A DNA stretch of 41,122 nt from Pseudomonadales bacterium (GTDB taxonomy: Bacteria; Pseudomonadota; Gammaproteobacteria; Pseudomonadales; Azotimanducaceae): contig SKUB01000272.1 in the NCBI GenBank assembly GCA_007122315.1, positions 1 through 41,122 on the forward strand, in the 5' to 3' direction. The notes beneath the pieces were generated by a model. The model was not told the DNA's origin. It searched no databases and was given only the letters and a program-made list of their open reading frames with translations. Every line of letters starts with the position of its first letter. The stretch's first letter is position 1. Shown in pieces: positions 1 to 41,122 of this stretch. Both the position numbers and the translations under genes were made by a program.

Positions 1-119
1 AGGGGCCGGACGTGACGTTCCCCGCGGTGGCGGCTGCAGAGCTGCACCGGGATCTGAGCTACTGGCTGCTGGCCGGAAACGACGGCAGCGGTGGCGAGCC
101 GCCGCGGGAGCTGAGCTAG
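1..119 (+). CDS. C-terminal end of an unknown protein (5' truncated)
   Basis: An open frame read from base 3 runs to TAG at 117-119, giving about 38 residues that include ELHRDLSYWLLAG and a Gly/Ser-rich tail. The gene begins upstream of the window, so no domain can be assigned. It converges on the membrane protein gene ending at 162. Only 42 bp separate the two stop codons and no clear terminator hairpin is seen there. That the frame is coding is an inference from its lack of stops and its orientation. Confidence 0.45.
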   Translation, partial: GPDVTFPAVAAAELHRDLSYWLLAGNDGSGGEPPRELS

Positions 120-161
120 TGGGCCATGCGCAAAATTCGGTAACTGTTCGCTGCGCCGGAT

Positions 162-707
162 TCACCGGACTTCACGCCTGGCCCACCAGGCCTGTCCTGT
201 TGACTCAGCTGCCGGCGCGGTGCGCGCTTCCGCGCGGCGGCGGGTCAGGCGCGGCCGCCAGATGCCGAGCACGATGTTCGCGATGCAGATCGCCAGGATC
301 ACCCACAGCGGGCCCCACTCGCTGTGCAGCATGGCGGCGAGTTCCTCGGGGCTGATCGTGCCCGCCATGGCGTCCAGGGTGTATTCGAGGTTCCGTGTCG
401 CCGGCCGCTGCACGGAAACGAGTGTGGCCTCGAAGATGGCGAGGCCCAGCGCCACCTTCACCCACACCCAGCCGGCGTTGCCGAATTGGGGATGGGCAGC
501 GATGGCCAGCAGCCCCGACACCAGCACCAGAACCAGGGAGGGCAGCAGCAGCCAGGTGGCCACGGCCAGGATGCCCGCGCGCAGCGCCGCGGCCTCCGCC
601 AGAGTCGTGAGCTCCGGCAGCGCCGTCAGCAGCACCAGGTGGGCCGCCACTGCGCCCGTGATGCCCACGGCGCCGGCGGTGTGCAGGAACTTCATGGCCT
701 TGCGCAT
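162..707 (-). CDS. small integral membrane protein, DUF2269-like
   Basis: A 181-residue protein with about four hydrophobic segments, at roughly residues 8-30, 40-68, 80-98 and 130-150. The N-terminal KFLHTAGAVGITGAVAAHL and the conserved-looking small polar loops resemble the DUF2269 family of predicted inner-membrane proteins, whose function is unknown. The start at 707 is preceded by a purine-rich AGAGGCGA. A second Met four codons later (695) is also possible. The tail is basic and probably cytoplasmic. The gene is divergent from the SbcD-like gene at 848, so the 140 bp between them must hold both promoters. The family assignment is tentative; the membrane character is clear. Confidence 0.6.
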   Translation of the reverse strand: MRKAMKFLHTAGAVGITGAVAAHLVLLTALPELTTLAEAAALRAGILAVATWLLLPSLVLVLVSGLLAIAAHPQFGNAGWVWVKVALGLAIFEATLVSVQRPATRNLEYTLDAMAGTISPEELAAMLHSEWGPLWVILAICIANIVLGIWRPRLTRRRAEARTAPAAESTGQAWWARREVR

Positions 708-847
708 GGCGGCATCGCCTCTTTGCCCGAACGTGGCGGCATGGGCCCGTGGCTCACGAGCGATGATCCTACCGCAGTCCGGCGGCGGTGGAGCGGATCG
801 CGGCGCATGTGTAATGTGCCTCGATTCGCGCCTGTGCGCGCGTCCCG

Positions 848-1945
848 ATGGGGAGCCTCACGTTGCGCCTGCTGCACACCGCGGACTGGCAGCTCGGCCT
901 GCGCCTCGACTTCGTCGGTGGCGAGACCGCGGCGCGGCTGCGAGCCCAGCGTTACGACACGATCCGGACCATTGCCCGCCTCGCCCACGAACGCGCCGTG
1001 GACATGGTGGTGGTGGCGGGCGACGTGTTCGACGCCAACCGGGTCGGGCGCGACACCCTGCAGCAGGCCAGCGATGCGCTGGCCACCTTTGGCGACCTGC
1101 CCGTGATCCTGCTCGCCGGCAATCACGATGCCCTCGAGGAAGGCGCGGCGCTGACCCGGCTGCCGAACCCGCCGGCCGGCGTCTTCGTCCCCACCGGACC
1201 GGAAATCGTGGAGGTGGCCGGCGTCGAGTTGCTGCTCTGCCCGCTGCAGGAGCGACATGTGCGGGGCGATCCCGCCGGCTGGATTCCCGGGCGCGGCAAT
1301 TCAGAGCGGATTCGCGTCGCGGTCGCCCACGGCGGCGCACTGAATTTCGCGGAGGGGGTCGAGTCGGTCAACCGCATCGAGGTCGACGCGCTGCTGGCCA
1401 AGGGGGTCGACTACGTCGCCCTTGGGGACTGGCACGGCACCTTTCGCGTCCATGACCGCTGCTGGTACTCCGGTACCCACGAGGCCACGCGCTTCCGCGA
1501 GCAGGCACCGGGGAACGTGCTCATCGTGGACATCGATGGCCCGGGTGCGCTGCCGCGGGTGGAGACCGTGCCGGTGGCCAGGAGCCGATGGCTGCGCGAG
1601 TCGGTTGAGCTCGCCGAGGATGCGGACGCCGAAAGCATGCTGCAGCGCCTGGAAGCGCTGCCGGAGAAGTCCTGGACCCTGTTGCGTCTGGAGCTGTCCG
1701 GCGAGCTGTCCCTGGCGGGTCGTGAACGGCTGGATACCGGACTGGCATCGCTGGCAGCAAGTCTTGCCCATCTCCGCCTGAAGGCGGAGGGCTTAAGCGT
1801 TGCGCCGACCGCAGAAGATCTCGCGAGCCTGGAGCAGGAGGGCTATCTGGGCGAAGTCGTGCGTGGTTTGCGCGCTGAGGGGGACATCGATGCGCTGCGC
1901 CTGCTCTACCGCATCCTCCGTCAAGCCCCTACGGCAGGCGGCTGA
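848..1945 (+). CDS. SbcD/YhaO-like DNA repair metallo-exonuclease
   Basis: A 365-residue calcineurin-like phosphoesterase of the SbcD/Mre11/YhaO group, expected to work as the nuclease subunit of a DNA end-processing complex. Visible motifs in order are HTADWQLG (10-17), GDVFD (58-62), GNHD (91-94), a later AHGGA and GDWH. These correspond to the metal-binding phosphodiesterase motifs. The His of the first D-x-H motif is replaced by Gln (D13-W-Q15), a deviation from canonical Mre11. The partner ATPase starts 3 bp after the stop, so the two are certainly one operon. The ATG at 848 is used here. A TTG at 863, which would begin directly before RLLHTADW, cannot be excluded. The position of the enzyme class is secure; substrate preference is not visible. 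Confidence 0.88.
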   Translation: MGSLTLRLLHTADWQLGLRLDFVGGETAARLRAQRYDTIRTIARLAHERAVDMVVVAGDVFDANRVGRDTLQQASDALATFGDLPVILLAGNHDALEEGAALTRLPNPPAGVFVPTGPEIVEVAGVELLLCPLQERHVRGDPAGWIPGRGNSERIRVAVAHGGALNFAEGVESVNRIEVDALLAKGVDYVALGDWHGTFRVHDRCWYSGTHEATRFREQAPGNVLIVDIDGPGALPRVETVPVARSRWLRESVELAEDADAESMLQRLEALPEKSWTLLRLELSGELSLAGRERLDTGLASLAASLAHLRLKAEGLSVAPTAEDLASLEQEGYLGEVVRGLRAEGDIDALRLLYRILRQAPTAGG

Positions 1946-1948
1946 ACC

Positions 1949-4600
1949 ATGTGGATCCGACGTCTCGAAGTGGAACACTGGCGCGGCCTCGAGCATGTGC
2001 TGCTCGATGATCTCTCACCCCATCTGAATCTGGTGACCGGCCCCAACGAGTCAGGCAAGAGTCGCCTGGTCCAGGCGCTGCGCTTCGGCCTGTTCGAGAG
2101 CAGTCGCGGTGCCGGCCGCTTCAAACAGGATCTGCAGACCTGGGGCGGCAGCGAGCGCCCCCGGGTACGCATCGACTTCGAACTTGCCGGTGCCGCCTGG
2201 CAGGTGGAGAAGACCTTCGTCAGTCATCAGCACCAGACCCGTCTGAGCACGGCGAACCGGGCCTTCGAAGGCGAAGAAGCCGAAGCGAGATTGCGGGAAC
2301 TGCTGGGAACAGAACCGGGCAGTACCACCAGTCCGGCGTCCGGGGCCCAGCTCGGACGCTGGTCCCTGCTCTGGGTGGAGCAGGGTCGGGCTGGTGAGGA
2401 ACCGGAGGTGGCAGACAACAGCGCCATCCAGGGCGGGCTGCATGATCGCCTGGTTCGCGAGGTGGGTGACGTGGCCGCCGGCGCGCTCGGGCAGTACGTT
2501 CGCCGCCGCGCCCGGGAAGAGGCGGAGCGCTTCTACAGCCAGGGTCTCGGTGCGGAGAAGAAACGGCTGAAAGAGGCCCGGAGTCACCTCGAAGCCTGTT
2601 CTGCGGCCCGCGAGGACATCGAGCGGCGCATCGCGGCCATCGAGGACGATGCCCGCACATTGCGTCGTACTCGGGCGGATGAAAGCGACCTCAGCGAACG
2701 TCGGGCCGTGGCCGAAGCCGAACGCAGTGACGCCCGGACGCGCCGCGACGAGACCCGTGAACTCGCTCGGCAGCTCGAGGCCGTGACGGACGAACTGGCG
2801 CGGGCCGAAGCGGCAGTTGCCGCGCGCCGCAAGGCGCTGGCGCAGGCCGAATCCCTGGCGGAGGAGCTGAGCGCGAACGAGCAGCGGCGCGAACGCCTGC
2901 AGGCGGAACTCGACGCTGTCCTGAAGGAAGAGGCAGAGACACGCAGTACGCTCACCGAACTGCGCGAACACGCGGCGAACGCGGACATGGCATTGGATGG
3001 ATTGCGCACGGAGCGACTGCGTCTGCAGCGTCTGGTCCAGGCCCGCTCCCAGCGCGAAGAACAGGCACGCCTCGATGCCCGGCTCGATCAGGCCGCCCGT
3101 CAGGACGCGGTGCTGGCCGAGCTGCGCACCGCGCTGAACGAGCTTCCGGAGGTGGGTGACGCGGACGTCATGGCCCTGCGCATGCTGGAGCGTGAGCGGC
3201 TCGAGGCAAGTGCACGGCTGGAAGGCGCGTCGGTGCGCGTCCGGTTGCAGACTCGTCGTGCACTCGATTTCGATGGCGAGCGCATCGAAGCCGGCGTCGA
3301 ACGTACGTTTCTGGTGGACCGTGACCGCCGCTTCGAGCTCGATGGTATCGCGAGTCTGGAGGTCCAGCCCGGCAGCGGGGCATTGGAATCCCTGCGCGAT
3401 GCCGTCGCCGACAGCGAAGTGAACCTGCGCCGGCGCATCGAGGCGCTGGGGGTGAGGGACCTCGAACATGCAGAGCGAGTCAGTCGCGAACGGGAGGCAC
3501 TCCTGGGTCGGGAACGCGAGGCAAGGCAGCGGCTGCGTGAACTGTTTCCCGACGGTCGGGAAGCGGCGCGCACCTGGCGCGACCTGCTCGCGGCCACCCT
3601 TGCGGAGCTGCCGCAAAGTGAGGTGCCGTCCGATCTCGACGCCGCACTCGCCAACATCGAAACCGGCGAGGGCGAGCAGATTGCCGTTGCCGCGGCAGCA
3701 CGGAAGCGCCGGGACGAGGCTAGCGCACGCATCGAGGCGCAGGCTCAGCAGGTCGCGGATCTGCGGTCCGAGCTCAAGGGTATCGACGGGGAACTGGCCC
3801 AGCTCAGGCGTCAGCTCGAAGGTGATGGCAGCGTGGTCCGGCTGCGGGAAGCCTGCGACGCCGAAGCCAGGAGGCAAACCGAAGTTGCGGCGCGTCGGGG
3901 CGACATCGCACAGGTTTTCAAGGCGGCGGGCGGTGACACCGCGGAACTGGACCTGGAACGGGCAGAGCGAGCCGTGAGGGCGCTGGACGAGCAGGCAGCG
4001 GGAAAACGGGATCTGCGCGTGGCGCTGGAGCAGCGCATGAACGATGCCGGTGCGTCGTCGTTGCACGAGGCGCTGCAGGATGCAGCGTCGGCAGAGGCCG
4101 CTGCGGAACTGGATCTCGCTCGCCTGGAGCGGGAAGCCGGAGCGGCGCGACGCCTGTTCGAACGGGTAGAGCAGGCTTACGGTGCCGCGCAGGCGCAGTT
4201 GGCCGAGCCGGTGATCCGGCGCATCCAGCCCTACCTCGAGCAGGTCCTGCCCGGTGCCCGTGCCCATCTGGCGGACGACTTCGCGCTGCTCGGTCTGCAG
4301 CAGGGTGAAGCCGGCAGCACTGAGCGTTTCGACCAGCTCTCCGGTGGAACCCGGGAACAGCTGGCGCTGCTGGTGCGCATCGGACTCGCGGAGGTGCTCG
4401 GTGAGGACGAACCCTGGCCGCTTCTGCTCGACGATGCCCTGGTGAACACTGACCCGGAGCGCATCCGTCAGTTTCAGCGTGTCCTGTTTGCAGCGTCGCG
4501 GCGCACCCAGATTCTGCTCTTCACCTGCCACGGACCGCTGTTCGATGCCGCCGGTGCGGATCGCGTTGTGCCATTGGTGCCCCGCCCGCGCCGCCGCTGA
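1949..4600 (+). CDS. YhaN/SbcC-like AAA ATPase with long coiled coils
   Basis: An 883-residue SMC/Rad50-like ATPase, partner of the nuclease encoded immediately upstream. The Walker A motif GPNESGKS is at 31-38, a Q-loop region LLWVEQG near 142, the ABC signature LSGGTREQL starts at 797 and Walker B LLLDDAL is near 825-830. Between them lie very charged Arg/Glu/Ala-rich segments typical of antiparallel coiled coils, with a globular insert around 430-480. No CxxC zinc hook is present at the coiled-coil apex, which fits YhaN-type proteins rather than classical SbcC/Rad50. The ATG lies 3 bp after the upstream TGA, implying translational coupling. It is expected to bind DNA and gate access to the nuclease. 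Confidence 0.88.
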   Translation: MWIRRLEVEHWRGLEHVLLDDLSPHLNLVTGPNESGKSRLVQALRFGLFESSRGAGRFKQDLQTWGGSERPRVRIDFELAGAAWQVEKTFVSHQHQTRLSTANRAFEGEEAEARLRELLGTEPGSTTSPASGAQLGRWSLLWVEQGRAGEEPEVADNSAIQGGLHDRLVREVGDVAAGALGQYVRRRAREEAERFYSQGLGAEKKRLKEARSHLEACSAAREDIERRIAAIEDDARTLRRTRADESDLSERRAVAEAERSDARTRRDETRELARQLEAVTDELARAEAAVAARRKALAQAESLAEELSANEQRRERLQAELDAVLKEEAETRSTLTELREHAANADMALDGLRTERLRLQRLVQARSQREEQARLDARLDQAARQDAVLAELRTALNELPEVGDADVMALRMLERERLEASARLEGASVRVRLQTRRALDFDGERIEAGVERTFLVDRDRRFELDGIASLEVQPGSGALESLRDAVADSEVNLRRRIEALGVRDLEHAERVSREREALLGREREARQRLRELFPDGREAARTWRDLLAATLAELPQSEVPSDLDAALANIETGEGEQIAVAAAARKRRDEASARIEAQAQQVADLRSELKGIDGELAQLRRQLEGDGSVVRLREACDAEARRQTEVAARRGDIAQVFKAAGGDTAELDLERAERAVRALDEQAAGKRDLRVALEQRMNDAGASSLHEALQDAASAEAAAELDLARLEREAGAARRLFERVEQAYGAAQAQLAEPVIRRIQPYLEQVLPGARAHLADDFALLGLQQGEAGSTERFDQLSGGTREQLALLVRIGLAEVLGEDEPWPLLLDDALVNTDPERIRQFQRVLFAASRRTQILLFTCHGPLFDAAGADRVVPLVPRPRRR

Positions 4601-4689
4601 GGCGTCCGGGCAGCGGCTGGTCCTGTTCGCCGCGGTGGGCCCTGCACTGCTACCGTTTCCGCCTGCCCGAGCAGCAGGGAGGTGAGACC

Positions 4690-5445
4690 ATGGCGGATGA
4701 CCAGGCAGGCAGGGCCAAGCTCTACCGGATGCAGACCGACGAGCACCTGTGCCCATTCGGTTTGAAAACGAAGGATCTGCTCGAGCGGTACGGTTTCGAA
4801 GTAGAAGATCACACCTTGACCTCCCGAGATGCCATCGACGCGTTCAAGCGGGAGGCGGGCGTCGACACGACGCCGCAGGCCTACATCGGCGGCGCTCGAG
4901 TCGGTGGCTACGAAGACGTGCGCGCCTTTCTTGATCTGTCCGTTGTGGACGAGGATGCCACCAGCTACCTGCCCGTGATCGCGCTGTTCGGTGTCGCCTT
5001 GCTGATGGCGCTGGCCATCGCATCCGTGGCACTCGAAACACTGCTCACTATCCGTACCGTGGAGTTCTTCGTGGCCACCGCCATGGTGCTGCTCGGGCTG
5101 CAGAAGCTGAAAGACTTAGAGTCGTTTAGCACCATGTTCCTGAACTACGATCTGCTGGCGCAGCGTTACGTACGCTATGGATACGTCTATCCCTTCGCCG
5201 AGACCCTGGCCGGCCTGCTGATGCTGGCGGGTGTCCTGATCTGGGTGGCCGCACCGCTGGCACTGTTCATCGGTAGCATCGGTGCGTTGTCGGTGTTCAA
5301 GGCCGTCTACGTCGATGGCAGGACACTCAAGTGCGCCTGTGTCGGCGGCGACAGCAAGGTTCCGCTCGGTTTCGTTTCGCTCACCGAGAATCTGATCATG
5401 ATCGCCATGGCGCTGTGGATGCCTCTGCGCATGTATGTCCTGTAG
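4690..5445 (+). CDS. glutaredoxin-MauE fusion membrane protein
   Basis: A 251-residue two-domain protein. Residues about 9-85 form a glutaredoxin fold with C21-P-F-G24 (one active-site Cys, the second replaced by Gly), TTPQAYIGG as the cis-Pro/glutathione-binding segment and GGYEDVRAFL. Residues about 95-251 contain four or more membrane helices of the MauE/DoxX-like type and a conserved-looking KCACVGGDSKVPLG cysteine motif near the C terminus. MauE proteins take part in disulfide handling during methylamine dehydrogenase maturation, but no methylamine genes are present here. A strong ribosome site (GGGAGGTGAG) precedes the ATG. The next gene starts 37 bp downstream on the same strand. Likely an inner-membrane thiol-redox protein; the substrate is unknown. 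Confidence 0.85.
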   Translation: MADDQAGRAKLYRMQTDEHLCPFGLKTKDLLERYGFEVEDHTLTSRDAIDAFKREAGVDTTPQAYIGGARVGGYEDVRAFLDLSVVDEDATSYLPVIALFGVALLMALAIASVALETLLTIRTVEFFVATAMVLLGLQKLKDLESFSTMFLNYDLLAQRYVRYGYVYPFAETLAGLLMLAGVLIWVAAPLALFIGSIGALSVFKAVYVDGRTLKCACVGGDSKVPLGFVSLTENLIMIAMALWMPLRMYVL

Positions 5446-5482
5446 CGTTGTCCCGCCGGTACGGCTCTCAAGGAGACTGAAC

Positions 5483-6679
5483 ATGGGACGGGTATCGTTT
5501 GCGTCACGCAGCGGCCATGAACTCACCGGCAGCCTGGAACTGCCGCCGGGCGGCGAATGGAAGGCCACGGCGCTGTTCGCCCACTGCTTCACCTGCGGCC
5601 GCAACATTCGAGCGGCGCGCGACATCACTCGGGCGCTGGCCGCAGCGGGGTTCGCCGTGCTGCGCTTCGACTTCACCGGCCTCGGTGACAGCGAAGGCGA
5701 ATTCGAGGACACCACGTTCTCCAGCAACCTCGATGATCTCGAGGACGCAGCGAACTGGCTCGGAGAAACCATGGCCGCACCCCAACTGCTGGTCGGCCAC
5801 TCCCTCGGTGGCACCGCCGCGCTGGCGGTGGCGGAACGCCTCGACAGCGTCCGCGCCGTGGCCACGCTGGCGGCGCCGGCGCAGCCCGAGCATGTGCTGA
5901 AGAACTTCGGCGACGATCTGGCCCGCATCGAGGAGGAAGGCAGTGCCGAAGTCGATCTCGGCGGGCGTCCGTTTCGCGTTCGCCGCGACTTCATCGACGA
6001 CGCCCGCAGTCACGACCTGTCAGCGCGCCTGCGCAAGCTGCGCCGTGCGCTGCTGGTGATGCACGCACCCGGGGATCGGGTCGTCGCCATCGATCAGGCC
6101 GAGACCATCTTTACGTCGGCCTTGCACCCCAAGAGTTTCGTCAGTCTGGACGAGGCAGACCACCTGCTGTCGCGCTCAGAGGATTCGGTCTATGCCGCTT
6201 CGGTCATCGCGAGCTGGGCGGCGAAGTACCTCGAAATGCGATCGGCGCAAGCCACTGAAGGCGTGGTGGTCGCCGGGCGTACCGCCGACGCGTTTCTCTG
6301 CAGCGTTCAGGCTGGGGAACACCGGCTGCTTGCCGATGAACCGGAGAGCCACGGCGGCAGCGATCTTGGACTCGATCCTTACCGCTTTCTGGCCACTGCG
6401 CTCGCGGCGTGCACAGTGATGACACTGAACATGTATGCGCGGCACAAAAAACTGGCGGTGGAGCGTGTCAGCTGTCAGGTGACCCATCGCAAGGTGCACG
6501 CCAGCGACTGCGAGGACTGCGAAACCCGGGAAGGCAAGCTCGACGAGCTGCGCCGGGTCGTCACCATCGAAGGTGAGCTCGACGACGCGCAGCGCGCCCG
6601 CATGCTGGAGATTGCCGACCGCTGTCCAGTCCACCGTACGCTGGAAGGCGAGATCAAGGTGCGTTCCGAACTGGCCTAG
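5483..6679 (+). CDS. bifunctional alpha/beta-hydrolase/OsmC family protein
   Basis: A 398-residue fusion. Residues about 1-255 are an alpha/beta hydrolase with nucleophile motif GHSLGG (Ser108) and a C-terminal DEADH segment supplying the catalytic His. Residues about 260-398 are an OsmC/Ohr-like domain with two cysteines, C310 (in ALAACTVM) and C381 (in DRCPVH), at the expected positions for a thiol peroxidase pair. An extra CEDC motif sits between them. The start at 5483 is chosen because AAGGAGACTGAAC precedes it; an upstream ATG at 5435 lies inside the previous gene and lacks such a site. OsmC domains reduce organic hydroperoxides. This fused architecture is a known family whose physiological substrate is not established. 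Confidence 0.9.
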   Translation: MGRVSFASRSGHELTGSLELPPGGEWKATALFAHCFTCGRNIRAARDITRALAAAGFAVLRFDFTGLGDSEGEFEDTTFSSNLDDLEDAANWLGETMAAPQLLVGHSLGGTAALAVAERLDSVRAVATLAAPAQPEHVLKNFGDDLARIEEEGSAEVDLGGRPFRVRRDFIDDARSHDLSARLRKLRRALLVMHAPGDRVVAIDQAETIFTSALHPKSFVSLDEADHLLSRSEDSVYAASVIASWAAKYLEMRSAQATEGVVVAGRTADAFLCSVQAGEHRLLADEPESHGGSDLGLDPYRFLATALAACTVMTLNMYARHKKLAVERVSCQVTHRKVHASDCEDCETREGKLDELRRVVTIEGELDDAQRARMLEIADRCPVHRTLEGEIKVRSELA

Positions 6680-6695
6680 GGGATGCAGATCACCA

Positions 6696-7016
6696 TCAAG
6701 GGCAGCAATCTGCGCAGCATTCCCGTTGCAGAAAGCCGAGCGTGTCTTCCATGGCGGTGACGTCCGCCCTGCAGATCAATGTGGTGCCCTGGCGTTCCTG
6801 GCTCACCAGGCCCACCTCGATCAGCCGCCGCAGATGAAACGACAGCGTCGAGCGGGGGATGGCGAGCAGCGCCTGCAGGTCGCCGACGGCGAGTCCCGCC
6901 GGAGCGGCACGGACCAGCGCGCGATAGACGCCGAGACGCACCGGACGACCGAGTGCCTCCAGTCGTTCTGCAGTGCGCTCGAGCGCGTCGGGTTGCGTCA
7001 CGCTGCGCGCGCTCAT
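6696..7016 (-). CDS. ArsR-family transcriptional repressor with Cys-rich tail
   Basis: A 106-residue winged-helix regulator of the ArsR/SmtB class: LEALGRPVRLGVYRALV at the N-terminal helix, then IPRSTLSFHLRRLIEVGLV as the recognition helix region and a short wing. It ends in ECCADCCP, with two vicinal cysteine pairs separated by two residues, a plausible thiophilic metal(loid) or redox sensing site. The start at 7016 is chosen because its ATG overlaps the TGA of the upstream gene in an ATGA, the normal sign of translational coupling. A longer frame beginning at 7046 would overlap that gene further. It probably represses its own operon. The inducer (arsenite, antimonite, other thiophile or redox signal) is inferred only from the cysteines. 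Confidence 0.88.
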   Translation of the reverse strand: MSARSVTQPDALERTAERLEALGRPVRLGVYRALVRAAPAGLAVGDLQALLAIPRSTLSFHLRRLIEVGLVSQERQGTTLICRADVTAMEDTLGFLQRECCADCCP

Positions 7017-8299
7017 GGCAGGTCTCCGGCGACATGCGCGGTACACAGCGCTCGAAAGCCTGCGCGGTCCCGGCAGGCTTCAGCGGTGAGTGAAGGATCG
7101 ACCCAGAGAATCGGCGCGAAGCCGGCGCCCTCGTTGCGAAATCCCATCACCTGGCCGGAGTACAACCGAGCCGCGACGAAGATCGGTTCGATGCCGTGGG
7201 TCCAGACCCGGATGTCCACCTTGAATGGCGTCACTCCGGCGGAGACCTTCAGGGACCGCTCCGAAGGTGCCGCGAAGCGCTGGGCGAGATAACCTTCGTC
7301 GAGCAGGGTCTCCCACTTGCGCCGGCTGACTTTGTCGCCCCGATAGACGCCGCGTGAGCCGTAGCCTCGCGTCGGTTTGAAGACGTAGTGGCGGCGTTCG
7401 GTCCAGAGGCGCTCGGCGTTGCCCTGGCCGAGCAGCTCGCAGGGCAGCAGGGTGTCGAGAATGCGCTCACTGTCGATGTGCGCCCGCTGTGTCAGCTCGG
7501 CCAGGCGGCGGGGGTCGCTCAGCTCGATCAACAGCTGTTTCTCGGCAAAGGTCCGGTAGACATCCGGGTTCGGCGCCAGCACGACCTCGTTGGCAAGCCA
7601 CGCTTCGCGCAGGAGTGCGTGTGCAGGGTCGTCGAGGCCGAAGTCGGTGAGACGGTTGTAGACCATGTCGATGGCGCTGTTCGGTCCGAACAACCTGCCG
7701 TTCTCACGGCGCAGGCTGGCGACGTCCATGATCTCCACCGCGATGCCGCGGCGCTCGAGGGCGACGGCTGCCAGGCGCATGTCCAGATACAGTGCCTGAC
7801 TGGCCGGGTCGGCATCGACGATGGCGAGGCGGGACAGTACTCGACCGGGTGCCAGGGTTGCGAATGCGTCGAGCAGTTGCTGTTCCGGTTCGAACCAGGG
7901 TGCCGTGTGGCCGTCGCCGATGGCTTCGAGCAGCAGCGGCTGCAGGAACGCGCCACCGGCGTTGGTGTTGATCTCGATCAGCTTCGGTCCGGAGGTCGTG
8001 AGGTGAAAGTCGAAGCTATTGCACACCCCCGCAGCGCACAGCCTGTCCCGGTCGAGGTCACTGCGTGCCAGCAGCAACTCGCCTACGGCGCGCACCCGCT
8101 CGAAGAGATCGGCCTTCGTCTGTTCAGGAAGGAACAGGGGATGCTCGGCACTGAGCTCGGCAAGGCGGCTGCTGGCCTCGGACACGTCTTCGGCTGGCAG
8201 CCTGGCGGCCACCGCGGCAGTGAGCGCGGAGTCCGCCAGCGGCAGGCAGAAACACTCAGCGTTGAGCCGCTCGATTGCGCCACCCGAACTGCCCGTCAT
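7013..8299 (-). CDS. putative circularly permuted ATP-grasp enzyme
   Basis: A 428-residue protein with no close characterised relative that I recognise. It has ATP-grasp-like motifs in permuted order. The metal-binding type motif LIEINTNAGG lies at 108-116 (E109, N111, N113), whereas the glycine-rich nucleotide-binding stretch FKPTRGYGSRGVYRG comes later (K308), followed by VDIRVW (D362, R364). In ordinary ATP-grasp ligases the Lys/Gly loop precedes the E-x-N motif. Circular permutation is known in glutathionylspermidine-synthase-like families. Expected chemistry is ATP-dependent ligation of a carboxylate to an amine or thiol. It is the first gene of an operon with the ArsR-type repressor (4-bp overlap), so its expression is probably induced by the repressor's ligand. 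Confidence 0.62.
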   Translation of the reverse strand: MTGSSGGAIERLNAECFCLPLADSALTAAVAARLPAEDVSEASSRLAELSAEHPLFLPEQTKADLFERVRAVGELLLARSDLDRDRLCAAGVCNSFDFHLTTSGPKLIEINTNAGGAFLQPLLLEAIGDGHTAPWFEPEQQLLDAFATLAPGRVLSRLAIVDADPASQALYLDMRLAAVALERRGIAVEIMDVASLRRENGRLFGPNSAIDMVYNRLTDFGLDDPAHALLREAWLANEVVLAPNPDVYRTFAEKQLLIELSDPRRLAELTQRAHIDSERILDTLLPCELLGQGNAERLWTERRHYVFKPTRGYGSRGVYRGDKVSRRKWETLLDEGYLAQRFAAPSERSLKVSAGVTPFKVDIRVWTHGIEPIFVAARLYSGQVMGFRNEGAGFAPILWVDPSLTAEACRDRAGFRALCTAHVAGDLP

Positions 8300-8316
8300 C
8301 GCGCCAATATTCCCAA

Positions 8317-8336
8317 ATAACCAGAATTACCGTTAT
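8317..8336. promoter_or_regulatory. candidate operator overlapping the ATP-grasp/arsR promoter
   Basis: A 20-bp imperfect palindrome with ATAAC/GTTAT outer arms and a central AATT (14 of 20 positions symmetrical) lies 17 bp upstream of the minus-strand start at 8299. A minus-strand TATAAC that would serve as a -10 element (8332-8337) overlaps it. The size and position fit autoregulation by the ArsR-type repressor. No good -35 was found. Confidence 0.4.
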
Positions 8337-8342
8337 AAGACC

Positions 8343-8394
8343 ACAACTCCCTCCCACTGCGTCAAGCAAGGAGCGGACGAGTTGTCAGTGGGAG
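8343..8394. repeat. two interleaved inverted repeats
   Basis: Two perfect inverted repeats are interlocked. ACAACTC (8343-8349) matches GAGTTGT (8379-8385), and CTCCCACTG (8351-8359) matches CAGTGGGAG (8386-8394). The order of arms is 1-2-1'-2', so the two stems cannot form as one nested hairpin. They lie between the end of the antiporter operon and the ATP-grasp gene promoter, both on the minus strand. Confidence 0.6.
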
Positions 8395-8399
8395 AGCGT

Positions 8400-8414
8400 G
8401 TCCGCGAAGCGGAC
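8400..8414 (-). terminator. hairpin downstream of the mrp operon
   Basis: GTCCGC-GAA-GCGGAC forms a perfect six-pair stem that can extend outward by three more pairs across one mismatch. It lies 25 bp after the last mrp-type stop codon. There is no following T run on the minus strand, so Rho-independent termination is uncertain. A further copy of GCGGAC at 8373-8378 could compete for the same arm. Confidence 0.35.
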
Positions 8415-8439
8415 GCGCCGATTGCGCTCGACGCTGGGA

Positions 8440-9981
8440 TCACGCGCCGAGGAAGAGCAGCCCAAGCAGGCCCAGCGCCAGGAGCAGCAGCATGCGACCC
8501 ACGTTCGTCCAGCGCAGCAGCCAGCGCTCGGCGTGGGCGATGCGGCTCAGACGCAACGCGGTCAATCGATGCAGCACGGGGCTGACGACTCCGTCGAGTC
8601 GCGGCAGCGGCCAGGTCACGCGCATCGCGCCGTAGCCGATCGCGAGCCCGAGCAGCACGGGCCAGACCTGCCCGAGGCTGAGGCTCGCCGGTCCGCGGGC
8701 GCCCGGCAGCCACCAGGGCGCCAGCAGCATGGACATCAGCAGCAGCGTCCAGGGCAGCCAGAGACCTGCCGTCAGCGTCCGCGTCGTGCCATATCCAAGC
8801 GCCAGAACACCGAAGCGCAGCATGAGCAGCGTCGTCGCCGTCGCCGAGAACGTCAGCGCCAGTTTGAACGTGCCTGACCAGCCGCCGGCATTGAGCTCCG
8901 CTTCGAGGATCGCCTTCGCCAACGCACCGCTGGTGAACGGCACGCCGATGAGCACCAGCGCCGCGGCGGCCAGCCCCAACAGCACCACGGGGCGAAGCCC
9001 CACCGATGCGGAGGCGAGCACGCCAAGCCCGAGAAAAGCAGCCGCTTTCGCCAGGGCATGATGCCCGGCAAGCAACGCGACTGTGCGATCGTCGAGACTG
9101 CCCAGGGCGACGGCCGCGAGCAGCAGGCCCACCTGGCTCACCGTCGAGAACGCCAGAACCTGCTTCGGATGATCGCGGCTGATGCCCATCAGCGCCCCGT
9201 AGAACACTGCCGCGAAGCCGAGCAGGAGCACCGCAGCTGCCCAGGTGTCCAGCCCGGTCGGATCGGCAGGCAGCAGCCGCAGCCAGCCGAACAGTCCGGC
9301 TTTCACCAGGACGGCGCTCAGCACCGCACTGGCCGGCAGTGGCGCGGCTGCATGCGCCGGGGGCAACCAGAGGTGAACGCCGAGTACGCCGAGCTTGATG
9401 GCGAAGCCGAGTGCGAACGCCGTGAGCGCCAGTCCCCCTGCGCCCGAGGCGGTGAGACTGCCGAAGTCGAGACCGTCCACCGTGGCGGCCGCCGCGATGC
9501 CGGTGAGCAACGCCACCTCGGCGATCGCCATCAGCGTCAGGTAGAGGCGGGCGGCAGGACGGCTGCGGCGCGCGTCCTCCCCCGCCAGCACCAGTCCCCA
9601 GGCGGCAAGGCTGGCGAGCGCGAAGCAGACGTAGAGACTCAGCAGATCCTGAGCCAGCAGCAGGCCAACGCTGCCGCCAAGCGTCGTCAGCCAGGCCGCG
9701 GTGAAAGGCAGGCGATCGGCGCGACCCCGCATCCAGCTCGCGCCGAACAGACCTGCCAGCCACCAGATCAGCGCCGAGAACAGCAGGAAGGCACGTCCGA
9801 GGGCATCGGCTTCGAAGCCGAGCGGACCCAGATGCACTGGCGGGATCGCACCGGGCATCAGGGCCAGCAGCAGCGCGGGCAGCGCCGCCCAGGCTGCGAG
9901 TGCGAGGCCGAGACGCCGACTGCGCGGCCACAGCAGCAGCGCCAGCACCAGCCACGGTGTCAGCAACGCAGCGGCGGTCAT
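8440..9981 (-). CDS. MrpD/MrpA-like antiporter subunit (NuoL/M/N family)
   Basis: A 513-residue, very hydrophobic protein of the proton-translocating NuoL/M/N-MrpA/D superfamily and the last gene of the mrp-type operon. The TM7 Lys (K196 in FAIKLGVLGVHLWLP) and TM8 Lys (K227 in VLVKAGLFGWLR) are present. The glutamate conserved in TM5 of NuoM and MrpD is alanine here (A121 in LYVCFALAS). A further Lys lies in FTSGALAKAILEAE. The start at 9981 is set by an ATGA overlap with mrpD. Longer open frames upstream are antisense or out-of-frame readings of mrpD. It probably fills the role of the N-terminal part of MrpA in the complex; the missing Glu makes its own proton path doubtful. Confidence 0.88.
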   Translation of the reverse strand: MTAAALLTPWLVLALLLWPRSRRLGLALAAWAALPALLLALMPGAIPPVHLGPLGFEADALGRAFLLFSALIWWLAGLFGASWMRGRADRLPFTAAWLTTLGGSVGLLLAQDLLSLYVCFALASLAAWGLVLAGEDARRSRPAARLYLTLMAIAEVALLTGIAAAATVDGLDFGSLTASGAGGLALTAFALGFAIKLGVLGVHLWLPPAHAAAPLPASAVLSAVLVKAGLFGWLRLLPADPTGLDTWAAAVLLLGFAAVFYGALMGISRDHPKQVLAFSTVSQVGLLLAAVALGSLDDRTVALLAGHHALAKAAAFLGLGVLASASVGLRPVVLLGLAAAALVLIGVPFTSGALAKAILEAELNAGGWSGTFKLALTFSATATTLLMLRFGVLALGYGTTRTLTAGLWLPWTLLLMSMLLAPWWLPGARGPASLSLGQVWPVLLGLAIGYGAMRVTWPLPRLDGVVSPVLHRLTALRLSRIAHAERWLLRWTNVGRMLLLLALGLLGLLFLGA

Positions 9982-11456
9982 GACCCCGGCTCCAGGCGCA
10001 CGAACGTCTCGCCGTCGAGTTCGAAGTCGAATGCCCACACGCCCGAGGCGCAGGCCAGAAGGGCGAGGAGCAGCGCGGGCACGAGTAACGCCGGCGTCAG
10101 GACCGGCGGCGGCGAAGGTCCGGGTGCCGGATCGAGCAATGCCAGCTCCAGCAGTCTTCCCAGGTAGGCGAACGTCAGCAGCGTCCCTGCGAGCATGATC
10201 CCCAGCCACCACCAGGCGCCTTGGCTGACCGCGGTCTGCAGCAGCAACCATTTGGCGCTGAATCCCAGCGTGGGCGGCAGGCCGATCAACGCAGCCGAGG
10301 CCAGGATCACCGCCAGCCAGGCCCAGCGGGCGCGCCCGGAAAAGCCCACCAGCTGCCCGATCCGCTCGCTGCCGCTGGCCCTGACCAGGGTGCCGGCCGC
10401 GAGGAACAGCGCTGCCTTCGCAAGGGCGTGATTGGCCAGCAGCAGGGTGCCGCCTGCCAGCACCGGCTCCCGGTTGCCGCTTATTGCCAGAGGAAACACC
10501 AGCATGGCGAATCCGAACTGGGACACCGTGGAGTAGGCCACCAGCATCTTCAGGCGGCGCTGCAGCAACGCCAGCACGCCGCCCCAAAGCAGTGCTCCTG
10601 CACCCAGCACGCCGAGCAGGGTCCCGGCGCCGAACGTCAGCATGCCCGCCAGGGGACCGAACCAGAGTCGCAACAGCAGGTAGAACGCCGCCGCCACCAC
10701 CAATCCGGAGAGCAGCGCGCTGACCGGGGGTTCCGCCCGGCCGTGGGCCCCCGGTAGCCAGAAGTGCAGCGGAAAGATGGCGGCCTTCGCCAGCAGACCC
10801 ACGGTCAGGGCCACGGCACCGGCGCGGCTGCCGGCGTCTTCCACGTCCAGCATCGCGGCGAGCGCATCGAAATCGAGGACGCCGTACTGGCCGTAAAGCA
10901 ATGCCACGCCGAGCAGGTAGATCATCGATCCGAACAGGCCCGCAAGCAGGTAACGCATGGCCGCCTGCAGCGCCATGCGTCGGGCCGACAGGGCCACCAG
11001 CGCCACCGAAGCCAGGGTCATCACTTCCAGCGCCACGTACAGGTTGAACAGATCCGCCGCCACGAACAGCGCGTTGAGGCCGCCCCAGGCGAACAGCCAC
11101 AGGGGCATGAAGACCCGCGCCATGCGCCCCTCGGGACCGGGCCGATGCAGGAAGTAGCCGGCCCCATAGACCGCACCTGCGAGCCCGACCAACGCGGTCA
11201 CGAGCAGCATCACCGTTCCCGACGGCGTGACCTGCCAGTGAATGCCGAGCGGCGCGGCCCAGCCACCGATGCGATGCACGCTGACGCCTTCGAGGTGCAC
11301 ATTGAAGCCCAGCGCCAGCGCGGCGAAGGTCAACAGCAGCGCCGCCGCGAGGGTCAGTGTTCGTGGCTGCCGTCCGCTGGCGAACAGCAGGGTCGCTGCC
11401 GCCAGTGGCAGCGTCACGAGGATGACGACGAGCATTGCGGTGGACGGCAGGCTCAT
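9978..11456 (-). CDS. mrpD: Na+/H+ antiporter subunit D (MrpD/MnhD-like)
   Basis: A 492-residue polytopic membrane protein of the NuoN/MrpD family. The TM5 glutamate (E144 in NLYVALEVMTLAS) and TM7 lysine (K224 in LLAKAAIFPLHFWLPGAH) are conserved. The TM8 lysine usually found in a KxGxY-type segment is replaced by alanine (A255 in GLVVAAAFYLLLR). A later GFSAKWLLLQ segment keeps its Lys. It starts 7 bp after the mrpC stop and ends in an ATGA overlap with the next large subunit. Its role is one of the ion-translocating subunits of the multi-subunit cation/proton antiporter in the inner membrane. Confidence 0.92.
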   Translation of the reverse strand: MSLPSTAMLVVILVTLPLAAATLLFASGRQPRTLTLAAALLLTFAALALGFNVHLEGVSVHRIGGWAAPLGIHWQVTPSGTVMLLVTALVGLAGAVYGAGYFLHRPGPEGRMARVFMPLWLFAWGGLNALFVAADLFNLYVALEVMTLASVALVALSARRMALQAAMRYLLAGLFGSMIYLLGVALLYGQYGVLDFDALAAMLDVEDAGSRAGAVALTVGLLAKAAIFPLHFWLPGAHGRAEPPVSALLSGLVVAAAFYLLLRLWFGPLAGMLTFGAGTLLGVLGAGALLWGGVLALLQRRLKMLVAYSTVSQFGFAMLVFPLAISGNREPVLAGGTLLLANHALAKAALFLAAGTLVRASGSERIGQLVGFSGRARWAWLAVILASAALIGLPPTLGFSAKWLLLQTAVSQGAWWWLGIMLAGTLLTFAYLGRLLELALLDPAPGPSPPPVLTPALLVPALLLALLACASGVWAFDFELDGETFVRLEPGS

Positions 11457-11463
11457 GGCGTCT

Positions 11464-11742
11464 TCAGGGCCGCCGTCGCTCGAGGCGGACGATCAGCCCC
11501 AACGCCACGGCGGTGGTGCTCAGCGCCACCACGATACCGGTCAGCACCATGGCGTGGGGCACGGGATCTACTGCCGTGCCGCTGCGGCCCAGTGTGACCA
11601 GAAGCAGAAACACACCTGTGGTGGCCACGTTCAGCGCCAGCACCTTGCGCAGCAGATGACGGCAGGTCACCAGGCCGTGGGCGCCGATGGCGAACAGCAA
11701 TGCGGACGCCAGCAGGAACAAAGTGCCGGGCGGAAGGCTCAC
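11464..11742 (-). CDS. mrpC: Na+/H+ antiporter subunit C (MrpC/NuoK-like)
   Basis: A 92-residue three-helix membrane protein of the NuoK/MrpC family: LFLLASALLFAIGAHGL as helix 1, LALNVATTGVFLLLVTL as helix 2, then PHAMVLTGIVVALSTTAVAL as helix 3. The PxxMVLTGIVV segment is a hallmark of the family. It starts with GTG at 11742, which overlaps the preceding stop as GTGA and has an excellent AAGGGAGGGG ribosome site inside the end of the upstream gene. In the complex it lies between the B and D subunits and lines part of the lateral ion path. Confidence 0.92.
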   Translation of the reverse strand: MSLPPGTLFLLASALLFAIGAHGLVTCRHLLRKVLALNVATTGVFLLLVTLGRSGTAVDPVPHAMVLTGIVVALSTTAVALGLIVRLERRRP

Positions 11743-12674
11743 TTCCCCCCTCCCTTGATGTCCGTGGGCTCGCCGCCCAGGAACAGGGCCGTGAGCATCA
11801 CGCCGATGGAGAGCCCGGCTGCGATCTCGATGATGGCGATCAGGATCGATGCATGCTGCGGTGGATAGGCAAAAAACGTCCCGACCGCCCACATCAGCCC
11901 GACGGCGACGACCAGGAACGCAAACAGGCCGGCGCCCAGCGCCCAGCGCAGCGGGGCGCCCCGCATCCGCTCCGGTACCTGGGCCCCGGCGAGCAGCGCC
12001 AGGACCAGACCGGCTGCGAGCAGCGCGCCCGCCGGAAACGCGCCCCCAGGCCCGTGGCCCCCGCGCCAGAGCAGATAGAAGGTGCTGAGCACGAACAGCG
12101 GAAACAGCAGGCGCACCAGCGCCGGCAGGGCGGGTGCTGGCAGCCGCGGTTTGCTCGCCAGAACGTCCTGCCCCAATGACCACAGCGCGATGACGGCCAG
12201 CAGCATGACCCCGATCTCCAGCAGCGTGTCCCAGGCGCGGAAGTTGAGGAGTACGGCGGTCACCGGTGAATCGACCCCCGCCGCAGGCATGGCGGCGAGC
12301 ACCGCCTCGCCCAGTCCCGGTGCCGGCAGCGTCAGGGTCACGGCTAGCAGGACCGTCGTGCCCGCGAGGCCCATTGTCAGCCAGGGCAGCGTGGAGAGTT
12401 TCACTACCTTTGGCCGACGGGCTCCGCGCCGTTCCGGTGCGAGGCGCCCCAGCGTCGCCAGCAGCAGCGCGCCGGTGAGCCCGGCGCCCAGAGACGCCTC
12501 GGCAAGCGCGATGTCGGGTGCCTCCAGCCGCACCCAGGCCACGGCCGTGAGCAGGCCGAACATGATGAAGCTGACCACGGCGCGGAACATGTTGCGCGCG
12601 TGCACGCCCTGCCACGCCAGCACGACCATGCTGAACAACAGCAGGGCATCGAAGGTGATCTCGACCGGATGCAT
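11739..12674 (-). CDS. MbhD-MbhE-MrpB fusion subunit (DUF4040 plus MnhB)
   Basis: A 311-residue membrane protein combining three modules. Residues about 5-75 are a DUF4040/MbhD domain with APDIALAEASLGAGL (E59). Residues about 95-170 resemble MbhE (FRAWDTLLEIGVMLLAV). Residues about 185-310 are MrpB/MnhB (FPLFVLSTFYLLWRGGHG followed by PGGAFPAG). In classical Mrp operons the first two modules form the C-terminal part of the long MrpA protein and MrpB is separate. The start at 12674 lies 7 bp after the mrpG stop; a longer reading to 12749 would overlap mrpG and lacks support. The gene is coupled to mrpC by a 4-bp overlap. Confidence 0.88.
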   Translation of the reverse strand: MHPVEITFDALLLFSMVVLAWQGVHARNMFRAVVSFIMFGLLTAVAWVRLEAPDIALAEASLGAGLTGALLLATLGRLAPERRGARRPKVVKLSTLPWLTMGLAGTTVLLAVTLTLPAPGLGEAVLAAMPAAGVDSPVTAVLLNFRAWDTLLEIGVMLLAVIALWSLGQDVLASKPRLPAPALPALVRLLFPLFVLSTFYLLWRGGHGPGGAFPAGALLAAGLVLALLAGAQVPERMRGAPLRWALGAGLFAFLVVAVGLMWAVGTFFAYPPQHASILIAIIEIAAGLSIGVMLTALFLGGEPTDIKGGGK

Positions 12675-12681
12675 CAGGCCG

Positions 12682-12975
12682 TCACCGTTGCCAGGGTCGG
12701 ATGCCGTGGGCGAGGGCGGCGCGCGCAATGAGGCTCGCGCAGGTGGCACCCGAGACGATCACGAGCAGCCAGATCAGCAGCAGCTTCAGTTGCAGTGCCC
12801 CGTCGTCTTCGTGCAGCGCGAGGCCGGCGCAGACCAGACCCAATGCCAGCGTATCGGCCTTGCTGAGCGCATGCAGCCGGGTGAACACGTCAGGGAAACG
12901 CAGCAGCCCCACCGTTCCCGACAGGAAGAACAGCAGGCCAAGGACGATCAGGACGATACCGGCGAGCATGCTCAT
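12682..12975 (-). CDS. mrpG: Na+/H+ antiporter subunit G (MrpG/MnhG-like)
   Basis: A 97-residue protein with three hydrophobic helices and the diagnostic segment GTVGLLRFPDVFTRLHA followed by SKADTLALG. This is the family signature of MrpG/PhaG. The start at 12975 overlaps the mrpF stop in ATGA; a second Met two codons later is possible. MrpG is a small structural subunit needed for assembly of the antiporter complex; it has no catalytic site of its own. Confidence 0.93.
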   Translation of the reverse strand: MSMLAGIVLIVLGLLFFLSGTVGLLRFPDVFTRLHALSKADTLALGLVCAGLALHEDDGALQLKLLLIWLLVIVSGATCASLIARAALAHGIRPWQR

Positions 12976-13259
12976 CGTGACTCTCCCTCGTCATCGGCGG
13001 CGGGATCTTCCGGCCAGGTCCGGCGGACGAACGTCACCACGGCCATGGCCGCGAGAATGGCGAACACCAGCGCCACGTCGAGCAGGGCTTCGATGCCGGT
13101 GGCGCCGTAGAGCAGCAGCAGAACGGCCACCGCTGTCGTCCCCATCAGTTCGCCGCTCAACATGCGATCCGCCGCCGTGGGCCCGCGCAGCACCCGGGCC
13201 AGGGCGACGACCACATTGGCGAGCAGAAACAGTGCGCCGGCCAGATAGAAAACCGTCAT
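12972..13259 (-). CDS. mrpF: Na+/H+ antiporter subunit F (MrpF/MnhF-like)
   Basis: A 95-residue three-helix protein. The RVLRGPTAADRMLSGELMG segment and the acidic residue in ALLDVALVFAILAAMAVV are typical of MrpF, in which the conserved Asp in helix 3 is implicated in ion movement. The C terminus is acidic and cytoplasmic. Both ends are coupled to neighbours by ATGA overlaps (mrpE upstream, mrpG downstream). Confidence 0.93.
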   Translation of the reverse strand: MTVFYLAGALFLLANVVVALARVLRGPTAADRMLSGELMGTTAVAVLLLLYGATGIEALLDVALVFAILAAMAVVTFVRRTWPEDPAADDEGESR

Positions 13260-13801
13260 CGCTGCGAACCTAGGCCAGCACTAGGAGCCAGCTGCAGCGC
13301 GAACAGATCGGCTACGCGCCGCTCCAGGATCGTCAGGATGCGGGTGACCGACGCCGAGGCGGTGAGAACATGGATTTCGATGCCGCGTACGGTGAGCCGA
13401 GTGCTCAGCGTGCCTGGAACCAGGTTGATCAGATTGGCCATGAACACCCGCGCAGGACCTGGCGGCAGGCGTAGCGGATACCCGATCAACACCGGGTCGG
13501 GACGGCGGCGGGGATGCATCGCCAGCACGGCGACCTCCATCGCCCCACGCAGGTTGTACCAGACGAACACCGGCAGAAATCGCAGCAGGCCCATCAGGCT
13601 GAGCCGCCAGACACCGCCGCTGCCGAGCCCGGGACGCAGGCTGGCTGCCACCATGACGGCGGGAACCCCCCAGACCCAGGCACTTGCCCCGCCGCCGGTG
13701 AGCACCCACCAGATCGCTGCCAGCACGGCCACGCGCGCGCCCAGGGCGGGCAGACCCGCAATGAACCGGCGTATGCCTGTGTTGTCGGCCAACCGCGTCA
13801 T
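13256..13801 (-). CDS. mrpE: Na+/H+ antiporter subunit E (MrpE/MnhE-like)
   Basis: A 181-residue protein with N-terminal membrane helices and a soluble C-terminal domain containing ANLINLVPGTLSTRL and EIHVLT, the conserved core of MrpE. It is the first gene of the seven-gene operon. The start is uncertain: ATG at 13801 gives a protein beginning MTRLADN, while ATG at 13837 would add twelve residues and has a weak GAGAG upstream. The gene is divergent from the peroxidase-related gene at 13910, and the 108 bp between contain a small palindrome. It ends in an ATGA overlap with mrpF. Confidence 0.9.
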   Translation of the reverse strand: MTRLADNTGIRRFIAGLPALGARVAVLAAIWWVLTGGGASAWVWGVPAVMVAASLRPGLGSGGVWRLSLMGLLRFLPVFVWYNLRGAMEVAVLAMHPRRRPDPVLIGYPLRLPPGPARVFMANLINLVPGTLSTRLTVRGIEIHVLTASASVTRILTILERRVADLFALQLAPSAGLGSQR

Positions 13802-13870
13802 ATCGATGCAGGGCTCGAACGCAATGAACTGCCGCATGCTCTCACACGCGCGCTTGCTTGAGGCATGATC

Positions 13871-13883
13871 TGGATCAGATCCA
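13871..13883. promoter_or_regulatory. candidate operator between mrpE and the peroxidase-related gene
   Basis: TGGATCAGATCCA is a perfect 6-bp inverted repeat around one base. It lies 27 bp upstream of the plus-strand ATG at 13910 and 70 bp upstream of the minus-strand start at 13801, so it could control either or both. The adjoining bases offer a second register (GATCTG/CAGATC). Confidence 0.3.
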
Positions 13884-13909
13884 CTGTTCTGATGCGAGGA
13901 GACCACGAC

Positions 13910-14509
13910 ATGACGAAGCCGAAGCAGGGCAAACCGAAGACCGAGGCGCCCCATGCCCTGGACCTCCCGGAACGGCCTCGCGCCGAACTCGGTGACGCCA
14001 TGCGCGCCTACCTCGACCGCTGCGACGAGCGTCTCGGCTTCGTTCCCAACGTGCTGCGCAGCTACAGCTTCGACGGCGAGCGGCTCGAGCACTTCGTCGC
14101 CTTTTACAACGACCTGATGCTGGCGGATTCGCCACTGTCCAAGCTCGAACGGGAGATGATCGGGGTCGCGGTCTCCTCCGAGAACCGCTGCTACTACTGC
14201 CTGACCGCCCACGGCGCTGCCGTACGCCAGCTCTCGGGTGATCCGAAGCTCGGCGAGCAGCTGGTGATGAACTTTCGCAGCGCGGCGCTCACGGAAGCCC
14301 AGCGCGCCATGCTGGAGTTCGCTGTGCAGATGACCCAGGCCCCGGAGACCGTGGAGGAGGCCGACCGGCAGGCACTCAGGGACGCGGGCTTCAGCGATCG
14401 CGCCATCTGGGACATCGCCGCGGTCGCCGCCTTCTTCAACATGACCAACCGGCTCGCCACCGCCGTCGATATGCGCCCGAACCCGGAGTACCACGGCCAG
14501 GCGCGCTAA
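13910..14509 (+). CDS. peroxidase-related enzyme, carboxymuconolactone decarboxylase/AhpD-like
   Basis: A 199-residue all-helical CMD/AhpD-superfamily protein. The redox motif is C94-Y-Y-C97 followed by H101 (ENRCYYCLTAHGAAVR), as in AhpD, where the CxxC pair and nearby His carry out peroxide or disulfide chemistry. The N-terminal LGFVPNVLRSYSFDGERLEHF matches the peroxidase-related (TIGR01926-type) subgroup. The start at 13910 is chosen for the GAGGAGA ribosome site just upstream; a longer reading from 13865 lacks one. It is followed 8 bp after its stop by a good intrinsic terminator, so it is a single-gene unit, divergent from mrpE. Confidence 0.9.
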   Translation: MTKPKQGKPKTEAPHALDLPERPRAELGDAMRAYLDRCDERLGFVPNVLRSYSFDGERLEHFVAFYNDLMLADSPLSKLEREMIGVAVSSENRCYYCLTAHGAAVRQLSGDPKLGEQLVMNFRSAALTEAQRAMLEFAVQMTQAPETVEEADRQALRDAGFSDRAIWDIAAVAAFFNMTNRLATAVDMRPNPEYHGQAR

Positions 14510-14516
14510 GATGTTC

Positions 14517-14541
14517 TGCGGCCACGGCTCGCCGCATTTTT
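14517..14541 (+). terminator. intrinsic terminator
   Basis: TGCGGC pairs with GCCGCA across an eight-base loop and is followed directly by TTTTT. It lies 8 bp after the stop of the peroxidase-related gene and is the best Rho-independent terminator in the window. Confidence 0.8.
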
Positions 14542-14616
14542 CGCTGGACGGTAGCCGGACTTCGGTCAGATGATTGCGCCCAGGGGGCTACTCCAGCCTC
14601 GTCGGAGTGCGCGCCC

Positions 14617-16848
14617 ATGACAGGGAAGTTCGTGTGCTTGCTGCTTGGTCTCGCCCTGCTCGCGGGCTGCGGTGGTGGCAGCTCCAGTTCGCCGCCCTCG
14701 AACCCGCCGCCTTCAGGGGCCCCGGTCGGCGGCGGTGTGCCTGATCCGGATCCCGGACCCGATCCCGGTCCGGCGGAACCGGCCGCGGCTTCCGCCTCGA
14801 TCACGTTTCCCTGGGCGATCTCGAGCACCAGTACCAACACCGTCACCGTCCGTGGAACCGCCGAGAGCAGCGCCGGGGTGGTGCGGGTGCGTGTCGGCAA
14901 TGTCATCGCAAACACCGGTCTCGCTCCGCTCAGCACCGGCAACAGCGTCGGGTTGACGCGGCTTGGCGGGGGCATGTCCGGCACCGGCACTGCGCCCCTC
15001 AGCACCGACAGCCCGACAAGCGTGAGCTTCACCGCCAGCGTGCCGCTGACGCCGGGGCTCACCCGACTGCCCGTGACTGTGGAGGACGGCGATGGCAATA
15101 CCTCGGACGAACTCGATGCCGTGATGGTCGCACTCGAGGGCGTCCCCGACCGCTTCACACTCGACCCGGTCGGAGGGCGCCTGATCGGGCCGAGCTTTCG
15201 CGCATTGCAGACAAGAGGCATCCCGACCCTGGTCGACTACGACTTCATCAACGACCAGGTGACGTTGCGCGCCGTGCCCGGTCAGGTCCTGCCCTGGGGC
15301 TTCTGCTTCATCGCCGGTTTGGAGTGGTTCGTGTATGCCTCCGTGTCCGCCGCCGGAGCATCCGTCATCGACGTCCTTGCTTTCGATGCGCCGGTCGGGT
15401 TCCGCGCTGCCCATCTCGACTTCGATCCTGGCCCGGAATGGGGCGCGCCTGTACTGCAAGGCGTTGCCTGCGCGCCGGCCAACAGCATCGTTCACGTTCT
15501 GCAAACTCATCCACCTGCATCCGGCTTGGGCACGCCTCTCGATGTGATCCTGACCGTGGATCTCGATGCCGGATCGGTGACGGAACTTGCCCGCAGCGAC
15601 CCCGACGAGGCAGTCAGGCTGTCCGGCGAGAACTTCCTGCGGGTGGATGGGGCCTTGATTCTCGGTCCCGGCGCTGGCGGTCCGGGGCCGCTGTGGCGGG
15701 TTGACGTCGCCACGGGCGAACGCAGCGCCTTCACACCGGGAATCGAGCTGCCGAATGTGCTGATCGCGCCGGATCCTGACCGTGACCGTGTGTTCGTCGT
15801 GCAGTTCGCATCGGTCACCGCGATCGGCCTGCTCGGCACGGGCGAGCCGGAAACGGTCTCTGAGGTTCCAATCACCGCGCCGCTACATTTCAATCAGCTC
15901 AGGGGTGTGGCGCTCGACACCGCGCGCAACCGCCTCCTGGTGGCCGACGAAGGCCTCGAAGCCATCATCGCCATCGATGTGGACTCAGGCGAGCGCACGA
16001 AACTTTTGGCAAGAACGCTGGGTGAGGGCCCCCGCCTGCTCGATCCGCGTCAGATGGTCTTCGGCGCCGAGATTGGCCGATTCTATGTGGCTGACTGGGG
16101 CGGCAACGCGCCCGAGCGCCTGGTCGACGTGGATGTCGTGACCGGCGCGCGGCGAGTCGTCGCCACGTTCGAACAGGACATCGTCGGGCTGGCACTGGAT
16201 GAGGCGGCACGCGTCGCTTACGTCGCCTATCGCGACCGGGTGTTCGCCGTCGACCTGAAGACCGATGCCATGACCACGGTAGCCCAGGCCGCCATCGGCA
16301 CGGGAGCGCCCATCGGCTTGCTCTCCGACCTGCTGTTCGATCCGGTTGGCAATCGCCTGCTCATGGCCGATGAGCAGCAGGAAGCCATCCTGGTGCTGGA
16401 TCCGGTAACCGGAGTACGCAGTGTTCTGTCCCAGGCAGGCCAGCGCGGCGAAGGGCCAGGATTCGAGGCCATCAATTCGCTGACGTTCGGCCCCGATTCT
16501 GGCGTCCTGTTCGTCACCAACCAGCTGGGTGAGAACCTGATGCGTGTAGATCTCGACAGCGGTGACCGGGAGATCTTTCTGACCGACTGCGGCGAATTCA
16601 GTCCGGGGCGCGAGCAGACGCTCACCCAGGTCGTATTCGAACCGGCGTCGGAGCGCCTGCTGCTGCTCGGCGATGGCCTCTTTCAGGTGCACCCCGAAAG
16701 CGCGGCCTGCGAACGCCTGCCTCAGTCTTTCATCGATCAGGCGCTGCGCCTGATGGTCACGCCGCGAGGCCAGGTGTTCGCGGCTGCCCGTGCGGCGGTG
16801 ACCCTGCTCGATCCGGACACGGGCGAGTTCGTGATCGTATCGAAGTGA
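14617..16848 (+). CDS. secreted lipoprotein with beta-propeller (NHL/YVTN-like) repeats
   Basis: A 743-residue lipoprotein. The signal peptide ends in LLAGC with the lipidated Cys at 18, followed by Gly/Ser and a Pro/Asp linker containing PDPDPGPDPGP, then an Ig-like segment (about 58-165). The remainder carries repeated blades of the form ARNRLLVADEGLEAIIAID, with recurring LDxxxxRLLxAD-type strands and D(V/L)DSGER or DPVTG turns, consistent with a six- to seven-bladed propeller of the NHL/SMP-30 type. No catalytic residues are recognisable. It sits alone between a terminator and a gene remnant. Likely location is the periplasm or cell surface; ligand unknown. Confidence 0.75.
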   Translation: MTGKFVCLLLGLALLAGCGGGSSSSPPSNPPPSGAPVGGGVPDPDPGPDPGPAEPAAASASITFPWAISSTSTNTVTVRGTAESSAGVVRVRVGNVIANTGLAPLSTGNSVGLTRLGGGMSGTGTAPLSTDSPTSVSFTASVPLTPGLTRLPVTVEDGDGNTSDELDAVMVALEGVPDRFTLDPVGGRLIGPSFRALQTRGIPTLVDYDFINDQVTLRAVPGQVLPWGFCFIAGLEWFVYASVSAAGASVIDVLAFDAPVGFRAAHLDFDPGPEWGAPVLQGVACAPANSIVHVLQTHPPASGLGTPLDVILTVDLDAGSVTELARSDPDEAVRLSGENFLRVDGALILGPGAGGPGPLWRVDVATGERSAFTPGIELPNVLIAPDPDRDRVFVVQFASVTAIGLLGTGEPETVSEVPITAPLHFNQLRGVALDTARNRLLVADEGLEAIIAIDVDSGERTKLLARTLGEGPRLLDPRQMVFGAEIGRFYVADWGGNAPERLVDVDVVTGARRVVATFEQDIVGLALDEAARVAYVAYRDRVFAVDLKTDAMTTVAQAAIGTGAPIGLLSDLLFDPVGNRLLMADEQQEAILVLDPVTGVRSVLSQAGQRGEGPGFEAINSLTFGPDSGVLFVTNQLGENLMRVDLDSGDREIFLTDCGEFSPGREQTLTQVVFEPASERLLLLGDGLFQVHPESAACERLPQSFIDQALRLMVTPRGQVFAAARAAVTLLDPDTGEFVIVSK

Positions 16849-16899
16849 GCGAAGGTTCCAACAGCAAAACATTGTCCTTTCGCACATCATCATCAGTGA

Positions 16900-17504
16900 T
16901 CTGGCATCGTCGGCATTCGACTGTGTGATTCAGGATTCGGCTATCCGTTGATCCGGTATCTGCGCCTCGGCACGAAATCCCAGGATCACCTTCAATTCAA
17001 CTTTCTTTCGTTCTCCTTGGCGGAGGAGCCGGCGGACCGGCATCTGAAACGTCCAGTCTGGTGGCCCGGTTGAACCTGCCGAACACGGCCTATCCGCCGG
17101 AGGCCAGGGTGGACATCTATCAGCAGGCGATGCCCGGATTGCTGATGCTGGAGCCGGATCACGGTCGGCGGGCGAAGTACACCGACTTTATCGACATATA
17201 TACGGACCTTGACGAGATTGAATGGGCCATCTATCGCGCCAGGTCCGCGCAGGAGGATGACATGGGGGTGAGCTTCAAACGGAAGATCGAAGGGGAAGGC
17301 AGGGAGAAGGGGCGAGAGGAGGGCCGCCAAGAGGGCGCACACGACGGCGCCGCGCGCGTCCTGCTGCGGCTCATTGCCCGGCGTTTCGGCGATGAGGCCT
17401 GCGCCAGCGTTCGAAGCCGGGTGGACGCTGCCGATCTCGACGCGATCATGGCCTGGTCGGACCGCATCCTGACCGCAGGGTCGCTGGACGATGTCTTCCG
17501 CTGA
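16900..17504 (+). pseudogene. frameshifted remnant of an Rpn/DUF4351-type nuclease gene
   Basis: The segment from a GTG at 17061 to 17504 encodes 147 residues with LNLPNTAYPPEARVDIYQ, KYTDFIDIYTDLDEIE and a charged EGREKGREEGRQEG tract. This is the C-terminal region of Rpn/transposase_31/DUF4351-like proteins (PD-(D/E)XK nucleases linked to recombination). The catalytic N-terminal domain is missing. In the neighbouring frame, codons from 16900 to about 17046 read into FNFLSFSLAEEPADRHL and then stop. A single lost base near 17046 would join the two frames. The gene is therefore most likely a decayed, truncated copy. Confidence 0.6.
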
Positions 17505-17567
17505 GCGGCCGCCAGACGCGCCTGGAGCAGTCGCTGACCCAAGCGAGCGCAAACTTGCGAAAGCGCC

Positions 17568-17589
17568 GGCCTTGACCTCGGTCAAGGCC
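17568..17589. promoter_or_regulatory. perfect 22-bp palindrome upstream of the CYTH-like gene
   Basis: GGCCTTGACC and GGTCAAGGCC are perfect 10-bp arms around TC. The site lies 55 bp upstream of the ATG at 17645 and includes a TTGACC that could be a -35 hexamer. The two-base centre argues for a dimeric protein-binding site rather than an RNA hairpin. MerR- or GntR-type operators have this form; the regulator is not in the window. Confidence 0.5.
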
Positions 17590-17644
17590 TGGTCGGGGCA
17601 GCATGCTAGCCTGAGCGGCTGATTTCTCGCTGCCAGTACTGCCC

Positions 17645-18253
17645 ATGGACGAATCGCCACCCCGCTACGAGTTCCGCAGCTTCGCGCAGCAGTTCGGGCG
17701 CATCGAGTTCGAGCTGCGTGAGCGCGCCGGTGCGCCGGAGATCCGTGAGAGCGCCGAGGTCTACCTGGTGTCGCGAGCCAGCGACGTCAACGTCAAGCTT
17801 CGCGGTGGCCTGCTCGACATCAAGGAGCGCATCGCCGTGGAGCGCGGCCTCGAACAGTGGCGACCGGCGCTGAAGCTGCCCCTGCCGCTGTCCAGAAGTG
17901 CGCTGCTCAACCAGGTCCTTCCGGCCCTCGGCGTGCCGATTGAAGCGCCGATTCCGGAAGAGCTCGATGAGCAGGCACTGTGTGCCGCGCTGCGGGAATC
18001 GTCGCGGGACGTCGTCATCGTGGATCTGTTCAAGCGTCGCTTCGGCTTCCGGCTCGATTCGGTACAGGCCGAGGTCGTCGACGTGCTGATCAACGGTGCC
18101 GCCCTCCGCAGCGTGTGCGTCGAAGGCGTGGATGCAGACGACGTGCTGCAGCTGTCCGAGGCGCTGGGTCTGCTGGCCTACGGCAACATCAATTACGTCG
18201 CTGCACTGAAACGGGTCACCGGGCTCGCCACCGCGCCCGTTTTCCGCGCCTGA
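17645..18253 (+). CDS. hypothetical protein, possibly CYTH-like
   Basis: A 202-residue soluble protein that I recognise only weakly. The N-terminal RYEFRSFAQQFG with alternating acidic and aromatic residues, then SAEVYLVSRASDVNVKLR, LLDIKERI and the EQWRPALKLPLPL segment, resemble the strand pattern of CYTH (triphosphate tunnel) proteins. Conserved charged residues there bind polyphosphate or nucleotide triphosphates. The canonical ExExK at the start is not intact. There is no signal peptide or membrane segment. The SLC13-type transporter starts 10 bp after its stop, so the two are co-transcribed, and this protein may be a cytosolic accessory or regulator of the transporter. Alternative: an unrelated all-beta protein. 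Confidence 0.55.
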   Translation: MDESPPRYEFRSFAQQFGRIEFELRERAGAPEIRESAEVYLVSRASDVNVKLRGGLLDIKERIAVERGLEQWRPALKLPLPLSRSALLNQVLPALGVPIEAPIPEELDEQALCAALRESSRDVVIVDLFKRRFGFRLDSVQAEVVDVLINGAALRSVCVEGVDADDVLQLSEALGLLAYGNINYVAALKRVTGLATAPVFRA

Positions 18254-18263
18254 ACGGGCTCTC

Positions 18264-19880
18264 ATGACCGCCACCCGCAACGAGACGGCCGCCGCCGACG
18301 ATCCGCTGGACATGGGCCAGTACCGGATCGACCGGCTGCCGGCCCGACAGCGCTCCAGCGTCGAAGTCTGGATGGCACGGGCAGGCATTCCGCTGTCCAT
18401 CGTCGCCTTCATCCTGTTCGGCTATCTCTGGACCCCGCAGTGGCTGCTGGCCTTCGATCCTTCGATTCTGCCGGATCAGGCTGCGGCCGTTCTCGAGGAG
18501 GTCGGGCGCGACGAACTGATCCGACGCAATGCCTTCATGCTCGCGATCTTCCTGGTAGGCATGGTGCTCTGGAGCACGGTGGCACTGCCGAACTACCTGA
18601 CGTCGCTGATCCTCATCATCACCCTGGTGCTGACCGGGGTCCTCAGCGAGCGCACGGCATACGCCCAGCTTGGGCACCCGATCATGTGGCTCAATATCAT
18701 GTCCTTCATCCTCGCCAGCATGCTGGTGAAGACGGGGCTGGCCAAACGCTACACGCTCTGGTTCATTCTGCGCTTCGGGCGCAATGCCTCTTCGGTATTC
18801 CTGAGTTTCATCGTCATCAACGTGACGCTGTCGGCATTCATCTCGGCCACCACCGCCAAGGCCGCGATTCTGCTGCCGGTCTTCATGGTCATCGCCGCGA
18901 TCTACGGCGCACGCCCGGGTGACGGCCAGAGCAACTTCGGTCGCAGCATCGTTCTGCAGAACCTGCTCAACATCAATCTCGGCGCGGGCTGCTTCGTCAC
19001 GGGCTCAGGCGCCAACCTGCTCGCTGCGGCGCTGATCAGCGGGGCGATCTCCGGCGGCGTGTTCTTCGCCGACTGGATGATCGCCATGCTGCCCACCATG
19101 GTCGGACTGATGCTGATCGGCTACGTGGTGGCCATGCGGATCTACTTTCCTCTGGAGGCACGTGAGCAGGCTCCGCAGATCGAAGGCGGCATGGAGCGGC
19201 TGCGGGAGGAGTACGACAAGCTGGGCCCGGTGCGCTGGGACGAGATCCGCGCCGCGATCATCTTCATCACCATTCTCGCGTTCTGGTCCACCGACCGGCT
19301 GCATGGAGTGAGCGCCACGGCGGTGGCCTTCATCGGCGGTATCGTCGCGCTGCTGCCGCGGGTAGGGATCGTCGACTGGAACGACGTGGACATCCCCTGG
19401 CACCTGATGCTGTTCTCGGCCGGTGCCTACTGCCTGGGCGCGGGCTTTGCCGAAACAGGCCTGCCTAACATCGGTGTGGCGGCCTTCTTCGACGCGGTGG
19501 GGCTCGATCAGGACACGCCGTTCTGGGTGCTCTACCTGCTGCTCACCGGTGTCATGTGCTACTCGGCGCTGCTGTCCCAGTCCAAGACCATGCGCGCCAT
19601 GATCTTCGTGCCCATCGCCATCGGTACCGCAGATCTCTTCGACTACAGCGTCATCAGCCTTGCGCTTCCGGTGGCCTTCCTCATCGAGCACGTTTACGTG
19701 CTGCCGTTCAACAGCAAACCGGCAGCCCTGCTTTACGAAACCGACCACTACCGCCTCACCGATGCCTTCAAGTACGGCTTCACCATGATGACTTTCGGCT
19801 GGCTGGCCGTGATCCTCATGGGCGAAACCTGGTTCCGTGTGCTCGGTATCACACCCAACGGCGTGTTTGGTCTGTTCTGA
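18264..19880 (+). CDS. SLC13/DASS-family anion transporter
   Basis: A 538-residue inner-membrane transporter with about 11-12 hydrophobic segments and two pseudo-symmetrical substrate-loop motifs. The first is SATTAKAAILLP (about 194-205), the second SALLSQSKTMRAMIFVP. Both resemble the SNT-type hairpins that bind Na+ and anion in divalent anion:Na+ symporters. A cytosolic N-terminal extension of about 40 residues precedes helix 1. Members of the family carry dicarboxylates, citrate, sulfate or phosphate; the exact substrate cannot be read here. It is preceded by the CYTH-like gene and followed, 177 bp later, by a porin gene on the same strand, suggesting matched outer- and inner-membrane uptake. 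Confidence 0.85.
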   Translation: MTATRNETAAADDPLDMGQYRIDRLPARQRSSVEVWMARAGIPLSIVAFILFGYLWTPQWLLAFDPSILPDQAAAVLEEVGRDELIRRNAFMLAIFLVGMVLWSTVALPNYLTSLILIITLVLTGVLSERTAYAQLGHPIMWLNIMSFILASMLVKTGLAKRYTLWFILRFGRNASSVFLSFIVINVTLSAFISATTAKAAILLPVFMVIAAIYGARPGDGQSNFGRSIVLQNLLNINLGAGCFVTGSGANLLAAALISGAISGGVFFADWMIAMLPTMVGLMLIGYVVAMRIYFPLEAREQAPQIEGGMERLREEYDKLGPVRWDEIRAAIIFITILAFWSTDRLHGVSATAVAFIGGIVALLPRVGIVDWNDVDIPWHLMLFSAGAYCLGAGFAETGLPNIGVAAFFDAVGLDQDTPFWVLYLLLTGVMCYSALLSQSKTMRAMIFVPIAIGTADLFDYSVISLALPVAFLIEHVYVLPFNSKPAALLYETDHYRLTDAFKYGFTMMTFGWLAVILMGETWFRVLGITPNGVFGLF

Positions 19881-19949
19881 TCCTTGCGCCTCAATGTCGT
19901 CGGTTATCGCAGACTGTGTTGACCGGGATCAATTCATTTGTTCCGCACT

Positions 19950-19967
19950 TGTCACAACATTGTGTCA
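19950..19967. promoter_or_regulatory. 18-bp near-perfect palindrome upstream of the porin gene
   Basis: TGTCACAA-CA-TTGTGTCA has 8-bp arms with one mismatched pair. It sits in the 177-bp gap between the SLC13-type and porin genes, 90 bp upstream of the porin ATG. This is a likely binding site for a dimeric regulator of the porin. It also contains loosely TGTCA-like half sites, but not a convincing Pho box. Confidence 0.45.
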
Positions 19968-20057
19968 GATCGTTCGGAAGTGCATCTGTCCGCAGCTGGT
20001 GTCGAGGCTGGGGAGCGACCGATTTGTTCGCAAACTGCTGACAAGGAACTTTTTGCC

Positions 20058-21497
20058 ATGAATACATCCATTACGCGATTTGTTGCGGGTCTGCTCCTGC
20101 TCTGGGCCGGCAGCGCCTCAGCGCTGGCGTCGGACACCGAAAACCTGATCGAGCTGCTGATTCAGAAGGGTGTGATCAGCGCCGAAGACGTGGCTGCGCT
20201 GCGCCGTGAAGCCGCGGCCGAGAAGGAGCGCGAGCGGGTGAAACTGGTGGGAAGCGAACTCGGCTACGAGCCGACGGCCCCCCTCAGGGACGACCGCGTC
20301 ACTGGGCAAGTACCGCGATTCGGCATGGAGTCCGCAGACGGTGCCGACCGCTTCCGCATGCGTGGCCGGCTGCAGGTGGACGCCGCCAGGCAGAATTTCG
20401 GCAGCGACATCCAGAACGTCGCCCGCCAGGGCCACGAGTTTCCCGAGTACGGTGTGATCCTGCGCCGCATCCGCCTTGGTGCCCTCGGCATCATGCGCTC
20501 CAATTGGGAGTGGCAGATCGAGGTGGACTACGCCGAGAACGAGGTGGACATCGCCAACGTCTACATGGCGTATCTGTTCGATCACGGCGGCCGTCTGGCG
20601 GTGGGGCACTTCAAGGAGCCCTTCGGCATGGAGTACGCCACCAGCTCCCGCTACATCACCTTCATGGAGCGCTCGGCAGCGTCCGATGCCTACAAGGTGA
20701 ACCGCGAACCCGGCGTCATGTACGAGACCATCCAGCCCAACTGGTATCTCGGCGTGGGCCTGTTCGGCAACGGCATCGACTTCGATCGTGAAGTGCGCGA
20801 GGGCTGGGCCTTCTCGGCACGCTCGTCGTTCGCACCCTACCTCGAGGACGACGCCTTCGTTCACATCGGCGCCGGCGTCAATCATCGCCGCGTCGGTCTG
20901 GACAAGGATTCGGACGAGCGGCTGGACGTGCGACTGCGCACACGCGAAGGCACCCGTGCCATCGATGCACGTCTGGTGGGACGCGACGATCTCCAGGGCG
21001 TGAAGGACTTTACCCGTATGAACGTCGAGTTCGCGGCCGGCAACGGCCCCATGTGGATGCAGGCCGAGTACCTGCGGGTGGAGTTCGATCTCGATCGTGA
21101 CCGCCTGCTGGCAGCGCTCGGCAACAATGCCACCGACCAGAACTCGCTCACCCAGGATGGCTGGTATCTGCAGGCCGGCTACTTCCTCACCGGCGAGACC
21201 AAGAACTATCGAGCCTTCAGCGGTGATTTCGGCCAGCAGGTTCCGAATCGTCCATTCTCTCCGAGGAACGGCACCTGGGGTGCGTTCGAAGTGGCTCTGC
21301 GCTACTCCGTGGCTGACTCCCTGGAGCACACCCGTCCGGGTCGCGGCCAGAAGCTCGAGCATTGGACCGCGGGTCTGAACTGGTACCTCACGCCTGAGGT
21401 GCTCGCCAAGTTCAACATCATCTACCTGGAAGGTGAGCGGGACGTGTTCAAGGATGACGGCTGGGTCTTCGGCGGTCGTTTCCAATACATTTTCTGA
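20058..21497 (+). CDS. outer-membrane porin, phosphate-selective OprO/OprP type
   Basis: A 479-residue porin. A signal peptide (MNTSITRFVAGLLLLWAGSA, cleaved around residue 24) is followed by a short coiled coil (about 28-60, ending EKERERVKL), as in OprO/OprP-family trimers. A long beta-barrel then ends in GGRFQYIF, with the C-terminal Phe needed for outer-membrane assembly. Barrel strands such as NWEWQIEVDYAENEVDIAN and LAVGHFKEPFGMEY match the family. The start at 20058 follows AAGGAAC; a longer reading from 19938 would lack a signal peptide at its start. The family includes phosphate- and pyrophosphate-selective porins and many of unknown selectivity. Confidence 0.88.
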   Translation: MNTSITRFVAGLLLLWAGSASALASDTENLIELLIQKGVISAEDVAALRREAAAEKERERVKLVGSELGYEPTAPLRDDRVTGQVPRFGMESADGADRFRMRGRLQVDAARQNFGSDIQNVARQGHEFPEYGVILRRIRLGALGIMRSNWEWQIEVDYAENEVDIANVYMAYLFDHGGRLAVGHFKEPFGMEYATSSRYITFMERSAASDAYKVNREPGVMYETIQPNWYLGVGLFGNGIDFDREVREGWAFSARSSFAPYLEDDAFVHIGAGVNHRRVGLDKDSDERLDVRLRTREGTRAIDARLVGRDDLQGVKDFTRMNVEFAAGNGPMWMQAEYLRVEFDLDRDRLLAALGNNATDQNSLTQDGWYLQAGYFLTGETKNYRAFSGDFGQQVPNRPFSPRNGTWGAFEVALRYSVADSLEHTRPGRGQKLEHWTAGLNWYLTPEVLAKFNIIYLEGERDVFKDDGWVFGGRFQYIF

Positions 21498-21505
21498 GTG
21501 TCGAT

Positions 21506-21539
21506 GTCGTGGCCGGAGCCTGCTTGCTTCGGCCACGAC
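21506..21539 (+). terminator. strong hairpin after the porin gene
   Basis: GTCGTGGCCG pairs perfectly with CGGCCACGAC and the stem continues inward for four more pairs (one GU) to a six-base loop. It begins 9 bp after the porin stop. There is no T run after it, so it may act as a Rho-dependent or mRNA-stabilising 3' structure. Confidence 0.6.
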
Positions 21540-21666
21540 CGCGCTTCCGCCTCGCGTCGCCTCGGTTGATCTGTCCGGTCCCGGAGGCATTGCTCCCGCC
21601 CGTGGCACGCCCTGTGCTTTCATTGCGGCTTCGATACCCAAAGCTTCCCGGTAGCGAGCCCTGCCC

Positions 21667-21813
21667 ATGCCCGATTTCAATCAGCCGCTTGGCGGCAACG
21701 ACATGCACCGTTTCCGTGGTCCAGCCATGATGATGCGGCTCCCGTCCGCACGCAGCGCGGCAGGGCCCGACGAGGTGCGCTGCATCCTGCCCGGCGTGCA
21801 GCGCCGTGTCTGA
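21667..21813 (+). pseudogene. 5' stub of an agmatinase-family ureohydrolase gene
   Basis: The 48-codon frame begins MPDFNQPLGGNDMHRFRG and continues through MMMRLP, matching the N terminus of SpeB/GbuA-type ureohydrolases (QPLGGNxMPRFGG...TMMRLP). Similarity ends after about residue 26; the next 22 residues are unrelated and the frame stops at 21811. The metal-binding catalytic core is absent, so no enzyme can be made. The stub overlaps the GTG start of the permease by 8 bp, so its translation, if any, would feed the permease start. The rest of the 308-bp gap back to the porin gene holds only the hairpin described above. Confidence 0.65.
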
Positions 21814-23149
21814 GCCGACGCCTCCGGCAGCTTCTGCGTTCAGCGACCAGAATGTCGTTGCCGCTGTAGCGGCCGTTCTTCCGGATGCCCATACGACGGT
21901 ACCTGTTCCCGAGTCCGAAACCGTCTCCGGCGTGCAGGTGGGGATGGTCTGCATCGGCATCGCCATTACTCTGCCGGCGCTGTATACCGGCGGCGCCATC
22001 GCCACGGGACTCGGCCTCGGTCCAGGCGTGCTTGCTCTGCTGCTGGCCGCGGCGCTGCTCTCGGTGATGTCGGTGCCGTCCGCGCTCATGGGTGTCCGCA
22101 CGCGCCTGACCAGTTACATGATCATCGAGCACGTGTTCGGCTGGCTCGGTGCGAAGATCGTCAACGCCTGCCTCGCCGTGACCCTGCTCGGCTGGTATGC
22201 GGTCACCGCCGAGCTGTTCGGACGCACCCTCGGCATTGCCGCCGGTGAGTACCTCGGTTTCGCGCTGCCGGAGTGGCTCTGGATTCTTGCCAGCAGTGCC
22301 CTGGTCACCCTCACCACCGTATTCGGCTTCAAGGCCCTGGATCGGCTGGCGCTGGTGGCCGTGCCGTTGCTGATCCTGTTTCTGTCCTGGGTCATGCTCG
22401 AGGCGCTCGGGCAACGTCCGCTGACGGAGCTGTTGAGGCTGCCGGGTGACGGCATGGGTTTCACGGAGGGCGTGTCCATTCTCATCGGTGCCATGATCGT
22501 CAACGTGGTGCTGATGCCGGATCTGACCCGCTATGCCCGGCGCGGTCGTGACGCTTTCGTAGCCGCATTCCTCGGCAACGGCGGCGGCATCGTCGTCTCC
22601 ACGCTGCTGGCCATGATTCCTGCGCTGGCCTTCGGTGTACTCGATCCCATGCACCATTTTGCTGCCGTTGGCGTCGGTTTCGCCGCCTTTCTTGCTCTGG
22701 TGTTCGCCACCTGGACTACGAACGGCGTCAATCTCTACTCCACCAGTCTCGTCGCCGGCAGCGCGTTGCGCCGCCTGCGCTACGGGCCCATCACGCTGAT
22801 CAGCAGCGTCCTCGGTACGGCCCTGGCGCTGTGGGGCGTGGCGGATCGCCTCACCGACTTCCTCATCGTCCTCGGCCTCGTCGTACCGCCGGTGGCCGGC
22901 GTCTACCTGTCCCGCTTCTTCCTGCTCGGCCGGCGCGACTTCGACAGCGCCCGACTGGCCGAGCGCCCGGCCATCGATGTGCTGCCTTTCGGCGCCTGCA
23001 TGCTTGCCGGTGGGCTGTCCCTGTGGGCCTGGGTGGCAGGCATCTCCGCGACGGGCATTCTGCCGGTGGAGTCCCTGGTCCTGGCGGCGGTGCTGTATCT
23101 CGGTGCCGAGCGTCTGTTCGGCCGCCGTCAGCAGGAGCGGCAACCATGA
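21806..23149 (+). CDS. NCS1-family permease (cytosine/purine/hydantoin type)
   Basis: A 447-residue inner-membrane transporter with about 12 hydrophobic segments. The first helix region (SGVQVGMVCIGIAITLPALY and the Gly-rich GGAIATGLGLGPG) and MPDLTRYARRGRDAF with TTNGVNLYSTSL match CodB-like NCS1 permeases, which take up cytosine, purines, hydantoins or related rings with H+ or Na+. It starts with GTG at 21806 inside the ureohydrolase stub and ends in an ATGA overlap with the hydantoinase-like gene, so it is the first intact gene of a five-gene operon. The operon partners point to a cyclic amide or urea-type substrate. Confidence 0.85.
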   Translation: MSEPTPPAASAFSDQNVVAAVAAVLPDAHTTVPVPESETVSGVQVGMVCIGIAITLPALYTGGAIATGLGLGPGVLALLLAAALLSVMSVPSALMGVRTRLTSYMIIEHVFGWLGAKIVNACLAVTLLGWYAVTAELFGRTLGIAAGEYLGFALPEWLWILASSALVTLTTVFGFKALDRLALVAVPLLILFLSWVMLEALGQRPLTELLRLPGDGMGFTEGVSILIGAMIVNVVLMPDLTRYARRGRDAFVAAFLGNGGGIVVSTLLAMIPALAFGVLDPMHHFAAVGVGFAAFLALVFATWTTNGVNLYSTSLVAGSALRRLRYGPITLISSVLGTALALWGVADRLTDFLIVLGLVVPPVAGVYLSRFFLLGRRDFDSARLAERPAIDVLPFGACMLAGGLSLWAWVAGISATGILPVESLVLAAVLYLGAERLFGRRQQERQP

Positions 23150-24702
23150 GTCTGCGCATCGGCATCGACGTGGGCGGGACGCACACCGATGCGGTGCTCG
23201 TCGACGGCAGCGAAGTTCGCGTGGCCATCAAGGCGCGGACCACCGCGGACATCGAGACTGGCGTGATCGATGCGCTGCAGCAGCTTCTGGCCGCGGGTGA
23301 CTTCGCCACGGCGGACGTCCGGGCGGTGATGATCGGCACCACCCAGTTCACGAACGCAGTGGTGGAGCGCCGTGAACTTACGCCCAGCGCCATCGTCCGC
23401 ATTGCGCTCCCCACCGGGCGCATGGTGCCACCGAAGATCGACTGGCCCGACGATCTCGCGCAGGCGCTGGGAGACCATGTCTTCATGCTGCACGGGGGCC
23501 GCCTTTACGACGGACGCGAGCTCGCGCCTGCCCGGGACGCGGAGGCGGACGCGGTCATCGAAGCCATTGCCGCCCGTGAACTCGACTGCGTCGCCGTGGC
23601 CTCTGTATTCGCTCCCGTGGATGCGGAACCCGAGCGGGCCTTCGCCGCACGCCTGCAGCAACGCCTGCCGGGAGTCAGGGTCGTGCTGTCCTCGACGTTT
23701 GGTCGTATCGGCCTGCTTGAACGGGAGAATGCGGCGCTCCTCAATGCGGCGCTGCTGCCCTTTGCCGAGCGCGTGGTGGACGGTTTCGAGCGCGCACTCG
23801 CCGCTCGGGGGCTGCGCTGTCCGCTCTATATCAGCCAGAACGACGGCACGCTGATGGATACCGCGTTTGCGCGCCGCTTCCCGGCGTTGACCTTCGCTTC
23901 CGGGCCGACCAACTCCCTGCGCGGCGCGGGGCTGCTGACGGGGGAGCGTCAAGCCGTGGTGGTGGACATCGGCGGGACCACGTCGGACATCGGCGTCCTG
24001 CGCGAAGGTTTTCCGCGGGAGTCGAACCTCGGCGTCGCCGTCGGCGGTGTACGTACCAGCTTCCGCATGCCGGACATTCTCACCCTCGGCATTGGCGGCG
24101 GTAGTCTCGTGACCGGAGACGGGGCCTGCGTCGGGCCACGCTCCGTCGGCCATCGCCTGCTGGAGGCGGGTCGGGCGTTCGGCGGCGACACGCTGACCGC
24201 CACCGATCTCGCCATTGCTGCCGGTCACCTGGACATCGGCGACCGGGAACGTCTGCACAGTGTTGCCGCGACCACCGTACGCCGAGGGCTCAAGGTCATC
24301 CATGCGCGCATCGACGAGTCCATCGACCGCATGCGCAGCAGCAGCGATCCGGTGACCGTGATCCTCGTCGGCGGCGGCACGGCGCTGTTGTCCGGTCCGC
24401 TGACCTGTGCAGGCGCCATCCACCGGCCCGAACACGCGGCCGTGGCCAATGCCATCGGCGCCGCCCACGCGGAGATCGGCGCGGAGGTCGAGTGCATGGC
24501 GCCGGTTGCCGAGCGCGAAGCGGTGCTCGCGGACCTGAAACGGCAGGCGTCACAGCGTGTGGTGGCGGCGGGCGCGCTCGAGGATCGCATCCGTATCACG
24601 GACGTCGACGAAAGCGCCGTGTCCTACATGGCCGTGCCCACCGTGCGGCTGCGGGTCAAGGCGGTCGGCCCGCTGGATCTGGAGGCGATGGCAGATGGCT
24701 GA
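23146..24702 (+). CDS. hydantoinase/oxoprolinase (HyuA)-family protein
   Basis: A 518-residue member of the hydantoinase A/oxoprolinase family, which uses ATP to open cyclic amides. An N-terminal phosphate-binding motif RIGIDVGGTHTDAVLVDG (4-21) is followed by IGTTQFTNAVVER (about 65-77) and the ASKHA ATPase motif VVDIGGTTSDIGVL (about 271-284). LVGGGTALL follows near 410. It is shorter than the roughly 690-residue N-methylhydantoinase A, as usual for versions paired with DUF917 proteins. Its last 8 bp overlap the DUF917 gene. Expected to act in the cytosol on the compound imported by the permease upstream. Confidence 0.87.
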   Translation: MSLRIGIDVGGTHTDAVLVDGSEVRVAIKARTTADIETGVIDALQQLLAAGDFATADVRAVMIGTTQFTNAVVERRELTPSAIVRIALPTGRMVPPKIDWPDDLAQALGDHVFMLHGGRLYDGRELAPARDAEADAVIEAIAARELDCVAVASVFAPVDAEPERAFAARLQQRLPGVRVVLSSTFGRIGLLERENAALLNAALLPFAERVVDGFERALAARGLRCPLYISQNDGTLMDTAFARRFPALTFASGPTNSLRGAGLLTGERQAVVVDIGGTTSDIGVLREGFPRESNLGVAVGGVRTSFRMPDILTLGIGGGSLVTGDGACVGPRSVGHRLLEAGRAFGGDTLTATDLAIAAGHLDIGDRERLHSVAATTVRRGLKVIHARIDESIDRMRSSSDPVTVILVGGGTALLSGPLTCAGAIHRPEHAAVANAIGAAHAEIGAEVECMAPVAEREAVLADLKRQASQRVVAAGALEDRIRITDVDESAVSYMAVPTVRLRVKAVGPLDLEAMADG

Positions 24703-25831
24703 AGCCTTCGAGCGCCTGCCTGAGATCCGCGCCGAGGACGTGGCGGATCTCTGTCTTGGCTCAGTGTTCCTGGCCACCGGCGGTGGCGGCGATCCCTACG
24801 TCAATCAGTTGCTCACCGAAGCGGCGCTGCGCAGCCATGGGCCGGTGGCGCTGGTGTCCCCGGCCTGTCTTGCCGACGGCGACTTGGTGCTGCCGTTGGG
24901 AGAGGTCGGCGCGCCCACGGTGAGCCTGGAGCAGCTCCCGGTGGGCGACGAACCGCTTACCGCACTGGCGCGCTACGAAGCGGCGACGGATCGTACCGTC
25001 AGCCATCTGATTCCGTTCGAGGTGGGCGGCGCCAACTCGGTCTTGCCACTGGTGGCCGCAGCGGCACGTGGCCTGACGGTGGTGGACGGCGATGGCATGG
25101 GCCGCGCCCTGCCCGAGGCGCAGATGATGACCTTCGCCATCGCCGGCGTAGCGCCCACTCCCGCGGTGGCCGTGGACTACCTTGGCAATGGCGTGACCTT
25201 CGATACCGTCAGTGTCGACGACTACGAGCGCCAGGTCCGCCATCTGGCCATGGCCATGGGCGGCATGATCTTCACCGCGGAGCACGGCATGAGCGGCGCG
25301 AAGGCCCGGGACTGCGTGGTGCCGGACACGCTGTCCTTCGCGGTAGCGCTCGGGCGTCTCTTGCGGCGCCGACGCGGCGAGGCAAGGACGCTGCTGCCGG
25401 AACTGCAAGCCCTGTTCGCCGCATCCATCTATGGTGTGGTACGCCACCTCTACACCGGCAAGGTGTTCGACATCGATCGCCGCATCAGCGGCGGCTTCGA
25501 TGTCGGCGAGGCGACCCTCGCCCCGGTGCAGGGCAGCGACGAGCCGCTCAAACTGTCGATCCGCAACGAGTACCTGCTGGCGCGCATGGGCGAGCAGGTA
25601 CTGGCCTCGGTGCCGGATCTCATCATCGTCGTCGACTCGGAGACCTGCACGCCCATCAATTCCGAGCGCCTCGGCTACGGTCAGCGCGTCACCGTGATCG
25701 GCGTCGGCTGTCCGCCCCACTATCGGACGGAGGCTGCGCTGAAGGTCGTGGCTCCGCGCTGTTTCGGCTTCGATCTCGACTACGTGCCGCTCGAGGATTC
25801 CTTGATGGCATCCGCGCCCGGTGGACACTGA
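24695..25831 (+). CDS. DUF917 family protein
   Basis: A 378-residue soluble protein of the DUF917 family, which occurs beside hydantoinase-like genes and is thought to act with them, although its own chemistry is not established. Characteristic segments are FLATGGGGDPYVNQ (about 26-39), VVDGDGMGRALPEAQM and VIGVGCPPHYRT near the C terminus. The start at 24695 overlaps the preceding stop by 8 bp; a longer reading from 24557 runs through the hydantoinase-like gene in another frame and is not supported. The Na/phosphate-transporter-like gene starts 3 bp after its stop. Confidence 0.87.
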   Translation: MAEAFERLPEIRAEDVADLCLGSVFLATGGGGDPYVNQLLTEAALRSHGPVALVSPACLADGDLVLPLGEVGAPTVSLEQLPVGDEPLTALARYEAATDRTVSHLIPFEVGGANSVLPLVAAAARGLTVVDGDGMGRALPEAQMMTFAIAGVAPTPAVAVDYLGNGVTFDTVSVDDYERQVRHLAMAMGGMIFTAEHGMSGAKARDCVVPDTLSFAVALGRLLRRRRGEARTLLPELQALFAASIYGVVRHLYTGKVFDIDRRISGGFDVGEATLAPVQGSDEPLKLSIRNEYLLARMGEQVLASVPDLIIVVDSETCTPINSERLGYGQRVTVIGVGCPPHYRTEAALKVVAPRCFGFDLDYVPLEDSLMASAPGGH

Positions 25832-25834
25832 TTC

Positions 25835-27550
25835 ATGAGCATCGGCGCCGTCTTCACGTTTGCCGGTGGCATCGGCCTCTTCCTGCTCGGGATGCGGTTG
25901 ATGACCGACGGCCTGAAGGTGGCCGCGGGTGACACGTTGCGGCAGATCCTCGCCGCGGCCACCCGCAGTCGGATTCGGGGGCTCGCGTCCGGCATCCTGA
26001 TCACGACCCTGGTGCAGTCCTCCAGCGCGGTCATCTTCGCCACCATCGGCTTCGTCAATGCGGGCCTGCTGACGCTGGCGCAGGCTGTCGGCGTGATCTA
26101 CGGCAGCAACCTCGGCACCACGCTCACCTCCTGGATCGTCGCCCTGGTGGGGTTCAATGTGGACCTGCGCGCCATGGCCATGCCCTGCATCGGCGTCGGC
26201 ATGGGCATGTGGGTGGCGTTCCGTCAGCGCCCCGCCGGCGCCCTCGGTCAGGCCATCGCGGGGCTGGGATTGTTTTTCCTCGGCATCGATGTGTTGCGCG
26301 ACACCTTTGCGGATGCGGGCAGCGTCGACCTCCTGGAGGCATGGGCGGATCGAGGCACGCTGGGTCTGCTCCTCTTCCTCGCCGTCGGCATCCTGCTCAC
26401 CGTGCTGATGCAGTCCTCGAGTGCAGCACTGGCGGTCACGCTGACCGCAGCCGCCGGTGGTCTGGTACCCCTGCAGGCCGCCGCCGCCATGGTCATCGGG
26501 GCCAATGTCGGCACCACATCCACTGCCGCGTTTGCAGTCATCGGCGCCACGGCGTCGGCCAAGCGCGCAGCGACGGCACACGTGGTATTCAACGTCGTCA
26601 CGGCGGTCATTGCCTTTGCCGCGCTGCCGCTGCTGCTGTGGGTGGTGGCGCAGATCAGTGCCGGGCTCGGACTTGCCGGTTACGTCGCCACGTCGCTCGC
26701 GTTTTTTCACACCCTGACGAAGCTGCTGGGTCTGATGCTCATGTGGCCGTTCACGTCGCGCATGGTGACGTGGCTCGAAGGACTGTATCGGCGGCACGAA
26801 GACGACGATCTCAAGCCCCGACATCTGGATCGGAACATCCGCAGCACGCCCAGCCTCGCCATGGATGCGCTGGCGCTCGAACTGCACCGGGTCAACGGCA
26901 TTGCCCGTGATCAGGCCACTACTGCGATCAATACCGAGACCGTGGAGGTCGATACCCTGGCTCACGGCCTGGAGACGCTGGAAGCGCTGCAGCTCGCCAT
27001 CGGCGAGTTCGTCGGCGGCGTCGGTGGTGATGACAGGGACGCAGCGATCAATGACGCGCTGGCGCACGCGCTGCGCGTCAGCCAGTACGCCACCGACATC
27101 GCGGAACGGTCCGCTGATCTGGTCCGGCTTCAGGTCCATGTCCGGCTCGACGACGAAGCCATCAGCAGCGCCTACAACCAGCTTCGGGCGGACGCCGTGG
27201 CACTGCTCGATCAGACCCGTGTCGATTCCGGGCATTGGGAAGCAGGCAGTCTGGAGCAAGCCCGGCAGACGTTTGAAGAGCATTATCAGGCCCTCAAGGG
27301 ACAGATGCTCAGAGCGGGAACCGTCGGCACGCTGCCGGCCCGGCGCATGGCGACTGCGCTGGAAGCAATGAGCGCCCTGCATCGCATCGTCGATCAGGCC
27401 ACCAAGGCAGCGCTGTATCTCGACCGCTTCGTCCGCTACCGAACACCGGACGAGTCCTCCGAGGAAACCCTTCCGGCGCCGGCCAGCGCCGAAGCGGACG
27501 ACGGACAGGCCGCCGACTCCGGTGATCCGAGTGGGGAGGATCGAGCGTGA
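25835..27550 (+). CDS. Na+/phosphate cotransporter-like protein (NptA/YjbB, PhoU-like tail)
   Basis: A 571-residue protein. The N-terminal half has eight or so membrane segments with the duplicated signature QSSSA (about residues 61 and 192), the mark of SLC34/NptA/YjbB Na+/Pi transporters. Residues about 345-535 form a helical PhoU-like cytosolic domain, and the tail is acidic and low complexity. YjbB-type proteins move phosphate out when internal phosphate is high. It starts 3 bp after the DUF917 stop and ends in a GTGA overlap with the next gene, so phosphate or sodium movement appears tied to this catabolic operon. Confidence 0.88.
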   Translation: MSIGAVFTFAGGIGLFLLGMRLMTDGLKVAAGDTLRQILAAATRSRIRGLASGILITTLVQSSSAVIFATIGFVNAGLLTLAQAVGVIYGSNLGTTLTSWIVALVGFNVDLRAMAMPCIGVGMGMWVAFRQRPAGALGQAIAGLGLFFLGIDVLRDTFADAGSVDLLEAWADRGTLGLLLFLAVGILLTVLMQSSSAALAVTLTAAAGGLVPLQAAAAMVIGANVGTTSTAAFAVIGATASAKRAATAHVVFNVVTAVIAFAALPLLLWVVAQISAGLGLAGYVATSLAFFHTLTKLLGLMLMWPFTSRMVTWLEGLYRRHEDDDLKPRHLDRNIRSTPSLAMDALALELHRVNGIARDQATTAINTETVEVDTLAHGLETLEALQLAIGEFVGGVGGDDRDAAINDALAHALRVSQYATDIAERSADLVRLQVHVRLDDEAISSAYNQLRADAVALLDQTRVDSGHWEAGSLEQARQTFEEHYQALKGQMLRAGTVGTLPARRMATALEAMSALHRIVDQATKAALYLDRFVRYRTPDESSEETLPAPASAEADDGQAADSGDPSGEDRA

Positions 27551-28569
27551 CTGCCCTCACCTGGCTGGGTATTGTGCTGTGCCTCAGCCAGTCGGCCATG
27601 CTCTCCGGGCTCAATCTCGCGTTCTTCTCCCTCGGCAAGCTGGAACTCGAGGTTGCAGCGCGCAAGGGCGATCGGCGCGCTGTACGTGTTCGCGCCATGC
27701 GTGAAGACGGCAACCTCCTGCTGGTCACCATTCTCTGGGGCAACGTGGCGGTCAACGTCCTGCTCGCGCTGTTGTCCGGTTCCGTGCTGACCGGCGTCCT
27801 GGCGTTTCTGTTCTCCACTGTCGTGATCACCATCTTCGGGGAGATCCTGCCGCAGTCCTACTTTTCCCGGAACGCGCTGCGCGTCGCGGCTGCGCTGACG
27901 CCAGTGATCCGGGTTTATCAGGTCCTGCTGTGGCCTCTGGCACGCCCCACGGCCTGGGTGCTTGATGCCTGGCTCGGCCGGGAGGCCATCGCCTACTACC
28001 GCGAGCGGGATCTCAAGGAACTGATTCGCCTGCATACGGACTCGGCACAGACGGAGATCAGCGAGGTGGAAGGGCTTGGTGCCATGAACTTCCTGAACCT
28101 GGACGACGTTCCGCTCGCTGAGGAGGGCGAAGCGTTGCATCCTGAAAGCGTCATCGAACTGGATTGGAACGAGGCAGGACCCGTGTTCCCCACCCTCGAC
28201 CATACCCGCCACGATCCATTTCTGCGACGCCTGCAGCGCCCCGGGACCAGTCGGGTGGTGCTGGTGGATCGCGACCGGGAGCCCCGCCTCGTCGTCGACA
28301 CGGACGCCTTCATCCGCGCCGCCCTGTTCGACCCCGACGACTTCGATCCGCTGCAGCACTGCCACCGCCCCATCATCATGCGTGATCCGGCACGCCATCT
28401 GGGCGATGTCATCCGGCGATTCCGGGTCCGAAGCCGCCACCGCGAGGACGATGTCCTCGACGAGGACGTGATCCTGCTGTGGTGCGACTCACCCCGCATC
28501 ATCACGGGCACGGATATCGTCGGACGCCTGCTTCGTGGCATCGTCACCACGAGCCCCGCTGCGTCCTGA
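27547..28569 (+). CDS. CNNM/DUF21-domain membrane protein
   Basis: A 340-residue protein with a DUF21 (CNNM transmembrane) domain over about residues 1-145: LNLAFFSLGKLELEVAARKG, then ILWGNVAVNVLLALL and FGEILPQSYFSRNA, the last being a family signature. Such proteins (CorB/CNNM) are linked to Mg2+ or Co2+ export with Na+. The cytosolic part of about 190 residues shows no convincing paired CBS domains and no transporter-associated CorC domain at the end. It starts with GTG at 27547 overlapping the previous stop (GTGA) and is the last gene of the operon; the next gene is convergent, 22 bp away. Confidence 0.8.
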   Translation: MTALTWLGIVLCLSQSAMLSGLNLAFFSLGKLELEVAARKGDRRAVRVRAMREDGNLLLVTILWGNVAVNVLLALLSGSVLTGVLAFLFSTVVITIFGEILPQSYFSRNALRVAAALTPVIRVYQVLLWPLARPTAWVLDAWLGREAIAYYRERDLKELIRLHTDSAQTEISEVEGLGAMNFLNLDDVPLAEEGEALHPESVIELDWNEAGPVFPTLDHTRHDPFLRRLQRPGTSRVVLVDRDREPRLVVDTDAFIRAALFDPDDFDPLQHCHRPIIMRDPARHLGDVIRRFRVRSRHREDDVLDEDVILLWCDSPRIITGTDIVGRLLRGIVTTSPAAS

Positions 28570-28591
28570 CGATGCCACTACGCCGCGTGTT

Positions 28592-29935
28592 TCAGCGGCT
28601 GCTCCGCGTCGCCCCACCGATGGCGCCGAGGGCCCAGAGCCCGGCGAAGAATGCGAGCAATGGCAGCCAGGGCAGCTGCAGCGGCATCCCTTCCTGCACC
28701 AGTCCCGTGTGGATGAATCCCCCGACACCGACGCAGAACAGGAGCACACCAGCCGCTCGCAGTGGGAGGGCGTAACCGCCAGGTGTCGCGCCGATGCTCA
28801 CCGTCGGGCCCGTCTCGAAGCGCCGTACCACCATAACCACCGCGGCGAGGACGAACCCGCACAGGGCCACCCACGGTACTCGCCACAGCCACCAGCTCAG
28901 GTCTACGGTCTCGGCGACGGGCAACCAGCCCAGCGGATAGGCCAGGTTCGAGACCAGGACCAGGACCGGCTGATGCCACAGGTAGACGGTCATCAGCCCG
29001 GCGCCGAGGAGGGCGACCGGCGCCCAGAGTCCGGGGCGAGCCAACCAGGCGGTCATGGTGCGACGGACGATCAGGACAAGGCCCAGCTGCACCAGGGTCA
29101 GGGCGTAGAGTGCCGCCGTGGGTGGTCCGGCATTGTTGGCCGCTCGACTGCCCTCGATGGGCACCATGGTCAGTGGGTACGGACCCCAGCCGATCATGAC
29201 GATGAGCAATGTCCCGCCTGCCACAATGAGGCCCGCCTGCAACGACCTTTTCGTCGGCAGCGCATCGTCGGCCCAGATGAAACCCAGCTGGTGAATCACC
29301 AGCCACACCAGGATCACGTTGATCGCGGCTACGGCAGGTTGGGTGCCGAGCCAGGGTCCGTCTGCGCCTACCGTGAACCGCAAGCCGTCCACAACCAGCG
29401 TCAGCAGGACGCCGATGCCGAGCAGCGGCATGCTGCCGTGGCGTTCGTGAAAGGCCAGGGTGAGCGGCGTCAGTGCCGTGACCAGCAGATAGGCGGCCAG
29501 GAACCAGAGCGGAAAGATCGCGACCCGGAAATCGAGCAGCAATTCGTGGTCGGGCCAGAGGTTGGCCATCAGGCAGGCAGCGGGCACGAGGACGGCGATC
29601 AGGGGCAGGGTCGGGCGCAGCAGGCGTCGGGCGCGCAGTGTCAGCCAGTCTGAGGCCGTGCTGCCTTGATCACGTGCCCGCCGCCAGCTCTCGGCGTTGA
29701 CGGCGCCGCCGACGAGGAAGAACAGCGGCATGACCTGCACCAGCAGCGTTGCCCACTGGCTGCCGGGGGCCACGGCGAGCAGATACCCGGTCTGCAGTTC
29801 GCCATTGTCCGACGTGACGACGCGCACCACCCAGTGGCCGAGCACCACCAGCAGAATGCTGGCGACGCGCACGGCGTCCAGAAAGCGGTCCCGGTCGGTC
29901 GGGGTGGCGGCGTCGATGCGATCAATCAGACCCAC
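28592..29935 (-). CDS. acyltransferase-3 family membrane protein
   Basis: A 447-residue protein with ten or more hydrophobic helices of the acyltransferase_3 (OafA/NodX-like) family. The N-terminal RFLDAVRVASILLVVLGHW contains the conserved His of helix 1, and PLFFLVGGAVNAES, a cytosolic RRLLRP motif and FPLWFLAAYLLV follow. These enzymes transfer acyl groups to extracytoplasmic sugars, peptides or lipids. It lies 27 bp downstream of the DsrE-like lipoprotein gene and is probably its operon partner; the acceptor is not evident from neighbours. Confidence 0.83.
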   Translation of the reverse strand: MGLIDRIDAATPTDRDRFLDAVRVASILLVVLGHWVVRVVTSDNGELQTGYLLAVAPGSQWATLLVQVMPLFFLVGGAVNAESWRRARDQGSTASDWLTLRARRLLRPTLPLIAVLVPAACLMANLWPDHELLLDFRVAIFPLWFLAAYLLVTALTPLTLAFHERHGSMPLLGIGVLLTLVVDGLRFTVGADGPWLGTQPAVAAINVILVWLVIHQLGFIWADDALPTKRSLQAGLIVAGGTLLIVMIGWGPYPLTMVPIEGSRAANNAGPPTAALYALTLVQLGLVLIVRRTMTAWLARPGLWAPVALLGAGLMTVYLWHQPVLVLVSNLAYPLGWLPVAETVDLSWWLWRVPWVALCGFVLAAVVMVVRRFETGPTVSIGATPGGYALPLRAAGVLLFCVGVGGFIHTGLVQEGMPLQLPWLPLLAFFAGLWALGAIGGATRSSR

Positions 29936-29962
29936 GATGCGGCCTCGGTCACGAACCGGAAT

Positions 29963-30394
29963 TCAGAAGCTCCAGACCCTGACGTCAGGCGCCATCATCG
30001 TGGCGGCCATCACGTCGGGCGCGGCGACTTCCACGGCCTCGAGGAGGACCTCGCGGGACTCGCCGCGGCCTGGAAGATAGATCGCGCAGACGCTGACGCT
30101 GGCGCCGGCATCCATGATCGACTGCATCAGGCCCTGTGGACTCATGTCGCGGGGCGGTTGTGGTGCTGTCGCGCTCGCCGGTGGTGCCGCGAGGGCGAGG
30201 TCGCCAGCCGGTCCGCACAGCAGCAGGTCGACCGTCGCACCCTGGCGCAGCGCCTGCATGGTGAGGACCATGGCCATGAGTTGTGTTTGGGGATCGGGGC
30301 TGGTGACGACGGTGACGAGCCGGTCTGCATGCGTCTGACCGCTGCAGCCGAAGGTGAACAACGACAATGTCAGAAGCAGAAAGGTGCGGCGCAT
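29963..30394 (-). CDS. DsrE-like lipoprotein
   Basis: A 143-residue protein. Residues 1-17 are a lipoprotein signal (MRRTFLLLTL then FTFGC, Cys17). The rest has the DsrE/peroxiredoxin-like fold pattern: VTVVTSPDPQTQLMAMVLTM, then GATVDLLLCGPAGDLAL with Cys60 at the position of the DsrE active cysteine, SPQGLMQSIMDAGASVSVC and a final APDVMAATMMAPDVRV. DsrE relatives handle persulfide or thiol chemistry, usually in the cytosol; here the protein would be membrane-anchored outside it. The start at 30394 is chosen because only there is a signal peptide produced. Confidence 0.8.
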   Translation of the reverse strand: MRRTFLLLTLSLFTFGCSGQTHADRLVTVVTSPDPQTQLMAMVLTMQALRQGATVDLLLCGPAGDLALAAPPASATAPQPPRDMSPQGLMQSIMDAGASVSVCAIYLPGRGESREVLLEAVEVAAPDVMAATMMAPDVRVWSF

Positions 30395-30541
30395 CGATGG
30401 CTCCAGACCAGGCGGATCGGGGCGTCGCGGGAGTGGACGTGCGCGCGACGCGGTGCAGGTCAGGGTAGTGCAATCGGCTGAGGACTGGAATCGAGCCGTG
30501 GGCGCCTGGCGCCTTTCGCTGGTGCAACAGCCCCAGAGCAA

Positions 30542-30556
30542 GGCGCAGCGTGCGCC
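30542..30556 (-). terminator. small GC hairpin downstream of ggt
   Basis: GGCGCA-GCG-TGCGCC forms a six-pair stem 12 bp beyond the ggt stop, followed on the minus strand by only TT. The 174-bp gap to the DsrE-like gene also contains GGCGCC repeated around one base near 30507-30520. Weak support as a terminator. Confidence 0.35.
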
Positions 30557-30568
30557 CTGTGACAGGCC

Positions 30569-32284
30569 TCAGTACCCCAGCGTGAGCGCACCCGGGCGGC
30601 GCGGGTCGGACGCTCCGTAGAATCCGCCGGGACCGCGCATGATGCTCTGGGTGCCGCCCATGGCATCGCGCTCCTGCACGTCGTGGCCGAGCGCCTCGAG
30701 CAGGCGCAGGGTATCGACGCTGAGGCCCCGCTCGATGCGCAGTTCGTCCGGCAGCCACTGATGGTGGATGCGCGGTGCGGCCGTGGCTGCTGCAATGTTC
30801 ATGTCGTAGTCGATCACGTTCAGCAGGATCTGTAGCACCGACGTGATGATGAGGGAGCCGCCGGGGCTGCCGGTGGCCAGCACGATCTCGCCATCGCGAC
30901 GTACCAGCGTCGGCGTCATGGAACTCAAGGGGCGCTTGCCCGGTTCCACGGCGTTGGCATCGCCGCCGATGAGGCCAAACGCGTTGGGCACCCCGGGTTT
31001 GGCGGAGAAGTCGTCCATTTCGTTGTTCAGCAGGATGCCGGTCCCGGCGGCGACGATGCCGCTGCCGTAGCTGAAGTTGATGGTGTAGGTGGTGGCGACC
31101 ACGTTGCCGGCGCTGTCCATGACCGAGTAGTGCGTAGTGTCGTTGCTCTCGAAGGGCAGGAGGCGGCCCGGACGGATCTCCTCTGCCGGACGCGCCCGGT
31201 CAGGATCGATGCTCGCACGCAGCGCTTCGCCGTAGGATTTGGCGGTGAGCTCAGCTAAGGGGACGTCGACGAAGTCCGTGTCACCGAGGTACTCGCTGCG
31301 GTCCGCGTAAGCGAGCTTCATGGCCTCGGCGAGAAGATGGATCGCCGCCGCGCTGTTGTGGCCGAGGTCGGCCAAGGGGAAGCCCTCGAGCGTGTTGAGG
31401 ATCTGCACGATGTGGGCCCCGCCGGAACTCGGCGGCGGCATCGAGATGATCTCGTGGCCGCGGTAGGTTCCGGTGACCGGTTCGCGCATCACGGGCTGGT
31501 AGCCGCGCAGATCTTCGCGGGTGATCAGGCCACCATGAGCCTCCATATCGGCCACGATGCGCTCGGCGATCTCACCGTCGTAGAAGGCGCTCGTGCCCTG
31601 CTCGGCGATCAGGCGCAGGCTGTGGGCCAGGTCGGACTGCACCAGTCTTGCGCCCACACCCAGCGGCTCGCCGGCCTCGTCGAAAAAGATCGCCCGGCTC
31701 GCGGGCCAGGGTTCGAACCGTGCGCGCAGGCTCGCCAGCGAGTTCGCCAGGTCGGGGGTGACGGTGATGCCTTCCTCGGCCAGCTTGATCGCCGGCGCGA
31801 TCAGCTCTGCCAGAGGCCGCGTGCCGTAGCGCTCGGCGGCCAGCGCCAGGCCCGCCACGCTGCCGGGGACACCGACAGCGAGGTGGGTGAAGCGGGAGCG
31901 CCGTTGCACCACGTTGCCGTCCTCGTCCAGGTACATGTCCCGGTGGGCGGCGGCAGGTGCCGTCTCCCGGAAATCCAGCGCCACGGTCTCGTTGTTCTCG
32001 GCGCTGTGGATCAGCATGAAGCCGCCGCCGCCGAGGTTGCCTGCCCGCGGCAGCGTCACTGCCAGGGCGAAGCCAATGGCCACGCCTGCGTCCACCGCGT
32101 TGCCGCCCGCTTCGAGGATCTCCACGCCGATCCGTGTTGCCAGTTCCTCCTGGGTCGAGACCATGCCGTTCTGGCCGAACACCGGGTGGAAGATGTCGCG
32201 TTCGCTGAAGATCGCTTCGTCGGCGACGACTGGCGCTGCCGGGAGCAGGACGATCAGGGCGAGCAGAATCAGGCGAGTGCGCAT
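30569..32284 (-). CDS. ggt: gamma-glutamyltransferase
   Basis: A 571-residue periplasmic gamma-glutamyltranspeptidase precursor. A signal peptide (about 1-21, ending PVVA) is followed by NLGGGGFMLIH, substrate-carboxylate Arg107 in DFRETAP, PPPSSGGAH (284-291) and the autoprocessing site SNDTTHYSVMD, where Thr383 becomes the N-terminal nucleophile of the small subunit. GSPGGSLIITSVLQ and a final GASDPRRPGA complete the core. It cleaves glutathione and other gamma-glutamyl compounds. The start at 32284 is chosen for the signal peptide; a longer reading to 32641 would run over the divergent gene's 5' region. Divergent from the YjiH-type gene. Confidence 0.95.
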   Translation of the reverse strand: MRTRLILLALIVLLPAAPVVADEAIFSERDIFHPVFGQNGMVSTQEELATRIGVEILEAGGNAVDAGVAIGFALAVTLPRAGNLGGGGFMLIHSAENNETVALDFRETAPAAAHRDMYLDEDGNVVQRRSRFTHLAVGVPGSVAGLALAAERYGTRPLAELIAPAIKLAEEGITVTPDLANSLASLRARFEPWPASRAIFFDEAGEPLGVGARLVQSDLAHSLRLIAEQGTSAFYDGEIAERIVADMEAHGGLITREDLRGYQPVMREPVTGTYRGHEIISMPPPSSGGAHIVQILNTLEGFPLADLGHNSAAAIHLLAEAMKLAYADRSEYLGDTDFVDVPLAELTAKSYGEALRASIDPDRARPAEEIRPGRLLPFESNDTTHYSVMDSAGNVVATTYTINFSYGSGIVAAGTGILLNNEMDDFSAKPGVPNAFGLIGGDANAVEPGKRPLSSMTPTLVRRDGEIVLATGSPGGSLIITSVLQILLNVIDYDMNIAAATAAPRIHHQWLPDELRIERGLSVDTLRLLEALGHDVQERDAMGGTQSIMRGPGGFYGASDPRRPGALTLGY

Positions 32285-32402
32285 AGTGTGTCCTCGTGAT
32301 GTAGTCTCGAAATCGCTGTCGCTATGACTTGCAGTGATCATGCCGGGCGTGTTCGGATCTGTCATCGTGCGGTGTTCGCAGCCGTCCTGCTGGGGGCAGT
32401 GT

Positions 32403-33785
32403 ATGACAACGTCTGAGACCCCGGCCGAGGTTGCGGCGCCGAATACCGTATTCACGACGCGGGCCTTGCTGAAGTTTCTGCTGCCGTCCCTGCTCGGGGT
32501 CGCATTCTTCCTGGTGCCGGTGTCCATCGACGGCTCCATCAACATCGGCATGGGTGTGCTGGCCGAGGGACTGAAGGGGCTGCTCGATGGCATGCTGCCC
32601 GCCATCGCGGTCGCCGTCCTGTGCGCCTCGGTCCTGATCACCCTCTACGCCAAACTCGCGCGGCCGGGCTGGCTGCGACAGACGCCGCTGCGTGAGATGT
32701 TCGACGTCGGCCCCGGCTGGGTGGGGATGCGCGTCCTCGGCGCCGTCTTCGGACTGATGACGTACTTCCAGTTCGGCTTCGAGGTGGTGACCGCGCCGGT
32801 GACGGGCGGCGTGATGCTCAACGACCTCGCACCGGTGCTGCTGACGTTTTTCTTCTTTGCGGCGCTGCTGCTGCCCTTCCTGGTGGAGTTCGGCCTGATG
32901 GAGTTCATCGGCAGCGTCGCGCGCCGGCCGTTCCGCCTGATCTTCAACCTGCCCGGGCGCAGCGCCATCGATGCCACGGCCTCGTGGGTGGGCTCGGCCA
33001 CCGTCGGCGTGCTGATCACCTCCCAGCAGTACGAGCGCGGGTTCTACAATCGCCGCGAAGCCGCCGTCATCGCCACCAACTTCTCCATCGTCTCCATTGC
33101 CTTCGCGCTGCTGATCACCAGCTTCATCGGTATCAACCACCTGTTCCTCGAATTCTACGCCACGGTGGTGGTGGCCGGGCTCTCCGCAGCGGTCATCGTT
33201 CCGCGCCTGCCGCCGCTGTCGCGCAAGCCGGATACGTATCACGAGCCTGTCGGCTGCCAGCTCGTAGAGGAGCGCAGTGAAGACATCGGCCTGCTGCGGC
33301 ACAGCATGCTGCTCGCCATGCGCCGGGCGAGCTTCGCACCGGGACCACGGGCGCTGCTGCGCAACGCGCTCTACAACGTCGGCGACATCTTCTTCGGCCT
33401 GCTGCCGCTGGTGTTCGCCATCGGCACCGTGGGCCTGGTCCTCGCGGAGTTCACGCCGCTGTTCACCTGGCTGTCCTACCCGATGGTGCCGGTACTCGAG
33501 CTGCTGCGCATCCCCGAAGCCGAGGCGGCCGCCCCGGCGACCCTGGTGGGCTTCGCCGAGATGTTCCTGCCGGCAGTGCTGGCGGCCAACATCGAGAGCG
33601 AGCTGACCCGGTTCGTCATCGCCTGCCTGTCTCTCACGCAGCTCATCTACATGTCCGAGATCGGCGCGCTGCTGCTGAAGTCGAGGATTCCGCTGTCGCT
33701 GTGGGAACTGGCGGCCATCTTCCTGCTGCGTACGCTGATCACTTTGCCGATCATCGCCTTCATCGCCCATACCTTCGTCTTCTGA
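32403..33785 (+). CDS. YjiH-family membrane protein (nucleoside-recognition/Gate domain)
   Basis: A 460-residue polytopic protein of the YjiH type. LLPSLLGVAFFLVPVSIDG is the first helix, with an internal Gate-like domain (SAIDATASWVGSATVGVLI, FYNRREAAVIATNFS) and a C-terminal Gate-like repeat (PEAEAAAPATLVGFAEMFLP). Gate domains occur in concentrative nucleoside transporters and spore proteins; YjiH function is unproven, though a transport role is likely. The start at 32403 is chosen because the upstream extension from 32334 is hydrophilic and would overlap the promoter region shared with ggt. Followed 105 bp later by the PhyH-like gene on the same strand. Confidence 0.83.
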   Translation: MTTSETPAEVAAPNTVFTTRALLKFLLPSLLGVAFFLVPVSIDGSINIGMGVLAEGLKGLLDGMLPAIAVAVLCASVLITLYAKLARPGWLRQTPLREMFDVGPGWVGMRVLGAVFGLMTYFQFGFEVVTAPVTGGVMLNDLAPVLLTFFFFAALLLPFLVEFGLMEFIGSVARRPFRLIFNLPGRSAIDATASWVGSATVGVLITSQQYERGFYNRREAAVIATNFSIVSIAFALLITSFIGINHLFLEFYATVVVAGLSAAVIVPRLPPLSRKPDTYHEPVGCQLVEERSEDIGLLRHSMLLAMRRASFAPGPRALLRNALYNVGDIFFGLLPLVFAIGTVGLVLAEFTPLFTWLSYPMVPVLELLRIPEAEAAAPATLVGFAEMFLPAVLAANIESELTRFVIACLSLTQLIYMSEIGALLLKSRIPLSLWELAAIFLLRTLITLPIIAFIAHTFVF

Positions 33786-33890
33786 GGGCCGATCCGTGCT
33801 GGCGGGCTGATCGCGGAGACAGGGCCGACGGGTGATTCTCGGACGTATCCCGTGAATAATGGGAGCCGGACGCGCCCGGAGGACTCCGAC

Positions 33891-34772
33891 ATGCCTGAGC
33901 TCGTGACCCTGCCAGCGGACAGCAGCACCGACGCCATCCTCGAGGTGATCAAGCGTGATGGCGCGGTGATTCTGAAAGATATGCTCGACGCCGAGACCCG
34001 TGCCCGCTTCCTGGCGGAGACCGGACCTTACATGGAAGCGACCCGCTACGGATTCGACGATTTCACCGGGCGCGCCACTACACGTACCGGTGCCCTGGTG
34101 GCGCGCTCACCCACCTGCTGCGACATGGTCCTGCATCCGAAGGTGCTCGCCTGCGCGCGGCAGTTCCTCGAACCCTATTGCTTGAAGATACAGCTGCACC
34201 TGACCCAGATCATCCGCCTCAAGCCGGGGCAGGGGGCGCAGGTGATTCACCGGGACCGCTGGGCCTGGGGAAAGTACATCCAGGGCATCGAGCCCCAGCT
34301 CAACACCATCTGGGCGCTGACGGACTTCACCGAAGAAAACGGCGCGACCCAGGTCGTCCCTGGCAGCGTCGACTGGCCGGACGACCGCAGGCCTGCGCCT
34401 GAGGAGATCTGTCAGGCGGTGATGCCCGCGGGATCCGTGCTCATCTACACCGGCTCCGTGTTCCATGGCGGTGGCGAGAACCGCTCCGACGCCGACCGCA
34501 TCGGCGTCAACCTGACCTACTCGCTGGCATGGCTGCGCCAGGAAGAGAACCAGTTCCTGTCCTGTCCGCCGGACATCGCCAGAGATCTTCCGGAAACCCT
34601 GCAGGACCTCCTCGGCTACACCGTAGGCAGCTATGCCCTCGGTTACTACACGCCGCCGCTGCCGCCGGGTGCCGGGCCGGAGTGCGTGGGCCCCGAGTAC
34701 GCCGTGGGGCGGAAGAAGTCCGGTGACGGCTTCGGCGACGAGGCCACCCTGAAGGCATTGCAGAAGAGTTGA
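33891..34772 (+). CDS. phytanoyl-CoA dioxygenase (PhyH)-family protein
   Basis: A 293-residue Fe(II)/2-oxoglutarate-dependent oxygenase of the PhyH group. The iron ligands are H120-R-D122 (QVIHRDRW) and H192 (SVFHGGG), with NLTYSLAWLRQEENQ as the core strand after the distal His. The N-terminal DGAVILKDMLD fits the family start. The ATG at 33891 follows a CGGAGGA ribosome site; an earlier ATG at 33852 is less likely. Family members hydroxylate small molecules such as fatty acyl-CoA, amino acids and ectoine. The substrate cannot be read from the neighbours, and it may be transcribed with the YjiH-type gene. Confidence 0.88.
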   Translation: MPELVTLPADSSTDAILEVIKRDGAVILKDMLDAETRARFLAETGPYMEATRYGFDDFTGRATTRTGALVARSPTCCDMVLHPKVLACARQFLEPYCLKIQLHLTQIIRLKPGQGAQVIHRDRWAWGKYIQGIEPQLNTIWALTDFTEENGATQVVPGSVDWPDDRRPAPEEICQAVMPAGSVLIYTGSVFHGGGENRSDADRIGVNLTYSLAWLRQEENQFLSCPPDIARDLPETLQDLLGYTVGSYALGYYTPPLPPGAGPECVGPEYAVGRKKSGDGFGDEATLKALQKS

Positions 34773-35037
34773 CGAGACGAGGGGCCGAACTCAGCGCAGG
34801 GGGACTGGGTGGAAATGTGAAGTAGTGCGCACGGTCAGTGTGTTGAAGCGCACCGACTTTAAGCGGCCGCTCTCGTAATGTGATCGGGTGAAGGCAGAAG
34901 GGTCTGCCGAACCTCGCAGCACGTGCCTTCATGTATTGGAGGCCCCATGCCGTACTCACCCGACACCCTCAGTTCAGGCCACAAGCCCACCCCTGCGAGT
35001 TCACACGTTCATCCGGGCAAGCTCGGCTGTCGCTGTT
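34773..35037. other. 265-bp intergenic region with a doubtful small frame
   Basis: No recognised gene. A 50-codon frame begins with ATG at 34947 after ATTGGAGG, a good-looking ribosome site, and ends at 35099 antisense to the end of the DUF6498-like gene. Its product (MPYSPDTLSSGHKPTPASS at the start) resembles nothing I know and has a CRC motif. No terminator or strong repeat was seen. Confidence 0.25.
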
Positions 35038-35748
35038 TCATGCCTGCGGCCCGGGCGACGCCGTCTGGCCCTGATGCTGGTTCCGGAGCACGCGGGTGAT
35101 GAGGTGGATCGCGATATCGAGCGCGATCCGCACCAGCACGACGAAGGCGACCGCCAGACTGCCCAGTCCGGTCTCCAACAGCACTGCGCCGGTGATGATG
35201 AGGACGATCATCATCAGCATCATGGTGCCGTAGACCTTGAACATCTCCTTCACCATGTCGCCGTTGCGATAGGCGCCGGACCGGACCCAGTCCTGAAAGA
35301 AGTCCAGGACGTAGTTGCCGGCGATCAGCAGCACCGGAACCCACAGCCATTCCGCGAGAATCTGACTGCCCACCTCGCCCATGCTCGGCATGTCTTCGGC
35401 GTGGACGATGGGCTCCGGGCCGTAGAAGAACGTCACCACGCCCATGAAGAACGCGAACACGAAGCCGAGTGCGGGTCCGAAGTAGATCGGAGAGAGCAGC
35501 AGCATCGTCACCGTGTTGCGGACAGGCCTCGGGCCACACCAGCACACCCGGGCCACCCCCGTCACGATCATCAGCCCGGCCTCCATCCAGTAGATGAGCA
35601 TGACGGAGAACAGGCTCCAGCCAAGGAACATCACGCCGAGCAATGGCAGCGCATGGATGATCAGGCCGAGCCAGGGAGCATCGTCCCAAGGCGATGACGG
35701 GGAATGCGGTTCTGCTGCGGAGAGCGTCATGGTGTCGAGAGCCCCCAC
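35038..35748 (-). CDS. DUF6498-like membrane protein
   Basis: A 236-residue protein with about six hydrophobic helices. WSLFSVMLIYWMEAGLMIV, with an aromatic/acidic pair at the end of the second helix, and a later FFYGPEPIVH loop, are typical of the DUF6498 family of uncharacterised inner-membrane proteins. The first Met at 35748 or the one six codons later (35730) may be the start; neither has a strong ribosome site. The gene is divergent from the MotY-like gene with 129 bp between their starts. Function unknown. Confidence 0.7.
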   Translation of the reverse strand: MGALDTMTLSAAEPHSPSSPWDDAPWLGLIIHALPLLGVMFLGWSLFSVMLIYWMEAGLMIVTGVARVCWCGPRPVRNTVTMLLLSPIYFGPALGFVFAFFMGVVTFFYGPEPIVHAEDMPSMGEVGSQILAEWLWVPVLLIAGNYVLDFFQDWVRSGAYRNGDMVKEMFKVYGTMMLMMIVLIITGAVLLETGLGSLAVAFVVLVRIALDIAIHLITRVLRNQHQGQTASPGPQA

Positions 35749-35877
35749 TCGATTCGACTATCGAAGCTTACTCCTCGACGGGAGCGCGCCACAGTCTCTC
35801 GGCGAACGTCCGCCGCACCTCATGCGGGCCGAGTGATCCGAGGTCAAGCTTGGGCGATTGCGGCCGATACCTTGGCC

Positions 35878-36906
35878 ATGCAACGGAACGTACGCAGCGG
35901 GGATCGTGACCATCGGTGGAGATGGGTGCTGTGGCGTCGTATCACTGCGTCTGCCGTCTTTCTGCTCGGTTCCGGACTATCTGCGCTTGCCCATGCCTGG
36001 CCGGGGCCCGACCCGGACCTGCTGCAGGTGGCGTTTGGCGCCGACGCCCTGAAAGGTCAGTGGGCAGCCCGGACCAGCGACGGCGTCTGCACGCTCGTCC
36101 AGGAGATAAACAACTACGGCGAGGCGCACTTCATCCGCGAAGGCAGCGCTGCCCCTGCTTTCGAACTGCATGCCTTCCGGCCCCACTTCGAGGGTGAAGA
36201 CGTCGAGGTGATCAGCGTCGCACCTTCGTGGCATCGAGCCTATCCGGAGGAGCGCTTCATCGGTCGGGTCGCAGCTCCGGAAGACGGCGGGATTCGCCTC
36301 GACGGCCCCATCGTGCAGCAGATGCTTCTGCAGTTGCGTGAAGGCCGTCAGCTGAGCTTCCGGCAGCAACGGGTGATCACGGTGGCGACGGCGCTGAGCG
36401 TCGCAGTCTCGCCGCTGCACTTTCGCTCGGTGTATGGCGCACTCGCCGATTGCGGCGTCGCCAATGGCTCGCTGTCGGGCGCGACGCGCCGTGACGAGCC
36501 GGAACAGGCTTCGAGCGAGCCCAGTGAACTCCAGGTCTACTTCGACATCGACAGCGCGCGGCTGTTGCCCGAGAGCCTGACCCGGCTCGAGGCGCTGGCC
36601 GCGCGCGTGCAGGACCCGTCGTCCTGGCCAGGTCATGAATCGCCGCGGCTGCACATTGAAGGGCACACCGACGCCACGGGTACCGATGCCCACAACGAGG
36701 CGCTGGCGCGCAGGCGCGCCCAGGCGGTGGCAGCAGCGCTGATCGAAGCCGGCGTCGATTCCGACCTTCTGCATGTCTCGCACCATGCGGCCCGGCAGCC
36801 CGTTGCCTCGAACGCATCCGAGGAGGGTCGGCAGCGCAATCGGCGCACCCGCGTAGCGTGGAGGCCGGTCAGCGGCCCGTCCGCTGCGCTCGTACAGAAC
36901 CCTTGA
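35878..36906 (+). CDS. MotY-like OmpA-family protein
   Basis: A 342-residue envelope protein. A signal segment at about 17-38 (VFLLGSGLSALAHA) is followed by a MotY-type N-terminal domain (QWAARTSDGVCTLVQEINNY, then GEAHFIREG) over about 50-200. A C-terminal OmpA peptidoglycan-binding domain runs from about 220, with LQVYFDIDSARLLPES, IEGHTDATGTDAHNEAL and RQRNRRTRV. MotY forms part of the T ring of sodium-driven flagellar motors, but no flagellar genes lie nearby. The start at 35878 is the Met closest to the signal peptide; a longer reading from 35704 is unlikely because it would overlap the divergent gene. Confidence 0.75.
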   Translation: MQRNVRSGDRDHRWRWVLWRRITASAVFLLGSGLSALAHAWPGPDPDLLQVAFGADALKGQWAARTSDGVCTLVQEINNYGEAHFIREGSAAPAFELHAFRPHFEGEDVEVISVAPSWHRAYPEERFIGRVAAPEDGGIRLDGPIVQQMLLQLREGRQLSFRQQRVITVATALSVAVSPLHFRSVYGALADCGVANGSLSGATRRDEPEQASSEPSELQVYFDIDSARLLPESLTRLEALAARVQDPSSWPGHESPRLHIEGHTDATGTDAHNEALARRRAQAVAAALIEAGVDSDLLHVSHHAARQPVASNASEEGRQRNRRTRVAWRPVSGPSAALVQNP

Positions 36907-37113
36907 GTCCTGCGCTCCGTGAGGGTGATTCGCCGGCAGCGCTGGCGTCGGCGATAATCCAGCCATGCGCTCTCTCTGCACGCCCTGGCCGTCGTTTGTC
37001 AGTGTCGAAACTTGGCTTCCAGGGTAGGATCCAGGCTGCGTCCACGGCGTCTTCATCGGTGTTTTCAGGGAGTTGCTGTGGCCTGGCATGGGGAAGTGAA
37101 CTGGGGGTAGTGG

Positions 37114-38781
37114 GTGCGTTTCATTCTGCGTCATCGCGACAAGGTTCCGGATTGGGTCGCGCGCTTTACCGCATCGCTCTCGGTGATCGGAGTCCTGACG
37201 GGGACCCTGTTCTTCGCCGCGTCGCTGACGCCGAGTCTGCTGCCGCGGACCTACGTCATGCAGGCCCTGCTCTCCGGCGTCTCTCTGAGCGCCGGCTACG
37301 GCATCGGCGTCTTCGCGAGCTGGTTGTGGGCGTACGTGGGCTTGCCGTCACCGCCGGCGCGGATTCAGCGTTACATCCTCTACGCAGCGTCCGCGCTCTG
37401 CGTCGCGGTGGCGTTCACCTTCCTGTGGCAGGCCAGCGGCTGGCAGAACTCGGTCCGCGAACTGATGGAGCTGCCACCGGTGGACACCGCGCATCTGGTC
37501 CGGGTCGGTGGCATCGCGTTCATCGTGTTCGTCGTGCTGCTGGCCATTGCCCGATTGTTCCATCTCCTGTTCCGGTTCAGCGCTGCGCGCTTCGACCGTT
37601 TCATTCCGGCCCACGTAGCCAACGTCGCCGGCGCGCTGGTGGCCATCGCCGTGTTCTGGTCCGTCCTCGACGGCGTCCTGTTCCGCTACCTGCTGCGCAT
37701 GTCGGACACTGCTTATGCCCAGGTCGATGCCTGGATCGAGCCGGAACAGGCATTGCCCTCTGATCCAGTCCAGACCGGCAGCAGCGCATCGTTCGTCCAC
37801 TGGGAGGGGCTCGGGCGGCGCGGGCGGGATTTCGTCACCGGCGGCCCGACCCTCGAGGATCTCGAGGCTTTTCACGATGGACCGGTGATGAAGCCGATTC
37901 GCGTCTACGTCGGACTCAACTCTGCCGAAACCATCGAGGAGCGGGCCGAACTCGCGCTCGCGGAGCTTCTGCGCGTGGACGCGTTCGAGCGTTCGGTGCT
38001 GATCCTGGCGACGCCCACCGGAACCGGCTGGCTCGATCCGAGTGCCATGAATCCGGTGGAGTATCTGCATCGCGGCGACATCGCCAGTGTCGCCGTCCAG
38101 TACTCCTACCTGCCGAGCTGGATGTCCCTGCTCGCAGAGCCCGACCTGGGCGCTCAGACTGCGCGGGCCGTATTTCGCGAGGTTTACGGCCACTGGACCA
38201 GCCTGCCCCGCGACCGTCGACCGGCGCTATATCTGCATGGCCTCAGTCTGGGGGCGATGAACTCCGATCTCGCGGCCGACCTCTACGACATCATCGCCGA
38301 CCCGTTCCAGGGTGCGCTGTGGAGCGGGCCGCCTTTCCGCAGCTCGAGCTGGCGCGCGATCACGGACATGCGGCAATCGGAATCACCGGCCTGGCTGCCG
38401 CGTTTTCGCGACGGTTCCATTGTCCGCTTCAAGAATCAGTCGCCGCCGGAGCTTGCAGACGCCGAGTGGGGGCCGATTCGCATCGTGTTTCTGCAGTACG
38501 CCAGCGATCCGATCACGTTCTTCGAGACCGAGTCGTTCTATCGGCAGCCGGACTGGATGCAGTATCCGCGTGGGCCTGACGTTTCCGCTGAGCTGCGCTG
38601 GTATCCGGTGGTGACCATGCTGCAGCTCGCGGTGGACATGGGGGCTGCAGACACCGCCCCGATGGGCTACGGCCATGTCTACGCTCCGTCCCACTACATC
38701 GATGCGTGGTTGGAAGTGACCGATCCGCCGGACTGGACCGATGCCATGACCGAGCGCCTGAAGATGCTGTTCGCGCGCTGA
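37114..38781 (+). CDS. membrane alpha/beta hydrolase, DUF2319/abhydrolase_9 type
   Basis: A 555-residue protein. The N-terminal third has four to five membrane helices (SLTPSLLPRTYVMQALLSGV is a family-typical segment, then VRVGGIAFIVFVVLLAIARL and later ones). From about residue 260 a soluble domain carries IRVYVGLNSAETIEERAELA, LATPTGTGWLDP and the nucleophile motif HGLSLGAMNSD (GxSxG). The start is GTG at 37114 after a GGGGGTAG stretch. The 207 bp upstream hold no gene. The family is predicted to hydrolyse lipid or ester substrates at the membrane; none is proven. Confidence 0.85.
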   Translation: MRFILRHRDKVPDWVARFTASLSVIGVLTGTLFFAASLTPSLLPRTYVMQALLSGVSLSAGYGIGVFASWLWAYVGLPSPPARIQRYILYAASALCVAVAFTFLWQASGWQNSVRELMELPPVDTAHLVRVGGIAFIVFVVLLAIARLFHLLFRFSAARFDRFIPAHVANVAGALVAIAVFWSVLDGVLFRYLLRMSDTAYAQVDAWIEPEQALPSDPVQTGSSASFVHWEGLGRRGRDFVTGGPTLEDLEAFHDGPVMKPIRVYVGLNSAETIEERAELALAELLRVDAFERSVLILATPTGTGWLDPSAMNPVEYLHRGDIASVAVQYSYLPSWMSLLAEPDLGAQTARAVFREVYGHWTSLPRDRRPALYLHGLSLGAMNSDLAADLYDIIADPFQGALWSGPPFRSSSWRAITDMRQSESPAWLPRFRDGSIVRFKNQSPPELADAEWGPIRIVFLQYASDPITFFETESFYRQPDWMQYPRGPDVSAELRWYPVVTMLQLAVDMGAADTAPMGYGHVYAPSHYIDAWLEVTDPPDWTDAMTERLKMLFAR

Positions 38782-38828
38782 CGGGAACCTGACCGATTCA
38801 GCGCGCGGCCGCCGACGGAGGCGCGTTC

Positions 38829-38843
38829 GAGGCGTGCTGCCTC
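38829..38843. terminator. small hairpin between convergent genes
   Basis: GAGGC-GTGCT-GCCTC is a perfect five-pair stem in the 75-bp gap between the convergent stops at 38781 and 38857. There is no T run on either side. It could serve both genes, but support is weak. Confidence 0.25.
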
Positions 38844-38856
38844 CAGCTGCGTGGCG

Positions 38857-40317
38857 TCAGCCCCTGCAGCCGGTGAGCGTCAGCCGCTGACCCGGGCGGA
38901 TCATGTAGCTCGGTGCCTGGATGTTGTTCTCGCTCGCGACTGCGCGAACGCTAGGGCAACCGTTGCGGGAAACGATGGTGGAGAGCGTATCGCCCGAACG
39001 CACCGTGTAGACGCGGCTCGGCGGTCGCCGATCATCCCTGGATTCGTGCAGCACAGAAGCGACGTTGAGGAAGCCGCCGTCGATGCATCGTGACTGATAG
39101 GCAGGTTCGAGCTGGCTCGGCATGATCAGCTCCGTTCCCGCTTCGAGGCGATCGAAGGGCTCCTGGCGTGGATTGAGATTGCGCAGGGTTCGGAACCAGC
39201 CGTTGCGGCTGTCGTGCTGACCCAGACAGATGGCGAGTTCGCCCAGCGTCGCCGGTGCGGCGAGGGCCACAGTGGTCGCCTCGGCATGGATCTCGGGGAA
39301 CTCGACCCCGTACTCCTCCGGGTGCAGGAACAGCCACGCTGCCGCGAGCACATAGGGCACGTAGTCCTGGGTCTCCCGCGGCAGCTGGGCGCGGATTTCC
39401 GGATTCCAGAAACTCGCATTTGACGACTGTCGGACCAGCCGCTGGATGCGGTTCTCGCCGCCGTTGTAGGCCGCGAGAGCGAGCTCGAGGTTGTCGTTCA
39501 GCGCTTCGAAGCGCTCATTGAGGTACGCGACGCTGGCGCGAGAGGCCAGGGCGGGATCGAAGCGCTGATCGAAGCCGTTGTCGCGGTCGAGGCCGAAGCG
39601 GCGGCCGGTGTGAGGCATGAACTGAAGGGGCCCGGCGGCACCGGCGCGGGACACCGAATGCACGCGGCCCCCGGATTCCTTCGCCATGATCCCGAACAGC
39701 AGCGCTTCCGGGAGACCGGCCTTCTCGTACTCGGGCCACATCAGGTGGCGCATGTACTGGTAGTTCTCCCAGGCGTCCATCAGGTTCGGCCGCATCCACG
39801 TCAGCCAGTCGTGCATGGCCGCGTTCACCGGGCCGTTGAGTTCGATGATCTCGCGCAGGTCCTGGCCGTTGAGCAGGTTCACCGAGCGGGTCGCGGAAGG
39901 GATCTCCGCGAGGACGATGCTCTCCTCGTCGTAGGTCTTCTCCACCTCGACGAACTCTTCCATGGCGCCGGTGAGCACGTCGCTGCGCAGGGTGAGGAGG
40001 TTGCCGTAAGCCGACATGAAGCGCTGCGGTTCGCAGCCCCGCGTTTCCGCGCACTCGATGCCAGCGGCGGAGAGTGCCGCCACGGCCTCGTTGATCAGCG
40101 TCTTGGCCTCGTCGAAGCGACCGACGGCAGCAGCATCGAGACCGTCGTGATAGTCCCGAACGCTCTCGTCGATGACCTCGTAGAGCGCGTTGATGGCCGC
40201 TTCGTTGGTGGCGCCGTTACCGGTTCCGGCAGCGCGCCGGTCCGGATCCGAGGCAGGCAGCGCTGCGCAGGCGGCCAGGATGGCGGTGGCGATCAGCGAC
40301 AGCAGAAACGTCTTCAT
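38857..40317 (-). CDS. mltD: MltD-type membrane-bound lytic transglycosylase
   Basis: A 486-residue lipoprotein (lipobox LAAC, Cys17). A helical region of unknown role (about 35-190) precedes the GH23 lytic transglycosylase domain: FGIMAKESGGRVHSVSRAGA with catalytic Glu214, GPLQFMPHTGRRFGL and LALAAYNGGENRIQ. One LysM peptidoglycan-binding module lies at the C terminus (about 437-482, YTVRSGDTLSTIVSRNG). E. coli MltD has two LysM modules, so this version is a variant. It cleaves the glycan strand between MurNAc and GlcNAc with 1,6-anhydro formation. The 220 bp upstream separate it from a divergent hydrolase gene. Confidence 0.9.
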   Translation of the reverse strand: MKTFLLSLIATAILAACAALPASDPDRRAAGTGNGATNEAAINALYEVIDESVRDYHDGLDAAAVGRFDEAKTLINEAVAALSAAGIECAETRGCEPQRFMSAYGNLLTLRSDVLTGAMEEFVEVEKTYDEESIVLAEIPSATRSVNLLNGQDLREIIELNGPVNAAMHDWLTWMRPNLMDAWENYQYMRHLMWPEYEKAGLPEALLFGIMAKESGGRVHSVSRAGAAGPLQFMPHTGRRFGLDRDNGFDQRFDPALASRASVAYLNERFEALNDNLELALAAYNGGENRIQRLVRQSSNASFWNPEIRAQLPRETQDYVPYVLAAAWLFLHPEEYGVEFPEIHAEATTVALAAPATLGELAICLGQHDSRNGWFRTLRNLNPRQEPFDRLEAGTELIMPSQLEPAYQSRCIDGGFLNVASVLHESRDDRRPPSRVYTVRSGDTLSTIVSRNGCPSVRAVASENNIQAPSYMIRPGQRLTLTGCRG

Positions 40318-40537
40318 GTTGGTGACTCACGCTGGCGAAGAGAGGACGTATCGAGGCCGCCAGCATTCGCGCACCCTGGCGCGATGACGGCTCTGCGAAG
40401 GTTAGCAGGTACGATCCTGATGCGCGCGGGCAGCCAGTGGGCTCCAGACGCCGGTGCCGGGACGGGATGGAGAGGGTTGCGGGCGTGAACTTCATGATTT
40501 CCAGCGTGTTGCCGTGGGCCGGTCCCGGACGCGGGCG

Positions 40538-41122
40538 ATGAACTGGCGGCGCGCGCTGTGGGTCTGGGGTGTCATCGTCGTCGTGGAGGTCGCGCACGGC
40601 ATGGCCCGCGAGCTGTTCATCGCGCCGGTGCTCGGCGACCGGCCGGCCCGGCAGCTCGGCGTCCTGGTGGGCTCAGGTCTGATCCTCCTGGTTGCGGTGC
40701 TGACCATCCGCTGGATCGGCGCCATCCGTTGCAACGACCAGCTCCGCGTCGGTGCTGTGTGGGTGGCGCTCATCGTCGTGTTCGAGGTGGCGCTGGGACT
40801 GGCGCTGGGCTACCCGCCGGCGCGGCTTCTCGAGGACTACGACCTCACCGCTGGTGGCTACATGGGCCTCGGCCTCACGTTCATGCTGTTCGCGCCGGCG
40901 CTCGCCTATCAGATGCGCCAGGTGGGATGGCCCGCGCACCTCGCCATGGCGCTGGCGTTCCTGCTGCTGACCATCACCATGTTCATCGCCTTGCTCTATC
41001 AGCGCGACATCCAGGCCGCCTACGCCCGCATCGGCGAGGGCAGTCGGGTCGCGATGACGCCCTGCGGGCCCATCGAGTACGCCACGGCCGGTTTCGGGAC
41101 ACCGGTGCTGATCGTGCATGGC
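40538..41122 (+). CDS. membrane-anchored alpha/beta hydrolase (3' truncated by window)
   Basis: The first 195 codons of a fusion. Residues about 1-150 form four hydrophobic segments (MNWRRALWVWGVIVVVEVAH, VGSGLILLVAVLTIRWIGAI, VWVALIVVFEVALGLALG, then the region through HLAMALAFLLLTITMFIALL). A linker AAYARIGEGSRVAMTP leads directly to CGPIEYATAGFGTPVLIVHG, the first strands and oxyanion HG motif of an alpha/beta hydrolase. The frame stays open across the junction, so this is one protein. The nucleophile lies beyond the window. The start is uncertain: ATG 40538 has no clear ribosome site, though an 18-codon frame from GTG 40485 ends in an ATGA overlap with it; an in-frame GTG at 40514 is possible. 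Confidence 0.7.
   Translation, partial: MNWRRALWVWGVIVVVEVAHGMARELFIAPVLGDRPARQLGVLVGSGLILLVAVLTIRWIGAIRCNDQLRVGAVWVALIVVFEVALGLALGYPPARLLEDYDLTAGGYMGLGLTFMLFAPALAYQMRQVGWPAHLAMALAFLLLTITMFIALLYQRDIQAAYARIGEGSRVAMTPCGPIEYATAGFGTPVLIVHG

Follow-up and report, generated by a model that had tools for sequence, protein, structure and literature searches.

Probable relocation of the ion-pair acid from TM5 to TM6 in the third antiporter-like subunit of Mrp-type operons, and a clade-specific TM8 lysine-to-alanine change in a neighbouring subunit

Which residues of the antiporter-like subunits are needed in complex I and in Mrp antiporters, and whether protons hop between these subunits, is debated. 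In the complex I scheme of PMC10212512, the TM5 Glu takes a proton from the neighbour's TM12. NuoL K229 pairs with D178, and E144 and Arg175 form a second pair (PMC9271201, PMC13144422). MrpD Glu137 has been placed on the Na+ path (PMC9568556, PMC7419157), and MrpD Lys250, His333 and Lys337 are described as a triad (PMC9568556). DabB2, from the DAB2 CO2-hydration complex, keeps the Lys235/Asp185 pair and carries Ile151 in place of the TM5 Glu; with the Glu restored the growth yield was halved, and the authors suggest an ‘Open’ bias (PMC13144422). As for the TM8 Lys, PMC9802314 reports that its change to Ala in Escherichia coli NuoM leaves 35–55% activity with pumping kept, and that Paracoccus denitrificans K263Q has 18% activity.

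Mrp operons have been divided into groups, including a group 3 (PMC5703873), and the layout Mnh/MrpEFGBCD1D2D3 has already been published, named for Verruconatronum alginivorum (PMC13274419). Here we describe an Mrp-type operon from a Pseudomonadales bacterium that shares gene order and subunits with the MrpEFGBCD1D2D3 operons of haloalkaliphiles, D3 standing last, but that lacks D2 and has no TM8 Lys in its D subunit.

The operon and its key residues

The window, by which we mean the whole stretch of DNA analysed, is 41,122 nucleotides long (contig SKUB01000272.1). On its minus strand, from 13801 to 8440, seven overlapping or near-contiguous genes follow one another in the order E-F-G-B (fused)-C-D-D′:

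13256–13801, minus strand: MrpE, PF01899 (query 13256–13822; the ATG at 13801 is our reading)
12972–13259, minus strand: MrpF, PF04066
12682–12975, minus strand: MrpG, PF03334, with TIGR01300 exceeding its cut-off
11739–12674, minus strand: fused subunit B, an MbhD-like (MrpA C-terminal type) domain plus an MnhB domain, PF13244 and PF04039
11464–11742, minus strand: MrpC/NuoK-like subunit C, PF00420 (query from 11772; start read from the sequence)
9978–11456, minus strand: MrpD-like subunit D, 492 residues, PF00361
8440–9981, minus strand: second antiporter-like subunit D′, of D3 type, 513 residues, PF00361

Pfam matches were thus found for all seven genes, as expected of an Mrp (CPA3) cation/proton antiporter, and the ATG of the last gene overlaps the stop codon of D. 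The C-terminal part of MrpA is present as the MbhD-like domain joined to MnhB; no open reading frame in the operon corresponds to a full-length MrpA (group 1) or to an MrpA-MrpB fusion (group 2). Judged by gene content, the layout is group 3-like, without full-length MrpA, and the operon encodes a putative Mrp-type cation/proton antiporter, its transport activity being predicted from sequence. Elsewhere in the window, 4690–5445 encodes a protein that combines a glutaredoxin domain with a MauE-like membrane domain, and 7013–8299 is a 428-residue open frame with no Pfam match at E ≤ 0.001.

The host genome has eight PF00361 matches, comprising the D/D3 pair, three in a second operon that is divided between contigs C315 and C46, and those of a third operon on C337. 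No match to dabA (PF10070) was found in this assembly, which is 93% complete, and D had no match among plasmids at E ≤ 1e-60.

The following residues of the two antiporter-like subunits are discussed below, given by codon position:

11025–11027, minus strand: D E144, TM5 Glu
10785–10787, minus strand: D K224, TM7 Lys
10692–10694, minus strand: D A255, TM8 Lys column
10428–10430, minus strand: D H343, TM11 His
10416–10418, minus strand: D K347, TM11 Lys
10251–10253, minus strand: D K402, TM12 Lys
9619–9621, minus strand: D3 A121, TM5 Glu column
9517–9519, minus strand: D3 E155, TM6
9394–9396, minus strand: D3 K196, TM7 Lys
9301–9303, minus strand: D3 K227, TM8 Lys
8914–8916, minus strand: D3 K356, a Lys of D3

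A preliminary description of this locus had named E144, K224 and A255 in D and A121, K196 and K227 in the second subunit, proposing that each subunit had lost a different residue of the proton path. Translation confirmed all six, and in an alignment with E. coli NuoL, NuoM and NuoN they sit in the key columns of TM5, TM7 and TM8, those of NuoM E144, K234 and K265. The preliminary description had omitted a Glu of the second subunit one helix away, E155 in TM6.

The D3 class and its TM5 and TM6 columns

The relatives of D′ at ∼40% identity occupy the third place among the antiporter-like genes in operons that close with C-D1-D2-D3, and on sequence grounds D′ belongs to D3, the third subunit of widespread MrpEFGBC-D1-D2-D3 operons; the D3 of PMC13274419 would, to go by gene order, be the same subunit. 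We define the D3 class by a non-acidic TM5 column, a TM6 acid, a TM7 Lys and monophyly. The 94 D3 sequences (duplicate L081 included) form one clade with support 1.0, and the window D3, which matches the class in its residues, lies inside it. An early tree had placed the D3 of window-type operons as sister to all others, which was not upheld with more sequences. With NCBIfam models the best score of D3 is 102.5 bits, against 220.8 for D.

D1-D2-D3 runs occur in all six genus members, the genus carrying an E-F-G-B-C-D1-D2-D3 operon as well, and in ten further genomes (the contig of G130 is cut, and G191 has no detected E, F or G). A scan of genome contigs, using search patterns that did not include TM5 or TM6, kept 80 of at least 576 loci. 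Class scores were passed by 50 of these (42 D1-D2-D3, six D1-D3, one D1-D2-D3-D3 and one D3 alone), the remainder being either pieces of contigs or relatives at a greater distance. A single open frame encodes D2 and D3 as a fusion in L053, L055 and L074 (two genomes and one named Pseudoalteromonas locus), which suggests that D2 and D3 are adjacent in the complex. Two tandem D3 genes follow D2 in L088, L172 and L173.

In a first set, TM5 was never acidic among 22 D3 proteins, and the TM6 Glu (E155) was invariant in D3 and absent from 32 D1 and D2 proteins. Also in that set, D3 residue 133 (window 9583–9585) was His in 16/16 D3 proteins of three-D operons; it is Ala in 6/6 of window type. A larger alignment held 73 D3 proteins, taken at an HMM score > 300, with A 56, S 7, T 7, G 2 and V 1 in the TM5 column and E 72 and D 1 in the TM6 column; the D1 (65) and D2 (59) proteins all had the TM5 Glu and none a TM6 acid. 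Although the HMM itself includes the TM5 and TM6 columns, a wide gap in score separates these proteins from 23 lower-scoring relatives (190–261), which have TM5 Glu and TM6 Gly. A separate class sample (18 D3 proteins from 17 loci) gave TM5 A 9, S 6, T 3; TM6 E 18/18; TM7 K 18/18; and TM8 K 15, N 2, V 1.

Excluding the duplicate L081, identical to the operon of G003, the distinct totals are 90 D3, 64 D1 and 58 D2. The TM5 Glu is absent from 90/90 D3 proteins and a TM6 acid is present in 90/90 (89 Glu, 1 Asp), aligned with D178 of E. coli NuoL; TM7 Lys is kept in 90/90, TM8 Lys in 87/90 and TM12 Lys in 89/90 (one gap). All 64 D1 and all 58 D2 keep the TM5 Glu and have no TM6 acid. In the 73 D3 proteins, the 8 residues to either side of the TM5 column include no acid, and those to either side of the TM6 column no K, R or H. 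The ion-pair acid has probably moved from TM5 to TM6 in D3: the change reads as an old, family-wide relocation, shared by D3 proteins of different bacterial phyla, in which the key glutamate seems moved, not lost. That one path is ‘degenerate’, as the preliminary description put it, is hence doubtful for D3, every distinct member of which has the TM6 acid.

Since D3 is one clade, the swap has a single origin within it. The four DabB proteins compared also combine a non-acidic TM5 column with a TM6 acid and the TM7 Lys (4/4), but they branch separately from D3 in a FastTree tree, built from one trimmed alignment of distant proteins, by which a DabB relationship of D3 was rejected; on that tree the swap arose at least twice, by convergence. 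DabB differs from D3 in lacking both the TM8 and the TM12 Lys that D3 has, and in its partner, DabA, where D3 has Mrp subunits. DabB2 is not one of the 60 solved sequences listed out of 93, which says nothing against its presence in the set. An Arg three residues before the TM6 acid is found in NuoL and in 3/4 DabB proteins but not in D3, so the analogy to DabB2 is incomplete. We recognised no report of the D3 residue pattern among the open-licence papers searched; the family-wide TM5-to-TM6 swap is the new point here.

The predicted D3 structure (mean pLDDT 88.1) has NuoL chains as its best solved matches (Z 43.1, 2.7 Å, 458 residues) and is closer to these than to MrpD (Z 40.3). NuoL and ND5 share with D3 the TM6 acid at the D178 column; NuoL has the TM5 Glu and Arg175 and no TM8 Lys (Thr there in E. 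coli), and D3 the reverse. On the predicted helices A121 lies in 113–132, E155 in 137–166 and K196 near the end of 182–197. A contact between E155 and K196 would follow from these assignments and from the identity of the E155 column with that of NuoL D178.

An Mrp-like operon on C337 (L010) has three PF00361 genes, and its last subunit carries Asn at the TM7 Lys column. Similar open reading frames in relatives have TM7 Asn in 5/6 cases (L028, L029, L030, L034 and L036; L035 has Lys). In both operon classes, the aligned sequences suggest, the last subunit seems to have lost one partner of the TM5 Glu/TM7 Lys pair.

The TM8 alanine of subunit D

D fits MrpD in its PF00361 fold and in having the TM5 Glu and the lysines of TM7 and TM12, but not in TM8, where the Lys is absent. 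Its model (mean pLDDT 92.4) best matches MrpD 7qru_D among solved structures (Z 49.0, 1.9 Å, 466 residues), with the integrative model 9a6h_B tied (Z 48.5). With Bacillus-type MrpD (7qru, 6z16) D also shares the TM11 His/Lys, but Lys250 there is Ala255 here, a placement given as well by phmmer against 7qru_D.

We call window-type those operons that have two D genes and a TM8 Ala in D. The Ala is found in all five genus members in which D is complete (this count leaves out G002, its contig starting just before D3), and G212 and G553, from the same class and other families, have the same two-D layout and the Ala. It is thus fixed in window-type D, 7/7 in three families, and H343 and K347 are invariant across the seven. 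Both window-type D (seven sequences, support 0.999) and window-type D3 (eight, 0.998) are monophyletic. The type is rare: a window-type profile scored > 740 bits in 3/369 genomes of the class, the next best score being 466. G212 is the sole genome sampled in its family and order, and in those of G553 one of three genomes is of window type.

Several explanations of A255 were rejected. The codon is GCG, two changes from a Lys codon, and the same Ala occurs in the relatives (five of five in the genus, plus two other families), so that a sequencing error was rejected. A charged replacement beside A255 was rejected: no K, R or H lies within 7 residues in window-type D, the nearest being R263, 8 residues on. 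With the missing acid likewise not found near TM5 in D3, a shift by a helix turn was dismissed for both subunits. Nor are these isolated substitutions, both states being lineage-fixed. Pseudogene status was rejected on codon, alignment and dN/dS data; dN/dS is 0.12–0.20 for D and 0.21–0.24 for D3, so that selection on either gene is purifying.

The TM8 Lys is kept by 61/64 distinct D1. Thr or Met replaces it in 3/65 D1 proteins, and Met in 1/34 further D1 proteins, some of them from the same genomes. The TM8 Lys that the preliminary description expected is not universal, E. coli NuoL having Thr and ND5 using a TM8 His (PMC10212512). Among charged residues conserved in ≥85% of 68 other D1 proteins, a set with one duplicate, only Lys255 is missing from every one of the seven window-type D. 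Loss of D2 is not supported as the cause, because six two-D operons outside the window-type clade (from Xanthobacter, Paraburkholderia, Azonexaceae, a Proteobacteria MAG, Roseomonas and Rhodoblastus) keep the Lys and form a separate clade. Changes specific to window-type D include R240, the last residue of a short helix (234–240) before TM8 in the predicted model, and A to S at 312, a column in which Ser is usual in D3, which keeps its TM8 Lys (our reading of the invariant S282); from sequence, neither is shown to compensate for the TM8 loss. The loss in D is younger and specific to one clade.

Proposed mechanism and alternatives

The reading we favour, with a probability of roughly 0.6, is an antiporter in which the D3 acid has been relocated to TM6 and the proton step of D is bridged by water past A255. 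The residues, conservation, phylogeny and selection on which it builds are observed; its geometry, gating and transport are inferred. D, the MrpD-like subunit, would sit on the MrpC side and D3, the NuoL-like one, on the distal side, an order C-D-D3 suggested by gene order and the NuoL-like fold. D3 would retain an ion pair, E155 of TM6 being able to pair with K196 of TM7. Having no TM5 Glu, it would have no alternative ‘closed’ partner, so a simpler, always-open type of proton half-channel would be expected, by analogy with the proposal for DabB2. In D the E144/K224 pair is kept, which has a role in the Na+ path as well in MrpD, and the proton step from TM7 to K402 of TM12 would probably run through water and the remaining H343 and K347. 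The partial activity of TM8 mutants and the retention of the TM11 His/Lys make such a path plausible; the 18% activity of K263Q indicates, against it, that TM8 loss is not free.

The preliminary description had supposed that the two subunits might have specialised, with one path degenerate or the pair acting jointly; on such a view D and D3 would share one path or split the work. The lost TM8 Lys of D and TM5 Glu of D3 do flank K402 along the lateral axis, where the scheme of PMC10212512 makes them successive steps from D to D3, and a survey of co-occurrence finds both losses in window-type operons wherever the gene is readable (D 7/7, D3 8/8). These operons are one clade, however, so the co-occurrence counts as one event. 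Outside it the survey goes the other way: D3 lacks the TM5 Glu in two- and three-D operons alike while D1 mostly keeps its Lys, the other two-D operons keep the D Lys (6/6), and D1 with TM8 Thr or Met occurs in three-D operons too (L068, L079 and L098). The facts were right and the linkage mostly not; the idea is only partly supported, and a functional link between the two losses is rather unlikely. A joint effect at the shared point of the lateral axis is possible in window-type operons, resting on that one evolutionary event. It is a doubtful further step that the axis is cut there at two successive points, the D TM8 Lys and the D3 TM5 Glu, leaving K402 isolated. Each subunit would then conduct on its own: D would be coupled to the exchange of Na+ at MrpC, and D3 would be a proton channel with a single ion pair, locked open.

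D3 might instead not conduct at all, the TM6 Glu serving structure or assembly in what is mainly a structural end piece. It does lack the Glu that in the current model accepts the proton from the neighbour's TM12 (PMC10212512), and its NCBIfam scores set it at a greater distance from described families than D, but the TM7, TM8 and TM12 lysines that D3 keeps almost throughout would be superfluous in a piece with a structural role only, and we consider this reading quite improbable. Neutral decay of the operon in the host lineage, whose function the three-D operon of the genus could take over, was already disfavoured and is very hard to credit: the D and D3 frames are open in every genus member with contigs that include them (D of G002 is unreadable), dN/dS spans 0.12–0.24, and the same states recur in three families.

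D3 is a large natural family that lacks the textbook TM5 Glu and has a TM6 acid, DabB being independently alike, and window-type D is a natural TM8 Lys-to-Ala variant. Should D and D3 prove to be independent conductors, continuous lateral transfer between antiporter-like subunits would not be required for Mrp antiport. Together, D3 and window-type D offer ready-made variants for models of the ion-pair gate and of lateral transfer.
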